This document shows positions 1 through 64,000 of a stretch of DNA of 64,000 nt, one piece after another (positions within the stretch are counted from its first letter, which is position 1; each line of letters opens with the position of its first letter). The stretch is from Halichondria panicea. Its lineage: Eukaryota; Porifera; Demospongiae; Suberitida; Halichondriidae. The stretch covers positions 5,368,120 through 5,432,119 of the forward strand of contig NC_087389.1 in NCBI RefSeq assembly GCF_963675165.1, in the 5' to 3' direction. Below the pieces are notes generated by a model. That model saw only the letters and a program-made list of their open reading frames with translations, did not search any database and had not been told where the DNA came from. The translations under genes were made by a program, and so were the position numbers.

Positions 1-1654
1 GACAACTTCAGCTCAGTTGTTACTGGTTCATATCCATACTGCCCACTGGCTGTCAAGCATAAAGTTATGCTGGTAGTTTCATAGGGAGGAGAAAAACTAA
101 TTCTCCATTCATTTTGACTCTCTGTAACTTGCACGGCAACATTCTCTGTAAACGATTTTGTGAGCGTCGATTGATAGTACCCGGTATTACGTACTTCTAT
201 AGAGCCTGAACACCTCGCTGATCCACTGAGCTCCAGATTATGGTTGTCTCCAAGCCGGAAAGTGTTAAGAGCATCGGCGAAAGATGTCATAACAATGAAC
301 AACACACTATGTCCATGTGTGAAGGTGCTTGGCCTACAAGTAGGTTGAGTAGGGGCAGAAACGAGAGTAAAAATTGTTCCGACAAACACATTGTATGTTT
401 CATCCCTCCATGTCACGGCATTTATTTCAATTTTTTCTGTGGCTTGACTGTCCCATTTTAGCTGACTCAATGACTTCAGTCTGGAGGTGACTTGTGCACA
501 GAGGGCTAGTAGTTCCGTGTCTTCCTTGCAGGCTAGAGCTCTTCTGGCAAAGCTCAGAGCACTCTCCATGCTCGTAATGGCTGTCTCGTGGTATTCTTTC
601 TGTGCCCACAATTCTTTGAGGTCTTTCGTACAAGCATCGTCAATCTCCTTGTGTAGTTCTGTACGCCTTGCTTCAAGTTGTTGGATGAGACAATCAACCC
701 TCCCATCAATTTGAGCTTTGTGTAATGGGGGTTTCTACTTTCTCCTTTTCAATCAAAGATGTATTTCAAGTTAGCTTTAAATTCTTTCAACTTTGATTCA
801 GTGGTGTCAGCTAATTTGTGGATTGTCTCTTTTGCTTTAATTCTTGCTCCGTCATTGCTTCTGATAAAATTATTGTGACCATTGTGAGCGCTCACAAAAC
901 AGTGTACACACACCAACGTCATACACGAGTCACAATACAGCTTGAGACCCTCCTCTGGGTGGACACTACAATAGTAGGTCTTCTTTCGGTGAAGCTTGCT
1001 TTGGCTTTCCTCGTCACCACTGACAAATCACCACTGACAATTTCGTGCGAACTAAACGTCTTGTATCGTTTGTGAGCTGCTAGACACTCGTTGCAGATGT
1101 GGGAGCAAGTGTTGCAATAAGCCACTGCATTGTTGTTATCCTCGCACTGCTGACAAGTGGCCGGGGTGTGTGTGTCCTCCTTGCTTGGTATTAATGTGTA
1201 GTCATTCAGAAACCCCTTCACTCCATTAGGGGGCACCTACAAGGGAATAGTTGAGGTATCTAATCATGTAACCAGACATGTACAAGTACATTGCAATGCA
1301 TAAACCACGTGTACATGGTAGTGTGCAACATGAAATTCCTAACAGGGAAAAAGCATGCAAAGGAAATTCACAATAATTATCAATAAAATATAGTCAATCA
1401 GCATGCAGTGTTATTTACAAATGATGAACGCATTCTACAACCTAGGCTATACGATATAGTCTCCTCCTTACCTGATGCTGTGTTCTGCACTGAGGACAGG
1501 TTAGGCTTTTCTTGTCTTCGGCTTTCTCGTGAGCTCCCTCCAGACAATGGAGACAGAAGCTGTGATAACACGGCAACACTTTGGGCTCTCTGAAACCACT
1601 CAGACACACACTACAACTCAACTCCTCAGCTACTGGTAACTCTATGCTGGCCAT
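1..1654 (-). pseudogene. TRIM-like (RING/B-box/coiled-coil/filamin-like) gene, frameshifted; runs off the window start
   Basis: Minus-strand paralogue of the intact TRIM-like genes at 4210 and 10952. Exon 1 (1654-1472, 61 codons) is intact and encodes a full C3HC4 RING (CSVC, CYHSFCLHC, CPQC). It ends at a GT donor in phase 0 like its paralogues. Exon 2 starts at 1236 and reads an intact first B-box. At 1014-1041 a 14-bp tandem duplication then shifts the frame at the start of B-box 2. B-box 2 and the coiled coil continue in another frame. Near 735-760 a stop and at least two small deletions relative to the paralogues break it again. The rest of the coiled coil and the C-terminal filamin-like region are open to the window edge. 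Several independent lesions make a pseudogene more likely than sequencing error, although the RING exon could still be expressed. Window truncation hides the 3' end. Confidence 0.8.
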
Positions 1655-2856
1655 TTTTTTTCAGTAGCACATGTTGTGTGTGTGCATGACATGTGACATG
1701 ATGGACTGATGGTTCCTACACACATTATCCCACTAATCAGGTTAGGCATGGAAACAACAGACCATGAACACAAATTAGTCATGCTGCTGGCCAAGGCATA
1801 GACCAGAGGAGGTTGGTCACGTTTCAACGGACGAATGTACTAGCTATCGATAGTTTTCTTATGTTACTTATAGAAAACTGTGCACATACACTATAATGTC
1901 TGACTGAAACTACTGTAGAAACTGGATTATTAGCACTTACTCGACTATAAGCGTATCTTTATTTTAAGTGCATGCTCAACTGCATTGTTGGTTTTTTATA
2001 CTCGAATTGAAGCACTTTTTCAATTATGCGAAGGTTATTAGTGTTTAGTTGTTTATCTATGAGCTAGCTCGAGCTAGTTAACTTGTACAGTGCTAGCCTC
2101 GATTCCAGCCACGAAGAGAAAGGTGGCCTGGTATACCTTTGTATGCGCATGCACGAAATAATTGACAGCAATTTCATCATACAAATTGTAAAAAAACAGG
2201 CAAAGTTACAAAAAGGAAGAATACGTATGACAATGTGACCACAATGGCAGCTTTCAGAGACACTCTGAATCAAAAGAGTACAACTGTACGCACTATATAT
2301 TGTGTGTACAGACAGTCAATAAGTGTGATTATATATAAGGGTGGTGGTATCAGTAGTTATGGGTCCCAAGGCAAGGGCTAAAATAACTAGAGCACTGAAG
2401 TGCTAACCCTCGGCTGTTGACATGAATATAGAAACCAGAGTAGTGATATACAATAAATGCAGTAGTTACGTATGAGCATGGAAGCTGGTAGCAACGAGTA
2501 ACAGGAGCAATTAAATTCAAAGTAGACTCTAGAGACATGCTGAGAGCGAAGTTTTAGTGGTGCATGAGACATGCACTGTGGACTAGGATCACAGTATAAA
2601 AGCTTGGAGTCTTACTACCAAAGATTCTGAAGAGACTGCAACAGCCTTACACTAAGTAAAATTAGCATAACTGGAGAACAAAGCTTTAGTTTGCAAATCC
2701 ACGAATCAAACCCAAGAAAACATGGCTAAAAGCCTAGAGAAGCTGTTAGTTTTCGTCGCATTACAACCATTGAGCAGTTACGGCTGGAACACACATACAC
2801 ACACAGTCAGCTTTACCATATTCCTTGTGCAGCTACGCCTGGAGGCATAATAAATA

Positions 2857-3150
2857 CATACAAGAAGGAATAGCCATTACTATATGAAGTCGTGGGAGGT
2901 CAAGGCCCGTGGTGTCTCTAAAAGTATACTAAAGCAGTTTGAAGGACTATACTGCAAACATTAATACACAGTACTGTAACAGCTTATCCATAGCATGAAG
3001 CCATTCTATGTAGCACTTAGATCCAAGTCTAGCCTCGAATCCACGCCGATTAAAATACATATTTTAATCGGTATGGATTCGAGGCTAATCCAAGTCAAGC
3101 AATGTCCTTTGCTGTTTTGGCTTCACAGCAGGGAAAGAGAAAGTTGACAC
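2857..3150 (-). repeat. Inverted partial copy of the ~0.7-kb MITE family (see 3388 and 37350)
   Basis: Read on the minus strand, this stretch matches the middle of the elements at 3600-3830 and 37620-37860, including the segments on either side of the shared ACATAGAATGG motif. It lies about 0.5 kb from the copy at 3388-4045 in opposite orientation, so the two can pair. A 58-bp hairpin element has inserted into it at 3030. Confidence 0.8.
3030..3087. mobile_element. 58-bp foldback (hairpin) element with apparent 9-bp target duplication
   Basis: The two 27-bp arms (3030-3056 and 3061-3087) are reverse complements with two mismatches around a 4-base centre, and the termini read TAGCCTCG and CGAGGCTA. 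The flanks are identical 9-mers, ATCCAAGTC, at 3021-3029 and 3088-3096, which is what a target-site duplication looks like. A related single terminus occurs at 2093. The element is too small to encode anything and would need a transposase supplied in trans. Confidence 0.7.
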
Positions 3151-3387
3151 TGTTTGGTCCGACTTAGATTTCTGGGAAAAGTAGTACTTTCAAGTTCTGG
3201 ATCCTGATTTTCCTGTGGCCAGTTCATAAATACTATATCTACTAGTACTGTGACTCTGGAACCTGGCTTGCACTTCAGGACCTGGGTATGGATGCTGGAA
3301 ATAGGTATACGGAAAAAGTTGTTTCTTTATCCAATTCTGATAACAGAAGCCATAATTAAGCATAGATAGAACAGGTTGGAAATGTCA

Positions 3388-4045
3388 ACTGGTGAAACAC
3401 TCCGCGTTATGATTTCGCGCTCGCGAATATTTTAGTTTTTACCGTACTCAGGTTGTTGCTCTCCTATCCACTAGCGATCACTCGGGGCTGGGAGGTACTC
3501 TAGAGAAGTAAGTTTACACCACTGACAAGCTCTAAGTCTGTTGTCTTTAATCTGCTTTTACTTTTTGTTGAGTTTAGCTTGAATTACTCCATGTCAACTT
3601 TTCTCTTTCCCTGCTGTGAAGCCGAAACAGCAAAGGACATTGCTTGACTTGGTTATTATGTATCTAAGTGCTACATAGAATGGTTCATGCTATGGATATA
3701 AGCTGTACTGTTCATAAACGTTTGCAGTATAGTCCTTTAAACTGCTTTAGTATACTTTTAGAGACACCACGGGCCTTGATCTCCCACGACTTCATAGTAG
3801 GGGCTATTCCTTCTTGTATAGCATTTATTTGTTTAGTGATAGTGGCTGCGTTGCTTAGTCGACCTCTTAGAGCTAGATTCTCGAATAATCAACATTAAAA
3901 GTGATCAATTTCACCATTTCTATGTACAGCACATTGTATAGCAGTCAAGACAGGTAATGAGCATGCTGACTATAAATTTAGTTTTAGCCACACCCTATAA
4001 CGGAGTGTTTCACGCAAACATTTTCGTTTCTAATCCCTCTTACTG
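3388..4045 (+). mobile_element. Non-autonomous DNA transposon (MITE-like), copy A
   Basis: The ends carry short inverted repeats: GTGAAACACTCCG near 3390 and CGGAGTGTTTCAC near 4002. The interior is closely similar along most of its length to 37420-38100 and, inverted, to 2857-3150. A short open frame (3668-3898) is partly shared with the copy at 37763-38062, but no transposase motif is visible. Confidence 0.75.
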
Positions 4046-4209
4046 TTTTATCCATGAATTACTGTAGTATTTACAAGCCACAAACATACTTGTTACATAA
4101 CCACAATGCTACACAACCACAATTACATCGCCAAATTTGGGACTGTTTGGAAGCATTCCAGGAGAGCACACAAAGGTCAACCTCACAGTCATGAACAGCT
4201 AAAACAAAA

Positions 4210-5764
4210 ATGGCAAAAAGAAAGCTTGCAGTGAGAGAAGAGCTGAAATGTTCCATTTGCTTGGACAACTTCAAGAATCCCAAAGTGTTGCCGTGTTGTC
4301 ACAGCTTCTGTCTCTATTGTCTGGAGGGAAATCACAAGAGAACCAAAGACAAGAAAAGCCTAACTTGTCCTCAGTGCAAAGCTAAACATCAGGTTAGTTA
4401 TTAACAGATATACAAAAGTCGTTAATATTTAGTATCCATACGACATGCACTGTTAAAAATAACACTAAGATAACATTCCATTACAGGTTCCTACCAATGG
4501 TCCCCGTGGTTTCCCCGATGATTACACCCTTGCTAATCAGAAACACGCCCCAACAACCACACCAGTTTGTGAGCAATGTGACGACAAGAACAAACCAGTG
4601 GCGTACTGCCACACCTGCTCAGACTACCTGTGTGAAGAGTGTTTAAAAGCTCACAAAAAAGTAAAAGCTCTTCGAGATCACAAGACAGTCAATATCACTC
4701 CTGGGAAGGCTCTTGATATCGAGCCTCAGTCAAAGAAGAGCTATTCGTGCAGTGTTCACCCCGAAGAACCACTAAAGCTTTACTGTAAGAGTTGTAAGAG
4801 CTTGGCCTGCCTCCTGTGCTTTGTGGGGCTACACAACGGCCATGACATTGGAAGCATCGATGGCAAAACAAGACAAGAAGTGGAACAAAGTATCAACAAT
4901 CTGGTGAAAGAGACAGATTCGAAATTGATAGAATTCGAAGACAACTTGAAATGCGTTTCTACCCTTGAAAAAGAAAAAACAGAAGCTCCCATTCCACTCA
5001 AAGCCCAAGTTGATAAGAAGGTTAATTTTCTCATCCAACAACTTGAAGCAAGGCGTAAAGAACTACACAAGGAGATTGACGATGCTTGTACGAAAGACCT
5101 CAAAGAATTGTGGGCACAGAAAGAATACCATGAGACAGCCATTACGAGCATGGAGGGTGCTCTGAGCTTTGCCAGAAGAGCTCTAGCCTGCAAGGAAGAC
5201 ACGGAACTACTGGCCCTCTGTGCACAAGTCACCTCCAGACTGAAAGAGCTGAGTCAGCTAAAATGGGATAGTCGGTCCACAATGAAAATTGAAAGGAAAA
5301 CCGTCAAATTCAAAGAAGCTAATGAACAAAGATATGCACAGGAAACAGATACGACAGTTGGGGAGGTACATGTACAAATGTCTACACCAGATATAAAAAT
5401 TACAACCACAGAGCTACAGAAACGTGTTCCATATTATCATGGTTGTAGTGTTCAGTTTCAAGTAACGGCAGCAGTGAATTTTAAACGGAAACCACTAAAA
5501 CTAACTACTTCAGCAACTTATAGATCCCACCGTAATGGCTTTCGCTATACACGCAGTCAAAATATATATTGTAGTACTAAAGAAAATGCTACAGCAAACA
5601 GTTGGACAGTCAAGTTTATTCCTCCAGAACGAAGTACCTACACGATTACACTTCAAGTCAATAATGAATATGAAGACGAATTTGGAGAATATGATGAAGA
5701 GGTCGATGGATATGAGGACACATACCTACACCATAGTTCTGACTACCAAATTGAAGTATATTAA
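4210..5764 (+). CDS. TRIM-like protein: RING, two B-boxes, coiled coil, filamin-like domain
   Basis: Two-exon gene: 4210-4392 and 4487-5764, intron phase 0, predicted 486 aa. Exon 1 is a complete C3HC4 RING (C14, C17, C29, H31, C34, C37, C53, C56), so RING E3 ubiquitin ligase activity is expected from the family. Exon 2 encodes B-box 1 (from C89, CEQC and YCHTC), B-box 2 (from C149, CSVH through HNGHD), a long charged coiled coil (about 185-320) and a C-terminal ~110-aa beta-rich segment. The motif WTVKF followed by YTITLQV in that segment resembles a filamin/ABP280 repeat, as in TRIM2/3/71 relatives; no NHL repeats follow. The start ATG is in the same place in the paralogue at 10952. The tail after the filamin-like segment is unusually acidic (DEFGEYDEE), unlike the paralogue. 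Role in innate recognition or regulated ubiquitination is inference. Confidence 0.88.
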
Positions 5765-5794
5765 TGCAATGAGGTGCCAGTGTAATATATAATA

Positions 5795-7485
5795 TACCGT
5801 AGTCGTTCTAATTATAGAACCACCTTAATACAAGCGCACCAACTGTGGAAGTAAAATTTTTTTCTGTTCTAAATTTTATATTTTATTTTTGTGGTCAGGG
5901 TTTCATCTAGTGGGGGGGCGGGGGGAAGCTTCCCCAAATAAGAGAAGAGAGAAGGGAAGAGAGAGAGAGGGAGGGAGAGAGGGGTACTATAATTAATTTA
6001 GATCCCATTTGAGTGTATTTAGCAGGGAACTATGAGCTATAGTACCGGTACTATAGATTGCTCTGGGCTACAAACTACAACATTGTACATTGTATTGTGA
6101 TTTACAAGAAGATACACATGTAATAACATAAAAATTATTGTAGCTAGATGCTTTGTCTAGTAATAATTATAATAACAGAACTAGAATGAAAGAGAGAAGC
6201 TCTAGTTTCTTTTTTTGGCTTTGTTCGAGAGCAGTAGGAGACGCTCGTTTTTTGGGCAGTGTGCTGTCCTTTTTTGCTGCAAGGCTGCATGGGGGAGGAG
6301 CTGGATGTATGGAAGTGCTGGGATTCTAGCTTTGGCTTCTTCCTAAAGTTCCTTTCGCTTTGTTCAAGAGTAGTATAGGAGCCGCTCGTTTGCTGGGCTT
6401 GTTTGCTGCAAATTATAGCTTATAGGTGTCTTCCTTTCGCTTTGTGAGAGTAGTACGAGCCGCTCGTTTCTTGGGAAGTGTGCTGGGCTTGTTTGCTGCA
6501 AAACTGGGGGAGGAGCTGGATGTTTCCGTTTTGTGGGTGGAGCTAGGACTATAATTTTGTCCATCAAACTGAGGTCCAGGGTTGTCTTGAATAGAGACCA
6601 CAGATTTAGTAGAGACACAGAGATGCCAACTTCAGATACATTGTATTAGTTTTCAAAAGAATAATGATGCAGTTGCTAGGTTGGCTGTATATATAGGTTT
6701 ACTGTTGCTAAGCTAGTGCATTTCTAGTAGCCAATAGGTTTTGGGATCTAAATCAGTTAGAACATGTGCATTCGGTATCTATGGTTATAGTGTACCTCAT
6801 CCCTCGGGCTAAAGCCCTCGAGCTTTGGGACACTATAACACATAGATACCTCATGCCCACGTTCTAACATAATTATACCCAACATTATCTAGACACAGTC
6901 TTTTGCTAGAGATGATTGACGGTCATTATACCTAGTCTTACCACAAATCTATCCATTGCTTTTGGTACATGTGGTTTCTATGGTGTTCTATAGATACGGT
7001 CCACAATTTCAAACCAGCATACCAAGTTACATGGAGTTGCCTGTCAATGCACATTGCCAGGAGTACATCGCAAATAGGCACCAACAGCAAACAATATAGG
7101 GGGGTGGTGACCAGAAGTGTGCACGGCCTCAAATTTTTCGCGCTAGCGCGCGGTTCCTTTTCAAACTTCTCCCCCAAACTTAAAATCCTGGATGAAACCC
7201 TGGTAGTACTTGCCTAATTAGAACGTACATGGCACTGCATGCTTCCATGGCCTCAAGAAGTTCTTTAAATATGCAAAAGAAATTAGGTAGGTGGGACCAC
7301 AGCTAAGTAGATTTTGAGACTGACAGGCCAATTTTTCGAGCTGGAGTTTGAGTTTTGTTAAGCCACGTCTATTCAACTTTCCAAATCCACTCTTTTGGTC
7401 TAGATCCATAATTTTTTTACATCTCCAAATAAGCACCATACATTTCTAGATTTTACTTGGTACTATAATTAGAACGATTACGGTA
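5795..7485. mobile_element. ~1.7-kb inverted-repeat element, probably composite
   Basis: The outer ends are inverted repeats of about 22 bp with one mismatch: TACCGTAGTCGTTC at 5795 and its complement ending in ACGGTA at 7485. A second inverted pair lies inside, CAGGGTTTCATC at about 5896 and GATGAAACCCTG at about 7203, suggesting one element within another. A matching terminus of the inner element, with its G-rich tract, occurs inverted near 35775. The interior has a purine-rich stretch (5935-5985), three imperfect repeats at 6220-6530 containing CTCGTTT, and a hairpin at 6756-6868. No transposase-like frame is visible. Confidence 0.6.
6756..6868. repeat. Long imperfect hairpin
   Basis: GTTAGAAC at 6756 pairs with GTTCTAAC at 6861. 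GGTATCTATGGTTATAGTGT pairs with the complementary segment around 6830-6850. An inner palindrome, GGGCTAAAGCCC, lies at the tip. The whole 113 bp can fold into one stem. Confidence 0.65.
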
Positions 7486-7527
7486 CATAATTATGAATAA
7501 TTACTATGATCAAAGCTATCAAAGTAC

Positions 7528-7680
7528 ATATAATTGTACTACCGAGGAAAATGCTACAGCAAACAGTTGGACAGTCAAGTTTACTCTTGAAGAGTCGTGT
7601 ACTTACATGATTACACTTCCAGTCAATGGTTACTATGGAGGCACATGCAGAGCTACACAAAGATTCATGTAGAGCTACAT
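7528..7680 (+). pseudogene. Orphan 3' fragment of a TRIM-like gene (filamin-like domain end)
   Basis: The sequence is closely similar to the last ~150 bases of the filamin-like region in the neighbouring TRIM genes. It retains the encoded ENATANSWTVKFT and NGYYGGT motifs and then reaches a stop. No RING, B-box or coiled-coil sequence precedes it: upstream is the end of the inverted-repeat element at 7485. It is therefore a relic of a further TRIM copy or of a partial duplication. Confidence 0.8.
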
Positions 7681-7718
7681 GTACGTACTTAAAGCCTAGA
7701 GCAAACATTCAGACAACT

Positions 7719-7894
7719 AAAGTCTATTTGTGTTGACTTTGGCCCTCATAATGTTGTCATAACTTTAGGATTCCTTGCTAAAAAGCGCTTCTAACTAAAA
7801 GCAGCACTTTCCATGTGCAACCACATAAAGCATAAATAAAGTCATTTTAATTTACCATAGAACTCCCGGGGCCGAACTCAACACAAATAGACCT
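7719..7894 (+). mobile_element. MITE-like element, family with AAAGTCTATTTGTG termini, short copy
   Basis: Terminal inverted repeats AAAGTCTATTTGTGTTGA and TCAACACAAATAGACCT bound 176 bp. The interior segment TTGCTAAAAAGCGCTTCTA is shared with the copies at 46602-46867 and, reversed, at 9977-10877. This copy is the shortest, with an internal deletion. Confidence 0.75.
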
Positions 7895-8258
7895 TATACA
7901 CGATGTGTATATGTATGTACATGTAGACCACCATGGTTTTCCTCGATTAATTAGACCTTTAATTAAGTGCATTCACATAAACATTCAATGAGTGATATTA
8001 TGTATATGTACATGCACAGTGTGAACTTGTTTTATGCATGCCTAACATATTGATAACTGAGCTAAGTGGGGCTACACAATTAATGTAAAAAGAAGACAAG
8101 AAGACAAGAAGACATGCATATGTAGTTCAACAGTTTCATAAAACAGCAAGCCACTAATTAGTGATAGAGTCATCAGCCACACCACACTACAGCAATTACT
8201 AGTAGCACACATTAGGCAACCATTAGGGAACATCACATGTCAGATTTCGCTATTAAAA

Positions 8259-9598
8259 ATGGCAGAGAGTGCAGTGAAAGAGCTTATTTGCTTGGACAAC
8301 TTTAACAATCCCAAAGTGTTACCGTCTTGTCACAGCTTCTGTCTCCATTGTCTGAAAGGAGCTCACGAGAGAACCAAAAACAAGAATGGCCTAACCTGTG
8401 CTGAATGCAAAGCTAAATATCAGGTAGAAACAATTCACATAGCCTTACAAGACGTGTTTTTTAAATTTGTATTAACAAACTAGCTAACTGGTATCCATAA
8501 TTATTTGTATATATGGACAAAGAGAACACTTTTATTACAGGTTCCTACCAATGGTCCCTGTGGTTTCCCAGACAATTACACTCTTGCCAATCAGAAATAC
8601 CCTGGAGCTTTACTGCAAGGATTGTAAGAGCTTGGCCTGCCTCCTGTGTCTTGCGGGGCTACACAACGGCCATGACATTGGAAGCATCGATGCATGGTAA
8701 AGCAAGACAAGAAGTGGAAGAAACCACCAAAGACCTAGTAAAAAAAACAGATTCGAAATTGACAGAATTCAAATACAATTTGAAATATATGTTTCTGCAG
8801 TTGAAAAGGAAAAGCAGAAGCTCGTATTCCACTCAAAGCTCAAGTTGATAAGAAGGTTGACTTTCTCATCCAACAACTTGAAGCAAGGCGTAAAGAACTA
8901 CACAAGGAGATTGACGATGCTTGTACGAAGGACCTCAAAGAATTGTGGGCACAGAAAGAATATCACAAGAGAGCCATTACGAGCATGGAGGGTGCTCTGA
9001 GCTTTGCCAGAAGAGCTCTAGCCTGCAAGGAAGACATGGAACTACTGGCCCTCTGTGCACAAGTCACTATCAAAATGGAAATGCTGAGTCAGCTAAAATC
9101 GGACAGTCAAAATACAGAGAAAATCGAAATGAAAAACGTCAAATTCAAAGAAACTAATGAACAGGAAACTGATACGGTTGGGGATATACATGTACAAACT
9201 TTTACGCCAGATATAAAAATTAGGACCACAGAGCTACAGAAACGCGTTCCATTTTCTGAGGGTTGTAGTATTACGTTTCAAGTAACGGCAGCAGTGAATT
9301 TTAAATGTAAAACTCCTAAGCTAACTGCTTCAGCAATATATACAGCCCTGTACTATGACTATGAATACGGTCAAGACACATATAAATGTACAATGAAGAA
9401 AATGCTACAGCAAACAGTTGGACGGTCAAGTTTACTCCTAAAGAACCAAATACTTACACGATTACACTTCAAGTCAAAGGAAAGTATGGAGGCACAGGCC
9501 TACACAAAACTTTGGACTACCAGATCGAAGTACATGTACATTATAGTGCACTAGAGGAGGAGCAAATGGAAGTACATGAGAATAAATTGAGTTGGTAG
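8259..9598 (+). pseudogene. TRIM-like gene, degenerate (RING mutated, B-box 1 deleted, frameshifts)
   Basis: Third TRIM copy. Exon 1 (8259-8423) keeps the splice donor, but the first CxxC of the RING has lost its first cysteine (ELICLDNF against ELKCSICLDNF), and the CC pair before HSFC has become SC. Exon 2 begins at 8541 after an intact acceptor. It jumps from the start of the linker into B-box 2, so all of B-box 1 is missing, with a frameshift at the junction. Further frame changes occur within the coiled coil and again near 9390 in the filamin-like region, where two overlapping frames each hold part of the domain. The coiled-coil stretch 8860-9090 remains nearly identical in bases to the intact copies, which looks like recent gene conversion. 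Confidence 0.85.
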
Positions 9599-10032
9599 TT
9601 GGTAGAACTGCATCATACAATAATTACATGACAATGTTTTGGTTACATAAATGTATAAGATCGCATGTTCTAAACGTAAGTATAATGAATGAAGCACATG
9701 TGGTGCAAAATTCCTTGGTCTAGGTTCATTTATTCTCATGCATGCATATGGGGATGTAGCAAGCATGTGCACGACTATGAGATAAAGAGGTGGTTCTGTA
9801 AAGGGTCTAATAAACTACAGTGCTGAACAAATTGATGTTCAACATAAATGAAAATCACTCAAAAAGTACCATGATTATAGCATTTTTAATACAAGTTTTT
9901 CATTACGATTCAACATCACAAATTAGTGTCACAGCTAATATATACACCACAGACAAGAACAATACACACATTCGCTAAAGTCTATTGGAGTTGCAGAAGT
10001 TGTGTGGTCATTTATGGCTTCATTAATGTGAA

Positions 10033-10472
10033 TACCGTATTTACTTAATTAAACGCCCTTCTTGAATAAACGCCCATCTCGTTTAAACGCCCAGGGTAAA
10101 AGCTCTGTCTTTGTCAATAAACGCCCATCTTAAATAATCACCCATATATGGGGCGTGGCACTGTAGGTAGAGCTGAAATAGCACATGGAACCCATGCAGT
10201 TGCAAGCATGGCAGCATAGAATGATAATACTTTTTATGATGCATCGATGGCAGAGAGAGAGAGATACCGGCACAGAGGGCACTCCTATGACTTAAATTTA
10301 AGCTGAGAAATAGATTTAAGCTGAGACAGCAGCCCAAGAAGAGCACAATAACTGCTGCTGTGCAAGAGTTTTGGAGTAGACATAACAATAAACGCCCTCC
10401 TGGATTAAACACCCCCTCTAAAGATTTCGATCTGAAATAAACGCCCGGGCGTTTAATCAAGTAAATACGGTA
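10033..10472. mobile_element. MITE with TACCGTATTTACTTAATTAA termini
   Basis: Terminal inverted repeats of about 26 bp (TACCGTATTTACTTAATTAA plus ACGCCC, and the complement GGGCGTTTAATCAAGTAAAT plus ACGGTA) flank 440 bp. The motif TAAACGCCC recurs several times just inside both ends. Insertion at TA into the older element around it suggests a Tc1/mariner-type mechanism (inference). Confidence 0.85.
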
Positions 10473-10575
10473 CATGTATGCCAGGGACTTCTCATGAAGC
10501 TGTCAGCTGGTTGGAGCTTATCACCTCTAAAACATAAAGACATAGAAGCGCTTTTTAACAAAGAATCCAATGGTA

Positions 10576-10805
10576 TACCGTATAGCGCGAAATTTTCGAG
10601 GGGCTTAATTTTCGTGGATTTCGTGGGTTAGCAATCTTACACGAAAATTAAGTCCACGAAAATCGTTCTTTACCTGCTATAACGTGCAAGATTTAAAGGC
10701 GTGGCTTCCGGTAAGCAGTCATTCCGCGAACATTGTGCAACGAAAATACTTTTAGAGGCCAATCCACGAAATATAAGTGCCTCGAAAATTTCGCGCTATA
10801 CGGTA
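10576..10805. mobile_element. MITE with TACCGTATAGCGCGAAA termini
   Basis: Near-perfect inverted repeats (TACCGTATAGCGCGAAATTT and AAATTTCGCGCTATACGGTA) enclose 230 bp and are flanked by TA on both sides (10574-10575, 10806-10807). The same terminal family occurs at 12918-13125, 54547-54761 and 43588-44112. Confidence 0.9.
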
Positions 10806-10951
10806 TATTGAATTTCAGGGAAGTATGGAAAAGTTATGACAATAATTATTATTGAAGGTCAACACAAAGAGACTTTAGTGATATTCATAAGCATTCCAGG
10901 AAAGCAACACAAAAGGACAAAAGGTCAAACTGTGATTTCTGAAAACAAGCA

Positions 10952-12493
10952 ATGGCAGAGAGTGCAGTGGTAGAAGAGCTGAAATGTTCCATTTGCTTGG
11001 ACAGCTTCAAGAAGCCCAAAGTGTTGCCGTGCTGTCACAGCTTCTGTCTCCATTGTCTGGAGGGAGCTCACAAGAAGACCGAAGACAAGAAAAGCCTAAT
11101 CTGCCCTCAGTGCAAAGCTCAACATCAGGTAAAAGAAAGACCTGTTTAAAATGTTTGTAAAGCTTGTATACACTAACTAGTATCCCTATGTACATGTACT
11201 GACAACTAACTATATAAAAGTTGATGTATCTATTTATTACAGGTTCCTATCAATGGTCCCCTTGGTTTCCCCGATGATTACACTCTTGCTAATCAGAAAC
11301 AAGCTACTACAACCACACCAGTTTGTGAGCAATGTGACGATAGCAACAAACCAGTGGCGTACTGCCACACCTGCTCAGACTACCTGTGTGAAGAGTGCTT
11401 GAAAGCTCATAAAAGACTTAAGGCTGTTCGAGATCACAAGACAGTCAATATCACTCCTGGAAAGGATATCAAGCCCCAGTCAAAGAAGAGCTATTTGTGC
11501 AGTGTTCATCCCGACAAACTGCTAGAGCTTTACTGCAAGAGTTGTAAGAGCTTGGCCTGCCTCCTGTGCTTTGTGGGACTACACAACGGCCATGACATTG
11601 GAAGCATCGATAGCAAAGCAAGACAAGAAGTGGAACAAAGTATCAACAATCTAATGAAGGCAACGAACTCAAACTTAAAAGAATTCAATGACAGCTTTAA
11701 ATACGTTTCTGCCATTGAAAAGGAAAAAACAGAAGCTCCGATTTCACTCAAAGCTCAAGTTGATAAGAAGGTTGATTTTCTCATCCAACAACTTGAAGCA
11801 AGGCGTAAAGAACTACACAAGAAGATTGACGATGCTTGTACGAAAGACCTCAAAGAATTGTGGGCACAGAAAGAATACCACGAGACAGCCATTACAAGCA
11901 TGGAGGGTGCTCTGAGCTTTGCCAGAAGAGCTCTAGCCTGCAAGGAAGACACGGAACTACTGGCCCTCTGTGCACAAGTCACCTCCAGACTAAAAGAGCT
12001 GAGTCAGCTAACATGGGATAGTCAAGACACTGAGAAAATCGAAATGACAATTGTCGAATTCAAACAGCCTCAGAGAAAGGAAACAGAAACGGCAGTTGGG
12101 GAGATACATGTACAAACTTCTACGCCAGATATACAAATTATTACTACAGAGCTACAAAATTTTGTTCCGTTTTCTTATGGTTGTAGTGTTTCATTTCAAG
12201 TGACGGCAGTAGTGAATTATAAATGGAAATGGAAACCTCCTAAACTAACTGCTTCAGCAACTTACACACAAGGCAGCTTATGTGATAATTGTACTACTGA
12301 GGAAAACGCTACAGCAAACAAATGGACAGTCAAGTTTACTCCTGTAGTACCAAGTATTTACACGATTACACTTCAAGTCAATGGGAAATATGGAGGCACA
12401 GGCCTTCACAAAACTTCTCAGTATATCATCGACGCATATCGTCAACATAGGCGGCGCGCCAGACGACAAATACCAGATAATCAGTGGAATTAG
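10952..12493 (+). CDS. TRIM-like protein: RING, two B-boxes, coiled coil, filamin-like domain
   Basis: Intact paralogue of the gene at 4210. Exons are 10952-11128 and 11243-12493, intron phase 0, predicted 475 aa. Exon 1 is a full C3HC4 RING (CSIC, CCHSFCLHC, CPQC). Exon 2 carries B-box 1 (CEQC, YCHTC), B-box 2 (CSVH through HNGHD), the coiled coil, and the C-terminal filamin-like region (WTVKFTP, YTITLQVNGKYGG). Unlike the 4210 copy it ends in a short basic tail (RRRARRQ). It shares an almost identical coiled-coil stretch with the other copies, whereas the filamin-like part is visibly more divergent, as expected for a ligand-recognising domain (inference). A candidate poly(A) signal AATAAA lies near 12700. 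Confidence 0.9.
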
Positions 12494-12776
12494 AAATGCA
12501 TTAATCACACCGTAAAACTATTTGTTTTCTAATTACATGTACATCTGCAATGTATTGTACACATTACAAACATACAAGCATGTTTTCTTAATGTTGCTTA
12601 TGGAAAACTGTGCACATACACTACATGTATAATGTCATGACTGAAACTGTAGCCATCTAACCAAAAGAGGTTTGTCAAAGACTTAGCACACAGTCAAAAT
12701 AAATGCATACCGCATGTATTCCAGCCTTTGGCACATTGTACATGTGCATATACAAAATACATGTACTCAAGAGTAT

Positions 12777-13185
12777 ATAATAGAGAGAGAGTATCAAACG
12801 TAGACATACTGTGTATCAGATGTATGCGGAGAGTAACGTGACTTCCTGTATCTGTCATGGGCTTGGAATGTGCACACAAGCTTGTGACAGATACAGGAAG
12901 TCACGTTACTCTCCGCATACCGTATAGCGGGTAAGTTTCGTGGGGTAAAAAATTCGTTTAACTCGAGAAACGGTGGTTTTCGTAAGTAAAAATTTCGTTT
13001 AGTCTCGTGGCTGCACGACATTCCTACATTCCGATAAGCCACGCCTACGTTAAAATTCGTGGAGGTCAGCCTGCCCACGAAAATAACGAATATTTTACCC
13101 CACGAAAATTACCCGCTATACGGTACATCTGATGTACATGCACAGTATACCTACGTTCAGTACTTTCTCTCTCTATTGTACTGTT
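12777..13185. repeat. Compound palindrome: 36-bp perfect hairpin plus MITE inside a larger inverted repeat
   Basis: Arms 12822-12857 and 12885-12920 are perfect 36-bp reverse complements around a 27-bp loop. The right arm overlaps the start of a TACCGTATAGCGGG-ended MITE (12918-13125). Outside both, 12777-12826 and 13126-13182 are imperfect inverted repeats of each other (ACATCTGAT, CACAGTAT, CTACGTT, CTCTCTCTATT). The ~400 bp therefore folds at three nested levels. Confidence 0.8.
12918..13125. mobile_element. MITE with TACCGTATAGCGGGTAA termini
   Basis: Inverted terminal repeats TACCGTATAGCGGGTAA and TTACCCGCTATACGGTA continue into TTTCGTGGGGTAAAA and its complement. Total length is 208 bp and no coding capacity is seen. 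Same terminal family as 10576-10805 and 54547-54761. Confidence 0.88.
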
Positions 13186-13406
13186 GGTACAGATGTAATT
13201 ATTACACAAATTAAAACGCATTTTTAGAAAGAAATAATCGTACTTTAACCACCAATTAAAGAAACCTTGAGCCAACATAAGTATGTACATTGTATTACAG
13301 AAAACATGTACATTGTAGAGTATCTGTACGCACACTGTACTAAGAAAAAATGTAATCATATGTACAGTACCCAAGAGTACAGCACATATAATTATGTATT
13401 TCTCAC

Positions 13407-14541
13407 CTTGGCTACTTCTTTCTTCTGCCAGATGGGGTCATAGGTCGCCCCGCCCTCCCATTGGACCATCCGGGGGGCTTTCCTCTCCTGGATCAGACCA
13501 ACCGCATCACCCTACAGTAACAGAGACAATAAATAAGGACAGTATAGTAATGTACACTGTACAAAAGTTTGTCGGCAGAAGTATAGAGTTGTTTAATTTT
13601 CACAATCCTCCATCAAAGTTACGTATCCATACATGTCTTGTTCAACCCACCCCTCACAATAGCCCTCACACACTCCACACACCTATCACTCCCACCCCTC
13701 ACCATAGCCCTCACACACTCCACACACCTATCACACCCGTCACCATAGCCCTCACACACCACACAGACACCTATCACGCCCACTCACCATAGCCCTCACG
13801 CCCTCAGGGTAGAGGAAGCGTGAGTAGACAGAGTCGACAGTGTCATTGATGTCCACGTCAGCTTCCCTCTGCAGTAGTAGTGGCCCAGTGTCCAGGCCGT
13901 CATCAGCCCAGAACACACTGAACCCAGCCTTGCGGTCTCCCTCCATCAGAGTCCTAGGGCCAGGGATGAAATGATGGGTACTGGAAATAATGGGTACTGA
14001 CTACTCAGTAATGGCCGAAATTATTGTAAATGTATGTACAGTCTATACTCTATTGCTTGTCTGTATGCAGACTGAACGCCTATGGAGGGGTTGAAAAATA
14101 GATGCCATTGGCACTACAAATAAGAGTAGTCGGAGCAAATTTGCTCCCAGTATGCAGTGTATGAATTATGTACAATCTAGGGGTGGTGTGAAATATTATA
14201 AGCTCGAAACTAAAGGGCTCTAGGACCAACAGAGTTTCTATTAATAGTCTCCCCTGTCTCACGTGCGTCTTTTCCAAACATAGATTGTCCAATGATGGCT
14301 ATCTTCAGCTTAGGCACAACGCCCCCCCCCCTCCACTAGCCTCACTCCTCACAGCACTGGTGGTGGAGAGACCTCTCATACCCGCCCACACACTCACACC
14401 CTCGTAGCTTCCAGCCAAAACGGAAGTAGGGGCTAGTCGAGGTGTGTATGCTGACAGCCTAGTGGATAGAGGTCGTGCAGCAATGGCCGAGGTTAACCCT
14501 CGCCTCACTGCGAGACGAGCCAGTAAAGCAGCACCAGACAT
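13407..14541 (-). pseudogene. ALDH1L: Partial 10-formyltetrahydrofolate dehydrogenase (ALDH1L) gene, probably a remnant
   Basis: Three pieces of the N-terminal formyltransferase half are recognisable on the minus strand. The first (14541 to about 14250) encodes an Arg/Ala/Ser-rich presequence resembling a mitochondrial signal, then KIAIIGQSMFGKD, the Rossmann start. The second (13953-13788) encodes [14 protein letters not shown]. The third (13511-13407) encodes APRMVQWEGGATYDPIWQKK. The last two join in phase 0 and align with ALDH1L1/2. About 115 residues between pieces one and two, including the HPSLLPRHRG catalytic region, are absent, although the gap is only about 0.3 kb. Everything after piece three, including the whole aldehyde dehydrogenase half, is also absent. 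A run of ten G (14322-14331) puts the presequence one base out of frame with KIAIIG. A decayed gene is likely; a local assembly error is the alternative. Confidence 0.72.
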
Positions 14542-14777
14542 CCCCTCTAAATAGAAACGATATATTACAAGGGGGGAAAATGCAATACATGTAGGTCTAA
14601 CGTGTGCGGTGCATGATTACTGAGCTTACTTTTAGAGCACTGGTTAAATTTTTGGAGTGGAAATAAAGAGAGAACTGAAGCTTTTAGGCTTTTGTAAAGG
14701 TCAAAGGTCAAGCATGTACCGTTGTACGCATAATAACCATTGAATGATAATTGTTACCATAGAAACCATGTACCTAC
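14542..14777. promoter_or_regulatory. Short divergent intergenic region (ALDH1L remnant / TTLL3-like gene)
   Basis: The two start regions lie head to head with only about 240 bp between them, so any promoter for the TTLL gene must be here or overlap the remnant. No specific motif was identified. Confidence 0.4.
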
Positions 14778-17700
14778 ATGTTGCGATACATGGGGATATT
14801 CCCTGAAACAAGAAGAAAACAAGAGAAAAATGGGCATCAAAAACTGAACAATCTACTAAAAATGGCTGCAATTATTAGCCAGGAGCATCCTCAAGCACTG
14901 CAAGGGCTTCAAATAGACCTAACTAGTGAGAGGTTGCTCTCAGGACAACACCTGCTAGTGCACCCACTGGGGGAGGAAGCTATCGCTGGTGCCAGTGAGG
15001 GATGTCTGGAGCTACCAAGACTAACCCTTTGTCAATCAACTAACATGAAGTGGAAACCTGTAGAGTGCTCAGCTCGTGATTGCAAGGATTCTTTAGAACA
15101 ATGTGGTGTTAATTTTATATCCGTTGCTGCTGAGGCTGATATAAATGCAAGGCAACTTTACTTGCTGCACGATGCACCTTTGTGTGCCTCAACACCTGAC
15201 ATTCACCAGACGAGCGAATGCATCAACGATCAGCTATCCAACCAGCCTGTGACAACTTTATACGCAGAACCAAAGACAGAACGCTACAGAAGCTCCAGTC
15301 ATGCACACACTTGTCAGTTGATGTCAAAATCTCAAGCTGGTTTCAATCACTCTCGAAGTAAATCACTCAACTCACAAAGTCCACAGAGTCCAATTCATAA
15401 ACGAATAGTTTGTGATTTCGAGAAAGATTTGACATTTCGACCACATCTAAATGAGTACAGTTTGAAACTGGCCTCTAAAAGCACTCGAAACTCTGTTCCA
15501 GTAGTGCACCGGTTGCTAGAGGCTAGGAAGAACTTACCCGACCCCTACGATCATAGACTGACCTTTGCACCCAAGCTGAACCCCGTCAGCCTTAAAATGG
15601 CCCAGGAGAGAGCAGCTAAAATGCCCGAGGTGAGCACGATTGTAGTGGTACATATACATGTGCATTATATCCATGCAGTCACATTAAGTTTACTGTTCAA
15701 CATAATTAAACAAGCTTGTAATGAAAGAAAACGTGAGCTTGTAAGAGGATTAATTTAAAAGAGCTTGTAGCATTATTCAATAGGATCTTAAAATACTATC
15801 GATGTATACGTATAGCTTTCCGTGACACAGATAGGCTCCCAAAATATGCAGTTTAATATACACCCCCCTCTCCACAGGTTCAAGCCAGACTAGCTGAACA
15901 GGCTATGGCTCGGAGGGCGGAGGCTTTGTCAGAGTACACCTTCAAACCTCGGGTGTCAGTGCGTAGCCTCAGGATAGCACGGTCCCTGGGAACCAGCTTC
16001 CACTCTCGACAGAAGATGTACATGGAGAAAAGACAGAAAAATGTGAGTTGCTGTACATGTATGTACTAGTACGCATTAACGTATTAATCCTGTAGTGGAG
16101 CCCACTAATAAAGATCAGCTGTTATAGTCCCAATGTAGTGCATAATGTGAGAATTATACGCAATTTTTGCAAAAATAATGCTCTCTAAATTTACTACGAA
16201 TGGACTGTACTAATTACTGTGACATGTACTCACTGCAGATTGACGAGGCGTACAAGCCACCCCCTGTCAGTAGGAGACTCGTAAAGTCTAATCACAGAGT
16301 CCCTCCCCTCCCCAACTGCCCCTCCCCCAAGAAACTGGCCTCTAAGTCCACCAAATCAGACCCTGTTCAAGCTACCAGACCCACCAGGCTCTCACTCACT
16401 GCACCGTCTCCGGTCTCCAGTACAGGTCCCTCTGAAGAGTGCAGATCCAAAAGCTCCAGCCCACAGGTACATGTATACATTACGTGTGTGCCTGGGGTGG
16501 CCCTAGTATATACAGTAGCTCTTTAATATAGGCTAACTAGATGAGATATAGCCTCGATCAACAAGCAAATTAATAATAAGACATCCAATTTATTACCATA
16601 TTGATGTGTTCAAGTGCATAGCTACATGTACATGTACTGTACATGTATAAATATAATAATTATATGACATGTGTAGATACTGTTTAGCTATAAGCCCATA
16701 GGCACTGCTGTAGTCAGCACTAGGGTACAATCAGATTCTGGGCTACTAGTCTATGCACTTTTGTCAGTATTTTCACCACCATGCACCCCTGCTCCCAGGA
16801 GCCCGTGTCCCAGGGCCCAGCCAGCAGTCCTCCTAAGTCAACCAAGCCACTGCGTAAGGTCAAGACGAGCAAGTCCTCCTCGCCCCAACAGCCTGGGGGG
16901 GAGTTGTCAGGGGAGCAAGAGATACTGGAGGGTGCAAAGTTCTCAGCTCTGTGTGATGGAGATCGAGTGAAGAGAGTGAAGACCAAATCAGGGAGAATTG
17001 TCAAGGTGAGCTCATGTAAAGTACAGTACGTACGTATCTAGAACGCGAGACACTGGCCTTTGAGTGCTCATAACTTGAGATATATAGGACTGTGCATTAA
17101 ATACGCAATTTGTAGTTCTTTGTGTTTAGATCACTGATTGGTTTCGTAAACGCGTAAAAAAAAGCATGGATGTGTTTTGATAGCTACTGACTTTGAGTTA
17201 GGGTTGTATTAAAAAATGCATTCTGTAGATTTTTGAAATTAATACATGCACATGTACATGTACCTATCTAATGCTGTGTTTAGATTATGACTGTGACTAT
17301 AGCTTTTCAATAGAAATTTGTCCAGTTCCTTTAACATTGGTTTCAGTTAATTATCATGTAGAGTCAATCTCACTTTATCACAGGCTAAGAAAGTGTTCCT
17401 TATAATGGATGGTGCCTATCGTATGATTCGTCATGGGCTGCGTAAGAGGGGGTGGGTGGAGCAGGACTATCGTAAAGCCACCAGTCCAAAGAAGGCAACC
17501 CACAAGTCAGAGGGGGGCGTGGCATCAGACAACTCTGACTGTGACGAGTTTGAAGAGGAGGAGGAGGTGTATAGCGATGAGGACGAGTACTCCATGATGG
17601 TAAGAAACCTAGGGGTTAACTGTTTAATAGCTCCATGATGGTGAGGAACCTAAGGGTTAACTGTTTAATAGCTGTGTACAGTGGAATCCCTGTATACTTG

Positions 17701-20700
17701 GGGACTATAGTTTTGGCCATTTCTCAGTGGTGGCCTTTATTGAGGGGTTGTTTTCTACACAAATGTTCATTTGGGACCCGGGTGCCTGGCCACTATATCG
17801 ACGTTGGCCTTTCTTTAAGAGTGCATGACTGTTAAGAGAGGCTCCACTGTTGCAATAATTAAATTCCTCTCCCATGAACAATTTAGTACACATTTATTTT
17901 AGCCTATTTATCCCAAAATTGAATAATAATGATCAACTGAATATCCCCCATTGTTCCACCCCGGTGCAGTCTAGAGCGTTGCGTAATGCAGTGCCCAACT
18001 TTGTGTGGTCCCTGAAGAGATACGACCCGGCACACCATCACCTGAACAAGGACTCACTCATCAACCACTTTATCAAGGCCTCCTCCTTCACCACCAAGGT
18101 GAGAGCTAGAGCTAGAACATAATATCAATTTGTACACATAATTAATTATGGAGGCATTTATGCATGCATGCAAGCTATAATTAATGCATACAGTTATGTA
18201 GTTGGTATAAAACTGATTGAGGTGGTAAATGCATGTTTAAGCTCCCACTAACCCCACCCCCTCCCTCAGGTGGGCCTGTGCTCTAACCTGCGTCAACTGG
18301 TCTGGTTCGGAGACACGGATCACCACTCGTTCTTCCCACGCTGCTACAAGCTCTCCTGTGATGAGGAGAAGGAAACGTTCATTGGTGAGAGATTTATAGA
18401 TTGTGGGAGGCTCATCGGTGAGAGCCGGAGGGGCAGATTTATAGATTGTGGGTGGAGGGGACTCTTCGAGATACACTTGAATAATAATGCTTAACGTGAA
18501 GAGGGGAGGGGAAGAGCTCAGTTTTCCCCTCTCTTGGTTAGGGTAGGGATGGTAATATTCATGGGTGGCCTTCTTCTTCTCCTGAAAATATTGGAAATTA
18601 ATTTTGAACTCCCCTCCCTCCATCTTTTCCAGATGACTACAGGATGACGGCTGCCCTCTGTATTCTCAAGATGATCTCCACCCAGTACACCACCAGTGAC
18701 GAGGTGGAGCCCCTCTCATTGACTCTGGGCGAACATTCACCTGCAATATGTGAGCTCCGCTGTATATACAGTGAAGTCATGTATTCAACGCGCATCCCCT
18801 CACACACCCACACTCTTCACACCACTACCCTCACACTTCCCACCCCTCATACCCACACTCCTCACACCACCACCCTCACACTTCCCACCCCTCATACCCA
18901 CACTCCTCACACCACCACCCTCACACTTCCCACCCCTCATACCCACACTCCTCACACCTCCATCCCTCACACAGCTCCACATCGTCCCTTCACTGCCGGG
19001 AGTGGTGTGTCCCATACTGTGACCACACTCGGCCCCAGACTAGTACTGAGTGGAGAGGGACTGGCCCTCGCAACTAGAGCTGCTCGTGTCTACATCAGCT
19101 CCAAACGTCATGACGATATTGAGGGATCTCAGACTCTGCTGGTGAGACTGTTAGTATGCCTGAGGCATTTGTTTGAATGCTACCAAGCTATTTCTACAAG
19201 TATAGCCAATAGAATAATTGTTCCTTGATCTTTAGCTACAGATATGTACTTACCGAATGAAGCATGCAAATAATTATTCTTCTGCTATGTTAACTACATG
19301 TACATACATACACTGCATGCATGTAGCATATCTAATGGGTACATGCTTACTTAGCTCCTGACTGCCTCCCCCTATATTCCACAGCACCACAGACTGACGG
19401 AGACAGAATGGTGCCTGCTCATCAAATACTTCTACAAAATGGTTTTGTGAGTACATGTACATATCATTGTTATAATTATTGTGGGCCCACCATGCATGTA
19501 GTGCACATAATTATACAGTTCTACCACCTCCCTCCCCTGTACAGTGAGAGGGGTGTGGTCAAGATCACTGACTGCTCTGCCATCTCAGAGGCCAACGACT
19601 TGTTAGACGAAGTATGTTCAGTCAGTACAGTTGACCTAACTTGTAAAACAGGTCTGCTACAATATACACTGTACTTGTGTATACGTAGTCACTAATAATT
19701 ATATACCACTACTAAAGGTTGACACTTGTAAACATGTACAGCAGAATTCTTCCCTACTGTCTCCCACTATCTCAATCACACAATTCACCGCCCTTATCCA
19801 CCACTTAATTATCACACTGCTGCTTATGCCCCTCCCCCCTTCCTCTCAGATTGAGGTGTACTGTCCCCAGTTGCACATGGATGGATCTCGGAACATCTGG
19901 ATAGTGAAGCCGGGGGCGTTGTCCAGGGGGCGTGGCATCATGTGTATGAACAACCTGGAGGACATCCTCAGCCTCGTCACCAGCTCTGTCAAGAAGGAGG
20001 GAAAGTAAGTGCATGTGCTCTCTCCGAGTCAGACTAGAAAGTATGATGCTTGTATGTATTACGTGAAATTTAAAGCATTAATCAGTATTTTGTTGAGTTT
20101 GAAGTAAAGTCTCTGTATCAAAAGAGCTGTGAGGTACATAATTATGATAGTTTTTGTAGCCAATAAAAATGAATACCTGAGCAATGTGAGCATGCAGGTA
20201 AATCATTATACTGTAACCTTTCATTTTTTGGAAACCAACTTTCTACGTTTGGTTTTAGCATTTGAACAGCCTTTTAGATGCCATAAAACATTCGCAGTGT
20301 TACTAGGATTGGCTGCGTAATTTTATTGTGGTAAGGCATGCAAAAAATCTTGGGCCTTTTGGAACCACTCTTGTAACATTTCTTTTTCTTTTACTAGCTA
20401 CATGTAATTGTATGTATACAATACTGCTTGCTTTGGCGTACGTATCTACATGGCTGTATGTGAATGTGCAAGCTCAACTGATCCTATTCGTTCTTTTGCA
20501 GATGGGTGGTACAGAAGTACATAGAGCGGCCACTGCTCATCTATGAGACAAAGTTTGATGTGAGACAATGGTTCCTCGTCACCGACTGGAACCCACTCAC
20601 TATGTGGATATACAAGGTGAGGTACTGCATGTACATGTATACTGTACAGTACAGTGAAGCCTACCCACACTCTATACATGTACATGTATACTGTACAGTA

Positions 20701-23058
20701 CAGTGAAGCCTGCCCACACTCTATACATGTAACATGTACATGTATAATGTAGAGGCAGGTAACCCTACAGCCAGGTTAAAGTCTCCATTGTCTACCTATA
20801 AGCGTGCAGGCCTAGGCCACCCTCTATTGTAATACAGCCAGGTTAATTGGCCCCAAAGTTTCTCCCTATAGCATAATAATTATGTTTAGACCTGTGTTAG
20901 TAGACCACCTCTTATTACAGCCAATAATTACTATTATTACTATTATTACTGCTGGCTCTCTCAATGGTGATAACTGTACACACACTCATCCATATTATAT
21001 TATTTGCCCCTCTCCCCTCGTAGGATTGCTACATGAGGTTCTGCACACAGACCTACACACTGGACGACATGGACGAGTAAGTCCCCTTAATTAATTTTAT
21101 AGTATAACAATTCGTTCATAATGTGCAGGAGTGTCCACTTGTGTAACAACAGTATCCAGCGTAACTATACCAACAGTACAAGTAGAGCCGAGGCCCTTCC
21201 CCCTGACAACATGTGGGACAGTGCTACCTTCAAAGACTACCTAGAGTGAGTGTAACTCTTTTTGTGTGCAGTGTAGCTTATAAAGTTATAGTACGTGAAA
21301 CCTAAAGTGTCTGTTTATACTACAAGTACATGTAGTTATCTTACAATAGTTGTGATGATCGATTGCCACACTATGAGCACTGTAATACAGAAAATAGATA
21401 CCACGCAATGTATCCATAGCACGTATTTTGAATTGCACCTGTGTTATTAGCAGGACACCCTTTATTACAGCCACTGCAAGGGTTGAACTGTATATAAGTT
21501 ATTCCCCACAAACTAAACAGACAGTAGTCTAAGTGTGTACTATAGTGGATGCACAATCCTTACCCTAGCTCACTGTCCTTACTGCCTCACAGATCTATAG
21601 GTGAGGGTGACAAGTGGGAGGGGCTCATCTACCCTGGTATGAAGCAGGCCCTCGTACACGTGCTGCAGGTCACCCAGGACGAGATAGAGCACCGGAAGGT
21701 ACATAGTGAATCATGTTGAGAGTACAGGCCTATATGTTTTTGCATAATTATATAATTATAGGCATGCTGGTATGACTTACACATTCCAAGAAGTACAGTA
21801 TTAATAGTACGGTCGCAGATAATTATAATAACATACAACGTACTACAATGTAGCAGTGCAATTCAACACTCTACACCACTGTATTCCCTCTCCTTGCAGT
21901 GTTCATTTGAGCTGTATGGGGCAGACTTCATGATCACCAGTGACTACCGACCCTGGCTCATTGAGGTCAACTCCAGCCCTGCCATGAGCCTGAGCACCTC
22001 CGTCACTGCCCGGCTGTGTACCGCCGTACTGGAGGACACTCTGAAAGGTGGGTAGGTGTGGGCAGGCGGGTGGATGGTGTGGGTGGCAGGTAGGAGGATA
22101 ATGTGTGTGTGTGTGTGTGTGTGGGTGTGGGTGTGGTCTGAGATTTATTTGTTCTTCTCTCCTGCAGTTGTGGTTGACAGACGTGATGATAAGAACAGTG
22201 ACACTGGAGGCTTTGAGTTGGCATACAAACAGGTGCAATTATGGGGATATTGTCTACCCAAGCAAGATAATGCACATTAGTTCTTGTACATACATAATAA
22301 TTATTGATTAGATTTAGCGTGCCCAATACATTATGGCCATGCATTTATTCTCGCTGTCATAGCATTATACACGCCCCCCCCCACAACAGGTTAAACTGGA
22401 TCATCCCTCGTATGTTGGAATGCAACTGTGGGTCCAAGGTTCGTCCATCTCCAAACCACGAGACCACACCTTCATACGCAAGACTGGTACAACCATCAGT
22501 AAACCCTCCATTCAACCACACCCACCAACCACCTCCCCTAACAAAGCCGACCTTAAAACCAAACAAGAACCAAACACCCCTCCGGACAAAACTGATAACC
22601 TCGTCCATTTAGCCACCCCCCATATCACCAGCTGCACTTTAGATTTTGTACCCAAGGCCCATACGCCACTCAAGAGTGCCCGTCGGAGGATGGCAACTCG
22701 ACCCAAGCCCCTTACCGAAAGTGGACTGGGTGGTCATGGTATGCGACTAGGAGAGAGCAGCGCTAACAATCTAAGCACTGCAGGAGAGAGGATGGCAACC
22801 CGACCCAGGCCTCCTACCGAGAGTGGACTGGACGAAGTACAACTAGGAGAGAGCATCCCTAACAATCTGAGCACTGCAGGAGAGAGGATGGCAACCCGAC
22901 CCAGGCCTCCTACCGAGAGTGGACTAGGCGAGGTGCGACTAGGAGAGAGCATTCCCAACAATCTGAGCACTGCAGGAGGGAGGATGGCCGTCAGTACTAG
23001 CACTGGAAATGTCAATCCTGTCGTGCGGTTCACTAGGAAACCATTGCCGAACAGATAA
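14778..23058 (+). CDS. TTLL3: Tubulin monoglycylase-type tubulin tyrosine ligase-like protein (TTLL3/8 family)
   Basis: Nineteen exons read in consistent phase: 14778-15629, 15878-16042, 16239-16466, 16799-17005, 17384-17599, 17970-18098, 18270-18384, 18633-18749, 18975-19141, 19385-19446, 19545-19611, 19850-20004, 20502-20616, 21024-21076, 21129-21245, 21593-21698, 21900-22047, 22168-22232, 22390-23058; predicted 1250 aa. The start may instead be the ATG at 14862, which has better context. The C-terminal half matches TTLL3/8: RRGW-like [38 protein letters not shown] (ATP grasp), [52 protein letters not shown] and [10 protein letters not shown]. The family adds glycine to tubulin in cilia. 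The N-terminal third holds three TFxPxxN...SLK-type repeats, and the C terminus holds 32-residue repeats. Confidence 0.9.
17590..17671 (+). repeat. Tandem duplication of a splice donor (TTLL gene)
   Basis: About 41 bp beginning CTCCATGATGGTAAGAAACC is repeated immediately as CTCCATGATGGTGAGGAACC. The unit includes the last codons of the exon ending at 17599 and its GT donor, so a second usable donor lies 41 bp downstream. Confidence 0.85.
18795..18970 (+). repeat. 45-bp tandem repeat inside a fully open intron
   Basis: A unit containing CCCTCATACCCACACTCC is repeated about 3.5 times. The unit is 45 bp, so it preserves frame. The intron 18750-18974 is 225 bp with no stop in the host reading frame, so retention would add 75 residues dominated by a [13 protein letters not shown]-type repeat. 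Confidence 0.8.
20636..20760 (+). repeat. Direct repeat with ACATGTA-rich units in an intron
   Basis: A segment of about 62 bp containing CTGTACAGTACAGTGAAGCC and CCCACACTCTATACATGT occurs twice in tandem in the TTLL intron. The ACAGTGAAGCCTG core also appears near 46215. Confidence 0.75.
22688..22980 (+). repeat. 96-bp coding tandem repeat (TTLL C terminus)
   Basis: Three units of 96-102 bp in the last exon encode RMATRP(K/R)PxTESGL...LGES...NNLSTAG. Units two and three are nearly identical at the base level and unit one is more divergent and slightly longer. The repeat lies outside the catalytic domain. Confidence 0.9.
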
Positions 23059-23369
23059 CAGGAACTGTATAATTTTATAACTTAATTGTGTGTGACATGC
23101 TCTTGTGATACCAACCATCTCATTTTTTGGAAATTCAATTTTAATTTTTTATAACAGTATCACACTTAATATTGATAATCATGCTGTTTAATTGCATGGA
23201 ATCGAAGTCACTCATTATGAGTATGGAAAACATGATATCATTACATAATAATAATAATAATTGTTGCATAACGATAATTATATGCATGAAGTACGTGGAT
23301 GCCAGGTTACTTCAACCTAAAAAAGGAAGCATAATTATAATTAGTTTATAGATGGTATTATAGAATCAC
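23059..23369. other. Convergent intergenic spacer
   Basis: AT-rich sequence between the converging 3' ends of the TTLL3-like and NLR genes. It contains a short ATA/ATT repeat near 23250. No gene or hairpin element is seen. Confidence 0.6.
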
Positions 23370-26300
23370 TCACTTTTGCTTACAGATTTCACAGACTTTC
23401 TGAGCCAGTTCATTCTTTCCCATTCTCAGTACAATGTCCACTAGTGCTCGGTACGTAGCTGCATATGAATTATGCTCTCTCCACAACTGTAAAGCGTAAA
23501 AAATTGCTGTTTGCATGTCATTGGTAAACAAAGCATATTTAACATCTTTCTGTTCAGCAGGATTCAGCCCCAGCATCACAGGGTAGGTCTCCACATTATC
23601 AAAGTGAGCTGCCAGGTCCCACATGTCAGTCTCTTCAATTTCAGTGTCAAGTTGAGAGTCAGTCACTTTTGTACGCTCCTTCAATTCTGATATGGTCACC
23701 GCTGTCTGGCTTAGAAATCCTTGGCAAACATCAGCAAATGGAGCCAACAGTTTAGGGATTTTTGCAGAACGGACCTGCATGCATGCGTGCACACATGAGA
23801 TCATACTTACTATGTAATAGTTAATCAGGGATATCTGAAATTCTCATGTACATGTGTCTAGGCATGCATGGTTCCATATTTGATACAGTTATAACAATAG
23901 AAACTAACCTCAGATGGAGAGCCACTTGGTGTATCACATGATGAAGGTGGTTGGTTGGCCACTTGATCATGCACCATCCACAGAAAGTCTTCTATAGATG
24001 ACTGAAATTCTGATATCACCTATAAAAAGAACAGTAAAACTTTAATGCTATATAAATAATTATAGCAAAGCTATTAATCTTACCTCTTTCTTTGGGGCGG
24101 AATTTGTTTTCTTCCAATTAGCTAGGGTTTCAATGAGACTCGTGTGGAGATTACTCACAGTTGGCCTCTGTTTCTGTGAAAATTTAATTACAAACAGTAA
24201 TTATGTGCTATAAAACATTACCTGTAAACGTTTTTCGCTGTTCACTGGATTTCCATGGAGAAAAATATCAACTAGACCAGGGAAGAGTTCTTGCTTGCTC
24301 TCCTTCAGTATTGCTGCACCATCATCATCAATAGCATTCATATCCAAAAACCAATATTTGAGACTCTTTATACTACGATCAGACAAGTTAAGATGAGCCA
24401 CCATTGTACTGATTTCACTCGTACTAATAGAACAATTCACAGTGTAAAGATACTCTAAAGATGTGCAAGCCAAAAGAAAATGTATTAATACGAGAACTTG
24501 GTCGCCGCTGAAATTGTTGCGGTTTAGAGAGAGGCGCAGCAAGCTACTAACAGCCTGTGGATAAATATGTAATAACTCAGTAGTATTGAAATCAATATTT
24601 TCGAGATAAAGTTTGACAAGTGTGCAGAGGTCACTTGCGAGCATGTTCAAAATTGTTAAGACACCATCACATTCAAGTTTTGAATTGTTGCTGAGAATAA
24701 GTGAAAGTTTGCAATTGCCAAATTTGAATTCTTCATCACTTGTAGCCCATTGAACTAATATAACTTCATTTGTGAGATTAGTGTCACTTAGATCAAGTTG
24801 AAATTCGTTTACTTTTTTTACCAATGATGGCAGAGCTTCTCTTAAAGCACATAATCCAGGGATACCAAGTTTGTTATGAGAAAGATCTAATTCGTTTAGC
24901 TGCGCACAATTAGAGGCAATGGCTGTTAAGAGTGCATTCAGTAGAGCTCCATTGACATCGGCATCGTCAGTGAGGGTGTGGGATAAGTGCAGCATTTTGA
25001 GGTTAACCAATAAACCTTCTTGTATTACACTTTCTAATGACAGAATACCATTTGTATACTCCGATACAAGAACATTATTCGACAAAATAAGCGATCGTAA
25101 GGTGCTACAGGATGAAATCCTTAGCGATGGTGCAATGTCATCGATATTGTTAAAGCTCAAGAATAGCATTTTAAGATCTGAGAATGAAGCTGACGCTTCT
25201 TCAAATAGATGAGTGATACCTTTTGTTGAAATCAGATTGCCATATAAATAAAGCTTTCTCACTTGTAGCTGCTTGCTGCGTTTATTAGAGAGAATACTAG
25301 CTAACTCTCTTAATTGTTCATCCCCTAGGCGACAAGCACCTAAATTAAGACACACTTCCGGATAATGGAAAGTATGACGAAGCACATGGAAAACAGCTAG
25401 GCAGTCGTGAGGTGTGTGTGCTATGGTCAAATAATTACTGACCCAGTGATGAAACCGACCATTTATGTAATGTTCTGACGCAATTTTCAAGCTGATGTTT
25501 TCATCCCTAGATTCAAGAGCATAGTGACACATCGATAAAAGATTCCAAAGCGAAGCAGACAAAACTCGATCAATCACCACATCGTCCAAAGAAATAACTT
25601 TTCTACATTCACAGTAAATGCTTCTTTGCTTGTTACAAGTCAGACCAAACACAAATCGCCACATCATTGAGAATCGATCACTCCTGACGTGAGCCTCACA
25701 TACCTTCAATTTCTCCTCATTGGATAGAGAAGAAAAATGGAGAGCGGCCAAAAACTCTTGAATGGTCAGGTGAGCAAAGTGAAAAGACAAACCATGGCCA
25801 GTGGGTCGGAGATAATGTGCAGATTGCAGCAGACCAAAGCAAAGGTATTTGCCAACAGAATCTGGAAGAAGATCTCTAACTTCCCTTTCAGAAAACACTA
25901 TCTGATCTTGTTGTAAATTATCATATGCAAACTTACAAATCAACCAAAATGTATCTTCCAACTCTTTATCACCGATATCATCAAAGCTTTTTAGTGACAA
26001 GCCAACAGGAGCATTCTTTTTGGTTTCACGGGAGATTACATTGAGAACAACAAGGGCGTACAGCTCAGTTAGCGTACTAGGAAGCTCTTGGTCTAAAGTG
26101 TGCCACAAATGACAAACAATGGCGCAATCGAGAGGCACAGAACACACAGTTTGAACGAGGGGATTGCTTTCAAGTTGCTTGATGAGAGAAGAAGCTTTCT
26201 CTGGGAATGATTCGTATTCACAAGCTATGTACTGCTTGATTTGGTTCTCATTGAAACCAACTATCTCAATGAATCTGTCAACTGAAGTGAGACTGTGAAG

Positions 26301-26954
26301 AGGTACTGAAGCAGAAGGTCGCGAAGTGAGGAGAACAGAAGAAGATCGAAAAGACTGACCAAAAAGTAGCTTGTACAGAAAGCTTGACTTATTGGATTGC
26401 TTTACTGATTTTAGCTCATCCCAACCATCAGCAATAACAAGGACTTTTGCTCCATTTTTCCTTTCTATGTACTCAGCAACAGTGGAGCAAACTAATTTGC
26501 TCTCATGAAAAAAGTTCAGCAATTCAAGGAGAGAATTTGCAGATGACACTAGCTCTTCTCTAAGAGGAAGCAACAGAACACAGTCGAATTGTGTCAGGAT
26601 CTTGCCCTCTGCCCACCCTTCAGCAAGCATGGTACACAGTGTGGTTTTACCGATCCCAGCATTGCCTTCAATGATGAGCTTCTTTACTGGTTTCTTGCCT
26701 TCTTCGATATCAAACAGTTCACCGTATATAATAGGAGTGCGCTCCTCTCTTGCTACTCCATGTTGCGGCAAGCCGGCTCTAAATCCTTCTTTCTTTTCAG
26801 CCTGCACTAACTGCAACTCAATAAGCTTCTCTCCAGAAACTGGCGGCCATTCGTTCACATTGTTACTACGTCTCTCTCTGTACAACTCTCTCAATCCTAA
26901 GACAAAACTATTTATCTCTTCCATAGTATAATATAGTGGCTGTTGTAAGTACAA
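23370..26954 (-). CDS. NOD-like receptor: NACHT, leucine-rich repeats, C-terminal Death domain
   Basis: Four exons on the minus strand: 26954-24222, 24173-24084, 24019-23909 and 23774-23370, all phase 0, predicted 1112 aa. The NACHT NTPase is clear: Walker A GNAGIGKTT (residues 97-105), Walker B VLVIADGWDEL (171-181), and a sensor-like VLLTSRPSAS. Winged-helix/HD segments follow, with SFHFAHLTIQEFLAALHF typical of NLRs. Leucine-rich repeats of the ribonuclease-inhibitor type (LxxLxLSxN) run from about 570 to 905. Two small linker exons lead to the final exon, whose WDLAAHF, LWREHNSYAATYRALVD and MGKNELAQKVCE fit a Death domain. A second in-frame ATG lies 10 codons in (26924). NLRs sense microbial or damage signals and oligomerise. 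Placing the Death domain at the C terminus rather than the N terminus is unusual. Confidence 0.87.
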
Positions 26955-27936
26955 TATACAGTTAATATTCGAAGCTTTATTTTAATGATCGTAAGCGTGT
27001 TTCGAAATATACATGCAGGCTCGAAAATTTAAACGTTCAAAGTTGTAGCCAAAATCAATGCGAATGTACAAATGCAGTTGCGTAGATGGAAGACCGTGAC
27101 CAGGAAAAGAAGACTCAGACCTGTTCAAATGAATTTGTGTTAAAAAATTCAGATGTTGCATATACATGCAAATTAATAATTATTATAATGTATTTCAGAT
27201 GTTGCATATACATGTAAAACAAAATTAAATTATTGCAATGTATAAATTATTGCACTATACTGCTATATAGCTAGACAGCTACAAACACAACACGTACAAT
27301 AATTGGGTGTAATAATGTGTACACTGTCAGAGAGTGTATTACTGTATCAATGTTATAGACTGACTGTATAGTTACGCTAAGATTAAATAACTCACTGTGC
27401 TGCACCCAGCTGTGCACTGTATAAGAAGGAGGTTAAAACTGTGCTTTCATGCAGGTTTGGCAGTTGACAAGGCGTCAATACATCAGAGATGACCGGAGTT
27501 AGTACCAACTGGGATGCATCTGTCTGTAGCTATATAGATCTAGATGTGAGACTAAAATAATAGTCTCCTTGTATTTATAGAAACTTAACTGCACAGCTTA
27601 GTCCCTGGTGATTCCCCATGCAAACCAGGTCTAGCCACTCTAACCGGAACCCTAACCCTAACCAAGATAGCTATGCCTTAACCAACCTTCCCCCACTTGA
27701 CTACATGTGTAGATCTGGGTAAGGGAATTCACCAGGGACTTCACTCTAGGATTGTATCTGTGTATAAACATGCAGGGCATGTGCACAAACACACGCATGC
27801 AGTCATTACATTTTCATGAGGAGGTAATTTTTGCAAAAAGCACCACATAATTATACTTTAAGTATATATATACATGTACACAATAATCTCACAGCTAGTA
27901 ATCAAGTTTAGAGAAACAGTGTCCAGTGTCAGTTAC
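26955..27936. other. Intergenic, upstream of the NLR gene
   Basis: AT-rich, no coding exon seen. A ~20-bp direct repeat (CAGATGTTGCATATACATG) occurs at about 27151 and 27197. At 27600-27750 there is a copy of the flank (GGTAAGGGAATTCACCAGGGA) that also accompanies the secreted-protein genes at 29470 and 31005. Two units of CCCTAA near 27650 are too few to be telomeric. Confidence 0.6.
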
Positions 27937-29278
27937 TCAGAGCCTCCAGTCCAGGATGTGGAACCAGTAGTAGGTCATGTGATAGCCCTCCCTGGAGTCA
28001 GCAACGAAACAGCCGGGTAGCAGTGACTCAGTGGGGTCGGTCGTCTTTGGTTCCTTGTAGCTATAGTTCCACTCTATCTTGCATGACGGGTGCGATGCAT
28101 CCTCTATCACCGAGGAGAAGAAGGTTACTATGACAGAGCTCTTGCCGTTACCTGGGGGGGGATTATTGAAGCTAAAACACAATATTTATTCGACTAATTA
28201 TAGTAGATTTCAATCAATCACAGAACATACGCATATAAACACACCTTTGGAAAAGTAAATCTGACAGCTATTGAATGCATTATTATAATTATGTATGCAT
28301 TGAAGTCATTTGGAAAGGGTCTTTTTCCAAGCTTTCATAAAAATTATGGTTGACGACGCAATTCAAGTTATATGGTGCTAAAAGAGTTCTAGAGACATTG
28401 ATTAAACGGGGGGTGTAGTTGAACATCTTTCAACAACTGTCCATTTATGATTTCAAATAGCTTAGAAAGAGACCTTTCAAATGATGTGCAACATTAATTT
28501 GGTTTGGGCCATAGTTTGGTTTTTCTCCTTTAGACCAGTATTTTCTCGAAATTAGTTTGATCGCCCAAATAAACGGTTATACAGACCTCCTCCCTTACAC
28601 ATACATACCTTCGTCGGTGACAGTGTATAGAAGTGGTCCTTGGTCACAGTCCCCCACAGCTATCGACTGAGTCTTGTTCCACTGCTGGTCCGGCAAGAGG
28701 GGCGGAGTCTTGACTGTCTGTAGACATTTCTTGTGGTACGCATCCGGATACCAAGTATCATTGACCGTGAGTAGGAATGTTATGCTCGTTACTTTTGGGG
28801 GGGAGTCTGCAGGGGGGAGGGATGGGGGTGGTTAATAAAATTGGGAGTTCAGAAGTCCCCAAACTTTATAGCTAAATACCGTAAAAACTCGATTTAAAGC
28901 GACAGTTTACAGTTTTAAATAGTTACGTCTTGCAAAAGTAGAGTTTTAATGTACACAAAAAAATGAATTTATATGGTGATATATGTCCAAGTGTCGCTTA
29001 TTTAGAGGGTCGCCTTTTAAAGAGGCTAAAAGTTAGACTTGTCAGCTAACTAACTCCTATACCTATGACATGAACATTAAATAGAGGTCAGTGCATGGCC
29101 GGCTCAGTATTATCTCTCCTACAATAATTGTAGGAGAATTATTCTACATCTAGACCAGGTTAATTAAAAATGTATCAGTAAGCTTAGCTAGCTAGTAGAC
29201 ACTGGACTTACTCTGTGAGCTAGCTGTAAGCACAAATAGAAGGGAGAGCAGACCAACCGAGCTGATAGAAGAAGACAT
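27937..29278 (-). CDS. Small secreted protein, tandem family copy 1 (unrecognised)
   Basis: Three exons: 29278-29212, 28806-28609 and 28151-27937; both introns are phase 1; predicted 159 aa. Exon 1 encodes a signal peptide (MSSSISSVGLLSLLFVL, then small residues). The mature part has four cysteines (KKCLQTVK, GDCDQGPL, PSCKIEWNY, PGCFV), an aromatic-rich C terminus (YHMTYYWFHILDWRL) and no visible membrane segment. I do not recognise the family. Two close paralogues follow at 29678 and 31741 with the same exon structure. Duplicated intron and flanking sequence shows the locus grew by tandem duplication of a unit of about 1.7-1.8 kb. Confidence 0.75.
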
Positions 29279-29677
29279 GACTTCACTGCACATGTAGATT
29301 TATACAGATAGCAGAGGGTTTGTCCTGGAGAAGGAGGGGTGGGGCTGGTCCTGCTCGCAGGGTTTTCCCCTGCTAAAGATCATGCAATTGTGATATTTCA
29401 TCCACTCCTAGATCCTATAAATGTGTTTCCAACTACAATTTCCCACACACATCTTTATGCCAAACACTAGATCTAGGTAAGGGAATTCACCAGGGATACC
29501 AGGATTGCATCTGTTCAAACAGTGCATGTGCAAAACTACCGTCCACCTCCCTCCTTGCCCATGCATCACTGCCTGGTATTAATTTTGGATAATTAACATA
29601 GGTCAATTTTTGCAAAAAAAAACCACCACATATAAAGTAATGTACGTAACACAAAGCATAGAGTTATGAGGGGACCC

Positions 29678-30815
29678 TCAGAGCCTCCAGTCCAGGATGT
29701 GAAACCAGTAGTAGGTCATGTGATAGCCCTCCCTGGAGTCTTCAACGAAGCAGCCAGGTAGCAGTGACTCAGTGGGGTCGGTCGTATTTGGTTCCTTGTA
29801 GTTGTAGTTCCACTCTATCTTGCATGACGGGTGCGATGCATCGTTTATCACCGAGGAGAAGAAGGTTACTATGACAGAGCTCTTGCCGTTACCTGGGGGG
29901 GGGGGGAAAGTATTGAAGTTAAAATACACAATTTGACTAATAATATTAAGTAGATTTCGACCAATCACAGAACATACGCATCATTTTGAATTTTGAGCCT
30001 AACAATAATTATATGTATGCACTGAAGATTGATGACATCATTTGAAAAGGGTCTCTTCCAAGCTTACATAAAATAGTTGACGATGCAATTTAAGTTATGG
30101 CAACTAAAAAAGCTCCGGAAAGTAAACGGGGGTGTATCCTAGTTAAACATCTTTCAACAACCGTCCATAACTTTAGTATTATTGATCCAATTTTTCAACA
30201 ACTTTTATGATTTTCTAAGGGCTTAGAAAGAGACCTTTCAAATGATGTGCAAAATTTGGTTGGGGCCATAATATGGCTTTTTCTCCCTTTAGACCATGGT
30301 ACTTTCTCAAATTAGATTGAATAAAAAATTATACAGACCTCTGCCTCCATGACACATACACACCTTCGTCGGTGACAGTGTATATAAGTGGTCCTTGGTC
30401 ACAGTCCCCCACAGCTATCGACTGAGTCTCGTTCCATCGCTGGTCCGGCAGGAGGGGTGGAGTTTTGACTGTCTGTAGACATTTCTTGTGGTACTCATCC
30501 GGATACCAAGTATCGTTGACTGTGAGTAGGAATGTTACGCTCGTCACTTTTGGGGGGGAGTCTGCAGGGGGGAGGGATGGGGGTGATTAATAAAATTGGG
30601 AGTTCAGAAGGTCCCCAAACTTGCGCTCCCTGTAGCTAAATAATACAATCAATCACATAATTATCCTGGTCTAGATGTAGAATTATTCTACATCTAGACC
30701 AGGTTCAACAGTAAGCTTAGCTAGCTAGTATATAGACACTGGACTTACTTGGTGAGCTAGCTGCAAGCACAAATAGAAGGGAGAGCAGACCAATCGAGCT
30801 GATAGAAGAAGACAT
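29678..30815 (-). CDS. Small secreted protein, tandem family copy 2 (unrecognised)
   Basis: Exons 30815-30749, 30561-30364 and 29892-29678 have the same lengths (67, 198, 215 bp) and phases as copy 1; predicted 159 aa. Signal peptide MSSSISSIGLLSLLFVLAA. The four cysteines and the tail YHMTYYWFHILDWRL are conserved. Differences from copy 1 are few (for example DEYHKK for DAYHKK), so this pair is the most recent duplication. Splice sites are intact, and the poly-G tracts next to the exon 3 acceptor on the plus strand vary in length between copies. Confidence 0.75.
30665..30703. repeat. Perfect 39-bp palindrome
   Basis: Nineteen-base arms (CCTGGTCTAGATGTAGAAT and its exact complement) surround a single base. 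It lies in intron 1 of secreted-protein copy 2. One arm (ATTCTACATCTAGACCAGG) is present at the equivalent place in copy 1 near 29140, so the palindrome arose after, or decayed since, the gene duplication. Confidence 0.85.
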
Positions 30816-31099
30816 GATCTTTTCTGCACATGTAGATCTATACAGATAGCAGAAGGTTTGTCCTGGGGAAGGAGGGGTGGGGCTGGTCTTGCTCGCAAGG
30901 TTTTCCCCTTCTAAATAGCAATTTCATGCACTCCTGATGAATAATGTATTCCCAACTACAGTTTTAATTTCCCACACACATCTTTATGCCACACACTAGA
31001 TCTAGGTAAGGGAATTCACCAGGGATACCAGGATTGCATCTGTGCAAACAGCGCATTGCACAACTACAGTCCACCTCCCTCCTGCCAGTTCTTTCATAA

Positions 31100-31664
31100 G
31101 GCCACAACAAGAGGTAGTTCTGTTTCTGGTCCATCCGCCGCTCAATATTTCACTGGGCTGTTTTTTCAGCAACACACCTAATGCGCATGCGCAAACCACA
31201 CCCACTCACTTTAGGTTGAGTGGGTATTGCATGTACAGCACCTATACAACACTTCAATATTCAGTAAGCTAGTGCTTGTATCTTGTATTAATGTATTATA
31301 CTATCTTGTATTTTGCAGTGAAAGATGTTATTATGCTAAAACAATAATTATGTGGTCTCATTTTGCTTTGATACAGAGCGAGCACGTACAATGGCTCAAG
31401 CTAGTGCAATGACATAATTTATAGGTGTTTGATATAGAGACAATTCTCAGTTCAATGTTCTGGTTGCCAAAGCCTAAAATACCTCTTCCTGTATGTTATT
31501 TAGATGTTATTATTGTGTTGTAAACCGTTTTTAAAGACAAACTGTGAAAAATAAAAAAGTGATGACACTGCAAATATGTGTGGCTCAGTTGCTGTTGTCC
31601 CTCCTGGCCTCACGTAATCAGGCAAGCAACCTGACCAGAAACAGAACTACCTCTTGTTGTGGCC
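31100..31664. mobile_element. 565-bp MITE with perfect 32-bp inverted repeats and TAA target duplication
   Basis: GGCCACAACAAGAGGTAGTT and 12 further bases at 31100-31131 are exactly complementary to 31633-31664. TAA flanks both sides (31097-31099, 31665-31667). A 3-bp TWA target site with such ends is typical of PIF/Harbinger elements (established knowledge). The element splits the flanking segment that is continuous upstream of the other two paralogues, so it inserted after the duplication. No transposase frame is visible. Confidence 0.85.
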
Positions 31665-31740
31665 TAAGGTCAATTTTGCAAAAAAGCACGACATATAAAG
31701 TAATGTACATAACACAAAGCATAGAGTTATGAGGGGACCC

Positions 31741-32652
31741 TCAGAGCCTCCAGTCCAGGATGTGAAACCAGTAGTAGGTCAAGTGATAGCCCTCCCTGGA
31801 TTCAGCAAGGAAGCAGCCGGGTAGCAGTGACTCGGTGGGGTCGGTCGTCTTTGGTTCCTTGTAGCTGTAGTTCCATTCTATCTTGCATGACGGGGGTGAT
31901 GCACCTAATACCGAGAAGAAGGTAATCGTGACAGAGCTCTTGCCGTTGCCTGTAGGTGGGAACGATAAATTGTTATAATAATATAATTATGCAATTTACA
32001 GCAATTAATTGGGTCATGATTATACGCCTCACATAATTATGGGCCTCCCCCTCACACACATACTCACACATACACACCTTTATCAGCAATAGTGAATGTA
32101 AGTGGTCCATGGTCACACTTTCCCACAACTATCGACTGGGTCTCGTTCCACAGCTGGTCCGGCTTGAGAGGCGGAGTCTTGACCGTCTGTAGACACGGAT
32201 ACCAAGTATCGTTGACCGTGAGTAAGAATGTCAGGCTATAACCAGAAGGGGACTCTGCAGAGGAGGGAGTGATTTACTTTTTAAATTGGGTTCAGAAGAT
32301 TCAACTAGCTAGATCTAGATCCCGAACGTTAGAATCAGCTAATTCCTTTGAACTGTTAACTCAAGCTGTTCGTATAGCGACATTACCTGATCGCTAACGT
32401 TCCTATAGTGCCTGGAGGTAGATACCACACATTTGTGAGTATTGGTACATGTATGTATTTTGACATTGTCACATAAGTATTTTATAAACGGAGATTGTAC
32501 ATTTGCATGGCTCGAGCTCAGCATGACTCAGTATCTCCTACCATTCTACATCTAGCTAGACTATGGTAGACACTGGACTTACTCTGTGAGCTAGCTGCGA
32601 GCACAAGTAGAAGGGAGAGCAGACCAACCGAGCTGATCATAGAAGAAGACAT
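31741..32652 (-). CDS. Small secreted protein, tandem family copy 3 (unrecognised)
   Basis: Exons 32652-32583, 32254-32078 and 31949-31741; phases as in the other two copies; predicted 151 aa. Signal peptide MSSSMISSVGLLSLLLVLAA, one codon longer. The mature part lacks the six-residue DxYHKK segment before the first cysteine but keeps all four cysteines and the YYWFHILDWRL tail. Its introns are shorter than those of copies 1 and 2 and do not share their long repeats, so it is the most diverged member. Function unknown. Confidence 0.73.
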
Positions 32653-33023
32653 GCTCACTCACTGTCCTCGACCTCAGCTTCAAGGAGGGTGGGGCTGGTC
32701 TAGTCTCATAAATTAGCCTCACCTCTCAGTCGAGGATTATACTGTGTAGCTTTTAGGTCTTCATGTCTTGCTTGCAGGGGAAGCTAATTTACCAACAATA
32801 ATTATACACAACCTCTTCTATATAATTATAACACTCTTTTTGAGCGAAAGCGAAACATGCATGCCAATCACTCATCGAGGTCAGGCCACAATGACTGTTA
32901 TAAATTGGATATTAATTAAGGATAATAAAAAGCAATATACATTGTAATTATGTGCATGTACAATGAGATAGTGTGTGTACATGTGTGTGTGTGTGTGTGT
33001 GTTGTGTAGTGTGTGATATTATG
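32653..33023. other. Intergenic between secreted-protein copy 3 and POC1
   Basis: AT-rich sequence with a short TG repeat near 32980-33002. No gene seen. The region upstream of the copy 3 start (about 32653-32760) would hold its promoter. Confidence 0.5.
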
Positions 33024-33222
33024 CTAGCTAGTTGGTTGTATCTGCAGAGTTATTCTTTGTTGGTTGTCCAGACATTCCTTTAATTTGTTCTCTGTCATTG
33101 TCAGTCGCTCCTCGAGAATGGACACAGTCTGTGTGTATGTGTGTGTGTGTGAGTGAGTGTGTGGTGTGTGTGTGAGTGAGGTGTGTGTGAGTGTATGTGG
33201 TGTGTGTGTGTGTGAGTGGTGT

Positions 33223-33289
<67 letters not shown>

Positions 33290-36200
33290 TGGTGTGTGTG
33301 TGTGTGTATGTGGTGTGTGTGTATGTGGTGTGTGTGTATGTGAGGTGTGTGTGTATGTGAGGTGTGTGTGTATGTGGTGTGTGTGTATGTGAGGTGTGTG
33401 TGTATGTGAGGTGTGTGTGTATGTGAGTGGTGTGTGTGGGGGGGGGGGGGGTGGTAGTTCGTCATCAATACTAGAAGGCAACATTTTCTAAGACACGACT
33501 TTATATGCACCCCTGAACATAATTATACTTGTACTGTACACTTTCAAGTTGCAAGCACCTTCACTGCATGTACATGTACCTGTGTCAGGATGTCTAGTTG
33601 TCCCACAATGTGTTCCAAGGTGTTGGTCAACTGTGGGGACATTGTCATCACTTCGAGGGGTGTGGTCTCACTCTTGTCCACACCTCCATTTATTAGGGGG
33701 GTGGGCTCAATGAATTGTGGGGTTGGTTTGTGGAACATCTGCGGCCCTACGTTGACGACGTGTGGTACAGGGGTCATGCGATCTGTGGGCGTACGAGTGG
33801 GGTCCAGTTCTTGTGGGCGTGGCTTGTTCTGATGTGTATGAGTTGTGACCACCATCCCCACATTTGGAGGGTCGTGTGTGTGTGGGCGTGAGGGGACGGG
33901 AGTCCTGCCATGTGAGTGGAGAGTGTCTTTGTAGTCGGCTTTGTCAAAGTTGGTCTTCCACACAAGTACCTGTAGAGAGGGGGGCGTGCCAGACAAGAAA
34001 GGGGGAGGGGTCAATTACACTGCTAATATAAAACAAGACCTATCGTTTGAACATGCACCAGGGTTGCAAAAAGTGGGTTCCAAATTATAATTATATTAAG
34101 GCCAGGGCGTGATTGACAGTCTACTTCCTCCAAGCGGAAGAACATGCACCAACTAAAAGAAACCCATGCATGTACATATACATGTATATATAACTAAGAA
34201 AAGTAAGTCGTAGGACCAATTTTTCGTTACATGCCAAACTAGACAATGGCTCACTTGTTCATCTGCTCCCACGGATGAGAAGAATTCTCCAGAGGGTGAG
34301 AATTCCACTCCCATCACCGGGCCCTTGTGACCGTGGAGGGTGTAGAATGGACGACCCTCAACCAGATCAAATATCTAGAGAGAGACAGAGAGATAAATAA
34401 ATTATTGCAATTCTGAACTTACATTTGCACAGCTTTAGATTACAGTAGTATACGTGTGCACGGTTTTTACTTGAATGTACAACAATTGAATATAATTTTA
34501 ACTTAGAAACAGATCTCATGCTCAAAATCATGGCCCAATATCGGCAAAAATTGGATCACTATAGTATAATTATAGTAATGAAGAAGATATTAACTCTACC
34601 ATGCATTGCCTACAACCAGTGGCGGATTTAGGGGTATTGAAAGGAGGGTTCCAATAGTTTGAGCGCTAGCAAGAGCACGAATTCAAACCATCAACATTAA
34701 GTGCATGTTTCTACAGTTTGAAGGTGGAGAGCACACTGGCGGCTACAGCAATGCACACAGTGTGTTGTGTTGACTCACTTTGAGAGTGTTGTCTGATGAT
34801 CCTGAGAGGAGGTAGTTACCGGAGGGGTGAAAGGTCAACCCATTGACTGCTCCACCGTGAGCTACATGTACGAGGATAGAGTGCGTCCAATTATTGTGAG
34901 GGGTGTGGTTAGTAACCATGGTGACTTACCAGAATAATGCTGCAGAAGCTTGTTGACTCTCACATCCCAAATCTGCAGGAAACGACAGGCAATTAATTTT
35001 AGCAGATTCACATAAAACTGTTTAGATGTTCAATTTTTAGCGCAAATTTTGTAGCTTGTAAGAAATGACAGCAAATCAGCTAGGGGGTACGTATGTAACT
35101 TGAATCTAAAGTGTTTAATTTTACTACACATTAAAAAATGCATTCTGAAACTGTTATAAAGCTTTATGCTTTGATCAACTATTTCTATAAAGTACCTTGA
35201 TAACGTTGTCAGTGGTTCCTACAGCGATACAGTTACCATCAGGATGAAAGGCCACAGTGTTCACAAACCTAGTAGTGAAAATACAGTGTGTAGTAAATTT
35301 AAGCACACCATTCCACCCACCCACACCTCACACACACACTCACACCCTCCAACTCCACACACACACACACAGTCCACACCCCTCACCCTCCGTGCTCATA
35401 GAAGGTCTGCACACAGTCCTTGTTGGTACGGTCCCAGAGTCGCACTGTTTTGTCATCACTCCCCGAGAGAATGAGGCGACCATCTGGTGAGAACTTGGCA
35501 CTACGGACCCAATTACTGTGCCCACTCAACGTGAACTGATACTTCTGACGACTGACACTCCACACCTGCACAACGATTACATGACTCATGGTTCCATCCA
35601 AGATTCATAGGTTGGGGGGGGGGAGGAATACCATGCTCATGATAGCATGACAAAAAATGTTGGCCTATAACCTCACTCCTGACTAATTGTAAACATGGAT
35701 CACAACACTTTGAAAATACGTATGTAAGGTATGTACAGTTAAGCATTAAATGGTTGGAGTAAGCTGAGCATTTTGGGAGGGAAGCTTCCCCCCCCCACTA
35801 GATGAAACCTGGATGTAGTCTATTTTCAGTGGCTGTTTACAAAGTGTGGGTGCAGCCCGGGTACAAGTACCATTCACTATAATTATGAGCTTGTTGACAC
35901 AAAATAATTAGCCAAAGCCTCACCACTGCATTTTCAGTACCCGACAGAATTTGTGGAATTGTTGCTAAGCTCTAAAAGGACAGTACATGTACTGTATCCA
36001 TGCATGCTCATAACCATTTCCTAGGTAGGCATCAATGTAATGTGTACCTTGACAGTTTTGTCATCAGAGGCTGTGAGGAGAGATAGACTGTCACTGGCAA
36101 AGTCTACACAGCGCACAGAGGCAGTGTGAGCCTTGAACACTGTCGACTCTCCCTTGCTGTGTGTGTGTGTGGTGTGTGTAGGTGAGGGGGTGGGTGAGGG

Positions 36201-37232
36201 TGTGTGTGTGGGTGTGAGGGGGTGTTGTATTGTGTTGTGGTAAATTCACTCAAAGCACCACTTGTAAATAACAACATGTACACACAACACAACAATAACA
36301 ATGGAATATACATCAACTCCAACACTTTCAAAACATTGTTTACTTCCTATTTCACTTCCTATATTTCTTCAAAACAAACAAAAAATCAAAAAATAATGTG
36401 CATTCCGTAGTATGGAACATCAAACCCGGTTAGCCTCGTTCCAATACGTGTACCCCCCTCCAAACACACACACACTTACACGCTGGGTAATACGTGTACC
36501 CCCTCCAAACACACACACACTGACACGCTGGGTAATACATGTACCCCCCTCCAAACACACACACACTTACACGCTGGGTATCCACAGTCGAACAGTCTTG
36601 TCCCTAGAGGCAGAGGCCACCAGTTGTCCAGAGGGAGAGAACGCCACCGAGAGAATGGCATCCTATAAAAGAGAGGAGGGGGGGCAAATTGGATTATAAA
36701 ACATAAAACCTCACTACCGTCTGAATATACACTCATGCAGGGATGTAAATAACAACAACTAGACAAAAAAGTTTTTTCAGGCTATAGCTATAGATTTGTT
36801 GAATCTAAGATGAGGATTAAAAATTACCACCACGTTCTAGGCACATCTGTAACAATGGTATCAACACGTAACATTAAATTCTCACACACCTTGTGACCAA
36901 CGAATCGATAGGCCCTGGCCTGTGGCTTGAAGTGCCAGACCATGAGACAAGAGTCCATGGAGCCGGTAGCCAACTGCTTCATGTTCGGGTTGAAGGATAC
37001 ACTGGTGACTGTGTCTCTGTGGCCCTTAAAGTGACGCTCCAGAGCTGGGTCATCCTGAGGTAGATATATAAAAGATAATATAATCATACATGTAGGTACG
37101 TACGTATAGACTGTACTATACTAACATGCAGAGGTTGAACACACAATGATAGTATGACAGTACAGTACATAATATATAATATATAGGATGCATGCTTTGT
37201 AACGTGTTCATACTGCTTACCATGTTAGCCAT
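33024..37232 (-). CDS. POC1: POC1 centriolar protein (WD40 repeats)
   Basis: Eleven exons on the minus strand in consistent phase: 37232-37221, 37054-36890, 36662-36571, 36156-36048, 35565-35387, 35268-35196, 34972-34930, 34861-34779, 34374-34255, 33969-33580 and 33128-33024; predicted 456 aa. It opens MANM, then [10 protein letters not shown] and [20 protein letters not shown], and continues with seven WD40 repeats (for example [20 protein letters not shown] and [20 protein letters not shown]). A divergent Pro/His-rich linker precedes the conserved POC1 C-terminal motif [16 protein letters not shown], then TVSILEERL and [15 protein letters not shown]1 stabilises centrioles and basal bodies. 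The start exon encodes only four residues, and the intron before the last exon is a TG/CA microsatellite on its acceptor side. Confidence 0.93.
33129..33440 (+). repeat. TG/CA microsatellite abutting the POC1 last acceptor
   Basis: Long (GT)n with interspersed GTATGTGAG units. On the minus (coding) strand it is a CA repeat running directly into the AG of the acceptor before exon 11, with no ordinary pyrimidine tract. Confidence 0.9.
36445..36580 (-). repeat. Triplicated splice-donor segment in POC1
   Basis: A unit of about 46 bp containing CACACTTACACGCTGGGTA occurs three times. Read on the minus strand each unit carries the exon end TACCCAGCGT followed by GTAAGT or GTCAGT. The first unit in transcription order is the real donor of the exon ending at 36571; the other two lie downstream in the intron. 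Confidence 0.85.
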
Positions 37233-38663
37233 TCTTTAAAGCTCTTGTTAGTTGTATATCTTTTTGTAGCTGCAAGATTAAGTTATTCATTTGCCGTTTG
37301 ATTTAAATAGAGTGCATGTGAGATGACCTTTGACCTTTTTAGGGCAGTCCTTCGAATCAGAGATACATGTACAAAAGAAAGGGGATTGGAAACGACCGCC
37401 CACGCCCTATGTAAAAGGACTGACATCCGGTGAAGCACTCCGTGTAATTATTGCGCTCGCAAATAATTACATGGAAAAGTTTTATATCCCTGGTTTCTAG
37501 CTCTCCTATCCACTAGAGATCACTCAGGGCCTGGGAGATACTTGAGAGAAGTAAGCTTATACCACTGACAAGCTCTAAGTCCGTTGTCTTTACTCTGTTT
37601 CCAATTTTTTTGAGTTTAGCTTGAATTACTCTATGTCAACTTTTCTCTGTCCCTCCTGTGAAGTCAAAACAGCAAAGGACATTGCTTGACTTGGTTATTA
37701 TGTATCTAAGTGCTACATAGAATGGCTTCATGCTATAGATAAGCTGTACTGTTCATAAACGTTTGCAGTATAGTCCTTCAAACTGCTTTAGTATACTTTT
37801 AGACACGCCACGGGCCTGTCCCTCCTACGACTTCATAGTAAAGGCTATTTCTTCTTGCATAGCATTTATTTGTCTAGTAATAGTGGCTGCATGGCTTAGT
37901 CGACTTTTTAGAGCTAAATTCTCTTTACTTTTTAGAAAAATCAACATTAAAAATGATCAATTTCACTGTTTCTATGTACAGCACATTGTAGAGCAGTCAA
38001 GACTGGTAATGAGCATGCTGACTATAAATATAATCCTTTGTAGTTTTAGCCACGCCCTATAACGCGGAATGCTTCACGCAAAAATTTCGTAAAAATTTCG
38101 TTTCCAATCCCCTTTCTTTTGTATCTCTGTTCGAATTAAGGCCGGGGTAACAAAGCTACAGAATATTTTGCGGGTGAAAAACCTTTGCGAATGAGCCAAA
38201 TCATGATCAGCCATTTGCGATCTAACTACTGCGTTCTGGCAAGGATCGTATGTATTTACTAGTATAATAATTATTATAATAATTTTTGCAGACATAAGTG
38301 TAAATATGTTTAATAGCAAAAATTCAGAGTTAAAAGTACAGAGGTGAGAATCTTCACTTGGGCTACTAAATTCATTGGCAGAACGTCCAATTTAACTTGA
38401 GATGACCTAATGCACATAATTGAGGAACGTAGTAGAGAGCCTGCATCTTAACCAACTCAAGATTGTGTTGTAAAAGCAAAGCAAAGCAAAGCAAATGTTT
38501 GATGCTTGCAAAACATTCTAGTAATACGGTGTAATTATAAAAATTAATTAGTAATCATATCTTACACATTACATTATAATTATGTCAGATTAAAAATTGA
38601 ATAAATATAAGGGGATGTATTGATAAAAACCTGCCAAACAGTCCACAAGAACACGACACAAAA
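37233..38663. other. Intergenic: POC1 upstream region, transposon copy, spacer
   Basis: The first ~100 bp upstream of the POC1 start would hold its promoter. 37350-38136 is the MITE-like copy listed separately. 38137-38663 is AT-rich with a short AAAGC repeat at about 38477, and no gene is seen there. Confidence 0.55.
37350..38136 (+). mobile_element. Non-autonomous DNA transposon (MITE-like), copy B, with long terminal inverted repeats
   Basis: The left end (TTCGAATCAGAGATAC, then CAAAAGAAAGGGGATTGGAA from 37372) is repeated inverted at the right end (TTCCAATCCCCTTTCTTTTG near 38100, then GTATCTCTGTTCGAA), giving about 40-bp terminal repeats. The interior is closely related to copy A (3388-4045). 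No transposase was recognised. Confidence 0.82.
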
Positions 38664-40487
38664 CTAAGTCTCCCGTTCTGGTAAAGAAATAGACCTAACA
38701 AGGAATCCAGTGGAGCTGAATCCAGTAGAGCTGGATCCAGAAGAGCTGGGTCTTTCACCTTTGTTTGAGCCATCGGTTGAGACAGTGGGTTGCTGACCAC
38801 CTTCCAAATCCAATGGTTGAGGATACATTTCTATGTAGTTGTTAGATCTCCTAGGGACATCATGATGATGTAGAGCTGGTCCGACATCACGCTGGTTTGT
38901 ACTTTTTTTACGATTGCATGCCCAAAAACAGAAGATCATGAGAACAACTCCTAGAATTATAAATCCAACGGTGCAAATAATTTCCAGACGGCTCAGATTA
39001 GGAGAGCTGTCAGTAATGATGACATCCTTTATGCGTACGCCCTCAATTACCTCTCTTGACCTCAATGCTGTCTTGATCTGCTTAAGATTCAACTCCTCCT
39101 CGGCTGTGAGTTGCAGTACTAGTTCTTGTGAGTCACACTTTAGATCAGAGTTCGATACCCTCAAACACGGCCAGTAAGACAATACCTCTTCGATGCCACT
39201 GACAAGCATGCCCTAGAGAGAATAAGCAAGGGAGTGTTTCAAACAGGTGCTGTACACACCGTTTGTACTATGGGCTATAATATTCATTTGAGGGATTTTT
39301 TTCATGTTAATGATGTGACATCTGTTTCGTCTTTGACCATTGAATACTTCTTATTACTACGTACCTATAAATATAGACAGGGCCATCCCTAACTAACGGT
39401 ATATAATATATTTCCCAAGTGCTGAATCAAACTATTTACAAGTGGCATGAATTCCCTATGACCACACTACCAAGCCGTAATAGCCTATTCACAGACGGGT
39501 AGTCCATCAAATCCTCACAATAACAAAAAATAAACAAACAGGGAAACTGCACTATCCCAAAAAACTAGCTGTCTATTAGAGATAATGAAATTCATGTTAG
39601 CTCTGTAGAACCCCCTCTTAAGGTGTGGTCACATTAGCTTCCGAAAAGGGATTAAAATAACAATTATAATCTTTTATAATTACATTTTCAATATTTGGGG
39701 ACAATTTGTATTGACACGGCTCTAAGAATAACAATCTTCCATGACATCATTTGCTGACTAGTGTGAGAAACTATCTCCCGAGGCAAAGTGCAATTAGCAT
39801 GAATAGAGTTAGAGGCCATTTAGTTGACTTTTTTTGCTGATTAAGAAATCACACCTCCTCATAATATTTAGAAACCTGATACTTGAGTATACTGAGTGTG
39901 AGCATGTGTTAAGAGCATGGTAACAGTGTGCATGTGATCGGTATATTAAAATACCCTATATACGCACATACATGTAGCCTAAACTGTTCGATATTCGGAA
40001 TTAATACTAAGTAAATGAAGCCAATATATAGACAGAGGGGGAAATTTTCACTCACGAACAATGCGTGCACTTACGATGTTTTGTTCGTCACAGTCAGCGT
40101 CACTGAAGTCCAGAGTGACGGTTAGCTCAAAGATTTTGGTAGGTCCATTGCACTGTGGTGGTGTGGGTACGAGTGGAGTGGTTGTTGGTGGAGTAGTGGG
40201 GGGTGGTGGAGTGGTGGGTGGAGTGGGTAGAGGTACTGTGAATGAGAGAAATAATTATAGTAAAGTCATGTACACAAATAATAGCATTACAATCAAGGCT
40301 TAATATTCAATGCCGTGTTTTCAACAGTTCTTATTGTTCCCAATGCAATAAAGACGTATGAATATAGTAGTCTAGTGTTGTACACAATCAATTATGCAAT
40401 AGAGCATGCCTCCATGTGAGTAGACTCAAAATAGCTGAACAGCAAATTTCAATTATTTTATGTAAACATAAGGCTTTTCCATATAAT

Positions 40488-40528
<41 letters not shown>

Positions 40529-41388
40529 TACACTGGCAGTAACAATTTAAAGACATGATAGAATGATTAACTTACACAATATTAGATCAACACTCGCAGT
40601 ATATCTTAGTCCATTAAACGTCGGGGCCACGATCATCTTCACAGAAACACTTCCACTTGACACTGCTGCCACATCCCGAGTCAAATGCAGGGCCAAAATA
40701 TCACCAACTCTGATAATGTCCACAGCTGAAAACAATTCCATATTATCGACAATCACATGTTGGCAAGGATAATCAAACACCACACTGTCCGGCGTGTAGC
40801 TAAAGATGCACAGGAATGAATCATTGAATTTAACTTTTCCGCTGAATTCGGTCTGCTTTGTCCGTTCTCCAAGCTCAAAGAACTGCAGAGTGGCAGTTTG
40901 TTGCATGTCTGCTTGACTCTTACTCACGTCACGAGGCCGAACTGTGTAGGAATATCAAGCAATAATAATAACATTGTTTGACCCTTGACAGTGGTAGGAG
41001 CGTATTGATTGTCATACTATAATACTGTTGATATACAGCTAGCTTAGCTTCCTCTTAATTGGTATAATGTACAATTATGAATGAGCTTACCAGTAAAGAT
41101 AATTGAGGTTGAATTAACCCCTTCAACTCCGCACATGTATGATCCTTCATCCGAGGGCAGATTGTCGTGGCTCAGTATCGTATCTGTCTGGCCACAGATG
41201 AGCTCCCCGTTCTTGTACCATGAGACCAGGCCTTGGCGGCACAGGTCCGAGTCAGTGATACCGTTACTTCTACACTCTAGGGCTGGGGTCACTTCTACGC
41301 TTGAGGGACTGTTAGTGCAAGCATGGGTTTGCTGCAGAGCACACAGGGCTATCACACAGATCACTTTGAACATGCTCATCAGATTCAC
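38664..41388 (-). CDS. Single-pass membrane receptor with Ig-like domain and YxxM tail motif
   Basis: Four exons: 41388-41091, 40941-40576, 40235-40075 and 39212-38664; phases 1, 1, 0; predicted 457 aa. A signal peptide (FKVICVIALCALQQTHA) is followed by an Ig-like domain with a core WYKNGE and the tyrosine-corner cysteine DEGSYMC. A second ~120-aa extracellular domain of unrecognised type follows. Next come a Pro/Thr stalk (TPPTTPPPPTTPP) and a membrane-proximal domain (SGIEEVLSYWPCL through VIITD). One transmembrane segment (about 352-374, IICTVGFIILGVVLMIFCFW) precedes a ~80-aa tail with NNYIEMYPQP, where Y401 is in a YxxM context, and a Ser-rich end. No kinase or Toll/interleukin domain is present, so any signalling must go through adaptors. 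The gene is divergent to the SH2/WASP-tail gene at 41885. Confidence 0.8.
40487..40524 (+). repeat. TG microsatellite
   Basis: Pure (TG)n in the intron between the second and third exons of the Ig receptor. Confidence 0.85.
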
Positions 41389-41884
41389 TATAGAACTTGG
41401 TTCAATGGAAATTCAGTTAGCTACCAAGCTATTTTATAGCTATTTTATATACTGGGTGAACCATTAGGCATATCTTTTAAATAAAGATATGCTCAAGGGG
41501 GGCTCCCAGGGAAAAGCCGCCCTTAATAGTCCTAACTCTTACCTGTCATGTCAGCAGCCGAAACTCAAACTTAGTACATAGTGAGGCCAATACAATACAG
41601 TATTTAATTAATTAATAGGTCAGAGTCTTCTAGTTCTCTGGGTCATAGTGCAGTGTTCTGAGGTCACTATTCCTCAAGCATCTCACCACGCCCCTTATCC
41701 CTCCCCCTAGTTTCTGCAAGCTCTGCAAAAAAGGTGCCCAGTGAATTCTTGACGTAAGAGAAACACACAGCCTCTCTGGAAGCTACCTAACTGGCTAGCT
41801 ATAGCGTACGAAAACTGCAGCAAGCTTCAAGCAACTATTTTACCAGCCTCAGCTGAGCCTTGAAGGAACACACCTCATGCAGTC
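41389..41884. promoter_or_regulatory. Candidate bidirectional promoter (Ig receptor / SH2-WASP-tail gene)
   Basis: About 0.5 kb separates the two divergent start codons, so both promoters must lie here or in undetected 5' exons. No TATA or recognisable site was identified with confidence. The assignment depends on the four-base start exon inferred at 41885. Confidence 0.4.
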
Positions 41885-44800
41885 ATGGGTGAGCTCTTGT
41901 AACTAGTACAAGCTAGCTACATGATGTGTACATGGGGGTAGCTCATAAGTGGCTGGGCAAGCTTGTGGTTTGTTTTTGTAGACTAGTGGTGTGTGTGTTG
42001 TGTATAACAGTCTCTCCATTGTATTCATTTGGTGCTATCAAAGAACGTGTGTATGTACCCAGAGCTAGAGAATTTGTGCTTTTAATCGTGTATCCTCAAG
42101 TGTATAATTTATAGTCATTAATACCCATACACGTACCCACGCACACACCACACACTTTTCTGGGCTCATCAATTTACTATAAGTGTTTTCATATGTGTGA
42201 GGTTTCTCAGCCCTTTCTCCTTTTTTAGTAGGATCTTGTGAGCTAGCTGTAAGGTTGTGCTAGCTGTGTGTATGTGCCTACCACTTTTTAACACTCAAAC
42301 ATGCGGATATAATAATACCTTCACGCCTTGTTGAGCAGAAAATCCCCAAGTGTGATTACTATACTAAACTGTGCGTATCATTGTACACCTGTATGTATGT
42401 ACCAGTGTATGTATACTAGTTGTGTGGGTGAGAATGTTCTTCTTTTCCTCAATTCCTATCACTTTTCAAAGCCCTTGTGGTTTACTGATCTTACAATCCA
42501 TCAGCTGCCATTAACTGATAAACTAAACACTGATAATGATCTAGATAATGTCATCCATCCCTATAATATTTCTGTACTTTATTATGACGGTTGTTAGTTA
42601 TTATCACACAGGCTAGCTTGTATTCACCATGACAACTGAATTCCCTTCACTTGTTGAACAATTTCCCCTTGCCAATATTATGGTCACTTTGCCAACCACT
42701 TAAGTGCTCGCAAGTGACCAACCATTTTACCCTAACTAGGCCAATAAAACCCACTCCTTATAACTTCCTTAATTATCACATTTGTGTATTAAACACTTAC
42801 TAAGCCAATTGACAAATGAATTAGTCCCATCTATTATAATAGACAACATTGTAAGTGTCATCGTCTATAGATTATTATGTTCGTATCCGTACTTTTCAAT
42901 CAAAAGCTTCTAAATACACAAACATGGTGTAGTTTCAGTATGCCTCTCTATTCGAGTGTGTGTGTGTGTGTGTACACCATAGAGACTGTGCATGTACTGT
43001 TGTTTACTGCTGTCAGAGCATGCTTAGTCGATAAATCAACAACTTGTGTTTTTGTAGCAGCTTTACTAAAATGTACAACTGTCTATTTTACACTGCCAGA
43101 GTGTCTAGCACTTACAGTGCATTTATATAGTGTGTATACAGTGTGGGAGGCGGTTATATCTGTTAAGTTGTGTCAGTTTGTCAGTGTGTCGCTATTGCTT
43201 TAGCTCAGAGGAGGTACGACATGAGTACCTCGATTAGGCTTGGTCACTGTTGCATGTGACTATATCAATTTTAGCCTGATCGAGGTACTTGTCAGACCTC
43301 CTCTGTTGTTTTACCGTGTCATTAAACTGTACCTTATGATTTACTCACTAATTATGTGTGCATATTTTGCATAGCTCCAATGAGCATCACATTGTTTGTC
43401 CTATTAAGCAGGCTGCCATGATACTACTCTACGTATCTTGCGCTGTTGTTGATTTATATTGTATACGTTTCTTCACATGCTGTTAAGAGTGGATAACAAA
43501 AACATATCATGTTTGCAAATCATGTTGAAAGATATTCGTGTTAAAACAACTGTGTAGCTTTGTAGTCGCTAATCGACTAAGCTAAAATACCGTATAGCAG
43601 GTGTATTTTGAGGGTATAAATGTTTGTGAGTTTCGCTGATCAAGCATATCGTATATCTTCTAATTTATTGGACACTTTTCTGGGCAATTGTCGTTGTTCT
43701 AATACAGCGGACACTCTGGTGCTTTAATTATCCGGACAATACCTTAAAAAGTTGAGATACATTCCAAGCAACCTATAGTTTATAGCCGGCCAGCAAGAGT
43801 TCTGCAAGTTAGTTTTAGATAGCTATCTAAAATTATTCAGTCGCACACTGTTCTAATAAACTTAGCTAGCTCGCATGCAGCTGCTTGCTTGTTTGGACGC
43901 TCTATAAAGATCTGTTCCAATTATACCCGGACAATTTGCTTTCCGATAAATTTAAATAAAGTATACGGCATACTGCGAACATTTATACCAACGAATTTAA
44001 TATGGCATGCATGCATGCTGCAAAAGGCTCCTATTCCACGAACATTAAATCCGCGAAAGCCTTTCTAAAGGCATTTCTGCATTTATACCCTTGAAATAAT
44101 TATACGATGGTAGCCGTGCTGATGTAATGAAGTCTTGCTAGTGTCGTTACTGCTAACCTGTATATACTGATTTAACAAACTATGAATAGACCAGCATTTG
44201 ATCGTTGTAACATCATGCAGGCATGATTTGTGTCATAATTACATGTATGTCAGGAATGCGTTTAGACCCAATGACTGCCTGCTCTCTGGCTTCTACTATG
44301 TTAGGCCTGCTGCTGCTTGGATCATCTCCCGGCCTATGCTTCTGTCACCTGTGCATTTATTGCTAAGGGCCCTAGCAATTGCCTAACTTGCAACAGTGAA
44401 CTTTGTGCATATCTTCAAAGTATATCTATTGATCTGGTATGGTAACCTGTTGTTGTGGAAATGCCTGTGGATTGATTGAATGAGATCTTAGCTGCTATAG
44501 AAAATAGAAACCATGTTTGCTTTTATCGTCACTATGACAAAATCCCTTCATCTTTCAGTCAGTGTACACACAGTCAATCCCACTGCTCAGATTCCTGCAT
44601 CATACTAATACGTACCAAATAGATTTCCAACTTTTACGTGGCAACTTCCCTGGGTATTTTCCTGCGTGCATACCTCCTCTCTGACATAGTTCCTTCATCT
44701 CTCTCTACACTTTTCTGATTTCTGTCTCACACCGTCAGACTGTTGTGATTTCTATATTACACTTAGTGCCGATACCTTTGTTCCACTGGAATTCCCTAGG

Positions 44801-45733
44801 TATTTCCCTCTTTGCCGTTATATCATGGACAAACTGATCTCACATATTTAAGTACATTAAATGATTTCATCAACCTTTCACATACCCCACCCCAGGAAGT
44901 CACTAATGCTTGCAGTTGCTAGTCTAATAGGGCATTTACCGTATTAGTGCATATATATACATGCTGCAAAAAGGCTGCTATTCTGCAAAAAATAAGTCCG
45001 GTCTTTCCGCGAAAGTTTGTTCCTTCAAAATAATTATACCCGCTGTACGTACGGTATCCACTTGCTCTACCATTAGACATTCAGTATCTGAAAAAGACTA
45101 TCATGTGGTGAATTTTTATAGCTTAGATTCCGACTCCAGTAATAATACATTCACGTATAAACTATTTCATCATACATAATAATATAGGTGCTTTCATAGT
45201 ATTGAGATTGCCAGCTCATATGTCATTACTCATTCGCATGATACACAAACTGACAAAGCCTTTGAATAGAAGCTTCCTCCCAATAGTATTTCATTGGTCA
45301 CTTTTCTCATAGTTTTTGAGATTCAATGTATGAGCTGTACATAACAGTTTGGTTTAATATACGCCCCTACTGTGTGACCAAGAGTATACATAAACAGTAT
45401 GTGTAATACTACTACAGGTGGTGTCCTTACTACATGGTGATGGATGTTGTTTCGTCAATGAACAATATCTATTCCCAACATTATTTGTAATCTTTTTTAA
45501 GTATTTTAGGGATTGCATACCAATTTGTATTACACTAAAAAATAAATTCAATCACTTTACTTTAATATTTAATAAGGTGTGTTACTTCTAAATTTGTATG
45601 GTGTGTTTTAGCCCCTATGCTGTATCTCACTCTAGCACTTGCTCATGCTATTACCCCTACCCCCTGTGCTGTACAGCTAGTTACGTATCTCAATCAGCAT
45701 GTGTGTGTGTATAGCAGGGAGGGTTGGTAACGT

Positions 45734-45813
<80 letters not shown>

Positions 45814-47113
45814 ATGCGGGTATGTGGGTTTGTGTGTGTGTGTGTGTGCATCTGTGCGTGTGTGTGTGTGTGTGTGTGTGTGCATCTGTGCGTGCGTGCG
45901 TGCGTGTGGATGTATGCAAGTGTGTGTGTGTGTGTTCATGACAGACCTCCCACATTGCTACCCTCCTCCCCCCACAGCCGCAGAGTTAGAGAGAGTTCAC
46001 GGTTTCCACAAGGTCAACAATGTCAAGGTGAGTGGGTGACAGCTGTTGGTAGAGTAAACACTGGCCACTGTTTGTGAGGATGATGGTTTCAGTGTGTGGG
46101 CCACCAGCAACCATCACATGTGCTGTGTGCAGTACATGTACAGCCAAGCACACATGTGTACATGTACAGCCAAGCATACATGTGAAGTACATGTACAGCC
46201 AAGCATACAGTGCATGTACAGTGAAGCCTGGTCACCATTGCAGTGGGGCTGTAATAGAGAGGTGGTCTGCTAACACAGGTCCAAACACAGAATGGTGGCT
46301 ATTTAATCCTCAATGTCACTCGATTCAGCACACACATTTGCCTCTTTTAAGTATTTACAGTGGCCCTCCCACACATACTCTATTCTGCCCTGAGGTTCAC
46401 ACCTACTCTATTCTGCGTTTGCATCACTTCGTGGTTCAACTGCACTTCTGCACTTCACTTTTGCAGTTTCAGTTCAAATGTGATATCAATAATCATGTGC
46501 TATATTATTATTTTAGTACAGCCATGAGCCTATAATTAAAAGCCAGCTGTGAAGAACAGTGGATCAGTGTTTATGGACTAGCTATACAAAACAATGCTGC
46601 TAGAGTCTATTTGTGTTGAGTTCAACGCTTCATAATGTTGTCATAACTTCGTCATACTTCACTAAAATTCCAAGTTTAATGTACCATTGGATTCCTTGTT
46701 AAAAAGCGCTTCTATCTATATGCTGTAGAGCTGGTAAGCTTCAACCAGCTAAAAGTTAGCATTTTCTATGTTGAAGTCCCTGGCATACTAGTACCATAAA
46801 CCATAGAAGCCATAATTGACCACATAATTATAACTTCCGAGGCCAAACTCAACGCAAATAGAGTTTAGCTAGAGAGCACATGTACCAAAATTATACTCTT
46901 GCCAGTTTCTTGTGATCGATGTAAACTGCAGAAGCGTGAAATGAACCGCAACTGCAGAATGAAGGGTGTGTACCTCAGGGCCACTGTAATACTAGGCATA
47001 AGAGTGATAGTCTATAACTTGTGCATAGAGTCATTACTGTGTTTGCACTGGCATGCATATGCTTTAGTTTGTAAGGGCGCTGTGTACACTGTATGTATTA
47101 CAGTTACTACGCA

Positions 47114-47144
<31 letters not shown>

Positions 47145-47149
47145 GCACG

Positions 47150-47217
<68 letters not shown>

Positions 47218-47479
47218 CTCGTGAGTTGCTTCAGCCCTACCTCAGTACTGATGGCTACTACCTCCTGCGTCCCTCTTCGGACAGTAAGGGAGGTGTCCTC
47301 TGCACCATATGTGTCACGTGAGTCAACAATGGATGCCTAAACAACAAGCACTGCTGTAGCTACGCTGTAGCTGTATATATACTGGAGCTAAGTAGTTTCT
47401 AAATGTCTGAGATTTTGCTTTAGACTCATTTTCTGTGTGCCAGACTGTAACTGTTATAGTGAACTTACACCCACCCCCA

Positions 47480-47512
<33 letters not shown>

Positions 47513-48545
47513 GGAACAAGTCCAAGCTGATGAACTATCGTCTGGTGCAGGACCCCTCCACAAAACGGTTCTACATTCATAGCCACACCTCTTTCCCTGC
47601 TATCAGTCTCCTGTTGGGTCATTATCAGTCCACTGCCATCAACGCTGAGGCCAAGACACGCCTTCTTTATCCAGTGGGGGTTCCCCGGCAAGACACACCC
47701 ACTTCCGAGGGTGAGGACGCATACGTTGTCATGGAGAGGCGTGAGTTGTATAGCAACAGGCGATAATTTATTGTCACTCAACAAATTATCACTTTCAATG
47801 TTTGGATATTTTAGCTCGTTTTCGGAAGTTTTTAATAAGTTAGTGTGTAACATAGCTAGTGTTTGCATAGCTAATTCCTGTATACATTGCGTACATACAT
47901 TGTGTGCATGACCCATGCCTTACGAGAATTGATGCAATGCACAACTTTGTAAGCCCCTAAATTATCCTTAAGGGCCTGTTTTGCATACATGGGCAACTAC
48001 AGTAGTAAGATCTAGGTGTGGTCGTGAGGTCAATAGTTATTTTTACAAATTAATAATTATTTGTCACCGTACGTCATTCTAGGTGCTACTGCACTCAGCA
48101 CTAGGTCAGCAAAAGATCAGAGAAGCCTCTAATTTTTGTTGCTATTATATTTCACAACGTCCTCAATTAATACATGTAGTCTTTGTCATAATTATTATAG
48201 CTTGGGGAATATCCCCATAATCTCCCCGGGTATAATTACAACATGTTTGTGTATCCTTCCGATGATCACCCGTTATCTGTGGCCTGATTTTAGACGTTTG
48301 TTATGTGTGGAATTTCATCAAGTCAATTGATTTAATTTTGTCCTTGCTCATGCTGCACTTATAGCACACAACACACACACGCCCACACCACACACACACA
48401 CACAGAGACTACTCTCTCCCCGACTAGAAAAAGCATATCCAACAGTAACAGCAACAGAAACAGCAGCTCTGATAATGAGATACAGGGACTGCATAACTTC
48501 CTACCAAAGTCAGAGGTAGGTACAGTAACAGAACTAACACCACCC

Positions 48546-48613
<68 letters not shown>

Positions 48614-49312
48614 TCAGTGGGATAATGGCCATTGTAATGTACATCAGAACTATGAATAGGTCAATAGTAGCAGGCATAATAATCATAATAATTAACAAAA
48701 ACACTTCCATTTAATGATCGTGTGCCACACCCGGACGTGCATTGACTTCCAATAACTGTACGAAATAGTATTGCACAGAGCAATCGGCACTACTCCCTCA
48801 GCACATGATTATAGCCAATAGTTAATGAGTCTACGTAGGTATATAATGATGCCTAATTAAGTAGCTGTAATCCCCCTACTGACCTCTGTCAGTATGCTGA
48901 CCTCTGTGAGTGTCTCTCATTACCCTACCTACAGCTCAGTGCAGTCATGTCTCCATACGTGGGTCACAGTGGCTACTATCTACTGAGACCCAGTGCTACC
49001 TCTGCAGGTCAACTCACTCTCGCCGTAAGGTATGCAGGTGGCCTCTTATCTACATGATTGTATAATACCCATCAATGATTACAAAATTGAAATTGAATCT
49101 CATGCACTTCTTAAATTGCATAAAGAAAATATGGTTTCTAAAAGAGTTGCCCCCTTGTCATAGCAGTTTTCAGCAGCACCGTGTTTGAATAGGTGTGACT
49201 AAATATGCTATGACGTTTGTTTGCGTAGCATTGAAAATCAAAATTGAAAACGGTTCGTAATTACGATTCCTTTTAATTACATCATTGGCAATTATCTCAA
49301 ACCGCCCCCCCC

Positions 49313-49397
<85 letters not shown>

Positions 49398-51568
49398 CCA
49401 CACTGACCAAGTGCTCAACTTTAAGATCAACTGTGAGAAGGGCCAATACTTCATCTCTCCTAAGAAACGTTTCAAGAGTGTACAGGAACTGATCACCTTC
49501 TACCACAGTCATGGAATACGCTCCAAGAAGGCAGGCAATAGTCACATACTCTTAGTACACCCGATCCCTGTCGATCCGGCCATGGAGAAACACTATCAGG
49601 AAATCAGAGAACAGAAAGGTATACTGTGCATACTGTACATACTGTACAGTGATGTGACCAGAGAATTTTCAAAATGGTACATGGCTATCTAAAACAGAAA
49701 AATTATCTTGTAAACTAGGCCTTAGAGGTCTAAGGGCTTTTCTGGAGCCCCTGAGCAAGATAGAGGTGGTTAGTAGCCACTGACCAGTGTGGGCACATAC
49801 TGTACCTAATGTAGCTGGTATACTGTCTGTATAATTATGAGTATGTGTATAGCTTTGAGTGCCTGTAACTTAGATTTTGGGTTATCCAATTTTAAAAATT
49901 AATCGATATTCCGTATCATGTGAACACATCCACACATAATGATACCCAATGGATGCATTTTGAAAGCTCCCTTAACTGCTGTATTGCTGTATGTAACCAA
50001 CTGCTTTCAGTTCAAAATTGGAATTGCATTTTCGTCAAACATGAAAGTTTTAGGCCAGATCTAATAATATCATTATGCCATAAATAGATACATGTGTCAA
50101 TAATATAATCTTTATCTTCTGGGTCGTCGCCCAGTTTCCGTGAAACTTGATAAAACTAGACAGACAATCATAATCCGAGTTGCATTGCTCAATTAATTTG
50201 CTAAATTAGTATCAATGGACAGCAATTTCTACCCCCCCCCCACACACACACACATGTACTCACCCCCACCCCCATACATTCACACACACACACACACCCA
50301 CAGTTGCGGCGAGGCAGGCAGAGCCACCTGCATCCACGGCCTTGCTCCCTGGTTGGTCAGAGCATTGGCACAACGGTTACAACAAAACTTATTACTACAA
50401 TGGTGAAACTGGACAATCACTTTGGGAAAAACCATTGGCCCCGCCCACACAACAATCCCCACCCCCTGTCCTGGAGAAAGGTTCTAGCCGATCGTCAATG
50501 AGAGACCGCCCACTCCCTATTGTGCCTGGTGGTGTGGGTGGTGTGAGGCGTGTGAATGGTGAGGGGAGTGAGGACAGCAACACGATTGGTCGACGTTCTT
50601 CCCTCGCTAAGAAATACAGTCGCAAACAAATGCCCATACCATCTACACCATCAGGATCGCAGACACTCCCTCATCGGAAGAAATCCTCAGGTATATCCGA
50701 TCGAGAACTCCCTCCGTTACCCCCCAAGGAAGAAACGCCTCCACCTAAACGAACTATGCCCCCACTACCCCCCAAAGAGTCTAGTGATGTTCGGGGGGAG
50801 TCCTCTGCCCCGGGGATTGCTTCTAGACCCCCCATGCCCATCCCTGGCAGTCGATCATCTCAAGATTTGCAGCAAAAATCGATCCCAGCCTTGCCTCGGA
50901 AGGAAGACACTCGAGGGGGGATGAGATCTCCTAAACCAATACCACCTCTGCCCCCCTCTAAGACGGTCGTACAGAATGGACACCCTCCCCTCCCCCCTAA
51001 AGCAGACCAACCAATGCCTCCCCTCCCACCAAAAGCAGATGAGCCTCTACCAGTGCATTTACAGCCACCTCAACAAAGACCGAAACGCAAGAAAGTTATT
51101 GAATATGAAGACATCGTTCCGTTGCGTCAGCCTAGCCCAAAAGCTCCTCCTAAAAAAGTTCCACCTCCTTTACCGGAAAAAGACTTGGAAGCAGCGACAA
51201 GTGGCCCGCCCCCTCCACCCCCACCCCCGGCAATAGGTGCCCCACCCCCTCCTCCACTTCCTCCCATGGCCCCACCCTCTCCGAGTCCAGCACAACTGCC
51301 AAAGTTACGAGCAGCTACTATGAATACACCTTCTCCTCAGAGTAGCCCTGGTAGTTCCGGACGTCCCTTCAATGCAGGTGATCTTGCCTCGCAGAGGCAC
51401 ATGCTCAAGAAACGGGAGTCTCTTCCGGAGGAAGGAAAGAAGGAAGAGCTGTCAGGGTTCGCTAGTTTGTTTGCTAGCGCTATCGACACTCGACGAAAAG
51501 CCATCGAAGATTCTGATAGTGAGAGTGACTTTGATGATGTTGAAGATGACGATGACTGGGATGATTGA
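41885..51568 (+). CDS. Tandem SH2, WW, proline-rich protein with WASP-like central/acidic tail
   Basis: Exons: 41885-41888 (ATGG, inferred from phase and a GTGAGC donor), 45978-46027, 47217-47317, 47514-47740, 48406-48515, 48935-49029, 49398-49618 and 50304-51568; predicted 690 aa. SH2-1 (about 8-106) and SH2-2 (about 155-258) each keep the phosphotyrosine-binding arginine in YYLLRPS (R36, R182). A YVVM motif (Y122) lies between them. A WW domain (283-316) has W287, the YYYN core, W310 and P313. About 300 Pro-rich residues follow with repeated PPLPPK SH3-ligand motifs and polyproline like profilin sites. The last 39 residues, [17 protein letters not shown] then an acidic run ending DDDDWDD with one Trp, match the central-acidic Arp2/3-binding region of WASP/N-WASP; a weak WH2-like [12 protein letters not shown] precedes it. 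Not a known WASP layout. The first exon is the least certain part. Confidence 0.82.
43206..43305. repeat. 100-bp foldback repeat
   Basis: CAGAGGAGGTACGACATGAG then TACCTCGATTAGGCT pairs with AGCCTGATCGAGGTACTTGT then CAGACCTCCTCTG; arms of about 34 bp with a few mismatches. It lies in the long first intron of the SH2/WASP-tail gene. Confidence 0.8.
43588..44112. mobile_element. TACCGTATAGC-family MITE interrupted by another element
   Basis: The two outer parts (43588 to about 43652 and about 43970-44112) align in order with the uninterrupted element at 54547-54761 read in reverse (GATCAAGC, ACATTTATA, GCATGCATGCATGCTGCAAA, CCTTTCTAAAGGCATTT). The ~320 bp between them is foreign and has its own weakly inverted ends (TCTTCTAATTTATTGGACA near 43653). 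This is a nested insertion. Confidence 0.72.
44938..45057. mobile_element. Internally deleted TACCGTA-family MITE
   Basis: The ends are TACCGTAT and TACGTACGGTA. The interior keeps the family landmarks ATGCTGCAAAAAGGCTGCTA and TTTCCGCGAAAG. It is shorter than the 54547 copy. Confidence 0.65.
45736..45935 (+). repeat. TG microsatellite with imperfect extension
   Basis: Pure (TG)n from about 45736 to 45811, then TG runs broken by CATCTGTGCG units to about 45935, ending some 40 bp before the acceptor at 45977. Confidence 0.92.
46118..46235 (+). repeat. Short tandem repeat with GTACATGTACAGCCAAGCA units
   Basis: Three to four imperfect copies of a ~28-bp unit, ending in TGTACAGTGAAGCCTGG, in an intron of the SH2/WASP-tail gene. 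Confidence 0.75.
46602..46867 (+). mobile_element. MITE-like element, AGAGTCTATTTGTG family, full-length copy
   Basis: The ends AGAGTCTATTTGTGTTGA and TCAACGCAAATAGAGTTT are inverted repeats around 266 bp. It is the intact reference for the copies at 7719-7894 and 9977-10877. It lies in an intron. Confidence 0.8.
47109..47216 (+). repeat. CA microsatellite forming a 3' splice site
   Basis: (CGCA)n then (CA)n running directly into the AG of the acceptor for the exon at 47217. Confidence 0.92.
48549..48612 (+). repeat. CA microsatellite
   Basis: Pure (CA)n some 35 bp downstream of the donor at 48515. Confidence 0.92.
49315..49397 (+). repeat. CA microsatellite forming a 3' splice site
   Basis: More than 40 CA units ending in ACAG at the acceptor for the SH2-2 exon at 49398, preceded by a C run. 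Confidence 0.93.
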
Positions 51569-52064
51569 TGGACGCATGGACAAACTATTAAATTATTGTA
51601 ATTAATCACCATTTTTATTGTTTCAGCACTCACTCACTACATTGGGTTTTATCAATTGTACCACTACATGTACATGCCGTATTAGACTTCAATTGCGTTA
51701 TAACCCTTCAGAGGAATTCATGCATAAAATGTATGTCACTATTATTTTATGCACTATTCTTATTATTTTATTCTGTATAGAACTACGCAATAGTTTGTGT
51801 CCCACTTCCAAAAATAATGTTCTGATAATTCTAAGTTGTTTGGGGTTAGGCAAACCTTTATAAAAGCGAAAACTCGGCCTGGGGTCATGTGTTTTCATGA
51901 CATCATACAAATCGGTTATAGGCTAACACTCGAAGTCAAAGCGCGGAGTGCATCCCTAACGCTCCTTGGAAACAGGGGATTTCCCTCTGCAGAATTTGGG
52001 GGAGTGGCTCGGGTCAGAGTTGAACAACCTCGTGGACTGGCTATAGCATGCATGCAACTAAAAC
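51569..52064. other. Spacer between the SH2/WASP-tail and mTERF-like genes
   Basis: AT-rich 3' region followed by less AT-rich sequence just before the mTERF-like start, likely holding its promoter. No separate gene seen. Confidence 0.5.
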
Positions 52065-55000
52065 ATGGCAGCACTGAAAGCCTTTTGTTTATCTTCAGCG
52101 CCCAACGCTCCTCTGTTCACCTCTGCATTATGTGCTTGTCACAGGCTCTTGACCACTACTGTCCCCAAGCAAAGAATGAAGTTTGTTCCCCGTTTAGGTA
52201 GAACCTTGTCGTCCAACCCAGGAGATGAATTGTGTGGCTTCTCTGGACCGGAAAAAGATGTTCTAAAAGCTGAAGAAAATGCTCAAGTTGCTGTAGCTAA
52301 TTCACAGAATGTGAGCAAGCCTGTAACGATTGATTGTGTGGAAACAAACCAACTACCGGCGGATAATTTCGCTTCAAAATTACGATTCTTGGACTTTGTT
52401 AATTTAGCCGAGGAAGATCAAATACAACCACCAGATATGGTGAAACCTCGTGGATCCTTTTTGAGGCAACAAAATAAAGACGTTCTGTTTGAGCGTCTCC
52501 CCACACCAACACGAAGCACACTGCAGTTCACCGTAGGCCGTCAAATAACCACACTAAATAATGCCAAGTCAGCAGTCCGGAGGGGTAAACCCCCACTTGA
52601 CAAATTATTAATTGAAGACGAGACTAATTTAATGTCGGTGAACCATGAAAAATTACGTAGTCGCACAGCTAGCCAATCGGAAAGCACTCGAGATGTTGTA
52701 AACTACGTCGCTAGTCAAGAGTCGATGTACAAGCAAGACCTGCATCTCTACACTGACGCACTGCCCTCCATACTGGGCTCTACTGTTTCTGAAGTTGAAG
52801 AAACTCGCGAGAAATTGAGCCAAGCCGGATTTTCCCCTGCTGAAATTGGAAGAGTTTTGCCCATTCTTCCTCTCATATTTGAAGTTGATTATGAGAAGGT
52901 GTACGAAGTGTACTGTCTGCTGATGGAGTATCTGGGCCATCAAACAAGAGTGCTTAAGTTGATGAGGACGCATACTTTCCTGTTGTCGCTTGATCCATCT
53001 CAGGTGAGTTTGTGGGTGTGGGAGTTAATACAGTTGCTGGATAAAGAATATACTCTATTTAAACGAGGTTGCTTACACATCTTGATAAGCACCACGGAGG
53101 TATTGATCACGTTACAGTTGAATACACAAAGCAAAATGTTCAATACAAATTTCCACTTCAGAGCAACAGCTTTTAACAGTTTTTACCACCTCCCCCCACA
53201 CACATGTAGGTTAAGAAGACCCTAGAGAGATACAGCAGTTTTGGCCTGAGCTCACCTGAGCTGCTGTCTCTGTTGACCCACTACCCACTCGTGTTCACCA
53301 CACCTCTCAAGGAATCCACTCTGAGCAGAATAAGACAAACAATGGAGGCTGGCTTTGACTCTCACTGGCTGGCCAAGACACTCCTCTATAGCATGGTGAG
53401 TGTGTGTGTCCCTTTCTTCCCCACTATACTCTTCTCTCCCCTCTTTTCCTCTACCCATCATGCACTCTTTCTCCCTTCCCTTTCTTCTTCACTATCCACA
53501 TAATTATGTGTGTCTTGGTGGAGATAATAGTCTATCTTGGAACTATTATTAGAGTTCCTACTAGTTCTAGTTGTTGAAGTTCTGATATAGTAGAGAGCAG
53601 AATAATTATTTATATTAAGTATGGATACTGTATACTGTAATAATATGTGTCTTTGATTTGTCTTGATGCTGGAGTACGTTGTTTCTTAGTTTGTCGTTTC
53701 TTTCTCTGTTGTTGTTCTATTTTCCAGTTTTACTATACCACCACCTGTTAGACTAAGCGAATGTGCTCCCATTCTCTCTCTCCTTGCTGCAGCGTTATCG
53801 ACCAGCACGTGCAGAGTTTGATCCAAGTGATTCCCTCACTATTGGTCTCCTGAAGGAGTACAAGGTTGACCTGGGGGAGGTGCTTATCAAGCATCCTGAC
53901 CTCTTCCAGCAGTCAGGTCAGCAATCACATGACTCTCACCATCTTTGAATACCCAATTCCTATTTTAGTGACTGTAATTAAGTACGTCCTAGCTCTCACA
54001 TGATACATGTGTGCTTATAATGATCTACTGTTACAAACAAAAGCATCCAGTATGTTTGTTGGGTCATTGAACAGTTGGAGATCTTTCAACAGCATATCGT
54101 TGATAAAATTTTAACAATAATTATAAATAATTATGATTATAGAAAAAGACCTTTCAAATGATGTATTTAATCTTTTACCCTTGGACCATGCATGGGTTGT
54201 GGCCGAAATTGTCAAATTCTGTCATCTTAACTTTTATGGCACCATTCGAAAGGTCTCTTTCTAAAGCTAATTTGCACGTTCCTGTATTGTCCAGGTCAAC
54301 AGTTGATAGTACTGATCAAGACGCTGTCTGGGGGACCACTGTATCTGAACAGAAGTGACATCGGGTCATTACTGTCTAAGATACCTGAAGTACTCTTTCA
54401 GCTCGACGATATGGTGAGAGTTAGTCAAGTTAGTGGGAGATCCGTGGATAGAAAATGATGTGCAAGTGTTTTTGTATTCGACTGTTAAAAAGTAGTTGGA
54501 TGTGGGCCTACATAACACCATTACTTCTTTTAACAGTGCACTGTAATACCGTATAGCGGGTATATTTCGAGGGGATACATTTTTGCGGAAATGCCTTTAG
54601 AAAGGTTTTTACGGATTTGATTTTCCCGGAATAGCAGCCTTTTTTGCAGCATGCATGCATGCATGCGATATTAATGTCGCGGTTATAAATGTTTGCAGTA
54701 CGTGCTTGATCCGCGAAAACCACAATAATTTATACCCTTGAAATATACCCGCTATACGGTAGTTCTGTAGTGTGTTAGCATTATATCATCACTCTGTAGG
54801 ATGCCCTGAGGGCTCACCTGTCTCTACTGGCTGAGATCTTCACTGCCTACACACTACGAAACCAGGTAAAGGTTGCATGTGAGTATATATAAGTACTAAT
54901 GTAGCCAATGTTGAGCAAGTGTGTGCACTCCTGACCTACTGCATCACATAACTTACTGTCTACTTACTAACTACTGTCACGCTATTCGTTATCCAACACA

Positions 55001-58000
55001 CACACACACACAGTACCTCACACACCCACACCTACACACATATTACCCCCACCCACTCCACCCCCTCCCACACACACACACACACAGTTGTTCAGTGTGA
55101 AGCACTTGCTGGACTACAGATATGACGTGGCTCACAAGCTGCACTCACTGGCTAGACACGGTCTCACTAGAGAGGATGCTTGTACCCTCATAACCAACTC
55201 TCCATCACTCATACTGCAGGGAGACCTGGGGGAGAAGCTCAGGTCAGTTATAGTTTATCACAATAACGACCTTTACCAAACCCGTCATTCAGTACCATTC
55301 GAATAGAGCTTATTGCCTTAAGGATCTTTACCGCACCCAATATTTAGTCTGCTAAAAAATTTAGCTTGTTGTGTTGGTGATCTTTACCTACCATGCCTCT
55401 ACTTCCAGTGTGAATATTTTTTTATGTGTGTTATTTATTTTCTACAGTTTGATGCTCAGTATTCCCGGTGTTACTGTCCGCCAAATTGCTGAGTCATCAA
55501 AGTGAGTTAACCCTTTTACACTGTATTTAGTTACGTAGTTCAGTATCGATATTATGATTACATAGTTTGCATTATCATAATTCTTAATAATTAATCGGCA
55601 TGTGATGATTGTTGAGCACAATGGTTGGTGTGTCTACCACAATCAACCTGCTAACATTGACTATAATGTAGAGCAGTGCCATTGTCTGCATACCATAAGA
55701 ACTGACCTATTCAGTTACCATTGGCCCATTTGGGGCCTATAATTTATTCCCTGTATTCCCTGGGGCCTCTTTCAGTTGCTCTTGCGGTAAGAATTATGTA
55801 ATTTGAGATTCTTTTGTTTTAGGCCCTAGCTCCTTGAAGGCTGGACCAATGTCTGGACCAATGTTTCGAATTTCATTGGGTTGGAGTACTATAGCGTACA
55901 TTGTTATTACTGTAGGTACATGTACATGTATGCAGTGTGTCTTGTGTACACCTACATGTACCTAGTTATTCGATTATCTCAGAGGAGTGGGTGTCTTAAG
56001 TCAATAGTGATAACTTAGTTACAGGGCAATGATAAGTGCTGCTTAGCCTAAACACAGTCCACTAATAATAACACATCCTTCCTCATGCTAGGGTAGCATG
56101 TGTTGGCAGGTTAATTGCACAACTAAAGCCACTCAAATTTAACCACCCAAGCAATTTCTAGTAATTACAAGCTAAATCCACTCAGATTTAGCTGCCTACC
56201 GGGTATATGTGGTTAGAATAAGAAGCCTATTGTGTGTGTGTACAGTGGTGCCCCCTCCATACCTCCACCCACACTGTTGGAGCAGTACCCACCACACTGG
56301 TGACCACAGACACAGCTGGGATAATAATAATCTAGGGAAACATATAATTATAGCTGGTCTAAGCGTAATGCTAACGATTGACGCCTACATGTAGATGTTA
56401 ATTATGTATTCACATAAAGCATTCTTGATGCCATTAGCTGTCTATTCATCCAGCCAGCTAGCTGTAAGCGCAGGAAGATGAGCTTATTGCTATTTGTCAG
56501 TGGCACTTACTTTTTGTCTTGTTTAATAATCCAATAGTTTGTTTACAGTCTGTGAATGACTCATTGAGGGTTGAAAGGTCGTCCATTTGCCATCTCAATA
56601 CAATTATAAATACACAGCTTAGCTTTCACCGTATAGAAGCTGGGGATATTAAGCAAACGTGTGCATTCAGACGTATGTTGCATTAATTAGATGGTGAACT
56701 TTGTGATAAAAAATTTTTCTTAGAATCTTTTGAGTTCTTTATAGCATTACAATTTTATTGTCAGAGCATAATAAATAATATTATGTAGTTCTGTATTTAT
56801 AGCTACTCTCAAGCAAATGCTGCATGCTCATTGGGTGTGCACTGACAGGCTCTGTAGTGGTCACCATTGGGCAGACCACAGTGGCTGTGATAAAGAGGTG
56901 GTCTAGCTGCTAACACATGCAAACACTGCTATAGTGATGAACATTTTGCATACATTTTGCTGCATTATTAATTTTTTTATTATAGAGGGTGGCCTGCGTA
57001 TAGGGTGACCACCATGACAGGTTTCACTGTTATGTCATGTTGTTAAACAGTGGTCATGAACCCTAACTGATGCATCTCCTTCACCACAGTAGGAAGTGTT
57101 TACTTGCTGGCACACTCCAATATTAGAATGCCTCAGGTTGATGTGAGAAGCTAGTGTGTATATATGACACAAGTATGCCAGAAAATTCGGCATATAGACA
57201 CAAGTTCTAGTCAGTAAGTAGTTTACAAGATGTTAAGACTGGAAGACTGCATGGGAATGCAATGTACCTCTACACACACACACTGCCTGTGTTTATACCA
57301 GCCATGTCCAATTCTTGGTGTCTACCATTCCTTGCTATGTGTACATAGTGTCTGTCATTGCATGCAATATTGATTATTGGAAGTTAACGACAAACTGTAC
57401 AGCTTCTGTATCGTAGTACATGTGGCAAGTTGATAGCTTTGTCAGATCGCATGTGATGGCAGCCCTAGTCCCTCCATTGTGAGGACATCCTACCCTGGAC
57501 AGTGGGAAGGATGTGGGATTATAGCAGGAGGCATCAAACATGGCTATTCTTCAAACATGGTTATTCTTTGTAGTATGGTTTGCGTAGTGATCATGTGATA
57601 CTGTATTCGTTTGGTGTATTTTATATTCTGAATGAGCTTGTTTATAGTGGTCGCCCTTATAGGCAGACCAACAGTGGCTGTAATAAAGAAGTGGCCTGCT
57701 AACACGCATGCTATGGAGACTGAAGGGCGTATTAACCTGGCTGTATTATAGAGGGTGGCCTGCTAACACAGATCAGATCCCAACACATGTTATGGAGACT
57801 TGGGGGCCCATTAACCTGGCTGTATTATAGAGGGTGGCCTGCTAACACAGGTCCCAACACATGCTATGGAGACTTTGGGGCGTATTAACCTGGCTGTATT
57901 ATAGCGGGTGGCCTGCTAACACAGATCCCAACACATGCTATAGAGAGACTTTGGGGCGTATTTACCTGGCTGTATTATAGCGGGTGGCCTGCTAACACAG

Positions 58001-59787
58001 GTCCGAACACATGCTATAGAGAGACTTTGAGGCCCATTAACCTGACTGTATTATAGCGGGTGGCCTGCTAACACAGATCCCAACACATGCTATAGAGAGA
58101 CTTTGGGGCGTATGTACCTGGCTGTATTATAGCGGGTGGCCTGCTAACACAGGTCCGAACACATGCTATAGAGAGACTTTGAGGCCCATTAACCTGACTG
58201 TATTATAGCGGGTGGCCTGCTAACACAGGTCCAAACACATGCTATAGAGAGACTTTGAGGCCCATTAACCTGGCTGTATTATAGCGGGTGGCCTGCTAAC
58301 ACAGGTCCGAACACATGCTATAGAGAGACTTTGGGGCGTATTAACCTGACTGTATTATAGCGGGTGGCCTGCTAACACAGGTCCGAACACATGCTATAGA
58401 GAGACTTTGGGGCCCATTAACCTGGCTGTATTATAGCGGGTGGCCTGCTAACACAGGTCCGAACACATGCTATAGAGAGACTTTGAGGCCCATTAACCTG
58501 ACTGTATTATTGCGGGTGGCCTGCTTAATTAGTTTCACTGTATGTGGTTGTGTAGTGCATGTATCTAATTAAGTGTAGAAACCTGTACTGATCCATCGAG
58601 TCATGTGGTTGATTAAGTGGATGACATTGTTCGGAATAAGGCAGTGTTTAAGAGCGGCGTGGGTGCTGTACCAACTAGTGACCTTATTCGATACTGAATT
58701 ATTGCACTCACTGCACACGTTGTGCGTGTGTGGGCGGGTGTAATGTTCCCTGAACGGTATGTCATTGTCTCCAAAAACCACCGCCACCTGTTCGTTTGTA
58801 TAAGTTAGTTTTATAGAAAAAAAAAGGTTAACATTCTTCATGGCTACAGTTAGCATGCATGTACATGTATATGCATTGTGCAATTAATATACACTTGTTA
58901 GTAGCATTGTTTTATATCCGCAGAATTAATACGCCATTTGTAAATAGTAGGTTTAGAAACTGCCAGTCTGTCTGTGTGCACCAAACCCTGACTAATCTGT
59001 GTGTGTGCTCCCTAGGGACAACCAGACCCTGTCAGTGATAGCCCTCTCTCTCTGCCTAACCCTCCCCTCCCCATTGTTGCCCCTCCCATAATACTTGATT
59101 TAGATTGCCATTCAGATAAGCATATCTATGTCACTATAATTTTATAGGCTGAACATTTCTTTGTGCCTTTAGTTTTTGCTGTCTGAAAATAAATACTTGT
59201 ATAAATACTTGTTGCAAGTGTCCCACATCAACTGCAGCACAGTATCCATTACCTTGGCTAATTGTAGGTGCATACTCAAAACATTGATTTCCTTCCACTA
59301 GTAATTAGTCAGGTTCCTAAGGGAATCTTCCCTGATGAATACAACGATGAAGACTTCATATTTATATAGTTTGTACTAGTACTGCTCCCTAACCTTGTTC
59401 CCTCTCCAAGCTTCTGCTTGTACTATATATACAACAGCAAGAAATAGAGGTAACAATAGAGGCCTAGAGTATGGGAGCACACATAACTAGAGGTATGGGA
59501 GCACACATAACTAGAGGTATGTGTGTAGGAATGCGGTGGTTAGAAAACATTGCTGTGTGGTTTGTGGTGTAGTGATAAGGTGACCACAATCCTGTTCCTA
59601 AACCACACTATCTTGTCTGTGGTTTTCACTTCTCATTGGTTTTGCTGTAGTCATCCTGGTTTACACTTTTTATTATACACCCCATATGGCAAGCTAAACC
59701 TAACAACTCTGAAGCCTAAGACACTTATTAGACCACCCTCTGCAAACCTCCACTTGTCCAGAAACGGGTACACACACACACCACCCT

Positions 59788-59870
<83 letters not shown>

Positions 59871-62648
59871 CTGCTCCTGCAACAACCACTGCCCTACATG
59901 CAAGCTAGGATCAAGTTTGCAGCACAGCACAAGGTAAGAACATCATCCACACCCACCAACATAGCCCTCAAATGTAAGCTTTTGTTTGAGTGTTCTATGT
60001 GTTTAGTGTAACCTCCATGTTGCTCACTCAAGGGTGTAGTTCGATGTAGGCAGTGTGTGCTAGCATGTGTTAGTGTGTTCATTCCAATAATGGAATACCA
60101 GATGATTATCACATCACTATAGCAATTCTGTCCATGGTATATACTCCAGTGTGTATCAGCAAGAATGGTATATACTCCAGTGTGTATCAGCAAGAATGCT
60201 TGCTATGTGGGGCTTGTTGAAGGAGGGCCTACTGCCTACAGTGGTTGTTTAATTCCTACATTCATTCTTACCAAACCCTGCTCTAGCTAGCTCTGTTAAG
60301 TTGGTGATCATACTGTACGATTTAGCCTCAATAATTAGTGGTTTCAGAATTGACTACTTGTGGTTTTGTTGTAGAGGGCCAGTGTCTGTGTTGTTGAAAT
60401 GACTGTGATTGTTTTCACAACATGCTAATCATTTGCTATTGTTTCTCAAGAGCTATTACCAACCATGTTAGCACAAATATTTGTTGCTACCTGTCAATAT
60501 TTAGCCCCAATATTGACTAACTGGTGTACCTAGCTGAAGGATACATGTTGAATGGAAAAGTAAGTATTATAATTATAATGATGTAGTAATAACAATACCT
60601 CTCTTTATAAATCAAATCTTTTTTTGGTGGAGAACAAATTCAATCTCAATTTCCCACTTACTCTAATCTGGCTAGCCACCCTGTTCCAGACAACCACACA
60701 ACTGACCAGTGGGCCCCAAGTGTAGTAGCCTGGGGTGGGTGTGTGTAGCTGTGGGGCCCCACTGTAGTGGCCTGGGGTGGGTGTGTGTAATGCCAGAGGG
60801 GAGTGGGTGCCCACACAGTACAACTCAGTAGTGAGGATAAGCTAATTAATCTACTGGAGGTATAGGTGGTGACTGTTGTGGTGCAGTTAGTGTGTAAATT
60901 AAGATCATGCATTTCCTCCATGTCCAACATAATAATATTATAGAGGCTAATAGTTTTTTGTGGAATAGTGTTATAGAGTTGTCCAAGAGTTGTCCAGTGT
61001 TTTTTCTCCTATTGCTATTCATTGGCTGCATTTTTTGGATTTGTCTAGAGCTAATTGGTGGTGTGAGAGTGTGCTGAGGTCAGTGGTCAGCCTAGTGGCT
61101 GCATGGCCCATCTGCTTCTCAGCATAACCACATTCTTGAGGTGACCTGATAAAGAGATGCTATCTTTCCTTCTCTACAGCTGTTCTGTGTGGTTTGGCCT
61201 GGGGCCTTGCAGTTGTTTTTACCTTGCCTGTTTTATTTAATGAAATTCTCTAAGGTGCACAACACTGGAAATGACCTCTCAGTTCTCATCCACATCAGAC
61301 AGTGCTCCTCCCCACAAATATCTCATATTTACTATTAGTGGGCTGCTCTCACCCAACACAGGTGCAGGCTGTAGTAACCTCATCATCAGTTGCCTAGGTG
61401 CTAAGGAGATAGTGAATTTAGTGAATTTTAGTGGGTACTCTCTTTGAGGGTTGCTTGTTCATAATTATGTTTCCCATTTGCTTCTTGAGAAAACCCATAT
61501 GTAGTGTTTTTTAGTAGATTGTATATATGGAAACCCCTGTTATTATTGTATATGGTGTCAGGTAGTAGATGCTTTCCTAAGGGGGCCGGCATAGCGAGTA
61601 ATCAGCACACTGTGTGGAGATGTAATGGTCCTTGCTGTTAGTGAGCGCCTGGATGCGTTGCTTAATGAACAGTGCTTGTATCAGAGGCCATGTGACTGAA
61701 ATATCAGCTAATTAATTGATATTTCCTTCAGTTCCTTCTCAAGTTGCAGAGGGGGGGGGGGGGGCTGCGTTTATTAACACATAGGTCACCTTTTCAGTGC
61801 CATATTCTCTACTATAATTATGATGTCATGTGCTGCCTGTTTGCCAGGAGCCCAGAATACCTAAATATTTAGTAACCCAGAATGCTGCACAGTATGGTAG
61901 TTCACTAAAAAAGAAACATCATTATTATGTACTTGTCCTAGGAGTGAATACCAGACTCTCTGGCGTAGATCACAGCAGCATACATATATTGTGTGCCACT
62001 CCAATTTGCAATAGAGCAAATAATTAAGTCTGCAGTTGACTTGTGTGTGTCTTGTGCATGTGTGTACATGTGTGTGCAGACTTGTTCTTGTTATCTGTGC
62101 ATCTTCCCATGCTAATAATCTTGTCCTGTGCTGGTGTTTTGTGGGTGTAAAGCTGTTATCAGGTAAAGTACTGTAACACTGGTCCCAGGCAGACAGGTAT
62201 GTGGTGGCCCCTTTCTTATCCAAGAGGCAGGTCATGAAACCCAGCCTAAATAAATGATGAAAAGTGTCTCTACATACTGATTGATGGTTGATGCACTGCT
62301 ATTCTACCCACAGGAACCTCTGGTGTGTGCTGATCATCTACAGGAGCTCTTGACTACCACTGACCAAGTGTTTGCAGAGTTGGTACGTACACTGAAATCT
62401 TTTTTGCCGTATTGATAAATTTCACAACAATTGACTTAATTAATGATGTTGATTTTATCACTCCTTTAGTATTTTTCACAAAACATGTAACACCCCACCC
62501 TCACATACCACACACCTCACATACTCCCACACACACACACACACACCTCACACAGTGTGGGTGCCCAGTGAGACAGTACCTCTCCTCCACTGGACTCGCT
62601 CCGCTAACTCCAAAACGTGGTCGCCCAATCAAAGGAGCAGCTCAGTAA
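52065..62648 (+). CDS. mTERF-like helical-repeat protein, probably mitochondrial
   Basis: Ten exons in consistent phase: 52065-53003, 53210-53395, 53793-53916, 54295-54413, 54800-54865, 55088-55242, 55448-55501, 59870-59933, 62314-62382 and 62556-62648; predicted 622 aa. The N terminus is rich in Ala, Ser, Leu and Arg with few acidic residues, consistent with a mitochondrial presequence. From about residue 245 there are repeated ~35-residue helical units with the mTERF pattern L..GFS..EI...L...P.I, for example LSQAGFSPAEIGRVLPILP, SSPELLSLLTHYPLVF, GEVLIKHPDLF and PGVTVRQIAESSK. PLPYMQARIKFA resembles the mTERF linker between repeats. The last exon encodes a CGC motif and KRGRP, an AT-hook-like core. 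mTERF proteins act on mitochondrial transcription or translation. The family call rests on pattern; the last three exons, after a 4.4-kb intron, are less certain. Confidence 0.65.
54547..54761. mobile_element. MITE with TACCGTATAGCGGGTATATTT termini
   Basis: Inverted ends TACCGTATAGCGGGTATATT and AATATACCCGCTATACGGTA bound 215 bp in an intron of the mTERF-like gene. The interior has GCATGCATGCATGCATGC. It is the intact reference for the broken copies at 43588 and 44938. Confidence 0.9.
57650..58530 (+). repeat. ~76-bp minisatellite, about 11-12 copies
   Basis: The unit contains GGGTGGCCTGCTAACACAGG, AACACATGCTATAGAGAGAC and TTAACCTGGCTGTATTATAG. The first copies are shorter and more diverged and the later ones nearly identical. 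Single diverged relatives occur at about 46235-46290 and 56865-57010, suggesting that the unit came from a dispersed repeat. Confidence 0.92.
59789..59869 (+). repeat. CA microsatellite forming a 3' splice site
   Basis: About 40 CA units leading directly to CAG at the acceptor for the exon at 59870. Confidence 0.92.
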
Positions 62649-64000
62649 GTCATCATAAGTAACCTCCACACACGACTAACATACCGTATTATAGCAGGTA
62701 AATTTGGTGACGTAGTAATTTAGCGATTTGGTAAATCAAGGTGAAGGTCGGCACAATTAACGTGTTTTAGCTTGATACTCGTATAATGTCACGAGATCAA
62801 TGATGTCATGATTGTCTAATTAAAAAATTGCCAATAGTAACTCATTTGCCAAAGTTAACCTGGTAACTAGTCCATTTATTAATTAGCCTGCTATCTATGT
62901 AAGGGGTATGTATCTTTGGAGGGGGTACACATGCATTTGCCTAGTGTAAGATAAAAGCCTTCAGGGCTTGTAATCTCATAGTTGTTGGCCCTGGATATGA
63001 CAACAAGCTGTTGGTCTGAGAAAAATAAATGATCTCTTTCACACTCTGCAATAGATGGTTCTGAGTATAAATAGTTGAGGCCTTTGTTCTAGAGTGATGT
63101 GGGCTGGCCTGTAGTGTGCAGCCGGCTCTATTGTTGTGCCAACAGGCCCTGCATTGGGTGGCCTCTCAGCCAGCAGCTCTTAGATCACCCACACTGTGAA
63201 GGCCTGGCCAGACCTACTGTCTACTTTGTGTCATACTGTGTCATACTTCATCAGCCTCAAGTCCTGTGGAATGAGGTTAAATTACAAGTTTATGTCCTGT
63301 GATTTCCAGTTGGGGTAGTTTTATAAAACCACATCCTCTTGTGTCTTCCTCCCATATATGGTCACTTGGCTGAAGTTGACTCCCTGTGAGAGGTATATTG
63401 GTTACCGTAGGATATAGTCCATCCTTGATTAGTGGAAGCTTGGGCATCTATGGGATGGCATATAATTATTGTAGGGAATATTATAATTATATAGTTGTCT
63501 GTGGTTCCGAGTGAGATATGTGTTTAAAACCTAATGTGGGGAAAAGCCAATATCATTACACAACACGTTAACCAAGCATACAGTACAGTACAGTGCATGG
63601 TAGGATATCATAATTATTTATTTTTAAAAAAGATATAAATTGTACATTACTTGCTAACTGCTATAGGTACATATTTATTGTTTTTTAGCATCACTCCTAT
63701 ATAGCTTGCACAGCACTGTTCCTCTGTGTACTGTGCCAACCATAATCACACTCCACCATTAGCACTTGAGGCTTGTCTTAGTGTACCAAGACCTAATAAT
63801 TATTATTTCAAACAATACATAGCTGTATTGACAGTATATGAAAATGATTTTCTGGAGTGTCTCCAATTCCCACCCACCCACCCACTGTATAGTTCCAGCT
63901 CTATGCAGTCGTCACACGGGGCATACTTTGTGGTTTGGCAGTTTGGCCAAAGTTCAATGAACTTGTGTCCAATGTTGAGTGTGATCAGTTTCAACTTTAA
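62649..64000. other. Region downstream of the mTERF-like gene, no gene seen
   Basis: AT-rich sequence without a supported exon. A TACCGTAT end at about 62683 (then ATAGCAGGTAAATTTGG) resembles the MITE family, but no matching right end was found. A short repeat (TACAGTACAGTGCATGG) lies near 63580. Confidence 0.55.

Follow-up and report, generated by a model that had tools for sequence, protein, structure and literature searches.

Can one protein both read phosphotyrosine and hand the signal to Arp2/3? In vertebrates, tyrosine phosphorylation is linked to Arp2/3 through a series of separate proteins (a receptor, Nck or Grb2, and WASP). The question is raised by a locus at positions 41885–51568, plus strand, of a 64,000-nucleotide stretch of the Halichondria panicea genome (NC_087389.1; hereafter the window), where eight exons splice in frame to encode a predicted protein of 690 amino acids (2073 nt, with a single terminal stop). 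The order of domains in this chain is SH2, SH2, WW, proline-rich region, and a WASP-like C-terminus of connector and acidic parts (C-A). If the parts act together as their order suggests, a tyrosine-kinase signal could pass straight to branched actin through one protein.

SH2 domains, WW domain and proline-rich region

Pfam analysis of the spliced chain listed seven families at E up to 1, under filters that remove most matches above about 0.1, and identified SH2 in two stretches (E 4.5e-20). Each SH2 domain carries one copy of YYLLRPS (residues 32–38 and 178–184), as the initial annotation had described. The conserved Arg of the FLVR motif is present in both domains (Arg36 and Arg182), and both have Asn at the beta-D4 position (Asn59 in SH2-1 and Asn203 in SH2-2), where most SH2 domains have His. 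Asn is also found at beta-D4 in the SH2 domain of human SH3BP2, the best PDB match to SH2-1, and that domain binds phosphotyrosine. The conserved Arg, taken by itself, suggests that the two domains may bind phosphotyrosine. No vertebrate family could be assigned to them, the best PDB matches being in disagreement (SH3BP2 for SH2-1, as against RASA1 and SHP2 when the query was headed by SH2-2). When the whole genome (131 Mb in 39 contigs) was searched for the SH2 family in unspliced form, exon by exon, the SH2 exons of this gene were not among the 71 matches at E ≤ 0.001, and the domains are therefore visible only after splicing. Two tyrosines, Tyr122 (EDAYVVME) and Tyr537 (VIEYEDIV), are candidate sites for tyrosine kinases.

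The WW domain comprises residues 284–313 (50345–50434, plus strand; Pfam E 1.6e-8), and a single-sequence structure model folds it into three strands with pLDDT blocks of 77–86. Comparison with the PDB returned 29 matches, including PRPF40A (E 3.2e-10), TCERG1 (E 2.4e-8), the FBP11 entries 1zr7 and 1ywi, and chains of Pin1 and WBP4. The domain is nearest to the WW domains of FBP11/PRPF40A and TCERG1, that is, to the PPLP-binding type (group II/III). The likeness to these proteins, closest in the PDB, lies in the WW sequence; they are splicing and transcription proteins, unlike the predicted signalling chain. The proline-rich region that follows (residues about 400–600; 50693–51295, plus strand) contains seven PPLP motifs, eight PxxPx[KR] motifs, polyproline runs, and Tyr537 within EYEDIV. 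The "many" PPLPPK motifs of the initial annotation amount to four exact copies, accompanied by SH3-ligand-like motifs, and no PPxY motif occurs in the 690-residue chain. According to PMC11079029, the first WW domain of PRPF40A binds PPLP, and the protein's own proline-rich segments autoinhibit its WW tandem. In the present chain, the combination of an FBP11-type WW domain, seven PPLP motifs and no PPxY makes binding of the WW domain to PPLP motifs of its own chain, in cis or between copies, the simplest guess, and the resemblance of the domain suggests such binding.

The C-terminal tail and its probable function

The C-terminus resembles the connector and acidic parts of WASP. The putative C helix spans residues 653–674 (51452–51517, plus strand) and is followed by an acidic tail (residues 675–690; 51518–51565, plus strand) that contains one Trp and ends in DDDDWDD. 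This Trp is third from the C-terminal end, the same place as in the mammalian WASP-family members described in PMC7112243. Measured against the C-domain pattern of PMC3298513, which has V/I/L/M at three heptad positions, the tail is correctly spaced and retains both the basic triplet and the hydrophobic residue that closes the pattern, whereas its heptad positions are F, F and I, with Phe at two of the three. Of two regular expressions that we wrote for this element, the strict form fails and the Phe-tolerant form gives one match, at residue 655. The single-sequence model places helices at residues 627–640 and 645–672; ten-residue blocks of the second helix have pLDDT values of 69 to 76, in a model whose confidence is otherwise low (mean 53).

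A WH2 domain, which PMC7112243 treats as the defining domain of WASP-family factors, was not found ahead of the C helix by Pfam, by a home-made profile of seven WH2 sequences, or by a regular expression that encodes the published pattern. Profile searches proposed at the outset for SH2, WW, WH2 and the WASP C-terminus thus recovered SH2, WW and C-A, and WH2 was not found. Residues 627–640 (51374–51415, plus strand), which form the first helix of the model, are a possible degenerate remnant of WH2, located where a WH2 would be expected. Of the published pattern, the segment retains LKK and part of the helix, but it lacks two of the helix's three large hydrophobic residues, has a short linker and carries Arg at its last position. 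This segment may be a decayed WH2, and chance could also account for it.

We consider it probable that the chain is a phosphotyrosine-recruited regulator of Arp2/3, and most likely a nucleation-promoting factor. The exons, the domains and the resemblance of the tail are its anatomy, from which we infer each step of binding and activation. Counting against this reading are the undetected WH2, the two Phe at heptad positions, the weak pairwise match to N-WASP, the bias correction of the profile match, the difference in intron position from the WASP genes of this genome, the sub-threshold SH2 exons in the unspliced search and the low confidence of the model. In the proposed sequence of events, the SH2 pair would recognize a doubly phosphorylated receptor or scaffold, SH3 proteins and profilin-actin would gather on the proline-rich region, and the C helix, together with the acidic tail and its Trp, would engage Arp2/3, with activation upon clustering. 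Because a proper WH2 went undetected, actin monomers would probably be delivered by profilin on the polyproline or by nearby WASP/WAVE. The FBP11-type WW domain, bound to the chain's own PPLP motifs, would probably close the resting molecule or link copies. A more tentative proposal is that this arrangement serves some early animals as a one-protein switch from phosphotyrosine to Arp2/3, in which tandem SH2 docking and the binding of WW to PPLP within the protein govern a WASP-like tail devoid of WH2. Such a switch would lead from tyrosine kinase to branched actin with Nck and WASP/WAVE dispensable.

The initial annotation had called the protein a nucleation-promoting factor outright; the C-A tail speaks for this, but since no WH2 was found, the role is likely but unproven, and a tether or competitor of Arp2/3 is a serious rival. 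Such a protein would use its WH2-less C-A part to hold Arp2/3 at phosphotyrosine sites or to block other factors. The agreement of three methods on the missing WH2 is in keeping with this reading, as is the competition of isolated CA fragments with full VCA. The long polyproline adjoining the tail, however, could supply profilin-actin, and the C helix and acidic Trp are retained as in activators, so we regard the tether or competitor as rather unlikely.

Exon structure and the single-gene model

The regulator proposed above presupposes that the SH2 exons and the last exon belong to one gene. Exon 1 is putative, consisting of the four nucleotides ATGG (41885–41888, plus strand), placed by a GT donor and by frame. 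An in-frame ATG at 45938, immediately 5' of exon 2, is the other possible start, and the 5' end may be either. Exons 2–4 (45978–46027, 47217–47317 and 47514–47740) encode SH2-1 (residues about 10–108), exons 5–7 (48406–48515, 48935–49029 and 49398–49618) encode SH2-2 (residues about 155–255), and exon 8 (50304–51568) encodes the WW domain, the proline-rich region and the C-A tail together, all on the plus strand. GT-AG borders are present at all seven introns, and read-through past the seven donors reaches a stop within 1 to 47 residues. The two SH2 units share the phases 1-0-2-1; in the middle exon of each, the S of YYLLRPS is the 20th residue and the exon ends in phase 2. Comparison of SH2-1 with SH2-2 by BLASTP gave E 1e-11, with identity at 28 of 109 positions. 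The shared phases and the similarity form the pattern to be expected if a set of exons with phase 1-1 borders had been duplicated within the gene, which suggests that exons 2–7 belong together.

Whether exon 8 is joined to this set decides between the single chain and two genes, namely a tandem-SH2 adaptor (exons 1–7) and a WW-proline-CA protein (exon 8 with an unseen upstream exon). Intron 7, at 685 nt, and the stop met 24 residues beyond exon 7 on reading on would suit two genes. Against this, exon 8 is entered in phase 1, matching the phase at the exon 7/8 junction. Up to residue 97 of the exon-8 open frame, a point beyond the WW domain, no in-frame ATG occurs, and upstream exons are therefore needed. 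Intron 7 contains no AATAAA or ATTAAA on the plus strand. A poly(A)-signal-like ATTAAA lies at 51587–51592 (plus strand), 18 bases past the stop codon, and is the sole AATAAA/ATTAAA on the plus strand between 49619 and 52100. We therefore judge the two-gene arrangement improbable, and the early proposal that the SH2 exons and the exon at 50304–51568 form one gene is supported, at the level of sequence, as an in-frame single-gene model.

Long (CA)n tracts abut the modelled 3' splice sites (CACACAG directly before the exon) of exons 3, 4, 5 and 7, at 47154–47216, 47485–47513, 48389–48405 and 49315–49397, respectively, and exon 8 is preceded by an interrupted CA tract. Among tracts of at least 8 CA units in the window, a G follows in 8 of 11 on the plus strand and in 0 of 8 on the minus strand; these are raw counts, and some of the 8 plus-strand cases were checked as splice sites. 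CA repeats may be acceptor tracts in this genome.

Specificity of the match to WASP-family tails

The likeness of the tail to WASP was further assessed with a C-A profile built from seven tails excluding the queried one: two near-identical N-WASP chains, two WASPs, a WAVE-like protein and WASH from the same genome, and the locus C16:116750, the WASH and C16:116750 tails being shortened by hand. With this profile, the exon-8 frame scored 18.6 bits at E 1.3e-4; its best single domain had E 0.0014, and the bias correction amounted to about 11 bits. Among 2048 window frames (stop-to-stop, at least 20 aa), this was the only match above the inclusion threshold, the next having E 0.67. The 40-residue tail alone scored 22.2 bits, a value reached by none of 2000 composition-preserving shuffles of the C and A halves (maximum 18.0), nor by any of 2000 in which the C part alone was shuffled and the acidic part left intact (maximum 17.7). 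The WASP-type helix followed by an acidic run with a single Trp, as first noted from the sequence, is thus borne out by the profile and by the shuffles.

Pairwise comparison gave weaker values. Against the PDB, the 68-residue C-terminus matched N-WASP best (E 0.026), and N-WASP accounted for five of the seven matches up to E 10; a capsid protein (E 0.25) outranked the fifth N-WASP chain (E 0.43). The tail holds IxxRxKAIxxSD, whose separation from the acidic Trp is as expected and whose first Ile is replaced by Met in the N-WASP chains of the PDB. A search of its own genome with the tail, in which the initial pass offered a single candidate, returned only the tail itself and none of the genome's WASP tails. 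Common descent with WASP is not proven, because the N-WASP E-values are weak, the bias is about 11 bits and the own-genome search found only itself. The C and A parts lie within one exon here (51452–51568), whereas both WASP genes of this genome appear to have an intron between them; the tail may therefore have lacked introns when it was acquired, or may have shed them since. A pure adaptor, whose acidic Trp tail arose by chance or convergence and makes no contact with Arp2/3, would fit the commonness of acidic low-complexity tails, the weak pairwise E-values and the genome search that missed the WASP tails, but is very improbable given a match that depends on residue order, even with the acidic part intact, and an IxxRxKAIxxSD correctly spaced from the acidic Trp.

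WASP-family and SH2 relatives in the genome

Contig C7 carries a canonical WASP gene (WH1, PBD, WH2 and C-A), followed by another, WASP-like gene that has WH1, WH2 and C-A. WASH is encoded on C15. A WH2 with its tail on C16 is labelled WAVE-like here, and a WH2 on C14 is labelled WIP-like, both names being based on WH2 plus tail or flank only. With WASP genes, WASH and a WAVE-like gene in the same genome, the SH2-tail gene is extra to the usual set. A search of the genome with SH2-SH2-WW gave 17 matches, seven in the gene itself (six at E ≤ 6.5e-13 and exon 2 at E 0.02) and the remaining ten elsewhere, the best with E 1.7e-4 (L015). No relatives of the exon-8 frame were found in prokaryote contigs (331 pattern matches) or viral contigs (54), which are collections without animals.

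The two WASP-like genes stand in tandem at C7:1792671-1797603 (L034). The PBD family search matched only the first, but by eye some open frames in the second (L034 6775-7387) look similar to the GBD region of the first. At C16:116750 (L030), proline repeats are accompanied by a WH2 scoring 26.5 bits, by the C-like stretch IADALSQALSARQSIA and by an acidic stretch with Trp, after which the sequence continues; the locus possibly holds an internal VCA.

Comparison with known systems

Like WASP and N-WASP, the chain has a proline-rich region that gives way, at the C-terminus, to a C helix and then to an acidic tail with Trp. WASP and N-WASP have WH1, PBD and WH2; none of these was listed by Pfam for the present chain, which instead has two SH2 domains and a WW domain. 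The Pfam list of the chain contained no WH1, PBD (GBD/CRIB), WASH domain or SH3, in line with the contrast to WH1/GBD or WASH recruitment drawn in the initial annotation. Precedents for WASP-family tails on other N-termini are WAWH and WAML, which, according to Kollmar 2012 (PMC3298513), keep a GBD and have an IMD, respectively, in place of the SH2 and WW domains found here. This survey, which gives its coverage as 1021 sequences from 408 organisms, uses neither "SH2" nor "WW domain" in its main text, and equally neither "sponge", "Amphimedon" nor "Monosiga". The term SH2 is likewise absent from the main text of PMC7112243, PMC12050087 and PMC5461030. Among the PMC papers listed in a literature search, covered by title and opening of the abstract and with subscription papers and preprints outside the collection, none names a protein that unites SH2 and a WASP tail in a single chain.

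Nck is similar in the proposed function, leading from phosphotyrosine to Arp2/3, but needs a WASP-family protein as a second partner, whereas SH2 and the C-A tail share one chain here. The earlier label "Nck-like" is accordingly loose: the phosphotyrosine-to-Arp2/3 idea is common to both, but Nck has SH3 domains, whereas the chain bears ligands for such domains and its Pfam list contains no SH3. An acidic Trp element that binds Arp2/3 without WH2 is also present in cortactin and the other factors of class II. In cortactin, this element is N-terminal and combined with F-actin repeats and an SH3 domain, in contrast to the C-terminal position seen here.

If the proposed function is correct, the chain, with both ends in one molecule, would be a natural counterpart of the reconstituted nephrin-based clusters described in PMC4238058. 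WASP-like tails would then be movable onto phosphotyrosine readers, and the protein would offer a direct test of the minimum needed for phosphotyrosine-driven actin assembly.

Neighbouring open frames

Downstream of the gene, a 386-aa open frame at 52065–53225 (plus strand) has no Pfam match at 0.01; it possibly encodes an mTERF-like protein. On the other side, divergent frames lie at 38667–41409 on the minus strand. For one of them, which has a hydrophobic segment and the tail NYIEMYPQPL, Pfam gave a CD34-like match (E 0.0078) that fell short of the cut-off; the two others tested gave no match. These frames may form one gene, perhaps for a surface receptor.
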